Positions 1-34,224 of a stretch of DNA of 34,224 nt are shown one piece after another. Below the pieces are notes generated by a model. It was not told the DNA's origin, searched no databases, and was given only the letters and a program-made list of their open reading frames with translations. The stretch spans positions 1 through 34,224 of IMG/VR virus record IMGVR_UViG_3300030012_001364; one strand, given 5' to 3'. The number at the start of each line of letters is the position of its first letter. Positions within the stretch are counted from its first letter, which is position 1. The DNA comes from a virus. The position numbers and the translations under genes were made by a program.

Positions 1-1377
1 GTTTCAGGAGTTACAGACACAAATAATGTAAACGAATCAGGACTTGGATATATTGCCTATTGTTTCCATTCAATATCTGGATACAGCAAGTTTGGTAGCT
101 ATGCAGGTAATGGAAGTACTAATGCTATAACAACAGGATTTAAACCTGACTTTGTAATGATTAAAACTTACGATAATTCTGACCAATGGGTTATAATAGA
201 TAGTCGTAGAGGTGGTACAAAAATATTACAACCAAATTTGACTGCTGCTGAAGGTTCAGAATCAGGTGTAAATGTAAGTTTTACATCAACAGGATTCACA
301 CATACAGGAAGTGGTGGTGGAATTGGTCAAGTAAATTCAAGTGGAAATAATTATATCTACTGGGCAATAGCTAAAAACGTACCAAGCAACACTACACTTG
401 CTAATAGCTTTAAAGCAGTAACATATACTGGTAATAGTACAAATGATTTTGGTACAACTTTAACACAAAGTGTTACTGGCGTTGGATTTAAACCTGATTT
501 AGTATGGATTAAAGGTCGTACTGATTATAGTCACGGTTGGTTTGATACATTAAGAGGTGCTACAAATCAAATACAGTCAAACAGTTCTGCAGCAGAAAGT
601 AGTTCAGATGGTTATTTAAAATCTTTTGATTCTGATGGATTTGGTCTTGGAGGAGATTTTGCTTTTAACAGAAATAACTACACCTATGTTGCTTGGTGTT
701 GGAAAGCAGGTAATACTTGGCAATCTAATGTAGATGGTACAATACCAAGTACAGTAAATGCAAATACTGCTAATGGTTTTAGCATCGCAAAATATATTGG
801 TAATGCTAATACTTCGCAAACAGTAGGACACGGACTTTCTTCAGCACCTGAACTTGTAATTATAAAAGATTTAAGCCAAGCAGAGCAATGGAATGTTTTT
901 GGAGGAACAGTTTGGGATAGAATTAATTTAGATGATTCGTTAGGAGATAGAGATGATGGGTATGCTTGTTCATTCAGTTCAACTACTGTAACACTTCCTC
1001 AAAACGGGCAGCACGCAAACGGACAATGGAATGCTGATGCTCGTAACTATATTATGTATTCTTGGCATTCAGTAAGTGGATATAGCAAGATTGGAAGCTA
1101 CACAGGTAATGGAAGTACACAAAGCATTACTGGTCTTGGATTTCAACCTGACTGGATTATGATTAAGCAAACTAATGCAACTAATTCTTGGAGAATATTT
1201 GATAGTGCAAGAGGTTTATCTGCACCACAAACATTGTTTGCTAATCTAACTTTAGCAGAAGATAGCGAATCTAATACAGTATCAAGTTTTGATAGTGATG
1301 GTTGGACAATGGGTAGTCAGCAAGGAGTAAATGATAATGGAGATACTTATATATATATGGCATTTAAAATGAATTAA
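1..1377 (+). CDS. Tail fibre / receptor-binding protein, 3' part (DUF7483-like repeats)
   Basis: The reading frame is open from base 1, so this is the C-terminal part of a longer protein; a Met at 157 is internal. It is built of about four diverged repeats of roughly 100 residues, each with a YTGNGST-like strand, a GFKPDLVWIK or GFQPDWIMIK strand, and a FDSDGF segment followed by Y-x-Y-x-A. This matches the DUF7483-type domain common in marine phage fibres. There is no signal peptide or membrane segment. It lies just before the lysis genes, as distal tail genes often do. The role in host attachment is inferred from family and context. The gene starting at 34085 carries the same repeat and may be its 5' end. 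Confidence 0.75.
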   Translation, partial: VSGVTDTNNVNESGLGYIAYCFHSISGYSKFGSYAGNGSTNAITTGFKPDFVMIKTYDNSDQWVIIDSRRGGTKILQPNLTAAEGSESGVNVSFTSTGFTHTGSGGGIGQVNSSGNNYIYWAIAKNVPSNTTLANSFKAVTYTGNSTNDFGTTLTQSVTGVGFKPDLVWIKGRTDYSHGWFDTLRGATNQIQSNSSAAESSSDGYLKSFDSDGFGLGGDFAFNRNNYTYVAWCWKAGNTWQSNVDGTIPSTVNANTANGFSIAKYIGNANTSQTVGHGLSSAPELVIIKDLSQAEQWNVFGGTVWDRINLDDSLGDRDDGYACSFSSTTVTLPQNGQHANGQWNADARNYIMYSWHSVSGYSKIGSYTGNGSTQSITGLGFQPDWIMIKQTNATNSWRIFDSARGLSAPQTLFANLTLAEDSESNTVSSFDSDGWTMGSQQGVNDNGDTYIYMAFKMN

Positions 1378-1378
1378 A

Positions 1379-1522
1379 ATGAATGGATTTGAACCAACAA
1401 TATTAGGAATTAGTGTTTATATAATAACTATTGCAAAGATAAACGAATATCTACAAGGACTTCTAATAATAGCTACGTTGGTTTATACAATAATAAAAAT
1501 AACACAATTATTAAAAAAATAA
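1379..1522 (+). CDS. Small membrane protein, possible holin component
   Basis: A 47-residue ORF whose ATG lies one base past the fibre gene stop. It has two hydrophobic stretches (about residues 7-19 and 26-42) separated by a short polar KINEYLQ segment, and a Lys-Lys end. This looks like a hairpin inner-membrane protein. Together with the next tiny ORF and the 3-TM holin-like gene it forms a membrane-active cluster upstream of the endolysin, so a holin or holin-modulator role is plausible. That role is inference from position and hydropathy only. Confidence 0.5.
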   Translation: MNGFEPTILGISVYIITIAKINEYLQGLLIIATLVYTIIKITQLLKK

Positions 1523-1523
1523 T

Positions 1524-1625
1524 ATGGTAAGAATATTTCAATGGTTGGCGATACAATTTAAAAACTTTAACGAGTGGTTTAAATCAAAATGGAATCATAT
1601 AATAAGTAAATTATTGTTTAAGTAA
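1524..1625 (+). CDS. Tiny amphipathic peptide, unknown
   Basis: A 33-residue ORF starting 2 nt after the preceding small membrane gene. It is rich in Trp, Phe, Lys and Ile and would form a cationic amphipathic helix. No family is recognised. The tight spacing with its neighbours in the lysis region favours real translation, but the length makes a chance ORF possible. It ends 4 nt before a pair of TTAAACATAGTA motifs that lead into the holin-like gene. Confidence 0.35.
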   Translation: MVRIFQWLAIQFKNFNEWFKSKWNHIISKLLFK

Positions 1626-1628
1626 ATC

Positions 1629-1659
1629 TTAAACATAGTACATCATTAAACATAGTATG
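1629..1659 (+). repeat. Tandem pair of TTAAACATAGTA motifs in leader of holin-like gene
   Basis: Two copies, at 1629-1642 and 1646-1659, sit head to tail with a 17-nt period. The second runs into the ATG at 1657. They belong to the same family as the TTAAACGCAGTAGG copies around 10231-10440 and 12412-12721. Function unknown. Confidence 0.6.
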
Positions 1660-2031
1660 TTAAAAACAATATTAAGAATACTTGGACTAAACAAAAAAGA
1701 TGATTTAAGTGGTTTAGGGTTGGAGATAAGAGAGCTTATTAAAGGTAAAGAGATAGACCCTCAAAAACTTATTGAGTTACAAGCAGAAATAAATAAAATA
1801 GAAGCTCAACATAGAACGATATTTGTTGCTGGATGGAGACCTTTTATTGGATGGGTTTGTGGTTTTGCTTTAGCTTATAATTTTGTATTAAGAGATTTAC
1901 TTGTATGGTGGTTTGGTCCAGAAACGGCACCTCCTGCCTTACAAATGGAACATCTAATTACTGTACTTGTTGGTATGTTAGGATTAGGTGGTTTAAGAAG
2001 TATAGATAAATATAATAATAAAACAAGCTGA
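1657..2031 (+). CDS. 3-TM holin-like protein (GTA_holin_3TM type)
   Basis: A 124-residue protein with a short amphipathic start, a charged helical region (about 15-55, with EIDPQKLIELQAEINKIEAQ), then WRPFIGWVCGFALAYNF, a second hydrophobic stretch and a final LITVLVGMLGLGGLRSIDK segment. The WRPF-x-GW motif and the GLGGLRSIDK end are characteristic of the 3-TM holins of gene-transfer agents and phages (PF11351). It would permeabilise or depolarise the inner membrane at the end of infection and release the M15 endolysin encoded at 2359. Length fits the family. The start at 1657 follows a tandem motif pair. Confidence 0.75.
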   Translation: MLKTILRILGLNKKDDLSGLGLEIRELIKGKEIDPQKLIELQAEINKIEAQHRTIFVAGWRPFIGWVCGFALAYNFVLRDLLVWWFGPETAPPALQMEHLITVLVGMLGLGGLRSIDKYNNKTS

Positions 2032-2032
2032 T

Positions 2033-2068
2033 ATGTGTCCATATTGTATAATTTGTGTTTGTAAATAA
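2033..2068 (+). CDS. Possible 11-residue Cys-rich peptide
   Basis: The ORF encodes MCPYCIICVCK. It begins 1 nt after the holin-like stop, and its TAA overlaps the next ATG (TAATG at 2066-2070). Four Cys in 11 residues are unusual, and the tight spacing suggests coupled translation. It may equally be a non-functional leader, and it is far too short for any homology argument. Confidence 0.2.
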   Translation: MCPYCIICVCK

Positions 2069-2205
2069 TGCCAAAGGTAAAAAGACCTAAAGTATATATT
2101 TATATTCCTCCTAAGAAAAAAAAGAGACCTGGTGTTCATTCTAAAAATGCTAGTAAAGGTCAGACTGCTTATAAAAAAAAGTATAGAGGTCAAGGTAGAA
2201 TATAA
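2068..2205 (+). CDS. Small basic protein, unknown
   Basis: A 45-residue protein very rich in Lys, Arg and Pro (starting MPKVKRPKVYIYIPPKKKKR, ending KYRGQGRI). Small basic proteins of this kind sit near the lysis or replication boundary in flavobacterial phages; no function is known to me. It may bind nucleic acid, going only by charge. It ends with two consecutive stops (TAATAA), followed by an almost pure purine tract that stays open in the same frame to 2267 and would read as a Lys-rich tail. Confidence 0.5.
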   Translation: MPKVKRPKVYIYIPPKKKKRPGVHSKNASKGQTAYKKKYRGQGRI

Positions 2206-2208
2206 TAA

Positions 2209-2267
2209 AAGAAAAGAAAGAAAAAGGACAAAAAGAAAGAAAAGAAAAAGCCTACAAAAAGAAAATA
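2209..2267 (+). other. Polypurine, Lys-coding tract after tandem stops
   Basis: About 60 nt of nearly pure A/G follow the TAATAA that ends the preceding basic gene. In that frame it reads as Lys-rich sequence ending in a TAA at 2265-2267, with no start codon of its own. It may be a degenerate extension, an untranslated low-complexity tract, or an mRNA element. No gene is called here. Confidence 0.4.
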
Positions 2268-2358
2268 ATTGTAGTATCTGGTCCAACAATATTCCTATTG
2301 AAGTTTAGTAACTTTTTTCGTAGATTTACAACTACGTTAACGCAAATATATAAAAAAA

Positions 2359-2718
2359 ATGGAATTAAGATATTTTAAATATAGTGAGTTTGATTCACCA
2401 GATTATCCAGGTAGTGGAGAAAAATTTATGGACAGAGAGTTTTTAGACTGTTTAGATGAAGCAAGAGATATAGCTGGTATTCAATTTAAAATTAATTCTG
2501 GTTATAGAACACCCCAACACAATAAAAAGGTAGGTGGATTAACTACATCAAGTCATTTAATTGGTAGAGCAGCAGACATACATTGTACTCATACTAATAA
2601 AAGATTAAAAATAATTGAAGCACTATCTATGGTAGGATTTCAAAGGTTTGGTATAGCCAAAACATTTATTCATGTAGATAATGATGACCAAAAAAAACCT
2701 GCAATTTGGTTATATTAA
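2359..2718 (+). CDS. Endolysin, peptidase M15 family (L,D / D-Ala-D-Ala peptidase)
   Basis: A 119-residue single-domain protein of the Peptidase_M15 (VanY/DacB-like) fold. SGYRTP is at about 47-52; the zinc motif SSHLIGRAAD holds His66 and Asp73; FIHVD holds His105 and Asp107. These are the expected zinc and catalytic residues. The enzyme would cut the peptide part of peptidoglycan. It has no signal peptide, so it needs a holin, which is encoded just upstream. The length is normal for phage M15 endolysins. A virion-associated role is possible, but the position next to holin genes favours lysis. Confidence 0.9.
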   Translation: MELRYFKYSEFDSPDYPGSGEKFMDREFLDCLDEARDIAGIQFKINSGYRTPQHNKKVGGLTTSSHLIGRAADIHCTHTNKRLKIIEALSMVGFQRFGIAKTFIHVDNDDQKKPAIWLY

Positions 2719-2737
2719 TTTTTTTTGTATATATTTG
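2705..2737 (+). promoter_or_regulatory. Predicted Bacteroidota-type promoter for recombination operon
   Basis: TTTG at 2705-2708 and a perfect TAnnTTTG box (TATATTTG, 2730-2737), separated by 21 nt. It lies directly upstream of the ERF gene at 2752, giving a leader of only about 8 nt. The spacing is slightly longer than the usual 17-19. Confidence 0.45.
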
Positions 2738-2751
2738 TTTAAACTTTAATT

Positions 2752-3309
2752 ATGAATATAACAGATAAATTACTTAAAATTACCACAGAACTTAAGGCAC
2801 CTAAGAATCAATTCAACAAATTTGGTGGCTATAAGTATAGAAGTGCTGAAGATATTTTAGAAGCACTTAAACCACATCTTAAGAAATACAAATGTGTTTT
2901 AAAGATGCACGATACTTTAAATATCGTAGGGGATTATCCTTATGTTGAAGCAACTGCTAAATTAGTAGATTGCGAGGAACCTAATATGCAAATAGAATCA
3001 TCTGCACAAGCTATAATAGACTTTAACGCAAAAGGTATGCAACATCCACAAAGAACTGGTGCTGCATCTTCTTATGCAAAAAAGTATGCTATAGGTAATT
3101 TATTTTTATTAGATGACACGCAGGATTCTGACGCTACAAATACACATGATAAAACTGAACTTAAAACAAAGCCTATACTTATGGCAAACTCAAAAGCTTT
3201 TGTTGAAGCTGCGAAGTTTGTAAAAGATAAAAAAGGCACAGTTCAAGACATTATGAAAAAGTATAGAATTACAAAAGAAGTAGAAGAAGCATTATTACAA
3301 ATAAATTAA
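2752..3309 (+). CDS. ERF-family single-strand annealing protein
   Basis: A 185-residue protein whose N-terminal half matches the ERF superfamily (PF04404): NKFGGYKYRSAEDILEALKP near residues 23-43, a central beta region, and the conserved GAASSYAKKYAIGNLFLLDD block (about 103-122). ERF proteins form rings on ssDNA and promote annealing of complementary strands in phage recombination and replication. The C-terminal about 50 residues form a helical, basic tail of unknown role. It is first in a run of DNA-metabolism genes, followed 1 nt later by an SSB-like gene, so it probably works with that protein and the RecE-like nuclease at 7013. Confidence 0.88.
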   Translation: MNITDKLLKITTELKAPKNQFNKFGGYKYRSAEDILEALKPHLKKYKCVLKMHDTLNIVGDYPYVEATAKLVDCEEPNMQIESSAQAIIDFNAKGMQHPQRTGAASSYAKKYAIGNLFLLDDTQDSDATNTHDKTELKTKPILMANSKAFVEAAKFVKDKKGTVQDIMKKYRITKEVEEALLQIN

Positions 3310-3310
3310 T

Positions 3311-3574
3311 ATGAGTGCATTAGGACAAATAAGCATTAAAACAAAAGATGGTATGTATAAAAACTATACTATCTCTATAAATGACGATACAAATGAGTAT
3401 GGTCAGAACCTCAAGATGTATGAGGAACAAACAAAAGAAGACCGTGAAGCTGGTGTAAAAAAGAATTACGTTGGCAACGGTAAAATCTTTTGGACTGACG
3501 GTAAAATAACTGTAGCTGATAAAGTTGACAGAGAAACCACAAAGACGAGTTCTGATGTGGACTTACCGTTTTAA
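3311..3574 (+). CDS. Small SSB-like protein with acidic DVDLPF tail
   Basis: An 87-residue protein, predicted mostly beta (QISIKTKDGMYKNYTISIND, then GNGKIFWTDGKITVADKV), with a C-terminal disordered stretch ending DVDLPF. Bacterial SSB proteins end in an acidic tip with Pro-Phe (DDDIPF type) that recruits partner enzymes, so this end strongly suggests an SSB analogue. It is shorter than a full OB-fold SSB (about 110 residues before the tail), so the fold is unproved. It is adjacent to ERF, as ssDNA-binding proteins often are in phage recombination modules. Confidence 0.5.
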   Translation: MSALGQISIKTKDGMYKNYTISINDDTNEYGQNLKMYEEQTKEDREAGVKKNYVGNGKIFWTDGKITVADKVDRETTKTSSDVDLPF

Positions 3575-3601
3575 TTTTTTTTCATTAATTGGTTTATGTT
3601 A

Positions 3602-3624
3602 AGGGGTGCTTCGGCACCTCTTTT
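3602..3624 (+). terminator. Intrinsic terminator after SSB-like gene
   Basis: AGGGGTGC and GCACCTCT form an 8-bp stem with one G-U pair closed by a UUCG tetraloop, followed by a T-run. It lies 28 nt after the SSB-like stop and just before the ATG at 3628, so it may attenuate rather than fully stop transcription into the downstream genes. Confidence 0.8.
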
Positions 3625-3627
3625 ATT

Positions 3628-3942
3628 ATGAGTAAAGAAGAAATAATATTAGAAAGACTTTGTGCTTGGTTTGCCTTGCAGATGTTTGAAATTCATCAAG
3701 ACAATATTGAAAAATTAAGTTCTTTATTTGTAGAGTGGAAAATACTTCGTAAGTTAGAAAGTATTCTTGATACAGATTCAAAATATTATTATGAAATGTT
3801 AGACGCAAACGTTTTTGCTCATGACATTATAAACCATAATAAAATGAAAAAACCTGGAGAGGTTTCAAAGAGCATGAAACTTCTTATTAAAGAGCTTATA
3901 AAACATAAAATACAAGATGAAAAAAATACAAACAAAAATTAA
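3628..3942 (+). CDS. Helical hypothetical protein
   Basis: A 104-residue, mainly helical protein, not recognised. An in-frame ATG at 3589 would place the terminator hairpin at 3602-3624 inside the coding region, so the start at 3628, right after the T-run, is chosen. Its sequence is rich in Lys, Glu and Leu, with no membrane segment and no metal motif. It overlaps the following ATPase gene by 26 nt, which suggests translational coupling and a shared role in the replication module. Confidence 0.65.
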   Translation: MSKEEIILERLCAWFALQMFEIHQDNIEKLSSLFVEWKILRKLESILDTDSKYYYEMLDANVFAHDIINHNKMKKPGEVSKSMKLLIKELIKHKIQDEKNTNKN

Positions 3943-4753
3943 TTATGAAGGAAGGTACGAGAAAATATTACGACAAAGTTACGTTGACCCACAAGAAAAG
4001 ATTGATTATCCTCCAATCGCTATCTCGAAAGGTAACACAGGTGGAAAAAATCCTATCCCTTTACCAATAGGCACTTATGGAAATTTCAGTTTTATATCTG
4101 CTGCACCAAAAAGTAAGAAGACATTTTTAGTTTCTTTACTTGCAGCATCTTATATGGGTTGTAGTAAACAATACACTAAAGATTTAGTAGGTGTAAAAAA
4201 GAATAAAAAGCTTATACACTACGATACAGAGCAAGGTAGGTTTCATGCACAAAGAACATTTAATAGAGTAACAAGAATGTGTGAGAATACAGAAGATTAT
4301 TTTACTTATGCTCTTAGAGAATATTCAGCATTTGAAAGATTAGATTTTATAAACTGGCACCTGTATCAAATAGATAATCCAGGTCTTGTAATTATAGATG
4401 GTATTGCAGATTTAATTTTGGACAGTAACGATTTAGTTCAGTCTAATAAATTGATACAACATCTGATGAAGTGGACACAAGACCTAAACATCCACATAAT
4501 AACTGTAATACATTCTAATTTTAATAGTGATAAAGCTACTGGTCATTTGGGGTCGTTTATGGAAAAGAAAACAGAAACACAAATTAGTTTAGATTTATCT
4601 TCAGAAGATAGAGATTTGGCAGTTGTTAAATGTAGAAGGTCAAGAGGTTATCCATTTGAGTCTTTTGCTTTTAGAGTAGAGTCAGACGGATTGCCTTACA
4701 TACAAGACTCAATACCTTCTAATATAAATAAAGAATCATTTTTAAATATATGA
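3917..4753 (+). CDS. RecA-fold AAA ATPase (AAA_25 / RepA-like helicase type)
   Basis: A 278-residue P-loop ATPase. A degenerate Walker A, SAAPKSKKT, lies near 61-69; KLIHYDTEQG at 98-107 resembles the RecA-fold strand with an acidic residue; the Walker B is PGLVIIDGIADL (Asp161); and ITVIHSN (about 195-201) is the sensor strand. This is the order seen in AAA_25/RepA-like hexameric helicases and recombination mediators. The Walker A has Lys where the family has the Gly before the catalytic Lys. It may load or move the replication machinery, or act on recombination intermediates. The next gene (RusA) overlaps by 4 nt. The exact role is inferred. Confidence 0.75.
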   Translation: MKKIQTKINYEGRYEKILRQSYVDPQEKIDYPPIAISKGNTGGKNPIPLPIGTYGNFSFISAAPKSKKTFLVSLLAASYMGCSKQYTKDLVGVKKNKKLIHYDTEQGRFHAQRTFNRVTRMCENTEDYFTYALREYSAFERLDFINWHLYQIDNPGLVIIDGIADLILDSNDLVQSNKLIQHLMKWTQDLNIHIITVIHSNFNSDKATGHLGSFMEKKTETQISLDLSSEDRDLAVVKCRRSRGYPFESFAFRVESDGLPYIQDSIPSNINKESFLNI

Positions 4754-5160
4754 TATTAACGTTTGAATTAAATTTAAGACCACTCGCACATCAATCATTT
4801 AAGATAGGCAGGAATGGCATTAAGTACAAACCAAAGAAAGTTACTGATTATCAGAAATATGTCAGAGACCTAGTAGGTAAGCAGTTACCTTCTGATTTTA
4901 ACATAATACCTTCTGGTACTCCTATAGTAGTAAATTATATAGAGTACTCTTATGCTTATCCTAAAAGTTTAGCTAAGAAAAGAAGATTGCCTAAAGTTCC
5001 TAAAGTTACAAAGCCAGATTTGCAAGATAATTTAAATAAAGCTTTCTTTGATTCTTTAGAGGGTTTTGTCTATGAACAAGACCAAAACATAGTAGAAATA
5101 AAAAACATGGTTAAATATTTTGGACCAGAAGACAAAATAAAAGTACAATTTGAATATTAA
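4750..5160 (+). CDS. rusA: RusA-family Holliday junction resolvase
   Basis: A 136-residue protein matching RusA (PF05866). The catalytic block reads KPDLQDNLNKAFFDSLEGFVYEQDQNIVEI (about 88-117), equivalent to the family's KPDxDNLxKxxxDALxGxxxxDDxQI, with acidic residues Asp90, Asp93, Asp101 and Asp111. The basic KKRRLPKVPK just before it fits the DNA-binding loop. RusA dimers cut four-way junctions, which here would resolve branched DNA before packaging. It overlaps the ATPase gene by 4 nt (ATGA). There is one extra residue between the first two Asp compared with the consensus as I know it. Confidence 0.85.
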   Translation: MILTFELNLRPLAHQSFKIGRNGIKYKPKKVTDYQKYVRDLVGKQLPSDFNIIPSGTPIVVNYIEYSYAYPKSLAKKRRLPKVPKVTKPDLQDNLNKAFFDSLEGFVYEQDQNIVEIKNMVKYFGPEDKIKVQFEY

Positions 5161-5312
5161 TGAACATACAGTTTGAATTTATAAAAGGATTTATGGTTGG
5201 TATAGACTATGTTGATGACATTGAAATACCACACATAAATTCTACAGCAGAATTAATTAGGATTAGTTTAGGTATATTTTGGATAAATATTTTTATCTTT
5301 AAAGATGCTTGA
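5160..5312 (+). CDS. Small hypothetical protein with hydrophobic C-terminus
   Basis: A 50-residue ORF. Its ATG overlaps the last base of the RusA stop (TAATG), and its own stop overlaps the next start by 8 nt. The C-terminal third (IRISLGIFWINIFIF) is hydrophobic and could be a membrane anchor. No family is recognised. The double overlap within the operon supports translation. Confidence 0.5.
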   Translation: MNIQFEFIKGFMVGIDYVDDIEIPHINSTAELIRISLGIFWINIFIFKDA

Positions 5313-5874
5313 ATTGTTATCTAAGAATCATAGTACATGGATTGCAATGGGAATGTCTATTGGCATACCAAAACATTTAGTAGGTGACTTCGTTCATGAA
5401 ATGTACTTGAGACTAGATAAATACATGAAAGAACCAAAAAAAATTATGTATAATGATACGGAGGTTAATAAGTTTTATATTTATGTAACTTTGAAAAACC
5501 TCTGGAATGATTACAATAAAGCAAAAGGTAAACATAAAATAATTAGATTAGATGACTATGAGGTAACTTATGAAGTTGTTGACCCTAAAGATGATTACTA
5601 CAATGCTGAAAAACACACAGCAGAACAAAAAATAATTGACAAAATTAAATATGAAGTTGAAGAATGGGAACATTGGTATGATAGAAAATTATTTAAAATA
5701 TATTATGAAACAGATATAAGTATGAGGAAACTTGCAAAAGAAACTCATATAAGCGTTACTTCCATATTTAACAGTTGTAAAAATTATAAAGACATAATCA
5801 AATCAAAGTTTGGTGAAGACTTTGAAGATTATCTAAACGGAGATTTTCACTTAATTAAAAATAACAATGAATAA
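5305..5874 (+). CDS. Sigma-70-like transcription factor
   Basis: A 189-residue protein with the two-part layout of small sigma factors. An N-terminal GIPKHLVGDFVHEMYLRLDKYM block resembles region 2.1-2.2 (EDLVQEVFLRLW type), followed by an aromatic FYIYVTLKNLWNDYNK stretch. A C-terminal helix-turn-helix (about 145-172: ISMRKLAKETHISVTSIFNSCKNYK) resembles region 4. An acidic linker joins them. It may direct host RNA polymerase to phage promoters, or be a DNA-binding regulator derived from a sigma factor. It lies mid-operon in the replication module, which fits control of middle or late transcription. Its sequence is divergent, so sigma activity is inferred. Confidence 0.55.
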   Translation: MLELLSKNHSTWIAMGMSIGIPKHLVGDFVHEMYLRLDKYMKEPKKIMYNDTEVNKFYIYVTLKNLWNDYNKAKGKHKIIRLDDYEVTYEVVDPKDDYYNAEKHTAEQKIIDKIKYEVEEWEHWYDRKLFKIYYETDISMRKLAKETHISVTSIFNSCKNYKDIIKSKFGEDFEDYLNGDFHLIKNNNE

Positions 5875-6304
5875 AATACCACCACAGCCAACAGATAAAA
5901 GAACTAAAAAATATAAAGAATGGGTTGCTAAGTATGGCAATCAGTCTAAAGGTCTTGGAGATACTGTTGAGAAAATTACTAAAGCTACTGGCATAAAAAA
6001 AGTAGTAGATACTGTCTTTGACGCACTTGGAAAAGATTGTGGATGTGATAAAAGAAAAGAGATATTAAATAAAATGTTTCCTTATAACAAGCCTAATTGT
6101 TTGTCAGAAGGTCAATATAAATATCTAAGTGAGTTCTTTGGAAGAAACACTAACGTAGTGAGACCTTCAGAGCAAAGAGATTTATTAAACATATACAATT
6201 ATGTCTTTAACACTAATGATAAAACAACGAGTTGTGGAAGTTGTTTTTCAACTAAATTAAATAAGCTTAGAGAAGTTTACAATAAGTATGAGCAGCCTAA
6301 TTAA
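5867..6304 (+). CDS. Hypothetical protein with Cys motifs
   Basis: A 145-residue protein. After a Lys-rich start (PPQPTDKRTKKYKEWVAKYG) come GLGDTVEKITKATGIKKVVD, then DCGCDKRKEILNKMFP (about 58-73) and SCGSCFSTKLNKL (about 122-134). The two paired-Cys motifs (CGC and CGSC) could bind one zinc ion. Proteins with this arrangement occur in other Bacteroidota phages, but I know no function. It overlaps the sigma-like gene by 8 nt and the nuclease-like gene by 17 nt, so it is part of the same transcript. Confidence 0.6.
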   Translation: MNKIPPQPTDKRTKKYKEWVAKYGNQSKGLGDTVEKITKATGIKKVVDTVFDALGKDCGCDKRKEILNKMFPYNKPNCLSEGQYKYLSEFFGRNTNVVRPSEQRDLLNIYNYVFNTNDKTTSCGSCFSTKLNKLREVYNKYEQPN

Positions 6305-6695
6305 AAATAGTGATAGAGTTAGGCAGGTTTTAGATTTTACTGGTGTTCAGAACGGCAAGATGCACCCCTCTGACATAGACGCAGTATTAGAGTTTGACAA
6401 TAAGTATCTAATACTCATGGAAGTAAAATATGATGATTCATATATTCCTGTTGGTCAAAGAATGTTATTAGAGAGATTAGCTGAAGCTTGGGTTGCTGCT
6501 GGTAAAGATGCTGTAATTTTAAAAGTCTCTCATAAGTTTGAAGATGATAAAAAAGACATACCACTTGACAAATGTGAGGTAACTTATATTTGGGATAGAG
6601 TTGGTAAGTGGAAACAATTAGATAAATCCATAAACTTAATAACTGTTATAAATAAGTTAGGTGAGTTTTGGAAATGTAAAAAGTGTAAATTTTGA
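6288..6695 (+). CDS. PD-(D/E)XK nuclease-like protein
   Basis: A 135-residue protein with the restriction-endonuclease-like core in order: HPSDIDAVLEF (Asp29/Asp31), KYLILMEVKY (Glu45-x-Lys47), and a helix starting at Gln57 (GQRMLLERLAEAW), followed by a strand (DAVILKVSH). This is the full D...ExK...Q signature. The C-terminus (FWKCKKCKF) has a lone CxxC. It may act as a small structure-specific nuclease in replication or recombination. It is too short and generic to assign a substrate. It starts inside the previous gene (17-nt overlap). Confidence 0.6.
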   Translation: MSSLIKNSDRVRQVLDFTGVQNGKMHPSDIDAVLEFDNKYLILMEVKYDDSYIPVGQRMLLERLAEAWVAAGKDAVILKVSHKFEDDKKDIPLDKCEVTYIWDRVGKWKQLDKSINLITVINKLGEFWKCKKCKF

Positions 6696-6985
6696 GAAAG
6701 AAAAGTAAACATCAGATTAGAAAAGAAATGCCTGTATATTCAGGTGTTCTTAATTATTTCCCTCTGGCTATAAAATATATATCTAAAGTCAGTTACTTGG
6801 GAAATGAACAACATAATCCTGGTCAACCCCTACATTGGGATAGAGATAAGTCGCAGGATGAGTTGGATGCTTTAGCAAGACATTTGCTTGATGCAGGGAC
6901 ATTAGACGAAGACGGTTTGTATCATGATGCTAAGATTGCTTGGAGAGCTTTAGCTAATTTACAGAAGTTGTTAGAACAAAAATAA
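6692..6985 (+). CDS. dATP/dGTP diphosphohydrolase N-terminal-like protein (DUF5664 type)
   Basis: A 97-residue protein resembling the DUF5664 (PF18909) phage family: MPVYSGVLNYFPLAI, SKVSYLGNEQHNPGQPLHWDRDKS, and DELDALARHLLDAG...DEDGLYHDAKIAWRALANL. The conserved His and Asp in the last two blocks suggest a metal-dependent, MazG-like nucleotide pyrophosphohydrolase, which could trim dNTP pools during phage replication. The frame opens with TTG at 6692, overlapping the previous TGA. An ATG at 6728 is the alternative, but the basic residues upstream look like part of the protein. No purine-modifying PurZ-type gene is seen nearby. Confidence 0.6.
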   Translation: MRKKSKHQIRKEMPVYSGVLNYFPLAIKYISKVSYLGNEQHNPGQPLHWDRDKSQDELDALARHLLDAGTLDEDGLYHDAKIAWRALANLQKLLEQK

Positions 6986-7012
6986 TTGGATTGTTTAATA
7001 CTAGATATAATT

Positions 7013-7792
7013 ATGAATGAACAAATAACATTATTAGACGGAACATCTTGGTATAAGGATGACATCATATCGAGAATGTATGATGATAAATTTTATTATG
7101 ATTATTTAGGAGAGGTTGCATTGTCTTCATCATCTGCTAAAAAAATGCTTACATCACCAAAACAGTTTGCTAACAAAGAAAGCCTAAACAATGTTCCAGC
7201 AATTAGAGATGGAAAGCTGTTTCACATGATGGTTTTAGAGGAACATAAAATAGATGACAATTATCTTTTTATAGATAGCTCGACTAGAACTACAAATAAA
7301 TTCAAAGAACTAGCTGGAGCTAATCCACATAAAGAGGTCATACTAACAAAAGAATATAAGGCATTAAAAACTTTACAGTCTAGCTTAAATAAAAATATAG
7401 AAGTAAGTGAGATGCTTAGAGGGGGTCAATCAGAGGTTCCACAAATATCAAATATATTTGGCTATCCGTTTCGTGGTAAAGCTGATTACTATAAAGAAGA
7501 TACTGTAATAGATTTAAAGACTACTTCCAGGCTTGACAATTGGCTATGGACTGCAAAAAATGTTTGGCATTATGACCTACAATGCTTTATATATAGTAAG
7601 CTTTTTAACGTACAAAACTTCTATTTTGTAGTTATAGAGAAAGGAACAGGTGAGATAGGGATATTTGATATAAGTAAAGAGTCAATGGAGAGAGCAGGTC
7701 ATAAACTTAAAAAGGTTTGTAAACTATATGAAGAGTATTTCATCAGAAAAACAAAAGACCCAAATGAATACGTTACAAGAGGTACCTTATGA
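7013..7792 (+). CDS. RecE-like / PD-(D/E)XK exonuclease
   Basis: A 259-residue protein. LSSSSAKKMLTSPKQFA near the start and IRDGKLFHMMVLE (about 64-76) are typical of RecE/exodeoxyribonuclease VIII-like phage nucleases. The catalytic core is FRGKADYYKEDTVIDLKTT with Asp158 and Asp167-x-Lys169, followed by WHYDLQCFIYSKLF (Gln190). It would resect dsDNA ends 5' to 3' to feed the ERF annealing protein. The ATG at 7013 is chosen; a TTG at 6986 would add nine unremarkable residues. It sits between the DUF5664-like gene and small unknown genes in the same run. Confidence 0.8.
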   Translation: MNEQITLLDGTSWYKDDIISRMYDDKFYYDYLGEVALSSSSAKKMLTSPKQFANKESLNNVPAIRDGKLFHMMVLEEHKIDDNYLFIDSSTRTTNKFKELAGANPHKEVILTKEYKALKTLQSSLNKNIEVSEMLRGGQSEVPQISNIFGYPFRGKADYYKEDTVIDLKTTSRLDNWLWTAKNVWHYDLQCFIYSKLFNVQNFYFVVIEKGTGEIGIFDISKESMERAGHKLKKVCKLYEEYFIRKTKDPNEYVTRGTL

Positions 7793-8012
7793 TGTTTACA
7801 GGCAAAGAATAGAAAACGCTTACTATTTGACGCTGGTCGATATTTTAATGGGAGTACCAGAGAGTGAAATAGTTTTAGATATAAATGATTACATTGAATC
7901 TGAAATGTACGAAAATTGTGCAGGAATAGAAAAAGCTATAAATTTTGCTAGAGACAAAACTTATAGTGAAATACAAAAAGAGGTTTTATTATTAAAAGAT
8001 AAGTATGAATAA
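7764..8012 (+). CDS. Small acidic hypothetical protein
   Basis: An 82-residue protein starting MNTLQEVPYDVYRQRIENAY, predicted helical, not recognised. The ATG at 7764 overlaps the nuclease gene by 29 nt; an ATG at 7728 would give a 65-nt overlap and is less likely. It overlaps the next gene by 8 nt. It has no motifs beyond a Glu- and Asp-rich middle (GVPESEIVLDINDYIESEMYE, split over about 38-58). Its position suggests a role in DNA metabolism, but nothing in the sequence shows one. Confidence 0.55.
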   Translation: MNTLQEVPYDVYRQRIENAYYLTLVDILMGVPESEIVLDINDYIESEMYENCAGIEKAINFARDKTYSEIQKEVLLLKDKYE

Positions 8013-8394
8013 AATAACATTAGAATCTATTGTTGAAAAAGTAAATAGACATCTTGACATTGACATTAGAAAAAAGAATAGAGTTAGAGAGTATGTTTAT
8101 GGTAGAGTAATATACTATAAATTAGCCAGAGATTTAACTCAACATACACTTAAAAAAATTGGTAAAGAAGTTTTTAAAGACCATGCTTCTGTAAATGTTG
8201 GGTTAAAAAACTTTGAGTCTATGCTTTTTTATAAAGATAATTTCTACGCTACATATTTAGAAATTAAAGCTGATTATGACAACCATGCTATGTCTGATTC
8301 CTATATTAAGAATCCAGACACTTATTGGAAAAGAAAATATTATGCTTTAAAAAGAGAGATTGCGTCATTGAAGGATGAGAAGAAGGTCACCTAA
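8005..8394 (+). CDS. DnaA domain IV-like helix-turn-helix protein
   Basis: A 129-residue protein. Residues about 22-72 (RKKNRVREYVYGRVIYYKLARDL, then TLKKIGKEVF-KDHASVNVGLKNFE) follow the pattern of the DnaA DNA-binding domain (Bac_DnaA_C / Trp-repressor-like), including the DH-x-S/T-V signature of the recognition helix. No AAA+ domain is present, so it cannot be a complete initiator. It may bind phage origin sites or DnaA boxes to load or compete with host DnaA, or act as a regulator. The C-terminus is a short charged helix. It overlaps its neighbours by 8 and 20 nt. Confidence 0.6.
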   Translation: MNKITLESIVEKVNRHLDIDIRKKNRVREYVYGRVIYYKLARDLTQHTLKKIGKEVFKDHASVNVGLKNFESMLFYKDNFYATYLEIKADYDNHAMSDSYIKNPDTYWKRKYYALKREIASLKDEKKVT

Positions 8395-8665
8395 AGAAAT
8401 AGATGAATATAAAAAGAAATGGAGCTTATATCCATATAATACAAGATACAATCAAAGCCATGCTAAATGGTGCATTGATAATGGCTATAGGATTTATAGG
8501 GAACCTGTTGGGTCTTGCAGTCCTGTTTGTCATCAATTTAAAATCATTGTTGAGAAAGATGGAATTAAAAAAAGTGGCAGCAAAATATATGGAAGAAAAG
8601 AGATAGGTGATGCAATTTGGGATGCAATCAGTTATATATATATAAACTATGGGAAGAAAACCTAA
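8375..8665 (+). CDS. Small basic hypothetical protein
   Basis: A 96-residue protein with a basic start (MRRRSPKEIDEYKKKWSLYP) and pairs of Cys and His in the middle (ESCSP-like SCSPVCHQF at about 47-55), then KSGSKIYGRKEIGDAIWDAI. CSPVCH could be half of a metal site. No family is recognised. It overlaps the DnaA-like gene by 20 nt and the small terminase gene by 17 nt. This frame is preferred over the shorter ORF at 8403 in another frame because of these overlaps. Confidence 0.5.
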   Translation: MRRRSPKEIDEYKKKWSLYPYNTRYNQSHAKWCIDNGYRIYREPVGSCSPVCHQFKIIVEKDGIKKSGSKIYGRKEIGDAIWDAISYIYINYGKKT

Positions 8666-9044
8666 ACAATATAAGTATGTCAAAGAAAATGATGGACGAA
8701 GAAACAATGGACGAAAGCAGGGCGTTAGAAACGTGCCTGTTGTACGACCCACATCTTCTGCTGCTATTAACAATGCCAAACGAAAACGAGTCGGAATCTA
8801 CGCTCTTAACGCAATGGCAAAAGTATTTGGAAGCGAAGAAGAAGCTTGGGAATCATTAGCAGAACAAGCAAAACAATCCTTCCCTCATCTTAAATTACTC
8901 TTTGAATATAAATATGGTAAGCCACTTGATAAGCCTGAAGAGAAACAACAAAAGGTAAATATCAATATTAAGAATCTATTTACTGGTAGTCAAGAAGAAG
9001 ATAATACAATAGAGCTTGATAATGAAGAAGCCAGTTCTGAATAA
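8649..9044 (+). CDS. terS: Putative small terminase subunit
   Basis: A 131-residue protein directly upstream of the large terminase with a 23-nt overlap. It has a very basic N-terminus (MGRKPKQYKY, KENDGRRNNGRKQG), a helical middle (AMAKVFGSEEEAWESLAEQAKQSFPHLKLLFEYKYGKP) and an acidic end. A KYGKP-type segment before a charged tail is common in small terminase-like proteins of Bacteroidota phages. Such proteins recognise phage DNA and present it to the motor. The assignment rests mainly on position and general shape. Confidence 0.55.
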   Translation: MGRKPKQYKYVKENDGRRNNGRKQGVRNVPVVRPTSSAAINNAKRKRVGIYALNAMAKVFGSEEEAWESLAEQAKQSFPHLKLLFEYKYGKPLDKPEEKQQKVNINIKNLFTGSQEEDNTIELDNEEASSE

Positions 9045-10227
9045 AAAATATAATGCACTTGGTAATGACACAAGATACTTTGTTATTACTGGAGGTAGAG
9101 GAAGTGGTAAATCATTCGCTATAACCACCTTTTTAGCCTTTCTAACGTTTGAACAGGGTCATAAGATACTATTCACTAGGTACACTATGATAAGTGCTGC
9201 AAATTCGATTATTCCAGAGTTTCTTGAAAAGCTACAATTATATGATATTGTTGAACACTTTAGGATTACTAAGGATGAAATATTAAATATCAGTACAGGA
9301 AGCTCAATACTATTTAAAGGTATTCGTACATCAGCAGGAAATCAAACGGCAGCTCTGAAGTCTATTAGTGGTATTACAACCTGGGTGCTTGATGAAGCAG
9401 AGGAACTTATAAAGGAAGAGGACTTTGATAAGATAGACCAGTCAGTCAGAGCTAAGAACAAACCTAATAGGGTTATTATGGTTCTGAACCCAGCAACAAA
9501 GGAGCATTGGCTATATCAGAGGTTCTTCATAGGCAAAGGAGTTAATGCAGGATTTAACGGTATGAAAGATATTGTAACTTACATTCATACAACATTTAAA
9601 GATAACATAGATAATTTGTCAGAGTCTTTTCTTTTACAGCTAGAAGACATTAGACGCAGAAGACCAGACAGATATAATCATCAGATACTTGGTGGATGGT
9701 TAGACAAAGCAGAAGGAGTTGTATTTAATAACTGGAAGGTTGGACCATTTGATGAGAGTGCTGAATTTATCTTTGGTCAAGACTTTGGGTTTTCTGTGGA
9801 CCCTACAACTTTAATAAAAGTAGCAATAAATAGAGACAGAAAAAAAATGTGGATAAAAACCATGTTTGCAAAGCCTGGATTATCTACTAAAGACATAGGA
9901 GAACTTAATAGGCGTTACGCAGAAGATAATCTAATTATATGTGATAATGCAGAACCAAGACTTATATCAGAACTTCAGGAGTATTGTAATATAAAGCCGA
10001 CCATTAAACGCAAAGGGTCTATTTTGTCAGGGATTGCCCTTGTTCAGGATTATGATTTAATAATTGATGCTGATAGTATAGAGCTGATAAAAGAGCTGAA
10101 TAATTATGTTTGGCATGAGAGGAACGAAAAACCTGTTGACAAATGGAACCATCAGCTAGACGCACTTCGATACTCTGCACAATATTTCCTCGCCAACGCA
10201 AATAAAGGCGTTTATGTAATAAGGTAG
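9022..10227 (+). CDS. terL: Large terminase subunit (PBSX-type TerL)
   Basis: About 401 residues, normal length for PBSX/T4-type TerL. ATPase half: Walker A GGRGSGKS (about 24-31), coupling region, and Walker B TWVLDEAEEL (about 121-130) with catalytic Glu. Nuclease half: FGQDFGFSVDPTTL (Asp near 255), NLIICDNAEPRLISEL (Asp near 309) and DKWNHQLDALRYSAQYF (Asp near 381), the three acidic residues of the RNase H-like fold. It cuts and translocates DNA into the capsid through the portal encoded at 30382. The ATG at 9022 is preferred to a TTG at 9016. The distance from the head genes is unusual. Confidence 0.95.
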   Translation: MKKPVLNKKYNALGNDTRYFVITGGRGSGKSFAITTFLAFLTFEQGHKILFTRYTMISAANSIIPEFLEKLQLYDIVEHFRITKDEILNISTGSSILFKGIRTSAGNQTAALKSISGITTWVLDEAEELIKEEDFDKIDQSVRAKNKPNRVIMVLNPATKEHWLYQRFFIGKGVNAGFNGMKDIVTYIHTTFKDNIDNLSESFLLQLEDIRRRRPDRYNHQILGGWLDKAEGVVFNNWKVGPFDESAEFIFGQDFGFSVDPTTLIKVAINRDRKKMWIKTMFAKPGLSTKDIGELNRRYAEDNLIICDNAEPRLISELQEYCNIKPTIKRKGSILSGIALVQDYDLIIDADSIELIKELNNYVWHERNEKPVDKWNHQLDALRYSAQYFLANANKGVYVIR

Positions 10228-10394
10228 TCATTAAACGCAGTAGGTATTATATAATCGTTAAACGCAATAGGTCTAGGCAATGCTATCTCAACATAAAGAA
10301 ATGTGATTCCATACACAAACAAAAATGTTAATGTTACAAAAGCAAAAGCCAAACAAATAATTAAAAGCATTTCCATCCACGTTTCCTTGCTCAT
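10212..10394 (-). CDS. Possible minus-strand small membrane protein
   Basis: On the minus strand an ATG at 10394 opens a 60-residue ORF with one strong hydrophobic helix (EMLLIICLAFAFVTLTFLF) after MSKETW. It would be the only minus-strand gene. It ends inside the terL 3' end, and its last 20 residues are translations of the 14-bp motif copies. AT-rich DNA often yields such hydrophobic chance ORFs, so this is weak. If real, it is convergent with terL. Confidence 0.22.
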   Translation of the reverse strand: MSKETWMEMLLIICLAFAFVTLTFLFVYGITFLYVEIALPRPIAFNDYIIPTAFNDYLIT

Positions 10395-10440
10395 TAAACG
10401 CAGTAGGGCTTGTTGATACCTGACTCTTAAACGCAGTAGG
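10231..10440 (+). repeat. Cluster A of the 14-bp motif TTAAACGCAGTAGG (4 copies)
   Basis: Copies at 10231-10244, 10258-10271 (one change, GCAATAGG), 10394-10407 and 10427-10440, all in the same orientation, with irregular spacers of 13, 122 and 19 nt. They lie in the gap before the promoter of the unknown cassette. The irregular spacing argues against a CRISPR array and in favour of protein or RNA binding sites. Confidence 0.8.
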
Positions 10441-10481
10441 GTTATTTTATTTGGCATATTCATAAAACAAAGATAGTGAAA

Positions 10482-10500
10482 TTTTAACAAAATTTTAACA
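10482..10500 (+). promoter_or_regulatory. Phased TTAACA box pair (operator-like)
   Basis: TTTTAACAAAATTTTAACA contains two TTAACA units 11 bp apart, one helical turn, immediately upstream of the -33 element of the promoter at 10514. The same arrangement recurs at 13005-13031 and inverted at 12745-12761 and 12865-12881. Confidence 0.5.
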
Positions 10501-10513
10501 TATTTTTTTATTA

Positions 10514-10540
10514 TTGTCAGAGAAAATTAAATTAATATTG
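10514..10540 (+). promoter_or_regulatory. Predicted promoter for the 461-residue gene
   Basis: TTG at 10514-10516 and TAATATTG at 10533-10540 (one mismatch to TAnnTTTG), 16 nt apart. Expected transcription starts about 12-14 nt before the ATG at 10560. Confidence 0.5.
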
Positions 10541-10559
10541 CACCATAAATTTTTATAAT

Positions 10560-11945
10560 ATGAATAATAATTATGAACACAAATTACAGGAGTTAGATAG
10601 TAAAATATCTGACGTAGAAACTAGCATTAATAAGATTAATAAGCTAGAATTAGATAAGCAAAAAAAGAATATTAAGAAACTTTATAAAGCTTATTTAAGT
10701 GAATTAGATTCTTTGACTGAACGTCAAGAATTTGAAGATGGTAATATTTTGGTATGGGACACTAGATTTAAAAAGTTCTGGAGATGTCCAGAGATTACAG
10801 AATATGATTCTGTTAGAAATGTACTCGCTACTATGCCAGATTCTCAAAAAGATGAATTACTTCCCATAGTAGAATCAAAATCTGGTAGTGAAATAACATA
10901 CCAAGAATTTGAGAATTTTTATACTGAAGGATATTCACAGGATTCACACACTTTATTTTTCTATTTGTTTGACAGAGATTTATACGAAGATAGCATTAGA
11001 TGGAGGTATATAAAAGAAAATTCTTGCGGTATGGCAGAGTCTTTTGTAAAACATATATTTAGTGATATTAGGTCTAGTTGCGAAAATGAAGTAACAGGGG
11101 CTTATCTAATGTATCAGATTCAGTATGAATATGGTCAAAATACTCATGACTTTGAAAATGCTTTTAAAGGACTTTATAATTATAAGCTAGAATTTGGTAA
11201 TAGGTTTTATACTCATTATTCCTCACGCAGTACTGATTATACAATTGATTACATTAAGATTGCGAATGACTTATTAGTACATAATAGGCTTTTGTTACAT
11301 AGTTCAAATTTTGTAGTAATGACAAATGAGTTTGCTAATAAAACTGATGTATCTTATTTTCCTAACACTTCAGATTTAACAGATGAACTGAATGAACTGA
11401 AGAGACAAAGGAGAATTAATTACAGACAGATGTTATATAACAAAGTAGATTCTACTATAATTAAACCTTTAAATACAAATACTATTGAAAAAATGGTAGA
11501 GAGAGGTTATAATCATGGTAAAATGAATAGTTGGAGAATTTTTGACGTTAACCAGAATGACTCAATTCGTGGAGTAACAAAGGTTGATGTACTCAAACGA
11601 TTAGAGAGTAAGGTCAAACTAAGAATATGGATTGATAAGTATTTTTATGTATCTAACAATAAGTTAATTACAAGTAAGATAGGAGACGCTAAGCAGGTTC
11701 TTATACCTATGTATATTGATAAGTTAGTTGACCCTAGATTGTACTTAGATTTCTTACAGGGTTATAATGCGAAAGTTGAAGAGTTTGGATTTCTTGATAC
11801 TAATAAGTATGGTGACTTTAAATTTGACAATTATGATTATTACAATTTAAGTCAAACCTACAAAGTTGATAATTGGAAATGGAATTTCCCAGCAGAGGTT
11901 CTGGATTCTTATGATACTTCAGAGTTAACATTAACTGCGTGGTAA
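10560..11945 (+). CDS. Unknown 461-residue protein
   Basis: Not recognised. The N-terminus (about 1-60) is a coiled coil (LQELDSKISDVETSINKINK, then LELDKQKKNIKKLYKAYLSELD). The rest is rich in Tyr, Asp, Asn and Phe, with aromatic clusters such as HTLFFYLFDRDLYEDSIRWRY and NWKWNFPAEVL. There is no Walker motif, metal cluster, signal peptide or membrane span that I can see. It is the largest gene outside the known modules, has its own promoter and is followed by three small genes in tight coupling. It lies in an accessory slot between terminase and tail genes, so a host-takeover or anti-defence role is possible but not shown. Confidence 0.75.
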   Translation: MNNNYEHKLQELDSKISDVETSINKINKLELDKQKKNIKKLYKAYLSELDSLTERQEFEDGNILVWDTRFKKFWRCPEITEYDSVRNVLATMPDSQKDELLPIVESKSGSEITYQEFENFYTEGYSQDSHTLFFYLFDRDLYEDSIRWRYIKENSCGMAESFVKHIFSDIRSSCENEVTGAYLMYQIQYEYGQNTHDFENAFKGLYNYKLEFGNRFYTHYSSRSTDYTIDYIKIANDLLVHNRLLLHSSNFVVMTNEFANKTDVSYFPNTSDLTDELNELKRQRRINYRQMLYNKVDSTIIKPLNTNTIEKMVERGYNHGKMNSWRIFDVNQNDSIRGVTKVDVLKRLESKVKLRIWIDKYFYVSNNKLITSKIGDAKQVLIPMYIDKLVDPRLYLDFLQGYNAKVEEFGFLDTNKYGDFKFDNYDYYNLSQTYKVDNWKWNFPAEVLDSYDTSELTLTAW

Positions 11946-12178
11946 TGAAAAAGAAGTATAGCAGAGTTATAGACTTTTATAATGAAACTGACCAGCATCA
12001 GAAATTATATTTTCTGATGTTGTGTTCAGAGATGATAACGATTCCTATATACGAGGGAGATGAGGTGGTTGTTTATGGATTGGACCAAGAAGCACCTGTT
12101 TGCCCAAATGGAATTATGTTACAATTAAACACAGAGCAATTTAGCTCTAAGCAAGAAGAGAAACTTAATACAGATTAA
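11945..12178 (+). CDS. Small hypothetical protein
   Basis: A 77-residue protein starting MKKKYSRVIDFYNETDQHQK. The ATG at 11945 overlaps the previous TAA (TAATG) and is preferred to a GTG at 11939. The middle looks like a small beta domain (ITIPIYEGDEVVVYGLD), the end is acidic. It is not recognised. It is translationally coupled to the unknown 461-residue gene, so the two may act together. Confidence 0.6.
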   Translation: MKKKYSRVIDFYNETDQHQKLYFLMLCSEMITIPIYEGDEVVVYGLDQEAPVCPNGIMLQLNTEQFSSKQEEKLNTD

Positions 12179-12181
12179 TAT

Positions 12182-12415
12182 ATGAATAAAAAAGATAAGG
12201 AGACTTTAAAGAAGCATATCATAATTAAGTATGCTGAAGAGTTGTTTGATTCATTAAACTTTGTAGATTATACAATTTACAAATTAAGTGGTTCTAAGGA
12301 AGACAGAATGTTTTTATTAGATTTAGAGTCGGACAGAGAGTTGACTGCAGAAGAGTACGCAGATATGTCAAATAAGATATTTGATGAGTTCTGTCATGTA
12401 GTCAAAGATTATTAA
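12182..12415 (+). CDS. Small acidic hypothetical protein
   Basis: A 77-residue, helical, acidic protein (MNKKDKETLKKHIIIKYAEE, later LLDLESDRELTAEEYADMSN). It starts 3 nt after the previous stop. Its stop codon lies inside a TTAAACATAGTACG motif. No family is recognised. Similar size, acidity and layout to the next gene suggest the two may be distant relatives, though I cannot align them convincingly. Confidence 0.6.
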   Translation: MNKKDKETLKKHIIIKYAEELFDSLNFVDYTIYKLSGSKEDRMFLLDLESDRELTAEEYADMSNKIFDEFCHVVKDY

Positions 12416-12427
12416 ACATAGTACGAT

Positions 12428-12622
12428 ATGAATAGAGAACAAATTTCAGAAATAGCTTCAGATATTTACTTTTATTTTATAGATGAAATAACTGAACACA
12501 AAGTTTTATATGATGACTTTATAATTCATTATGAAGATTATTCAGAAAACACCGATAGAGGTAGTGAATTATTTTATCGAATTGAAGATAAACTAATGGA
12601 AAAGTTTGGAACAGATTCTTAA
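12428..12622 (+). CDS. Small, highly acidic hypothetical protein
   Basis: A 64-residue protein with about 17 Asp/Glu against about 6 Lys/Arg, rich in Tyr, Phe and Ile (for example DIYFYFIDEIT and DDFIIHYEDYSEN). Small, strongly acidic phage proteins of this kind are sometimes DNA mimics that block host DNA-binding enzymes; here that is only a suggestion from composition. A TTAAACATAGTACG motif lies 2 nt before the ATG, and another starts at the stop codon. Confidence 0.6.
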   Translation: MNREQISEIASDIYFYFIDEITEHKVLYDDFIIHYEDYSENTDRGSELFYRIEDKLMEKFGTDS

Positions 12623-12721
12623 ACATAGTAGGTTAATTCTTAAACGCAGTAGGTAGATTTATTTCTGCCTGTTGCGTTTTTCTTAAACGCAGTAGGTTTG
12701 GTTACTCTTAAACGCAGTAGG
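12619..12721 (+). repeat. Cluster B of the 14-bp motif (4 copies)
   Basis: Copies at 12619-12632 (ATAGTAGG form), 12640-12653, 12683-12696 and 12708-12721, all + orientation, with spacers of 7, 29 and 11 nt. A fifth copy, TTAAACATAGTACG, is at 12412-12425. The third copy pairs with an inverted copy at 12668-12681 to make a hairpin. Confidence 0.8.
12668..12696 (+). other. Hairpin formed by inverted motif copies
   Basis: CCTGTTGCGTTT (12668-12679) pairs with AAACGCAGTAGG (12685-12696) through a 5-nt loop, 12 pairs including two adjacent G-U wobbles. It is followed by TTTGG, too short a T-run for a confident terminator. It may be a transcript-end or RNA-protein signal. Confidence 0.5.
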
Positions 12722-12744
12722 TTAAAATCAGAGAAATTGCCAAA

Positions 12745-12761
12745 TGTTAAAGTTTTGTTAA
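12745..12761 (-). promoter_or_regulatory. Inverted phased TGTTAA box pair
   Basis: TGTTAA at 12745-12750 and 12756-12761, 11 bp apart; the reverse complement matches the TTAACA pair at 10482-10500. Confidence 0.4.
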
Positions 12762-12814
12762 AGTGGTCAAAATGTTTGGTAGTTAGAAAATAATTTTGCA
12801 TAGGAATTTTTGGG

Positions 12815-12841
12815 TTGAAAAGATGCGAAATTATATTTTTG
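12815..12841 (+). promoter_or_regulatory. Predicted promoter in the non-coding region
   Basis: TTG at 12815-12817 and a perfect TAnnTTTG (TATTTTTG, 12834-12841), 16 nt apart, the same spacing as the promoter at 10514. It would transcribe a long leader through the parS-like site into the small-gene run starting at 13126. Confidence 0.45.
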
Positions 12842-12864
12842 ATTTGTCAATTTCTAATTAAAAA

Positions 12865-12881
12865 CGTTAAAGTTTTGTTAA
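12865..12881 (-). promoter_or_regulatory. Inverted phased GTTAA box pair
   Basis: CGTTAA at 12865-12870 and TGTTAA at 12876-12881, 11 bp apart, just downstream of the predicted promoter at 12815-12841. This is where a repressor would be expected to act. Confidence 0.4.
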
Positions 12882-13004
12882 AATATAGCTCATGCTCTCT
12901 AAGGCATTTAGAAGCGTTTTAATGAACTTTAATCTCTTTTTGGTATCCTACTATTAAAAAGATGAGAACTGAGCAAATCGTTGTCAGCCCTTTAATAGCA
13001 AGGC

Positions 13005-13031
13005 TTAACAAATTTTAACAAAGTTTTAACA
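13005..13031 (+). promoter_or_regulatory. Three phased TTAACA boxes
   Basis: TTAACA at 13005, 13015 and 13026 (periods 10 and 11 bp), followed by a T-run and TATTGTTGTAG as at the 10514 promoter. A weak -7 element (TATAATTTC, 13061-13069) follows. Confidence 0.45.
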
Positions 13032-13090
13032 TTTTTTATTGTTGTAGAAACTAGCGTTTTTATAATTTCATGGCATGGAATTGATTAATC

Positions 13091-13106
13091 TGTTCCACGT
13101 GAAACA
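13091..13106. promoter_or_regulatory. parS: parS-consensus site (TGTTNCACGTGAAACA)
   Basis: The 16 bases TGTTCCACGTGAAACA match the conserved bacterial parS consensus at every fixed position; the one degenerate base breaks the palindrome. Chromosomal ParB (Spo0J) binds this sequence and spreads as a CTPase clamp. A chance match of 15 fixed bases in 34 kb is very unlikely. No parA or parB gene is present in the window, so any use would rely on host ParB. Confidence 0.75.
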
Positions 13107-13125
13107 AAAAATAATATAAACTAAT

Positions 13126-13248
13126 ATGAAAATAAGATATACATTAAAAGATAAAAAGCTACAAAAAAAGCTTAATCTTCAGTCAAGTATAACAGAGAAA
13201 AAAATTACTTTTTATTCTACTAACAATAAAATTTATTATACGATATGA
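13126..13248 (+). CDS. Small basic hypothetical protein
   Basis: A 40-residue, Lys-rich ORF starting MKIRYTLKDKKLQKKLNLQS, probably a short helix plus two strands. It begins 20 nt after the parS-like site and is first in a chain of four genes joined by ATGA-type or short overlaps. No family recognised. Coupling to the next gene (4-nt overlap) supports translation. Confidence 0.5.
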   Translation: MKIRYTLKDKKLQKKLNLQSSITEKKITFYSTNNKIYYTI

Positions 13249-13373
13249 AAAATAATAAAAGATTTACCGATGTTAAACCTCCAGAGGTTAACACAAAAAT
13301 CAAATTAACAAAGCTTAACAAATCATTAAAAGATATGATTAATAAGTTAGAAAAACTTAAAAAGGAATTATGA
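13245..13373 (+). CDS. Small basic coiled-coil protein
   Basis: A 42-residue ORF, strongly basic, with a C-terminal heptad-like helix (LNKSLKDMINKLEKLKKEL). It overlaps both neighbours by 4 nt (ATGA). No function recognised; it could be an oligomerising DNA- or RNA-binding peptide, judging only from charge and heptads. Confidence 0.5.
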   Translation: MKNNKRFTDVKPPEVNTKIKLTKLNKSLKDMINKLEKLKKEL

Positions 13374-13594
13374 AAGCATACAGAAACCTTTATAGCAGAT
13401 TAAAGCCAGAATATATGGACTTAATCATAAGCAACCCGAAAGGCTTAGATTTCAGCGTCAAACAAGCTAAGAAGTCATTAAAAGAAAATGATTTTTATAT
13501 TCATTTATCTGTATCAGATTTAGACAGGTTACAAGCTTTATTTATGGAAGAGGTAACAAATAATAATATCAGTAAATTCTTTAATCATGAGTAA
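13370..13594 (+). CDS. Small hypothetical protein
   Basis: A 74-residue protein starting MKAYRNLYSRLKPEYMDLII, mainly helical, with SVSDLDRLQALFMEEV near 47-62. Not recognised. It overlaps the previous gene by 4 nt and the next by 8 nt, so the four-gene run from 13126 is probably one transcript with coupled translation. Confidence 0.55.
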   Translation: MKAYRNLYSRLKPEYMDLIISNPKGLDFSVKQAKKSLKENDFYIHLSVSDLDRLQALFMEEVTNNNISKFFNHE

Positions 13595-13892
13595 ACAATA
13601 TCCAATATATAACGTAATCAATTCTTGTGCTTATAAGCAAGAGAATAAAAGCTATGGTATTAAAGAACATGGTGAACTTCATTGTTACATAGGAACTAGC
13701 AAACAAAGGTCATATAGTTTCTTTAATACTAAGACAACACACAGAGAAATAAAACCTAATCTGCACGAGTACAGATTTTATTTGGATGGACAATTAATCA
13801 AGACAGCTAAATATGATTATGTTTTGGACGAAGTTGAAATCGAAACTAATATAATTCACTCTGGAGACATTGGAGTTTTATTTAATAGCTAA
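13587..13892 (+). CDS. Hypothetical beta-rich protein
   Basis: A 101-residue protein, mostly short strands rich in Tyr, Asn and Lys (YGIKEHGELHCYIGTSKQ, then HEYRFYLDGQLIKTAKYDY). No signal peptide, membrane segment or known motif. It is last of the overlapping run starting at 13126. Not recognised; probably an early accessory protein, by position. Confidence 0.55.
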   Translation: MSKQYPIYNVINSCAYKQENKSYGIKEHGELHCYIGTSKQRSYSFFNTKTTHREIKPNLHEYRFYLDGQLIKTAKYDYVLDEVEIETNIIHSGDIGVLFNS

Positions 13893-13909
13893 ATATAAAT
13901 AGATTAATT

Positions 13910-14035
13910 ATGAAACATAGATTTTTTAAATTCTTAGACCGATTAATAATACTATGCGAAAAGATAACGCCATGGTTTATCGCCTTTGCTATCTTATATT
14001 TTACATATCATTTAATAATAAACTTAATATATTAA
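13910..14035 (+). CDS. Single-pass small membrane protein
   Basis: A 41-residue ORF with a basic N-terminus (MKHRFFKFLDR) and one hydrophobic helix (about 21-40, PWFIAFAILYFTYHLIINLI). This looks like an inner-membrane peptide with a cytoplasmic N-terminus. It starts 17 nt after the previous stop and ends 2 nt before the next ATG. Such peptides can be superinfection-exclusion or host-takeover factors; no specific role is shown. Confidence 0.45.
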   Translation: MKHRFFKFLDRLIILCEKITPWFIAFAILYFTYHLIINLIY

Positions 14036-14037
14036 TT

Positions 14038-14181
14038 ATGACACAATTCAAATTTATGAGCATTTGCGGTGATTATTTAATTGAACCTTATCAAGTTTTA
14101 GACGATTTAAGGGACGACAAAAAGAGCTGGCAAAGTATGACACCTAAACAGCTAGAAACGTTCTTAGAAGAGCGTTATTAA
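14038..14181 (+). CDS. Small hypothetical protein
   Basis: A 47-residue protein starting MTQFKFMSICGDYLIEPYQV and ending with a charged helix (MTPKQLETFLEERY). The ATG at 14038, 2 nt after the preceding stop, is preferred to one at 13954 in the same frame, which would overlap the membrane-peptide gene for most of its length. Not recognised. Confidence 0.5.
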   Translation: MTQFKFMSICGDYLIEPYQVLDDLRDDKKSWQSMTPKQLETFLEERY

Positions 14182-14204
14182 ATTATTAGTTTAGTTTATA
14201 TTTA

Positions 14205-14248
14205 TTGGCTGATTATAAAATTAAATTATTTTATACTTGGCTGATTAT
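14205..14248 (+). repeat. Direct repeat TTGGCTGATTAT, two copies
   Basis: Identical 12-mers at 14205-14216 and 14237-14248, 32 bp apart (about three helical turns), directly upstream of the long hairpin. The second overlaps TATACTTG (14232-14239), a one-mismatch -7 element. They may be regulator sites for an RNA starting near 14246. Confidence 0.5.
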
Positions 14249-14251
14249 CAA

Positions 14252-14336
14252 AATACAGGAGTTTTAAGGGGTTAAAAATGCTTTTAAATTCTACGCATTG
14301 CAGAAACTCTTTTTAGTCCCTTAGAACTTCTGTATT
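14252..14336 (+). ncRNA. Candidate structured RNA: 27-bp stem-loop
   Basis: Bases 14252-14278 pair without interruption with 14310-14336, 27 pairs of which four are G-U wobbles. The 31-nt loop has a possible inner TGC/GCA closure. The G-U pairs would be mismatches in a DNA cruciform but pair in + strand RNA, so selection on RNA is more likely than on DNA. There is no good U-tract after it, so it is not a simple terminator. No known RNA family is recognised. Confidence 0.6.
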
Positions 14337-14424
14337 GAGATAATAAAGGATATTTGGGAAAAATGACGTAAAAAGACATTAGGGATGGGTGAGTTCTCCA
14401 CTTAAGGAAATTCAAACAGATATG

Positions 14425-14455
14425 AAAAAAGCTCCAGAAAAATATCCAGAGCTTT
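14425..14455 (-). terminator. Hairpin, possible minus-strand terminator
   Basis: AAAGCTC (14428-14434) and GAGCTTT (14449-14455) form a 7-bp stem. Read on the minus strand, the hairpin is followed by a run of six T. No minus-strand gene is known to end here, so the function is uncertain. Confidence 0.3.
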
Positions 14456-14474
14456 AAACAAAAAACTTTATAAT

Positions 14475-14555
14475 ATGAAAAATACTTATAAGCTAAATTA
14501 CAAAAAAGAATATAATTATCCTAAGCCTAAATTTATTTATAAGAGAAGATTTTAA
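14475..14555 (+). CDS. Tiny basic Tyr-rich ORF
   Basis: A 26-residue ORF rich in Lys, Tyr and Arg (MKNTYKLNYKKEYNYPKPKF and a short tail). Not recognised. It stands alone between the hairpin region and the tail module. It has an A/T-rich leader like other genes here, but it could easily be a chance ORF. Confidence 0.25.
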   Translation: MKNTYKLNYKKEYNYPKPKFIYKRRF

Positions 14556-14656
14556 ATTATTTGTAATTCTTAATCTTCGATAATATAACTAATAAATACA
14601 AAAGTGTTTTATTTTTATATCTTTACTACATAATAATAATAAATGGTTATAATAAT

Positions 14657-15373
14657 ATGAGTCAGACATTTGAGATTAGTTTACCAACTGAATTATCTGG
14701 GATAAAACTAAAACAATACCAGAAATATATTAAGACTGTGCAAACAGACCCCGATAAACAGCCTACAGAACAAGAGATAGAGTTTGCTAACTTAAAGCTG
14801 TTAGAATGTTTTTGTGGTTTGTCTCTCAAGGAAGCACATAAGTTACCTATGACAGAGTTTACAGGGATACTAAGACATATATCAGAACTATTTAAAGAAA
14901 AGACACCTTTACAAAGGATGTTTACTATGACTGATAAGAACGGAAAAACTATAGAGTTTGGTTTTATACCAAAGCTTGATGATATATCAATGGGAGAATT
15001 TATTGACTTAGATAAATATATTTCGGATTGGCAACAGATGCACAAGGCAATGGCTGTTTTATACAGACCAGTAAAACACAAAAAAGGAGATTTATATTTA
15101 ATAGAAGATTATGAAGGCACAGATAAATATTCAGATATAATGCTTGACTCTCCAGTCAACGCTGCTATAGGTGCAACGGTTTTTTTTTACAATTTAGGGA
15201 AAGAGTTGTCAAAAGTTATGATACACTCTTTGGAGAAGTATCTGGAACAGGAATCGGACTCTCTGCAAGTTTCGGAAATAAATGGGGATGGTATCAATCA
15301 GTCTATGCACTTGCTAACGGAAATGTCAAAGAATTTGAAAAAGTTACAAAGCTCCCCTTATTTCAATGTTTAA
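14657..15373 (+). CDS. Tail assembly chaperone, short form (G-like)
   Basis: A 238-residue protein, first gene of the tail module. It starts MSQTFEISLPTELSGIKLKQ and has helices typical of tail chaperones, such as LKLLECFCGLSLKEAHKLP and DDISMGEFIDLDKYISDW. The zero-frame end (ATVFFYNLGKEL through GDGINQSMHLLTEMSKNLKK) also reads like natural protein. A second frame overlaps its last 190 nt and is reached by a probable -1 shift at 15181-15187. The short/long pair would coat the tape measure protein during tail assembly, as lambda gpG/gpGT do. Assignment rests on position, the frame overlap and overall pattern. Confidence 0.65.
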   Translation: MSQTFEISLPTELSGIKLKQYQKYIKTVQTDPDKQPTEQEIEFANLKLLECFCGLSLKEAHKLPMTEFTGILRHISELFKEKTPLQRMFTMTDKNGKTIEFGFIPKLDDISMGEFIDLDKYISDWQQMHKAMAVLYRPVKHKKGDLYLIEDYEGTDKYSDIMLDSPVNAAIGATVFFYNLGKELSKVMIHSLEKYLEQESDSLQVSEINGDGINQSMHLLTEMSKNLKKLQSSPYFNV

Positions 15374-15441
15374 CATGGTTAGAGTTTGAAAAAGAAAAGG
15401 TAGAATTAGAAAATAAAATGATAAAACAAAATACAAAATGA
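14657..15441 (+). CDS. Tail assembly chaperone, frameshifted long form (GT-like)
   Basis: Joins 14657-15187 to 15187-15441 by a -1 shift, giving 261 residues: 177 shared with the short form plus 84 new ones. The new part contains FGNKWGWYQSVYALANGNVK and TKLPLFQCLTWLEFEKEKVE, a block I associate with C-terminal ends of tail chaperones (a KWGWYQ motif followed by a helical LP-x4-CL-x6-EK pattern). The frame ends exactly at the next ATG (ATGA overlap at 15438). A sequencing error in the T-run could mimic a shift, but both overlapping frames look coding. Confidence 0.65.
15181..15187 (+). promoter_or_regulatory. Probable -1 programmed frameshift site (T TTT TTT)
   Basis: A 9-T run (15180-15188) holds the slippery heptamer T TTT TTT in the right phase (codons GTT TTT TTT TAC). 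A -1 slip continues as TTA CAA and stays open to TGA at 15439-15441. The -1 frame has a TGA upstream (near 15145) and no start codon before its conserved-looking region. Confidence 0.7.
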
Positions 15442-15899
15442 GACAAGTCTATACAATACTAGATAAAATTAAAACAATTCTTAGAGCTAACGGAATTACC
15501 AAAACAGTCACCTTCGGTGACATAACAGAAGTTGACCTAAACAAAACAACTATATTTCCTTTATCTCATATTGTTTTTGGTAATGTAACATTTAGAGACA
15601 GACTACTTACTGCTTCTGTAAGAATATTATGTGTAGATATAGTAGATGTAACAAAAGAGAAACAAACAGAAGATATAATGTTTGGCAATGACAACTTGCA
15701 AGATATTCTAAATACTCAATTACAAGTGGTAAATGATATACAACAAGAAATGAGAAGAGGTGATGCTTTCTCTGACAACTTTCAAGTAACAACAGACATA
15801 GTAGCAGAACCATTCCAAGACAACTTTGAGAATCAACTAGCTGGATGGGGTGTTACTATAAACATACAAGTACCTACTAATGAATTATCTCTTTGCTAA
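15438..15899 (+). CDS. Tail completion / tail terminator-like protein
   Basis: A 153-residue protein starting MRQVYTILDKIKTILRANGI. Strand-rich middle (HIVFGNVTFRDRLLTASVRILCVDI) and end (GWGVTINIQVPTNE) resemble small tail terminator or neck proteins, which share an alpha-beta fold. A Cys close to the end is unremarkable. It is coupled to the chaperone long form by a 4-nt overlap and to the HK97 gp10-like gene by one base. Role inferred from position and general shape. Confidence 0.5.
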   Translation: MRQVYTILDKIKTILRANGITKTVTFGDITEVDLNKTTIFPLSHIVFGNVTFRDRLLTASVRILCVDIVDVTKEKQTEDIMFGNDNLQDILNTQLQVVNDIQQEMRRGDAFSDNFQVTTDIVAEPFQDNFENQLAGWGVTINIQVPTNELSLC

Positions 15900-16366
15900 T
15901 GGCAAGTAAAGTACAAAACATATTAGAAGAATACAGAGATAAAATTGTATCCCAACTAAAAGACCGAATAAGGCAGAGAGGTTTAGTTGCTTCCAAAGGT
16001 TTGTTAAACAGCATAAGGGGTGAAGTCAGTCAAACAGGCATAACTATATTTTCAACAGAGTATGCTTCTTTTGTTGAATCTGGTAGAGGTCCAGGAAAAC
16101 CACCTCCAGTAAGCAAAATATTGGAATGGGTTGAAGACAAAAATTTAGAATCCTCAAATATTAAATACAAAAGATTAAACAGGAAAAAAGATATTGCTTG
16201 GATGATAGCAATGGCAATAGCAAAAAATGGTACTATAAAAAGGTTTGGTTATCTTGGAGGAGATTTTGTAGATTACGTTAGTAGAAATATAATTGAATCT
16301 TTAACAAAAGATATAGAACAAAGTTATTTAGATGATTTAAACAAAGAATTAGATGGCAGTCAATAA
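15899..16366 (+). CDS. HK97 gp10-like tail / neck protein
   Basis: A 155-residue protein. The block YASFVESGRGPGKPPPVSKI (about 57-76) is the hallmark of HK97 gp10-like neck/tail completion proteins (a YA-x-FVE-x-G-x-GPGK pattern), followed by a helical region with KKDIAWMIAMAIAKNGTIKR. The ATG at 15899 (TAATG) is preferred to a TTG at 15893. These proteins help to close or join the tail to the head. It overlaps the large structural gene by 14 nt. Confidence 0.65.
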   Translation: MASKVQNILEEYRDKIVSQLKDRIRQRGLVASKGLLNSIRGEVSQTGITIFSTEYASFVESGRGPGKPPPVSKILEWVEDKNLESSNIKYKRLNRKKDIAWMIAMAIAKNGTIKRFGYLGGDFVDYVSRNIIESLTKDIEQSYLDDLNKELDGSQ

Positions 16367-19300
16367 AATAAACAGTAGGAGTCCTTATTATGTAGTTGCA
16401 GCAGGTAGCGAAACTACAACATCACAAGATACACAAGAAGGAAGAGAAACCTATAGATTAAAAATAGTACAAGTAGTTTCAGGAAGTGATGTGGAAAGTC
16501 CTGGTAGTGGTACAAGTGGTCAAAGCATAAAATTAAAAGCTATACCAATAAACTTCACTCCTTCTGGAGTTTACACTTGGACTGGTGGTTCTTCTTCTGG
16601 TACAACAGCAGAGATAGATGTAACTGAAACAATATCAGGAACTAACCAAGAAATATCTTATGGTTGTAGTACAGTAGATTCAGACGGTAATACTATAACT
16701 GCTACAGCTTTTGTAGTTTCCTGGTCTAATACAACTCAATATACTGCTACACTTACTGTAACAAATCAAGTTCAACCATCAATATCATCAAGAGGTTATC
16801 AAACCGTAGTTGACGCAGAATCAACTATTCAAGCAAAAAAGTTTTATATAATAGAAAAACTTGAGACAGAAACATTTTCAGTTAAAGGAAGAGCTGGTGA
16901 TTCTTATGAATTTAACTTTGACACACTAATCGACAATGATTTTACAGGAACTATAACTGCAACACCTTCAACACATACAGGAACCTTTGGTTCTGCTGAC
17001 GTTAGTTTAGCTTCAACTTTGAGTGGTACACTTACAGAAAAAGCAAGATATGTTTTAGGTAGAAGCACCTCTGAAACTATAGAAGGATGTCCTTTTAAAA
17101 TAAGCTTATACACATCAAATGTTCCAGACAACACATTGGTTCCTTTTACTATTACAGGTGTTAGTGCTTCAGATTTAGTAAGAGGTAGTTTGACAGGAGC
17201 ATTTCAAGTTTTTAATAATGGTGCTGAATTAGACTTTGAAGCTAAATTAGACGGTTCTGCTGAAGGTAGTGAAACGTTTACTATAACATTAGACAATATT
17301 ACAAATACAGCACCAAACAGTTCTGTGAAATCTGTAACAATACTTGATTCTATAACAGCAGGAACTCCACAAGAAGTACAAGTTTCAGTTACTGGTAAAG
17401 ATACGGCTAATTGTGCTTGTGCTGAAACAAGTAGAGAGACAGCTTATTTTAGGTCTCTGACAGGTGGAACAACTCTTGCAAATGGTGTTTTTTTATTTAA
17501 GAATGAAGCACTTACAATACCTTATTCAAGTTCTGGACAATACTATAACTTTGTTGTAGGTAGTGATATTAGAGTTGGTAGGATTGGAGCTACCTGTGAT
17601 GGTAGATTGTCAAACCTTGTTACTTGTTCCTCTACTACTGATTGTGGTGGTAGTATTATAGAAACAGAAGTTAACGAAGCGTTTGTATCTTCTGATTATG
17701 TAACTAGCCCTGGAACTGATGGTAGTGATGTTTGTGATTTAGTTGCAGATATACCAGTTTACTATGTTGGTTCTATTGTAGGTAATAACGTTGATGGTAG
17801 TGGTGCTACTTTATATACAAACAGGTCAGGTGCTGGTCATATATCTAACCCATTTGGTGGAACAGGTAATTGGTATAAAATAATACTAACAGGTTCTGAT
17901 GGTAACCCTGCCGATTTTTATTGTAAAATATATGGTGAGGATATAGCTGGTGGATTTGCAGTTGATGTTACGCCTTGTAATCAAAGTGTAGAAACTGGAC
18001 AAGAAGGTGGAACTTCATCTCAAGTAAATGCTAATGCTACTGTATCATTAAGTATGTCAACATCAGATGGTAATAATCAAGGTAAAGCATACGTTAGTCA
18101 AAGAACAGTTTTATCAGCTTCATCACAAAATATTACAAATCCATCTTATCAATGGAGTAAAGCGAATTCAGGAGGTACTTTAGTTGATATAAGTGGTGCT
18201 ACAAGCCAACAATTAGTTATTAACGAATCAGGAGGTGGAGGTGAAACACAAACAACAACAGGAACTAAAATATATAATTGTAGTGTAAGTGGTACTAGTG
18301 CTGTAAGTGATTTACAAATTGAATGGGAAAACAGAACATCATATTCTGCTAAATTTAGTACATCACTATTGCCAAGTAAAGCATCTTGTAGTGGAACACC
18401 TATTACTTTATATGCAGACAGAGCAGGTGCAAATGAATTTTGTTTAGCTACAGCTTTCTTCGAAGATGCAACTGGTCAAACTCCAGCTACAACTGGTAGA
18501 ACATATTCAAATAGTACTAATGGTTCTGATGGAAGCATCAGAGAAGTATCAGGAAGTTCTTCAACTTATACTTTAGGTCCTTGTGCTAATAATAGTTGTA
18601 CTGACCCTGTTGACCCTACTACTGGAACAATACAAAAATTAGCATTAACAAGATGTCCTAATCAAACTAGTGCTGGTGCAACTGAATATTTTGTATTCAA
18701 AGATTTTGATTATCAAGTAGGTACAATATTACATTTAAAGAATTTCGGTCAAAGTGGTGGAGAGGGTTGTTATACAGTAGTAACTCAATATGAAGACACT
18801 TTTGCTATGCCTACTGGTACTTATATAGTAGAAAATGCTGAAAAAGAAAATTATATAGCAAGATTACAACCTTTTGGTGATTGTGACACTTGTGTAAATC
18901 AAATAGTAGAAGAAGCTCCAGTATTGATAGACCCAAATAAGTTTTATGGTGCTTATAGATTATGTGGAGTGCCAGAAGGAACTTTACAGTATATAGTTTC
19001 TGATTCTGAATTGCCACAAGTATTTAGACTTGGTAATGATACAAACACTTGTAAAAGTCTAGCTATTTCTGGTAATGAAGCTTATAATGAAGCAGCAGGA
19101 GGATTTCCTTCAAATGCAGAGTTTTTTAATGATTGTCCAACTTGTTTAGCTGGAACAACACCATCTTCTACTGGGCTTACTAATAAAAGAGTGTATCAAT
19201 TATGTACAGATACAAGTCAAACATTAGTTGTTGGTACAGCTACAACTCTTTATGATTTTCCAGAAGTAATTAAATTTGAAGGTTTAAGTTATTTTAACCC

Positions 19301-19700
19301 TCAACCTTCAAGTGATGCTACTGTTGTTAATGTAGAAGATTTAGTAACATATAGAGATTGTACTGCTGCAAATTATGTTCCACCTACTGTAACACCTGAC
19401 AGACCTTCAAGTATAAAGGTTATGAGAATATCATTAACATCAGCACTTAATAGAACATCAGCTTGTAATACCTTATACACTTATGGTTTAAATGTTTATT
19501 ATGTAGGAACTTTTGGTGATAACACATATTTATATTCTGACCCAAGTTTAAGTACGCTATATGCTCCTTCAACAGAAACAGGATTTAGAGTGAATGAAAA
19601 TAGAAATTCATTTAAAATAGGTTATACTGGAGGACCTTCAGGTATTAGACCAGGAGCTGTGTATAACTTTGGTTCTTGTTCAAGTGTTGATATATATTGA
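16353..19700 (+). CDS. Large structural (tail/adhesin) protein with Ig-like and Cys-rich modules
   Basis: An 1115-residue protein rich in Thr, Ser and Gly. It starts MAVNKINSRSPYYVVAAGSE. The first 350 residues look like Ig-like beta domains (e.g. YTWTGGSSSGTTAEIDVTET). From about 350 on, Cys-containing modules recur (NCACAE, CSSTTDCGG, CDTC near 845, CPTC near 928, YRDC near 1002), with the last ones spaced about 80 residues and each preceded by a YRLC/YQLC-type strand. These may be metal- or disulphide-stabilised repeats on the tail tip. No signal peptide. It is in the tail module between neck proteins and baseplate-like proteins. Function as adhesion or tail-tip protein is inferred. Confidence 0.65.
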   Translation: MAVNKINSRSPYYVVAAGSETTTSQDTQEGRETYRLKIVQVVSGSDVESPGSGTSGQSIKLKAIPINFTPSGVYTWTGGSSSGTTAEIDVTETISGTNQEISYGCSTVDSDGNTITATAFVVSWSNTTQYTATLTVTNQVQPSISSRGYQTVVDAESTIQAKKFYIIEKLETETFSVKGRAGDSYEFNFDTLIDNDFTGTITATPSTHTGTFGSADVSLASTLSGTLTEKARYVLGRSTSETIEGCPFKISLYTSNVPDNTLVPFTITGVSASDLVRGSLTGAFQVFNNGAELDFEAKLDGSAEGSETFTITLDNITNTAPNSSVKSVTILDSITAGTPQEVQVSVTGKDTANCACAETSRETAYFRSLTGGTTLANGVFLFKNEALTIPYSSSGQYYNFVVGSDIRVGRIGATCDGRLSNLVTCSSTTDCGGSIIETEVNEAFVSSDYVTSPGTDGSDVCDLVADIPVYYVGSIVGNNVDGSGATLYTNRSGAGHISNPFGGTGNWYKIILTGSDGNPADFYCKIYGEDIAGGFAVDVTPCNQSVETGQEGGTSSQVNANATVSLSMSTSDGNNQGKAYVSQRTVLSASSQNITNPSYQWSKANSGGTLVDISGATSQQLVINESGGGGETQTTTGTKIYNCSVSGTSAVSDLQIEWENRTSYSAKFSTSLLPSKASCSGTPITLYADRAGANEFCLATAFFEDATGQTPATTGRTYSNSTNGSDGSIREVSGSSSTYTLGPCANNSCTDPVDPTTGTIQKLALTRCPNQTSAGATEYFVFKDFDYQVGTILHLKNFGQSGGEGCYTVVTQYEDTFAMPTGTYIVENAEKENYIARLQPFGDCDTCVNQIVEEAPVLIDPNKFYGAYRLCGVPEGTLQYIVSDSELPQVFRLGNDTNTCKSLAISGNEAYNEAAGGFPSNAEFFNDCPTCLAGTTPSSTGLTNKRVYQLCTDTSQTLVVGTATTLYDFPEVIKFEGLSYFNPQPSSDATVVNVEDLVTYRDCTAANYVPPTVTPDRPSSIKVMRISLTSALNRTSACNTLYTYGLNVYYVGTFGDNTYLYSDPSLSTLYAPSTETGFRVNENRNSFKIGYTGGPSGIRPGAVYNFGSCSSVDIY

Positions 19701-19740
19701 TACTGTTTTTATTAATTAAGTTATATAAAAAAAGATATAA

Positions 19741-20814
19741 ATGGCTACACTATCAAGTTCTACACTAAATCTATATTGTTGGACTGGTCAGTTTGAAGTA
19801 AACAGACCAACTCAACCACAATATACAATTACCAAATCTAATCCAGATTCTAACAATACTGTCAGATTTGAAATATCAGAACTTGTGCAAGATTTTATTG
19901 ATGTAACTTTTGATAATGACTACAATGCCATATCTACAACTTGTTGGTGGTATTATGTAAAAACAAATACATATAGTGATTTAAACACTCCGACATCAAC
20001 TACAGAATATGGTTTAGCGACAAAAGGTTATACATACTTTGAAGACGGATATAATTCATCTTTGACTTCATCAAAGTTAATGACAAATCAATATTTATAT
20101 ATACCTAAAAATGTCCAATATCACATACCTATATATATAGGACCTAATGGTGTTACTAATGTAATTTACTACACAATAGACGCAACAGGTGCAGAAACAG
20201 AAGCTGGTAGTCAATCATTTACACCATATAATCAGGTGCCTTCAACTGAAAACTCAACAGATTACATAAGATATGTAGGTTCATCAATACAAGCTAGTAA
20301 AATAGAAATAATATCTGGAAACACTTCTGCTTCTGGATATTCTTCTGTAACTTCAACAGCAAAAGAAACAATATTTCCTGTATTTGTATGTAACACAAAA
20401 TACGAAAACTTTAAGGTCTCTTTTGTAAATAAATTTGGTGCAATACAAGATATATATTTTAATAAGAAAAGAACAGATGCTTTAAATGTTAAGAAAGACA
20501 ATTTTGTGACAAGCACACTTACATCAACAACAACATCAGCAACATACAACACCTTCACTCCTTCGAACATTGTGCAAGATGTATTAACCACTAAAACTCT
20601 TACATTAAATACAGGATATTTAAGAGATGAATATAATGAAACTATAAGAGAGTTATTTCAATCAGAAAACATTTGGATTAGAGAAAACAACAAAACTTTA
20701 CCTGTAATTGTAAAAGATTCTAGCTTTACATATAAAACAAGCCTTAATGATAAATTAGTAAACTATACTGTTCAATTTGAATTTGCATTTGATGGAATCA
20801 ACAATATTAGATAA
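19741..20814 (+). CDS. Tail / baseplate-associated structural protein
   Basis: A 357-residue beta-rich protein (MATLSSSTLNLYCWTGQFEV at the start). It contains YTITKSNPDSNNTVRFEISE followed by LVQDFIDVTFDN, a pattern seen in proteins of Bacteroidota phages that lie upstream of the large baseplate gene, and a C-terminal strand-rich domain ending NYTVQFEFAFDGINNIR. It shares its stop/start base with the next gene (TAATG). Its exact virion location is not shown by the sequence. Confidence 0.6.
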   Translation: MATLSSSTLNLYCWTGQFEVNRPTQPQYTITKSNPDSNNTVRFEISELVQDFIDVTFDNDYNAISTTCWWYYVKTNTYSDLNTPTSTTEYGLATKGYTYFEDGYNSSLTSSKLMTNQYLYIPKNVQYHIPIYIGPNGVTNVIYYTIDATGAETEAGSQSFTPYNQVPSTENSTDYIRYVGSSIQASKIEIISGNTSASGYSSVTSTAKETIFPVFVCNTKYENFKVSFVNKFGAIQDIYFNKKRTDALNVKKDNFVTSTLTSTTTSATYNTFTPSNIVQDVLTTKTLTLNTGYLRDEYNETIRELFQSENIWIRENNKTLPVIVKDSSFTYKTSLNDKLVNYTVQFEFAFDGINNIR

Positions 20815-23771
20815 TGAATCAGAAGATACAACTCTATATAGAAAATGAACAGGTTGATGTTTTTCAAGATGGTTCAATAAACATAGTAAGTTCTATAAAA
20901 GACTTTAGGTCTCCTGATAAACTCTTTACTGATTTTAGTAAAAACTTTACTTTACCTGCTACCTCAAGAAATAATAAAATATTTAAACATTATTATAATT
21001 ATGATATTACTGACGGTGGTTTTGATGCAAGACAGTCAAAAACTGCAAGAATAGAAATAAATGACAGACCTTATAAAGAAGGATATATTAATTTAGATAG
21101 TGTTGATTTAAAACAAAATAAACCTAGTTCATATAAAATAACATTTTATGGTAATCTTAGACTGTTAAAAGAATTACTCAATAACAGAAAATTAAATGAA
21201 CTTACATGGCTTGATAACTTTGATTTTTTGGATACATATTATGATGCTGGTGGAGAATCATTTTATGATTACCTTACAACAAGTAAAGACAAGACATCTA
21301 CTGTAGAAAAAAATATAGGAACTGGAGATGGAGTAAAAAGAATATTTAGAATAACATACAATCCTTATCCAAAACTAAATACGGATTTTAAGTTGTTTAA
21401 TGCAGGTTCTTTAGTTTCTACATCTGATTTTTCATATTCATATACAACAGGAGATATTATATTCAACACAGCACCTGCTGTCGGCAATGCAATAACCACA
21501 AAGCTTTTTTATAAACAACCTATAGTAGTTCCTTTAATTTCTTCATCTGAAAGACTTTATTATAGTTCTACATCTGGAGTGGGATATGGAGATTTGTCTG
21601 ACGGTAACCTATATTATAATCCTGCTGATTACGGTAGTAATACAAATGGATTAAAGTATGAATATCTGAAACCAGCAATTAGAATACATTTAATTATAAG
21701 AGCTATTGAGCAACTTGTTAATCAAAATACTAATGAGAATGTAGAGTTTTCAAACGATTTTCTTAACGAAACAAATAAAGATTATTATGACCTTTATATG
21801 TGGTTAAATCAAGATAAAAAAGATAATACTCAATTTGATAAAGACCCCACTATAACAAATATAAACACATTTAACATACAAACATCTAGCTCTTATTCCA
21901 GTAACTATGCAGCATCTGACCCTGTTTTAACTATAGAGTCAACAAATCAAGATGGTGCAACCTCTGGTGTTGTAGGTGACACAATCAATGTATCAGGTGT
22001 AAACAATTATCAGATTGACAATCTTGAATTAAGATTTAAATGTATTCCCACAACTACTGCAACATACTCTCTTAATATCCTGAAGGGTGGTGTTTTAGTA
22101 TCATCTTTTGGTAACCTGTCTGGAACAACAATAAGTGATGTAAATATTGAACAAGATGGAAATTACACATTTCAAATAGTAACAGACCCTGCTACATCTA
22201 TAAACTTTGCATCAGGGTTTGAAGCTAGATTTGTAATTAGACCTAACAATGATGACGTATCTTATAATGATGTAATTATTGCTGGTTCTTCATTAAACAT
22301 AACAGGAACTCCAAACCCTTTTAGTATAAGAGCTAACATGCCTGACATGACTGTACTTGAATTTTTATCAGGTATATTTAAAATGTTTAATTTAGTTTGT
22401 TTTGTTGAGGGAACAGAAAACTCATCATATACAACAACTCAATCTAACATAAAAAGAATAAGGGTGATGACTTTTGATTCTTATTATTCTTCTGCTTCAG
22501 AGTTAGATATAACTAATAAAATCGATATATCACAAAGCTCTGTTCATAGAAACATACCTTATACAAGTATTGAGTTTAAATATCAGGATACAAAAGCAAT
22601 ACTTGCAGAACAACATAAAACTTCAAACGGAATAGAATGGGGTGGAGAAAAATGGGTTGGTGTTGAAGATTCAAGAGGAGAAAAAAAATATGAAGTAATC
22701 CCTCCTTTTGGTCACATGAAGTTTGAAAGATTATTAGATGCTTCTGGAGCAGCTACAAAAATACAAGTAGGTTATAGCATAACAAGAGGAAATGCAGAAA
22801 GAAATGAAACTGGAGACGTAAAATCATATCAAGGAGAAAAGTATAACCCACATTATGGTAAGCCAATATTATTTTACCCTTACCTTGAAACTTCTGGTCC
22901 AGCAATACCTTATGTATATACAGATAGTGGAAATAAAGTAGCAGTTCATACCTCATTCCCTACAAGTTATTTTATACCACTAAACTCAATAGACATATAT
23001 ACATCTCAATCTAATCACTTTGGGGAAGAGACAGATGAGTATAGAGTTTATGAAACATCAGAACAAAGTAACGTAAATAACTTATTTAATTTATATTATA
23101 AAAATTACATAACACATTTATTTAAACCAGAGTCAAGAATAATAAATGTTAAAGCTAACCTGACAAACGCTTTCTTATCAAGATACTCTTTATCAGATAA
23201 AATCAGAATATCAGATAAAACATATACTATAAATAAGATAAATGTAAATTTATTAAATGGTAAGTCAGATTTAGAGCTACAACCTTTTTATAGCATAACT
23301 TCTTTTAGTTGTTTGAATATAACATTTAACCTTAAAGTAGAAGTAACTTCTGCTGGTAACCTATATATATTTGATAATAAATATGGTACATATCAAATGG
23401 GAGAAGGAACATACACTATAAATGATGTACCTTCTGCTCACCCAATAGCCTTTCATAATTTTGGTAGAGAAACTCAAATATCATATACAGGAACTTCTTC
23501 TGGTGGTAGTAAAGCAGGATTAGACGGAAACACATATACATATTATTACGGAACGGTAACAGTAACTGTTGCTGGTGATTTTGGTACTATGAGTTACGAG
23601 TGTTATAATCACGGTTACATGGGTGGGGAAAACAATTTAATTTATAATGCAGATTGTGTTACATCAGAAACACCTCCAGGACCACCTCCAGTAACAGGAA
23701 CTCTAACAGTAGATGCAACAGATATATATGTAGATAGTGGAATTATAACATCAGACCAAACAGACGAATAA
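20814..23771 (+). CDS. Baseplate / tail-tip protein with C-terminal cupredoxin-like domain
   Basis: A 985-residue protein. The N-terminus (IQLYIENEQVDVFQDGSINI, then FTDFSKNFTLPATSRNNKIF, and DRPYKEGYINLDSVDL) is typical of the large tail-tip proteins of flavobacterial phages, where a bound-residue pattern N-FTLPAT-N-K-F recurs. A long beta and helical middle follows. Residues about 836-945 form an extra domain with HPIAFH (about 874) and YECYNHGYMGG (about 927): the His, then Cys-x2-His-x2-Met, of type-1 copper cupredoxin-like domains. A Pro- and Asp-rich tail ends the protein. It probably sits at the tail tip and contacts the host surface. Confidence 0.65.
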   Translation: MNQKIQLYIENEQVDVFQDGSINIVSSIKDFRSPDKLFTDFSKNFTLPATSRNNKIFKHYYNYDITDGGFDARQSKTARIEINDRPYKEGYINLDSVDLKQNKPSSYKITFYGNLRLLKELLNNRKLNELTWLDNFDFLDTYYDAGGESFYDYLTTSKDKTSTVEKNIGTGDGVKRIFRITYNPYPKLNTDFKLFNAGSLVSTSDFSYSYTTGDIIFNTAPAVGNAITTKLFYKQPIVVPLISSSERLYYSSTSGVGYGDLSDGNLYYNPADYGSNTNGLKYEYLKPAIRIHLIIRAIEQLVNQNTNENVEFSNDFLNETNKDYYDLYMWLNQDKKDNTQFDKDPTITNINTFNIQTSSSYSSNYAASDPVLTIESTNQDGATSGVVGDTINVSGVNNYQIDNLELRFKCIPTTTATYSLNILKGGVLVSSFGNLSGTTISDVNIEQDGNYTFQIVTDPATSINFASGFEARFVIRPNNDDVSYNDVIIAGSSLNITGTPNPFSIRANMPDMTVLEFLSGIFKMFNLVCFVEGTENSSYTTTQSNIKRIRVMTFDSYYSSASELDITNKIDISQSSVHRNIPYTSIEFKYQDTKAILAEQHKTSNGIEWGGEKWVGVEDSRGEKKYEVIPPFGHMKFERLLDASGAATKIQVGYSITRGNAERNETGDVKSYQGEKYNPHYGKPILFYPYLETSGPAIPYVYTDSGNKVAVHTSFPTSYFIPLNSIDIYTSQSNHFGEETDEYRVYETSEQSNVNNLFNLYYKNYITHLFKPESRIINVKANLTNAFLSRYSLSDKIRISDKTYTINKINVNLLNGKSDLELQPFYSITSFSCLNITFNLKVEVTSAGNLYIFDNKYGTYQMGEGTYTINDVPSAHPIAFHNFGRETQISYTGTSSGGSKAGLDGNTYTYYYGTVTVTVAGDFGTMSYECYNHGYMGGENNLIYNADCVTSETPPGPPPVTGTLTVDATDIYVDSGIITSDQTDE

Positions 23772-23908
23772 TGATAAAATTAATTATAGAGTTACTTAAG
23801 ACAGATAATTTTTATGGAGTTAATCCTTATATAGATATTGCTAAAGGCAAGTACAAAGCACCAGAGTCGTACAATGATTTTAAAAATGTTATTAAACGCA
23901 ATAGATAA
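23771..23908 (+). CDS. Small hypothetical protein before tape measure
   Basis: A 45-residue ORF (MIKLIIELLKTDNFYGVNPY first, ending VIKRNR). It overlaps one base with each neighbour (TAATG at both ends), which argues for translation. Its position between a baseplate gene and the tape measure is notable. Not recognised. The last codons coincide with a TTAAACGCAATAGA sequence like the 14-bp motif. Confidence 0.5.
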   Translation: MIKLIIELLKTDNFYGVNPYIDIAKGKYKAPESYNDFKNVIKRNR

Positions 23909-25998
23909 TGGACGAAAGTAAAAATATAGTAATAAAGATAACCTTAACTGGAGACGGTAAAGTAAAATTAGACCAGGTAACAGGTTCTGTTCAAAAGCTT
24001 ACTAAAGCAACCAAAGACCAAGAGAAGGCAGCCAAAGGTAGCGAAGCAGCTTTAAAACAACAGATTAGAGAGCTTATGGCATTAAGAGCTGCTAATGCAA
24101 CTACAGCAAAATCTTATGCAGCATACTCTAAGCAGATAGACAAAGTACAGAAAGAACTTACTCAACTCCAAGCTGTTCAAAAAGAAGCGATACAAACAAA
24201 CGCTGACCAAATCAGCTCATCAGGTTTGGCTGGTGCAACTTTAAATGAATTTGGTAGATTTATTTCAGATTTACCTTTTGGTATTACTGCTGTTACAAAC
24301 AACCTATCTCAACTTGCAAACTTATTTGTAATATTATCTGCAAAAGTAAATGGTGGTAAAAAGGCGTTTCAACTATTAATGGCACAGCTTAGAGGTCCTC
24401 TAGGTTTAATTATTGCTTTTCAGGTTATCATAGCTTTAGTACAGGGATTTCAAAAACAACTTTTAATATTACTTGGAATAACAAATAAACAAAAAGAAGC
24501 ACAAAAAGAATTTAATAAAGCATTGAAAGAATCTCAAGGAGCTGTTCAAGCTGAAGCTTTAGAATTAGAAGGTTTTGTAAGAATATTAAAAGACTCTAAC
24601 AGTTCAAGAGAAGCACAACAAAATGCAATAGAACAACTATCAAAAGCTTTACCTCATCTTACAAAACAACAAATAGCAAACAAAGATTCTATAGATGAAA
24701 CAACTGCTGCTGTAAAAGCATTGGTAGAACAAAAAATGATTCAAGTTGAAATAGACACTTTACTTGACAAAAACCAGGAAGTTCTTTCTATGAGAAGTGA
24801 ATTAAGAAGAATTAATGCAATAAAAGATGAAGATGAGTTTAATGCAGCAACTTTACAATTTGTAAAAGACAATAAACTTAGATTTGAAGCTTTTAGTGAA
24901 ACTCTTGGAGAAAATGTTAGAGCTATATTGAGGTTTGAAAGATTTGATTTTGCTGACTCAAGAAGAGTTTTACTTGAGGGTTTAACTCAAACGCTTGACG
25001 GTGTAGAAGAAAAAGTGTTTGAATTGCAAAATAAGTTGTCTCCTGGACCAGGTACTCCTGACAAAAGAGATAGAATTACGCCTTTTGTGTTTGGAGCAAA
25101 TGTTAAAAGGAATTTAGGAAAAACAACAAAAGAAATTAATGAAGAGATAGAAAAAATGTTTGATAAAATCTCTGACTCTTTTGGTGTACAAACATTCTCT
25201 GAACAATTCAAAGCACTTCAAGAAAACGCAGGAAATGCTGTAAGTGAGTTAGCAAATCAAGAACTTACTAGAGAAGAAAATCATAAAAAAGAATTAGAGA
25301 GAATAAAAACTGAATTTGATAAAAGAAATGAATTAGCAAACAATATAACAGGTGCTGTAACAAAATTATCTCAAATACAAGACCAGGCTTTTCAATCACA
25401 AATAAAAAGATTAGATACTGAAAGAGATATAATATTAAATAACGACAATTTAACATCAGAGGAGAAAGACAGATTACTAAAAAAGAATGATAAAGAAACT
25501 AGAGAAGTAAGAACAAAACAAATAAAATTTCAGCGAGATATGATGCAGATTGAAATGGCTATGGAACTTGCTAAAATAGGATTGCAAATACAAAACGCAA
25601 TGACAACTGTAACTGTAGATGCTACTGGAGCTGTAAGTAAAGCTTCAATGTCTTTGGGTGCGTTTATGAATCAATTAGGTCCATTTGGTATAGCAGCTTA
25701 TGCAGCTTCAATAGGAGGTGTAATTGCAACTATTGTGTCTGCTCGTAAAAAAGCACAGCAACAAATACAAGCACTATCTAATGAATCTTTAGCTGTTTCT
25801 GGAGGTGGAGGTGGTGCTAGTGGTATTCAAGTTTCAGCTCCAGACTTCAACGTAGTAGGTGCAACACAAACAAGTCAACTAGCACAAACAATAGCTGGAG
25901 CAGAAGATAAACCAATAAAAGCATTTGTTGTAGCATCAGACGTAACAACTGCACAAGAACTTGAACGCAGTACAATAGAGGGAGCATCATTAGGATAA
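23908..25998 (+). CDS. Tape measure protein
   Basis: A 696-residue, largely helical protein with long coiled coil (QKLTKATKDQEKAAKGSEAA, IDKVQKELTQLQAVQKEA), a hydrophobic central segment (about 118-185, including GPLGLIIAFQVIIALVQGF) and a second near the C-terminus (about 585-615, AAYAASIGGVIATIVSARK), then Gly-rich sequence. This composition is typical of tape measure proteins, which fix tail length at roughly 0.15 nm per residue, here on the order of 100 nm. It may also help DNA cross the inner membrane. It follows baseplate-type genes, the reverse of the usual order. Confidence 0.85.
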   Translation: MDESKNIVIKITLTGDGKVKLDQVTGSVQKLTKATKDQEKAAKGSEAALKQQIRELMALRAANATTAKSYAAYSKQIDKVQKELTQLQAVQKEAIQTNADQISSSGLAGATLNEFGRFISDLPFGITAVTNNLSQLANLFVILSAKVNGGKKAFQLLMAQLRGPLGLIIAFQVIIALVQGFQKQLLILLGITNKQKEAQKEFNKALKESQGAVQAEALELEGFVRILKDSNSSREAQQNAIEQLSKALPHLTKQQIANKDSIDETTAAVKALVEQKMIQVEIDTLLDKNQEVLSMRSELRRINAIKDEDEFNAATLQFVKDNKLRFEAFSETLGENVRAILRFERFDFADSRRVLLEGLTQTLDGVEEKVFELQNKLSPGPGTPDKRDRITPFVFGANVKRNLGKTTKEINEEIEKMFDKISDSFGVQTFSEQFKALQENAGNAVSELANQELTREENHKKELERIKTEFDKRNELANNITGAVTKLSQIQDQAFQSQIKRLDTERDIILNNDNLTSEEKDRLLKKNDKETREVRTKQIKFQRDMMQIEMAMELAKIGLQIQNAMTTVTVDATGAVSKASMSLGAFMNQLGPFGIAAYAASIGGVIATIVSARKKAQQQIQALSNESLAVSGGGGGASGIQVSAPDFNVVGATQTSQLAQTIAGAEDKPIKAFVVASDVTTAQELERSTIEGASLG

Positions 25999-26010
25999 TA
26001 AAACAAAATA

Positions 26011-26032
26011 AACTTAATAAGGTTATATAGTT
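26011..26032 (+). promoter_or_regulatory. Shared leader motif before protease gene
   Basis: ACTTAATAAGGTTATATA ends 3 nt before the ATG at 26033. Nearly the same sequence ends 3 nt before the ATG at 30012. The fixed distance to the start codon suggests a translation signal rather than a promoter. Confidence 0.45.
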
Positions 26033-27640
26033 ATGGAAAAAATAATAGAACTTATCATAGATGAAGATAATGAGATTAGTGGTATTCAAGCAATATCAGT
26101 AGTCGAAAATCCAGCTATAGAAGAAGATTTTATAGCACTTAAAGAACACAAAGAAGTAAGACTAGCAGAGGTAGATGCAGAAAAAAGAATCCTTATGGGT
26201 CCTGCACTTATTCCTAACAAGAAGATATTTAGAAAAGGTGCTGATGATGACGATACTAATTATTTTATATACTTTTCTGAAGATACAGTTAGAAAAGCAT
26301 CAGAGCTGTTCTTTATAAAAAACAAACATCAGAACTCTACATTTGAACACACAATAGATTTACAAGATATGTCTGTTGTAGAATCTTGGCTTATTGAAGA
26401 CCCAAAGAAAGATAAAGCTGCTGCTTATGGGTTTGACTTGCCAAAAGGTACTTGGATGGTGTCAATGAAAGTTTTAAATGATAAAGTTTGGGAAGCAGCA
26501 AAAAAAGGAGAAGTAAAAGGATTTTCTATAGAAGGATACTTTGCTGATAAAATGGAAAGACCTAATGAAAGTATAAGAGAAGAGATAGATGAACTCAACG
26601 CAGAATATGAATTAAGAGAAGTCTTAGCTGCTCTTACAGAAGAAGTAGAGTTAGAGTCTTATGGTGGTTATCCAGAGTCTGCAAGAAATAATGCTATTAG
26701 AGGTATAAAATACAACAAAGAAGTAAATAATAAATGTGCTACTGCTGTTGGTAAAACCAGAGCTAGACAACTAGAAAGAGGAGAGAAATTTACTTTGCCT
26801 ACTCTTAAACGCATATACTCTTATCTTTCAAGAGCAGAAACTTATTATAAAGAAGGAGACAATGAAGCTTGTGGAACTATATCATATTTGTTGTGGGGTG
26901 GTAAATCTATGTTTAATTGGACAGAATCAAAACTAAAAGGATTAGATGAGTTAAATGTAGAATTATATTCTGAAAAAATAAATGACAACTTTGCAATAAT
27001 AAATGATAGACTTGCTTATGCTACTAAAGAACAAGCAGAAAAAATAGCAACTGACATTGGTTGTAAAGGTCATCACACTCACGATTACGAAGGACAGACT
27101 TGGTATATGCCTTGTGAAAAACACGCATTAGAAGAAGAGTTCAGAAAGAAATATAAATGTCCACCAGGATATAAAAAAGATTATGTAAGACATAAATGCG
27201 TAAAAATGACAGAGCAGGAACTTGCTGAAGTAGGTCCAAGAGGTGGTATTAGAAAGTCACCAAAAGCTCCTGCATCAGACACTCCTAACAGAAACCCAAA
27301 AGGTAAGGGTACAGCTAGGGGTACAGCAAAAGGAAAAAGAGGTGCTAAAGTATCTGCGAAAGACAGAAAGACATTACAGAAAAAAGCTGATGACTTTAAC
27401 AAAAGATATAAAGAAAAATTAGGTTATGGTGTTACAGTTGGTATGTTAGCTTCGGTCTTCCAAAGAGGTCTTGGTGCGTTTAACAGGAGTAGCTCTCCAA
27501 GAGTTAACAGCCCTAGTCAATGGGCATTTGCACGAGTCAATGCGTTTCTGTATTTAGTGAAGAACGGAAGACCACAAAATGCAAAATACGTTACAGACAA
27601 TGACATACTTCCATCTAAACATCCAAAATCAAGTAAATAA
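26033..27640 (+). CDS. Prohead protease (XkdF / S78_2 type) with C-terminal fusion
   Basis: A 535-residue protein. Residues about 1-175 match the XkdF-like prohead protease (Peptidase_S78_2): a GIQAISVVENPAIEEDF start, His106 in TFEHTIDLQDMSVVESW, and Ser165 in KGFSIEGYF. These fit the catalytic His and Ser. Beyond that come a helical domain (about 215-310, GYPESARNNAIRGIKYNKEV), a short Cys/His segment (GHHTHDYEGQTW; KCPPGYKKD), a basic linker, and an end domain (about 455-535) with FQRGLGAFN and SQWAFARVNAFLYL. The protease would cut the scaffold encoded next. The extra domains are unusual for a protease. Confidence 0.75.
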   Translation: MEKIIELIIDEDNEISGIQAISVVENPAIEEDFIALKEHKEVRLAEVDAEKRILMGPALIPNKKIFRKGADDDDTNYFIYFSEDTVRKASELFFIKNKHQNSTFEHTIDLQDMSVVESWLIEDPKKDKAAAYGFDLPKGTWMVSMKVLNDKVWEAAKKGEVKGFSIEGYFADKMERPNESIREEIDELNAEYELREVLAALTEEVELESYGGYPESARNNAIRGIKYNKEVNNKCATAVGKTRARQLERGEKFTLPTLKRIYSYLSRAETYYKEGDNEACGTISYLLWGGKSMFNWTESKLKGLDELNVELYSEKINDNFAIINDRLAYATKEQAEKIATDIGCKGHHTHDYEGQTWYMPCEKHALEEEFRKKYKCPPGYKKDYVRHKCVKMTEQELAEVGPRGGIRKSPKAPASDTPNRNPKGKGTARGTAKGKRGAKVSAKDRKTLQKKADDFNKRYKEKLGYGVTVGMLASVFQRGLGAFNRSSSPRVNSPSQWAFARVNAFLYLVKNGRPQNAKYVTDNDILPSKHPKSSK

Positions 27641-27654
27641 CTAAATATATAATT

Positions 27655-27834
27655 ATGCCAGGATATTACCCAAGTAGAGATAAAAAACCAAATAAAAAAA
27701 GAAGAAAAAATGCTACCGTTAGTAAATCAAGCCCTAAATCTTCAAGTAGGGGTTGTTTATGTCCAGACGGTAAAACCTATCACAAAGACTGCTGTGATGG
27801 AACACTTGAAGCTCAAGGAGTTGGTAAAGTTTAA
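27655..27834 (+). CDS. Small Cys-rich protein (CxC...CC motif)
   Basis: A 59-residue protein: a basic, Ser-rich first half (MPGYYPSRDKKPNKKRRKNA) and a second half GCLCPDGKTYHKDCCDGTLE. The CxC-x8-CC pattern with a nearby His looks like a small metal or disulphide knot, and I have seen this type of sequence in other Bacteroidota phages. Its location between protease and scaffold suggests a head role, which is inference. Confidence 0.55.
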   Translation: MPGYYPSRDKKPNKKRRKNATVSKSSPKSSSRGCLCPDGKTYHKDCCDGTLEAQGVGKV

Positions 27835-27854
27835 AAATACAACAAAAGAAAAAT

Positions 27855-27887
27855 AATAAGTAATAGATATAAATAATCTATCTTATT
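27855..27887 (+). promoter_or_regulatory. Hairpin abutting the start codon of the scaffold gene
   Basis: AATAAG-TA-ATAGAT (27855-27868) pairs with ATCTAT-CTTATT (27876-27887), two 6-bp helices with a 2-nt bulge and a 7-nt loop, ending right at the ATG (27888). It could gate translation of the scaffold, or be an mRNA 5' stabiliser. Confidence 0.5.
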
Positions 27888-28358
27888 ATGAAAGCAAGTG
27901 AAATTGTAACTAAAATCAAAGATGTTCTTTTATCAACAAATGTAGAAGAAGAAGTAATTGCTTCTACTAACGAAGTTGAATTAAAAGAAGAAGCTTCTGT
28001 TGAAGAAGCTAAAGTAGAAACTTCTGATGTAGAATTGAATACTATGGAAGAAGAATATCAAGATGAAAGCGAAATGACTCACACTCCTGAACATGAGGAG
28101 TACAATGAGGAAAAATATGCTACTAAAGAAGAGATGGCAGAGCTTAAGTCTATGGTAGAGAAATTAAAAGGAATGGTAGAAGCTAAAGACGAGACTAAAG
28201 AGGAAGTTCCACAAGAACTATCTTCAGAAGAACCTGCTGAAGCTATATCTCACTCACCTGAAAACAAAGTAAGTGAGAACATTGGTGTTAAGTTTTCACC
28301 TAATGCAAACAGAAACACTACTTATAATAGAGTATTAAACGCAATATCTAATAATTAA
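27888..28358 (+). CDS. Putative head scaffolding protein
   Basis: A 156-residue, very acidic, Glu-rich protein with little hydrophobic content (for example VELNTMEEEYQDESEMTHTP) and a coiled-coil stretch (about 82-105, EEMAELKSMVEKLKGMVEAK). It lies between the prohead protease and the major capsid gene, the usual place for a scaffold. The short basic end (FSPNANRNTTYNRVLNAI) could contact capsid. A scaffold would organise capsid assembly and then be cut. Assignment is from composition and position. Confidence 0.65.
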   Translation: MKASEIVTKIKDVLLSTNVEEEVIASTNEVELKEEASVEEAKVETSDVELNTMEEEYQDESEMTHTPEHEEYNEEKYATKEEMAELKSMVEKLKGMVEAKDETKEEVPQELSSEEPAEAISHSPENKVSENIGVKFSPNANRNTTYNRVLNAISNN

Positions 28359-28369
28359 ATTAATTTAAA

Positions 28370-29305
28370 ATGGCAACAACAACTTCAATAACTACTACTT
28401 ACGCTGGTGAATTTGCTGGGAAATATATTTCAGCAGCTTTATTATCAGGTAAAACTTTAGCAGAAGGTAACATAACAATAGTACCTAATGTTAAATTTAA
28501 GCAAGTGATGAAAAAAGCAGCAACTAACGATATAGTTAAAAATGCTACTTGTGACTTTACAGACACATCAACACTTACATTAACTGAAAGAATCTTACAA
28601 CCAGAGGAATTTCAGGTAAACTTAGAACTTTGTAAAAAGGACTTTAGAAGTGATTGGGAAGCAGCTCAAATGGGATTTTCTGCATTTGACAACCTACCTC
28701 CTTCTTTCTCTGACTTTTTAATTGCTCATGTAGCAGACAAAGTAGCTCAAAGAATGGAAACTAACATCTGGACAGGTTCTAATGGAACAGAAGGTCAATT
28801 TGACGGATTTATCACTACTTTAGGTGCTGATTCAGACGTAGTTGACGTAACAGGTACATCTTCAACTTCTTCAAACATTATAGAAGAGTTAGGTAAAATA
28901 GCAGATGCTATTCCTTCAACTGTATATGGTGCAGAAGATATGGCTATCTACCTACCAGGTAATATGTATAGAAACTACATCAGAGCTTTAGGTGGATTTG
29001 GTGCTTCAGGATTAGGAGCAGCAGGTACAGGAGACAGAGGTACTCAATGGTATAACATGGGTGAAGGTCTATCTTTTGATGGTATTCAAGTACTTCACAC
29101 ACCTGGTTTATCTGACAATGACGCAGTTGCAGCTCAAAAATCAAACTTATTCTTCGGAACAGGATTAATTTCTGACCAAAATGAAGTAAAAGTAATTGAT
29201 ATGGCTGACTTAGACGGTTCTCAAAATGTGAGAGTTGTAATGAGATTTACTGCTGGTATTCAGCACGGAATTGGAACTGAAGTAGTATTATACGCTACAT
29301 CATAA
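28370..29305 (+). CDS. Major capsid protein (HK97-fold)
   Basis: A 311-residue protein starting MATTTSITTTYAGEFAGKYI. It has the layout of Bacteroidota phage major capsid proteins: a mobile N-terminus, FKQVMKKAATNDIVKNATCD, then LTERILQPEEFQVNLELCKK, DFRSDWEAAQMG, a helical spine with METNIWTG, and DAVAAQKSNLFFGTGLISDQ near the end. Three Cys residues occur. It is followed by a strong terminator, in line with high expression. It would form the icosahedral shell. Confidence is high from position and composition. Confidence 0.85.
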   Translation: MATTTSITTTYAGEFAGKYISAALLSGKTLAEGNITIVPNVKFKQVMKKAATNDIVKNATCDFTDTSTLTLTERILQPEEFQVNLELCKKDFRSDWEAAQMGFSAFDNLPPSFSDFLIAHVADKVAQRMETNIWTGSNGTEGQFDGFITTLGADSDVVDVTGTSSTSSNIIEELGKIADAIPSTVYGAEDMAIYLPGNMYRNYIRALGGFGASGLGAAGTGDRGTQWYNMGEGLSFDGIQVLHTPGLSDNDAVAAQKSNLFFGTGLISDQNEVKVIDMADLDGSQNVRVVMRFTAGIQHGIGTEVVLYATS

Positions 29306-29325
29306 TAAAACAAATTGTTTAACAT

Positions 29326-29363
29326 AAAAAAGGTAGGTGGAAATTTACTACCTGCCTTTTTTT
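29326..29363 (+). terminator. Strong intrinsic terminator after capsid gene
   Basis: A 15-bp stem (AAAAAAGGTAGGTGG pairing with CTACCTGCCTTTTTT, two G-U pairs) with a 7-nt loop and a T-run. It starts 20 nt after the capsid stop. Confidence 0.85.
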
Positions 29364-29379
29364 ATAAAATATAAAAATT

Positions 29380-29928
29380 ATGGCTTGTGATTTAACAAAA
29401 GGAAGAAAAGAACCTTGTAAAGATGTCGTAGGTGGTATAAAAGCTGTCTATTTCGCTGACTTTGGGGATATAACTATTGCTTACGATTCAACAGATACAG
29501 ATGTAGTTGAAGATTTAGGTGCAGTAACAGTTTTTGAGTACGAAGTAAAAGGTAACTCATCTTTTGAACAAACAATCAACAGTTCAAGAGAAAATGGTAC
29601 AACATTCTTTGAGCAAACTTTAAACTTAACATTACACAAATTGACTGTTCAAGACCACAAAGAATTAAAGTTATTAGCTTTCGGAAGACCTCACGTAATT
29701 GTACAAGATTACAATAACAACGCATTTCTAATGGGTGCAGAACACGGTGCAGACGTATCAGGTGGTACTATTGTAACTGGTGCAGCTATGGGAGATTTAT
29801 CTGGATATACTTTAACACTTACTGGTATGGAAACAAAACCAGCTAATTTCTTAGAAGGTGCTACAGCAGCAGACCCATTCGCAGGAATGACTGCAACAGT
29901 AACTGTAACACAAGGTACTAACTCTTAA
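29380..29928 (+). CDS. Major tail tube protein (putative)
   Basis: A 182-residue beta-rich protein (MACDLTKGRKEPCKDVVGGI). VFEYEVKGNSSFEQTINSSR and LNLTLHKLTVQDHKELKLLA are a strand-turn pattern seen in tail tube-like proteins of flavobacterial phages. A strand-rich second half ends with VTVTQGTNS. It lies between two strong terminators (29326 and 29949), so it appears to be separately expressed, as an abundant structural protein would be. A head decoration protein is the alternative. Confidence 0.6.
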   Translation: MACDLTKGRKEPCKDVVGGIKAVYFADFGDITIAYDSTDTDVVEDLGAVTVFEYEVKGNSSFEQTINSSRENGTTFFEQTLNLTLHKLTVQDHKELKLLAFGRPHVIVQDYNNNAFLMGAEHGADVSGGTIVTGAAMGDLSGYTLTLTGMETKPANFLEGATAADPFAGMTATVTVTQGTNS

Positions 29929-29948
29929 ACAGAGTAGGTTCTTAAATA

Positions 29949-29979
29949 TAAAAGAGGGCATTTTGTCCTCTTTTTTTTT
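29949..29979 (+). terminator. Strong intrinsic terminator after tail tube gene
   Basis: AAAGAGGGCA and TGTCCTCTTT form a 10-bp stem (one G-U) with a TTT loop, followed by an unbroken T-run. It lies 22 nt after the stop at 29928. A copy of the 14-bp motif family (TTAAACAGAGTAGG, 29925-29938) sits between stop and hairpin. Confidence 0.88.
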
Positions 29980-29991
29980 GAACAATAATAG

Positions 29992-30011
29992 ACTTAATAG
30001 GTTATATAAGT
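29992..30011 (+). promoter_or_regulatory. Shared leader motif before 30012 gene
   Basis: ACTTAATAGGTTATATA ends 3 nt before the ATG at 30012, matching the leader at 26011 except for one deleted A. A looser relative (ATTAATTAAGTTATATA, 19711-19727) precedes the gene at 19741. Confidence 0.45.
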
Positions 30012-30380
30012 ATGATAAGATTATCGCCTACTACTAACGCACAAACAATTAGTATTATACCTAGAGCATATACGGTTGCTAGTGATTTGTCTATGGTTAT
30101 AAAAGAAGATGGTACAAGAAAAACTCAAACAATAAATGACATTACTTCTAGTTTATCTACAAACGGTAATTTTTTGCAAATGTCTATAGCATTTACTATT
30201 TTAACAGCAGAAAACAGCTATTCATTTGAGTTGAAACAAGGTTCTACTTTATTATTTAGAGGTAAAGCATATTGTACTTCACAAACTGATAATACAACAG
30301 ACCACACATTAAACAGTAATAAATATAATCAGTATGCAGACCCAGATGAAGTAGCTCAAAAATATATAATATTAGAATAG
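30012..30380 (+). CDS. Small virion-associated protein (putative)
   Basis: A 122-residue beta-rich protein: MIRLSPTTNAQTISIIPRAY, TFTILTAENSYSFELKQG-like strands, and an end with a short acidic helix (YADPDEVAQKYIILE). It probably has an Ig-like fold. Proteins of this kind lie next to portal or capsid genes in other flavobacterial phages; function unknown. It is separated from the portal gene by a single base. Confidence 0.5.
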   Translation: MIRLSPTTNAQTISIIPRAYTVASDLSMVIKEDGTRKTQTINDITSSLSTNGNFLQMSIAFTILTAENSYSFELKQGSTLLFRGKAYCTSQTDNTTDHTLNSNKYNQYADPDEVAQKYIILE

Positions 30381-30381
30381 C

Positions 30382-32115
30382 ATGAATAAAATAAAAATAA
30401 TAAATCTTTCTGGATATGAAGTTCCAAGCATAAGAGAATCAACTAGACATAACTGGGTTGAATATGGTGACCATAATAATTACTTTGGTGACCTTATAGA
30501 AAAATATTTAGGCAGTCCAACTAACTCAAGATGTATAAACGGTATATCTGACTTAATTTATGGTAGAGGTTTAAATGCTACCGATTCTGAAACCAACGCT
30601 GTTCAGTTTGGTAAAATGCAGGAAATATTAAGAGATAAAGATGTAAGGAAAATAGTAAGTGACTTAAAACTTTTAGGTCAAGCAGCAATACAAGTTGTTT
30701 ACAATAAAGGTAAGACAAAAATTATGTCTTTAAGACATTTTCCTACTGAAACACTAAGAGCAGAAAAAGCAAAAGATGGTAAGATAGAAGCTTTTTATTA
30801 TCATCCAAAATGGGAAGATATAAAGCCTTCAGATAAACCAAAAAGAATACCAGCTTACAAGTTTGGCAGAAAAAGTGAAACAGTAGAGATTTATTGTGTA
30901 AAACCATATAAAGCAGGATTTTACTATTATTCTCCTGTAGATTATCAAGGTTGTTTACAGTACTGTTCATTAGAAGAAGAGGTTTCTAATTATCACATAA
31001 ACAACATACAGAATGGTTTACAGCCTTCTATGTTACTTAATTTTAACAATGGTATTCCTTCAGACGAAGCTCAACAGATAATAGAATCAAAGATATATGA
31101 TAAGTTTAGTGGGTCGTCTAATGCAGGTAAGTTTATACTATGTTTTAATGAAGATAGTGAAGCACAAGCAAATGTAGAACCAATAAACCTACCAGACGCT
31201 CATGCACAATATGAGTTTTTAGCTAAAGAATCAAGAGAAAAGATTATGATAGGTCACGGAGTTGTTTCTCCTATACTTCTTGGTATAAAAGATAATACTG
31301 GTTTTGGAAATAATGCAGAAGAATTAAGAACTGCATCTGTTTTAATGGATAATATTGTTATCAGACCATTCCAAACTATGCTAATAAACGCATTTAGTGA
31401 GCTTTTATCTTTTAATGGTATAAATTTAAACTTATACTTTACTACACTACAACCAATAGAGTTTACAGAGCTTGAAAATATAGAAACTAAGATAAAAAGA
31501 GAAGAAGAAACAGGAGAAAAGCTGTCTAGTCAGGAAAAAGTTGACTTTACTGATGATGAAGGTGATGATTTATTGTCTCAACTAGAAGATTTTGCTGAAA
31601 AAATAGATGAAGATGACTGGGAGCTTGTTCATACTGAAAAAGTAGAAGACACAGAGAAAGAATTTGATTTTACTACGCTTTCAATGCCTAATGAGTCTGA
31701 CGCTAAACCTAATAAGGTCTCTTCACAAGACAATAGTGGTTATAAAATTAGATATTCTTATGGTCCAATCAAAAAATCACCTACTAGCAGAAGATTTTGT
31801 CAAAGAATGGAAATTTTAAGTGAAAGAAAGCTAGTATTTAGAAAAGAAGATATAACATTGATGTCTTTTAGAGGTGTAAACAAAGAATTAGGTCATAAAG
31901 GTCAAAATTATAGTTTATTTAAGTATAAAGGTGGTGTAAATTGTCAACACTACTGGGAAATGAAGGTTTATAAGAAAAAAGTGTCAGAAGACAACCTAGT
32001 TAATGAATCTGAAGCAATAAATGATGGTATGAAAGAACCTAAGAATCCTAGTGAAGTTTCTATAGCACCTAAAGATATGCCAAACAGAGGACATCACCCA
32101 AATTATAAAAAATGA
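30382..32115 (+). CDS. Portal protein with C-terminal extension
   Basis: A 577-residue protein. The first about 390 residues show portal features: GYEVPSIRESTRHNWVEYGD, SRCINGISDLIYGRGL (about 48-63), ISDLKLLGQAAIQVVYNKG-like core, LAKESREKIMIGHGVVSPIL (about 280-300) and GFGNNAEELRTASVLMDN (about 308-325), as in Bacteroidota phage portals. Beyond an acidic linker (about 395-455), a further domain (about 465-530) has RRFCQRMEIL, RKEDITLMSFRGVN and KYKGGVNCQHYWEMKVY. A C...C-x-H pattern suggests metal binding. It would form the DNA channel at the capsid vertex. It is far from terL, unusually. Confidence 0.8.
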   Translation: MNKIKIINLSGYEVPSIRESTRHNWVEYGDHNNYFGDLIEKYLGSPTNSRCINGISDLIYGRGLNATDSETNAVQFGKMQEILRDKDVRKIVSDLKLLGQAAIQVVYNKGKTKIMSLRHFPTETLRAEKAKDGKIEAFYYHPKWEDIKPSDKPKRIPAYKFGRKSETVEIYCVKPYKAGFYYYSPVDYQGCLQYCSLEEEVSNYHINNIQNGLQPSMLLNFNNGIPSDEAQQIIESKIYDKFSGSSNAGKFILCFNEDSEAQANVEPINLPDAHAQYEFLAKESREKIMIGHGVVSPILLGIKDNTGFGNNAEELRTASVLMDNIVIRPFQTMLINAFSELLSFNGINLNLYFTTLQPIEFTELENIETKIKREEETGEKLSSQEKVDFTDDEGDDLLSQLEDFAEKIDEDDWELVHTEKVEDTEKEFDFTTLSMPNESDAKPNKVSSQDNSGYKIRYSYGPIKKSPTSRRFCQRMEILSERKLVFRKEDITLMSFRGVNKELGHKGQNYSLFKYKGGVNCQHYWEMKVYKKKVSEDNLVNESEAINDGMKEPKNPSEVSIAPKDMPNRGHHPNYKK

Positions 32116-32609
32116 AAGCATTATTTATCACACTTGACGAATTAAAAAGAAAATCTATAATAGACGGAAATGTAGATACTGATAAACTCATACAGTTTGT
32201 TGAAGTAGCTCAAGATACTATTATACAGAATTATTTAGGTGGTAAATTATACACCTCTTTACAAAGTCAAGTTATAAATAATAATTTGACAACTGTAAAT
32301 CAAACTTTAGTAAATACTTATATAAAACCAATGCTTATATGGTACACACAAGCAACATATATTCCTTATGCTGCATATCAAATAAGTAATGGTGGAATTT
32401 ATAAACATAACAGCGAAAATGCTACTTCTGTATCTCAATCAGAGATTACACAGCTAACTAAACACGCTACAGAGACAGCAGACTTTTATGCTAAAAGATT
32501 TTTAGATTATATGGATGAAAATTCAAACTTGTATCCAGACTACACAGCCAGTCAGGATGGAGGTATGTATCCATTCAGAGATGTTAATTTTACTAACTGG
32601 GTTCTATGA
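32112..32609 (+). CDS. Head-tail connector protein (DUF6712-like)
   Basis: A 165-residue helical protein. MKALFITLDELKRKSIIDGN and VDTDKLIQFVEVAQDTIIQNYLGG (split, about 21-45) match the head-tail connector type found after the portal in Bacteroidota phages. QSEITQLTKHATETADFYAKR and NLYPDYTA near the C-terminus are also typical. It would form the ring below the portal. It overlaps the portal gene by 4 nt. Confidence 0.7.
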   Translation: MKALFITLDELKRKSIIDGNVDTDKLIQFVEVAQDTIIQNYLGGKLYTSLQSQVINNNLTTVNQTLVNTYIKPMLIWYTQATYIPYAAYQISNGGIYKHNSENATSVSQSEITQLTKHATETADFYAKRFLDYMDENSNLYPDYTASQDGGMYPFRDVNFTNWVL

Positions 32610-32713
32610 TAAAAAAAACACAAACATACAAGCCAAAAAAAGAAAACGAAATTAAATTAAGTAGTTATTTAAAAAAGATTAAAGATGTCATACGGAACAA
32701 TTTACGAGGATAG
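32606..32713 (+). CDS. Small basic hypothetical protein
   Basis: A 35-residue, Lys-rich ORF (starts MIKKTQTYKPKKENEIKLSS) coupled to the connector gene by an ATGA overlap, and overlapping the next gene by 29 nt in another frame. Not recognised; similar short basic ORFs occur at this site in related phages. Confidence is moderate because of its size. Confidence 0.4.
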   Translation: MIKKTQTYKPKKENEIKLSSYLKKIKDVIRNNLRG

Positions 32714-32852
32714 TTTTTTTGGCAACACTAATGAAGCTAATGGTTGGGGTATTATTTACCCATTTGATGCAGACGGTTCATTCTTAAGAGTAGATACAAC
32801 TTTAGAAACAGCAGACGACACAAGTATAACATCTGACGCAACAGTATATTAA
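32685..32852 (+). CDS. Small acidic structural-type protein
   Basis: A 55-residue protein, MSYGTIYEDSFFGNTNEANG followed by WGIIYPFDADGSF and an acidic Thr-rich tail. The GTIYE-x-FFG and NGWG-x2-YPF pattern is, in my recollection, recurrent among small proteins near the fibre genes of flavobacterial phages. Function unknown. It starts inside the previous short ORF in a different frame. Confidence 0.5.
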   Translation: MSYGTIYEDSFFGNTNEANGWGIIYPFDADGSFLRVDTTLETADDTSITSDATVY

Positions 32853-32864
32853 AAATAAAATAAA

Positions 32865-33599
32865 ATGGCAAAACAAACAATAAATATAGGAACTTCAGCA
32901 AATGATGGTACAGGTGACCCTTTGAGAAGTGCTATGGATAAAGCAAATGACAACTTTACAGAGTTGTATAATGGTGCTGGGGGTGTTGCTGATGGAGCAG
33001 TAACTACAGCGAAAATTGCAGCAAGTGCTGTAACAAATGCAAAAGCTGATTTTAGTGGTAGTTCATTAAACATAGCAGGTGATGGTTCTTCAGGTGGTGT
33101 AACTGTAGCAGATGGTGATATACAGATAAGAACTGGTACTGGTAATGTTGCAAAAATTAAAATGTATTGTGAAAGCTCTAATGCACATTTTCAAACAATA
33201 CAGGCGGCACCACATAGTGCAGGAAGTTCAGCAATATTAACTTTACCAACTGCAACTGGTACACTTGTAGGTACTGGTGATACAAGTTCAATAAGTCATT
33301 CAATGCTTGGTGCTGAATTTACAACAGCAGCAGCTTTAAGTGGAACAGATGTTGATTGGTCAACTGCACAAACTTTTACTAAAACATTAGCAGCAGATAC
33401 AACATTAACATTTTCTAATGTTTCTACAGGTATGCAAATAAATTTAGTTATAAGTGGTAATTATACACTTACTTTACCAACAAGTGTAAAAGAATTAAAT
33501 GGTGCAGATACTTATGATGGTAGTGGTGAAAATTTAATATCAATAGTTTCAACAAATGGTTCAACAGAACAATTTGCAACAATAAATAAAGTAGCATAA
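32865..33599 (+). CDS. Tail fibre-like protein
   Basis: A 244-residue protein. It starts with MAKQTINIGTSANDGTGDPL and AMDKANDNFTELYN, the widespread N-terminal attachment segment of phage fibres and neck whiskers. It continues with Thr/Gly-rich beta repeats (IKMYCESSNAHFQTIQAAPH, then ILTLPTATGTLVGTG, which is the common fibre shaft motif) and ends in a short beta domain. It begins a fibre operon with the next genes. The role in adhesion is inferred from these motifs. Confidence 0.7.
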   Translation: MAKQTINIGTSANDGTGDPLRSAMDKANDNFTELYNGAGGVADGAVTTAKIAASAVTNAKADFSGSSLNIAGDGSSGGVTVADGDIQIRTGTGNVAKIKMYCESSNAHFQTIQAAPHSAGSSAILTLPTATGTLVGTGDTSSISHSMLGAEFTTAAALSGTDVDWSTAQTFTKTLAADTTLTFSNVSTGMQINLVISGNYTLTLPTSVKELNGADTYDGSGENLISIVSTNGSTEQFATINKVA

Positions 33600-33601
33600 T
33601 T

Positions 33602-34081
33602 ATGAAAGCAGTAAATAACGCAGGTGAAATAACATTTTATCAATCAGTACCAAACTCATTTAGGTCATCAACAGGATTACATTTAAATGTAAAAAATTGG
33701 TCTGACCAAGATATGAAAGACAACGGACTTTTTGATGTGATTATAGATGAGGATTATGATTCAAGAATACACGATTTAGGTGAAATATATTGGGACACAG
33801 AAGCTACTGTATTTAGAAAAGATAAGATTAATAAAACTTGGGATAAGTCATTAAGTGAATTAAAAGAGCAATCAATAAGCAACTTTAAATTAAGAATAGG
33901 AAGTGAACTTGCTAAAACAGATTGGTATATAATTAGAAATGTAGATAATGGAACTGAAATACCAAGTGAAGTTCAAGAAGCAAGACAAAATTTAAGAGAA
34001 TTATCAGACACAGTTGAATCGGAAATAAATGCAATCACAACTAAAGCAAAAGTTATTACATACGATTTCCCAAACATTTAA
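33602..34081 (+). CDS. Tail fibre assembly-like protein
   Basis: A 159-residue protein. The C-terminal half SELAKTDWYIIRNVDNGTEI then PSEVQEARQNLRELSD resembles the end of phage tail fibre assembly/DUF4376-like chaperones (a KTDWY-x-IR-x5-G-x2-IP-x2-V motif before R-x2-LRxL). The first half is a small beta domain. It lies between two fibre genes, fitting a role as a fibre chaperone. Assignment rests on the C-terminal motif. Confidence 0.55.
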   Translation: MKAVNNAGEITFYQSVPNSFRSSTGLHLNVKNWSDQDMKDNGLFDVIIDEDYDSRIHDLGEIYWDTEATVFRKDKINKTWDKSLSELKEQSISNFKLRIGSELAKTDWYIIRNVDNGTEIPSEVQEARQNLRELSDTVESEINAITTKAKVITYDFPNI

Positions 34082-34084
34082 TAA

Positions 34085-34224
34085 ATGGGTTTAAATAAAA
34101 GATTAATTGGTGCAGGTGCTACAGGTTCTGCAGGTGGAATTACACCAAGTGAGAATTTTAATGTAGTTACTTATACAGGTGATGGTACGGCAGGAAGAGC
34201 AGTTACTGTCGGATTTCAACCAGA
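34085..34224 (+). CDS. Fibre gene 5' end, truncated by window end
   Basis: The first 46 codons of a gene starting MGLNKRLIGAGATGSAGGIT and reaching VVTYTGDGTAGRAVTVGFQP. The YTGDG and GFQP(D) strand are those of the DUF7483-like repeat that fills 1-1377. The window ends inside this repeat. It is likely the 5' end of the same gene if the genome is circular or permuted. Confidence 0.7.
   Translation, partial: MGLNKRLIGAGATGSAGGITPSENFNVVTYTGDGTAGRAVTVGFQP

Follow-up and report, generated by a model that had tools for sequence, protein, structure and literature searches.

In T7 early mRNA, hairpins between genes are cut by the RNase III of the host. The put RNA of phage HK022 consists of two short, specific stem-loops that act on RNA polymerase just before terminators. 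R1.1 of T7 is a standard RNase III substrate (PMC6121014), and phage-encoded small regulatory RNAs have been reviewed (PMC12197685). In Flavobacterium johnsoniae, the -7 element is TAHHTTTG, and transcription starts 4–5 nt downstream of it (PMC6847099).

The stretch of viral DNA analyzed here (the window) is a whole record of 34,224 bases, linear and with no end repeats found. It carries a long hairpin (H1) directly preceded by a small one (H0). Like the T7 RNase III signals (R1.1 and others), H1 is a long hairpin situated between blocks of phage genes, in a plus-strand polycistronic message that is predicted here; the T7 sites, located between early genes, are marked by characteristic internal loops, whereas H1 has a longer stem, a conserved 31-nt loop, and a place beside a promoter-like block. 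H0 and H1 resemble HK022 put in being a predicted structured leader RNA ahead of a phage operon, but no terminator lies between H1 and the tail genes. With the phage-encoded small regulatory RNAs (PMC12197685) they share a noncoding, structured nature and a promoter-like block of their own, but they lack a terminator. H1 also has the same position, between the accessory genes and a 49-nt unit, as the intrinsic terminators of related phages, from which it differs by the missing U-tract and the 31-nt loop. By these comparisons, H1 would work most like a processing hairpin or a structured phage leader, and membership in the T7 type cannot be claimed. The features of the region are as follows (coordinates in the window, strand, description):

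14188–14204, plus strand: P1, a predicted promoter; promoter-like block AGTTTAGTTTATATTTA with the -7-like box TATATTTA, within a 23-nt invariant block.
14206–14243, plus strand: H0, a small hairpin whose arms contain both direct repeats; its pairs are kept in relatives through G-C, A-U, and G-U changes.
14244–14344, plus strand: H1, the long hairpin; 6 outer pairs, a 2 × 2 internal loop, and the 27-pair stem at 14252–14336.
14279–14309, plus strand: loop of H1, with the core TTTAAATTNTACNNATT nearly invariant within the hairpin clade.
14366–14414, plus strand: 49-nt unit, ACGTAAAAYG-N-TATC-N-TTTAATAAAATCA, divergent in the window; relatives have one copy or two in tandem.
14428–14455, minus strand: H2, an intrinsic terminator facing the 49-nt unit, AAAGCTCTGGATATTTTTCTGGAGCTTTTTTC; a minus-strand terminator is found here in 36 of 53 distinct loci.
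14494–14530, no strand assigned: conserved stretch containing AAGAATATAATTATCCTAAGCCTAA, from an alignment of 32 loci.
14618–14625, plus strand: P2, a predicted promoter of the tail operon; -7-like box TATCTTTA within a promoter-like block that is strongly conserved among relatives.
14657–15373, plus strand: gene that opens the tail/virion block (238 aa, phrog_32199); no Pfam family, at least 80 relatives in IMG/VR.

The first-pass annotation had described an uninterrupted stem of 27 pairs at 14252–14336, and this stem was recovered in full: 23 Watson-Crick and 4 G-U pairs join the arms (14252–14278 and 14310–14336) around a loop of 31 nt. The description is right and rather too modest, as there are extra pairs and a second hairpin, H0. 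Beyond a 2 × 2 internal loop, H1 gains 6 outer pairs (14244–14249 with 14339–14344), and its arms total 35 nt once the 2-nt internal loop and the outer pairs are included. The 27-pair run was the longest uninterrupted stem of the window, followed by one of 16 pairs; in six dinucleotide shuffles of the window, the maximum stem was 14–20 pairs. RNA folding, which had been proposed as a check, gave −30.6 kcal/mol for the stem (z = −6.0), and none of 200 shuffles was equally stable. As had been claimed, only the plus-strand RNA pairs fully: the minus strand turns the four wobbles into mismatches, yet it still folds (−25.1 kcal/mol). The reported lack of a terminator U-tract was also correct, with no T run after 14336 and no plus-strand intrinsic terminator in 13800–15000. 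With a 31-nt loop and no U-tract, H1 is not an intrinsic terminator. The first reading had recognized no RNA family, and the proposed search of Rfam 15 agreed, with no match at the gathering score in the window or in 12 relatives; a permissive search gave solely sub-threshold matches to microRNA-type hairpin models. No convincing match was found by DNA similarity among 50,697 phage records; a gut microvirus matched at 73% (E = 3e-3), which was discarded as A+T-rich, chance-like similarity.

The full hairpin was found in six sequences only: the window and the related loci L013, L009, L014, L016, and L017 (L083, L085, and L086 are additional cuts from three hairpin-bearing contigs). The stem was sought throughout IMG/VR with a degenerate pattern, in nine relatives by DNA, and in 81 sources and 18 records with a covariance model (R1). 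Outside the hairpin clade, R1 had no significant match; its positions 76–114 match weakly in L010 and L015, both stemless. The hairpin is absent from L003, L010, L015, L005, and L018, relatives whose next gene encodes a protein 60–74% identical, and the phage group as a whole therefore does not depend on it. No second copy of H1 occurred in the genomes searched.

In the six-sequence alignment, which contains five distinct stems (those of L016 and L017 are identical), the proposed search for covarying positions showed that pairing is conserved, with 8 pairs changed on both sides. Paired cells amounted to 84.6%, compared with 77.6% in shuffles (0 of 500 as high) and at most 60% when the structure was slid, and the covariation score was 0.287, compared with at most 0.117 for the slid structure. 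The 27-pair stems of the relatives hold 15–23 Watson-Crick and 4–7 G-U pairs with 2–5 mismatches, and the perfect 27 occurs only in the window. In H0 and H1 together, G-U was found in 19 pair columns and A-C in 4 (one-sided binomial P ~0.001, columns being assumed independent and shared ancestry ignored); counted by cells, there were 26 G-U vs. 3 A-C in H1, and 12 vs. 1 in H0. Because decay of a DNA palindrome would produce G-T and A-C mismatches without preference and G-U prevails, it is the plus-strand RNA that is kept. Thus, the compensatory changes and the asymmetry between G-U and A-C support the earlier suggestion of a structured plus-strand RNA over a DNA cruciform; covariation and one-strand tolerance of G-U, the marks of a functional plus-strand RNA structure, were both found. 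The comparison indicates that selection is acting on the plus-strand RNA of the stem, in a small sample of five distinct stems. The loop core TTTAAATTNTACNNATT was as conserved as the stem.

The proteins indicate a tailed phage of Flavobacteriia, and among named phages, only the Nonlabens phages P12024S and P12024L have relatives of the first tail-block gene (28–29% identity). The terminase genes (terL, 9016–10227) are to the left of the stem, followed by a 4-kb block of small accessory ORFs that ends at 14181; to the right lies the virion block, with the head protease and portal farther along. The place first assigned to the stem, between accessory and tail modules, fits this gene content. 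Relatives were gathered from IMG/VR with the 238-aa protein (the best 80 loci, then another best 80), and they preserve the order of terminase, accessory block, noncoding region, and tail block. The interval 14182–14656 is free of ORFs of at least 50 aa, and a 26-aa ORF at 14476 was rejected because its reading frame is lost in the aligned relatives.

Several other features of these genomes were observed. An iterated 14-mer, TTAAACGCAGTAGG (variant TTAAACATAGTAGG), occurs at 10231–10440, right after terL, and at 12412–12721, after small ORFs (22 matches at no more than three mismatches, 2.6 expected); clusters of it also follow terL in L010, L013, L015, L091, L110, and L117. The sequence TGTTCCACGTGAAACA (13091–13106, noncoding accessory DNA), which agrees at every base with the parS consensus bound by ParB, recurs as an identical 16-mer in L019 (2570–2585) and as the variants CGTTCCACGTGGAACA in L023 and L024. 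Tandem repeats of 15 nt, of the type TGTTGTACATACAAC, occur close to the terminase end and immediately ahead of the 49-nt units (L110:2002–2127, L110:4532–4563, and L100 ~4570–4600). A 189-aa protein of the window (5305–5874) shows weak, sub-threshold helix-turn-helix similarity at its C-terminus, and the same gene block in P12024S encodes a sigma-70 region 2 protein.

Upstream of the stem, the -7-like box noted in the first reading was found again, the best being TATATTTA (14197–14204), which matches the F. johnsoniae consensus except at the final base. It lies inside a 23-nt block, ATTATTAGTTTAGTTTATATTTA (14182–14204), that is invariant in all six hairpin-bearing sequences. Because starts in F. 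johnsoniae fall 4–5 nt past the -7 element (PMC6847099), the RNA is predicted to begin at ~14209, and H0 probably stands at its 5′ end. The two 12-bp direct repeats of the first reading are also present (TTGGCTGATTAT at 14205–14216 and 14237–14248). In the relatives, H0 is an ordinary inverted repeat (e.g., CAGTCAATTA / TAATTGGCTG in L014); the arms of the window have drifted to GGCUGA / UUGGCU, held together by G-U pairs, and this drift accounts for the two direct repeats. On the tail-gene side, the same spacing rule (PMC6847099) places the predicted start of P2 at ~14630, with a 27-nt leader.

The 49-nt unit is found in about 50 related phage loci, as one copy or as two in tandem at period 49 (e.g., L110:4564–4661 and L117:4694–4791). 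Its 84 distinct copies align ungapped and show no consensus RNA pairing within the unit. The copy of the window was located via its aligned neighbors, and the unit profile matches it weakly (E = 0.09–0.2). The unit is confined to one site per genome searched; one contig carries it at both ends because its ends overlap. A search of genome contigs for the unit's 17-mer junction gave 116 matches, about chance level, and the full unit was in none. To the right of the last unit, no plus-strand intrinsic terminator accompanied the 36 minus-strand ones (0 of 53 distinct loci), nor was one found within 125 nt past the unit in 53 loci; between the unit and the tail gene, 29 of 30 loci had none. On the left side, a plus-strand terminator is present in 41 of 49 loci and a minus-strand-like one in 6. 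In the hairpin clade, a scan of 330 nt showed no left terminator, and the hairpins occupy that place; in L013, there is a weaker terminator candidate ~390 nt upstream of the unit. A distant group (L115–L133) has a different hairpin between terminator and units, with compensatory differences seen by eye (GGCGC/GCGCT vs. GCCCC/GGGCT), so that a structured segment may be general at this locus and its shape not. The 49-nt unit between inward-facing terminators is a more unusual feature than the hairpin.

Contigs end within ~130 nt of the unit in L012, L096, L126, L127, L132, L136, L202, and L204, by eye more commonly than expected and not at one base. A cos site at the unit was rejected, as contig ends cluster within ~1 kb upstream and never at a single base. 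A small protein encoded shortly before terS (8005–8394) carries the C-terminal DNA-binding domain of DnaA (PF08299); it is found in nearly all relatives and is absent from P12024S. As a partner of the unit it was rejected as not specific: it occurs in all 17 unit-bearing genomes first tested, yet also in most unit-less relatives.

At the hairpin, the late message probably starts or is processed. Our preferred reading, which we hold tentatively, is that H0 and H1 form the 5′ leader of the late tail transcript, in which the long stem would be cut by host RNase III or would otherwise bound the accessory and late messages. A plus-strand RNA would start at P1, open with H0 and then H1, and read toward the tail genes, the two hairpins being the upstream portion of a long leader served by two promoters, P1 and P2. 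At H1, host RNase III would cut the 27-bp duplex and part the accessory, upstream RNA from the tail message, and the cut would fix a stable processed end at the place that an intrinsic terminator takes in related phages. We infer the promoter activity of P1, the read-through into the tail operon, and the cleavage. The RNase III hairpins to which H1 is compared are intergenic duplexes of about two helical turns, a length that the 27 bp reach in a transcript that is predicted. The leader is favored by compensatory changes that exceed the slid and shuffled controls, by the 19 to 4 excess of G-U over A-C columns, by the invariant block directly preceding H0 with its -7 box of Flavobacterium type and spacing, and by the absence from the hairpin clade, within the 330 nt scanned, of the left plus-strand terminator that 41 of 49 loci have. 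Transcription from P1 should extend into the tail genes because a plus-strand terminator is absent from 13800–15000 of the window and, between unit and tail gene, from 29 of 30 loci. Against the leader stand the narrow distribution of the full hairpin, in six sequences, and P2, which by itself could serve the tail genes. The mismatches in the stems of relatives mean that a perfect RNase III duplex is not the conserved trait, and the loop core matches the stem in conservation, which simple cleavage would not require.

A core that is nearly invariant while the arms vary, and of which traces survive in the stemless L010 and L015, would suit a discrete phage small RNA comprising H0 and H1 and perhaps ending near the unit, which would act in trans via the 31-nt loop on host or phage RNA or protein. 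Such an RNA would have its own conserved promoter-like block; the absence of a plus-strand terminator downstream, both in the window and within 125 nt past the unit in 53 loci, speaks against it, and we consider it rather unlikely. It is quite improbable that H1 protects or sets the 3′ end of the transcript of the accessory genes upstream, as a terminator substitute or exonuclease barrier: the hairpins do stand in the clade where relatives have their left intrinsic terminator, and the last accessory ORF stops at 14181, but no U-tract follows H1, and the invariant promoter-like block lies between H1 and the accessory gene.

Equally improbable is that the noncoding locus as a whole serves as a DNA site (a replication origin, packaging site, or late-promoter operator) centered on the 49-nt units and shielded from transcription by the inward terminators, with H1 as priming RNA or DNA structure. 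A fixed-length unit without RNA consensus structure, at a single site per genome and often in tandem, the inward-facing terminators, and the several contigs ending at or near the unit all agree with such a site, but the G-U/A-C asymmetry of H1 points to RNA, GC skew does not turn at the locus, contig ends are scattered over bases, and the DnaA-type candidate partner also occurs in unit-less relatives. With similarly little confidence, we consider that hairpins, 49-nt units, and inward-facing terminators could be one conserved, previously undescribed control locus of these flavobacterial phages: a transcription-insulated DNA site, single in each genome, to which a structured RNA is dedicated, such as an origin primed by RNA or a switch to late expression or packaging that RNA assists. 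A chance palindrome or an inserted inverted-repeat element, which the perfect 27 bp special to the window and the mismatches of the relatives might suggest, is hardly credible, because shuffles reach 14–20 pairs at most, the position is conserved, covariation rules out chance provided that the six-sequence alignment does not mislead, and a mobile element (MITE) is ruled out by the single copy in the genomes searched and by stemless relatives that still align through the loop core.

Structured RNAs have hardly been described in phages of Bacteroidota. H1 combines evolutionary proof of pairing with a defined promoter-like start and a clear position at the late-gene border, and the surrounding locus, found in about 50 phage loci, is a concrete target for the late switch, replication, or packaging in a common marine phage group.
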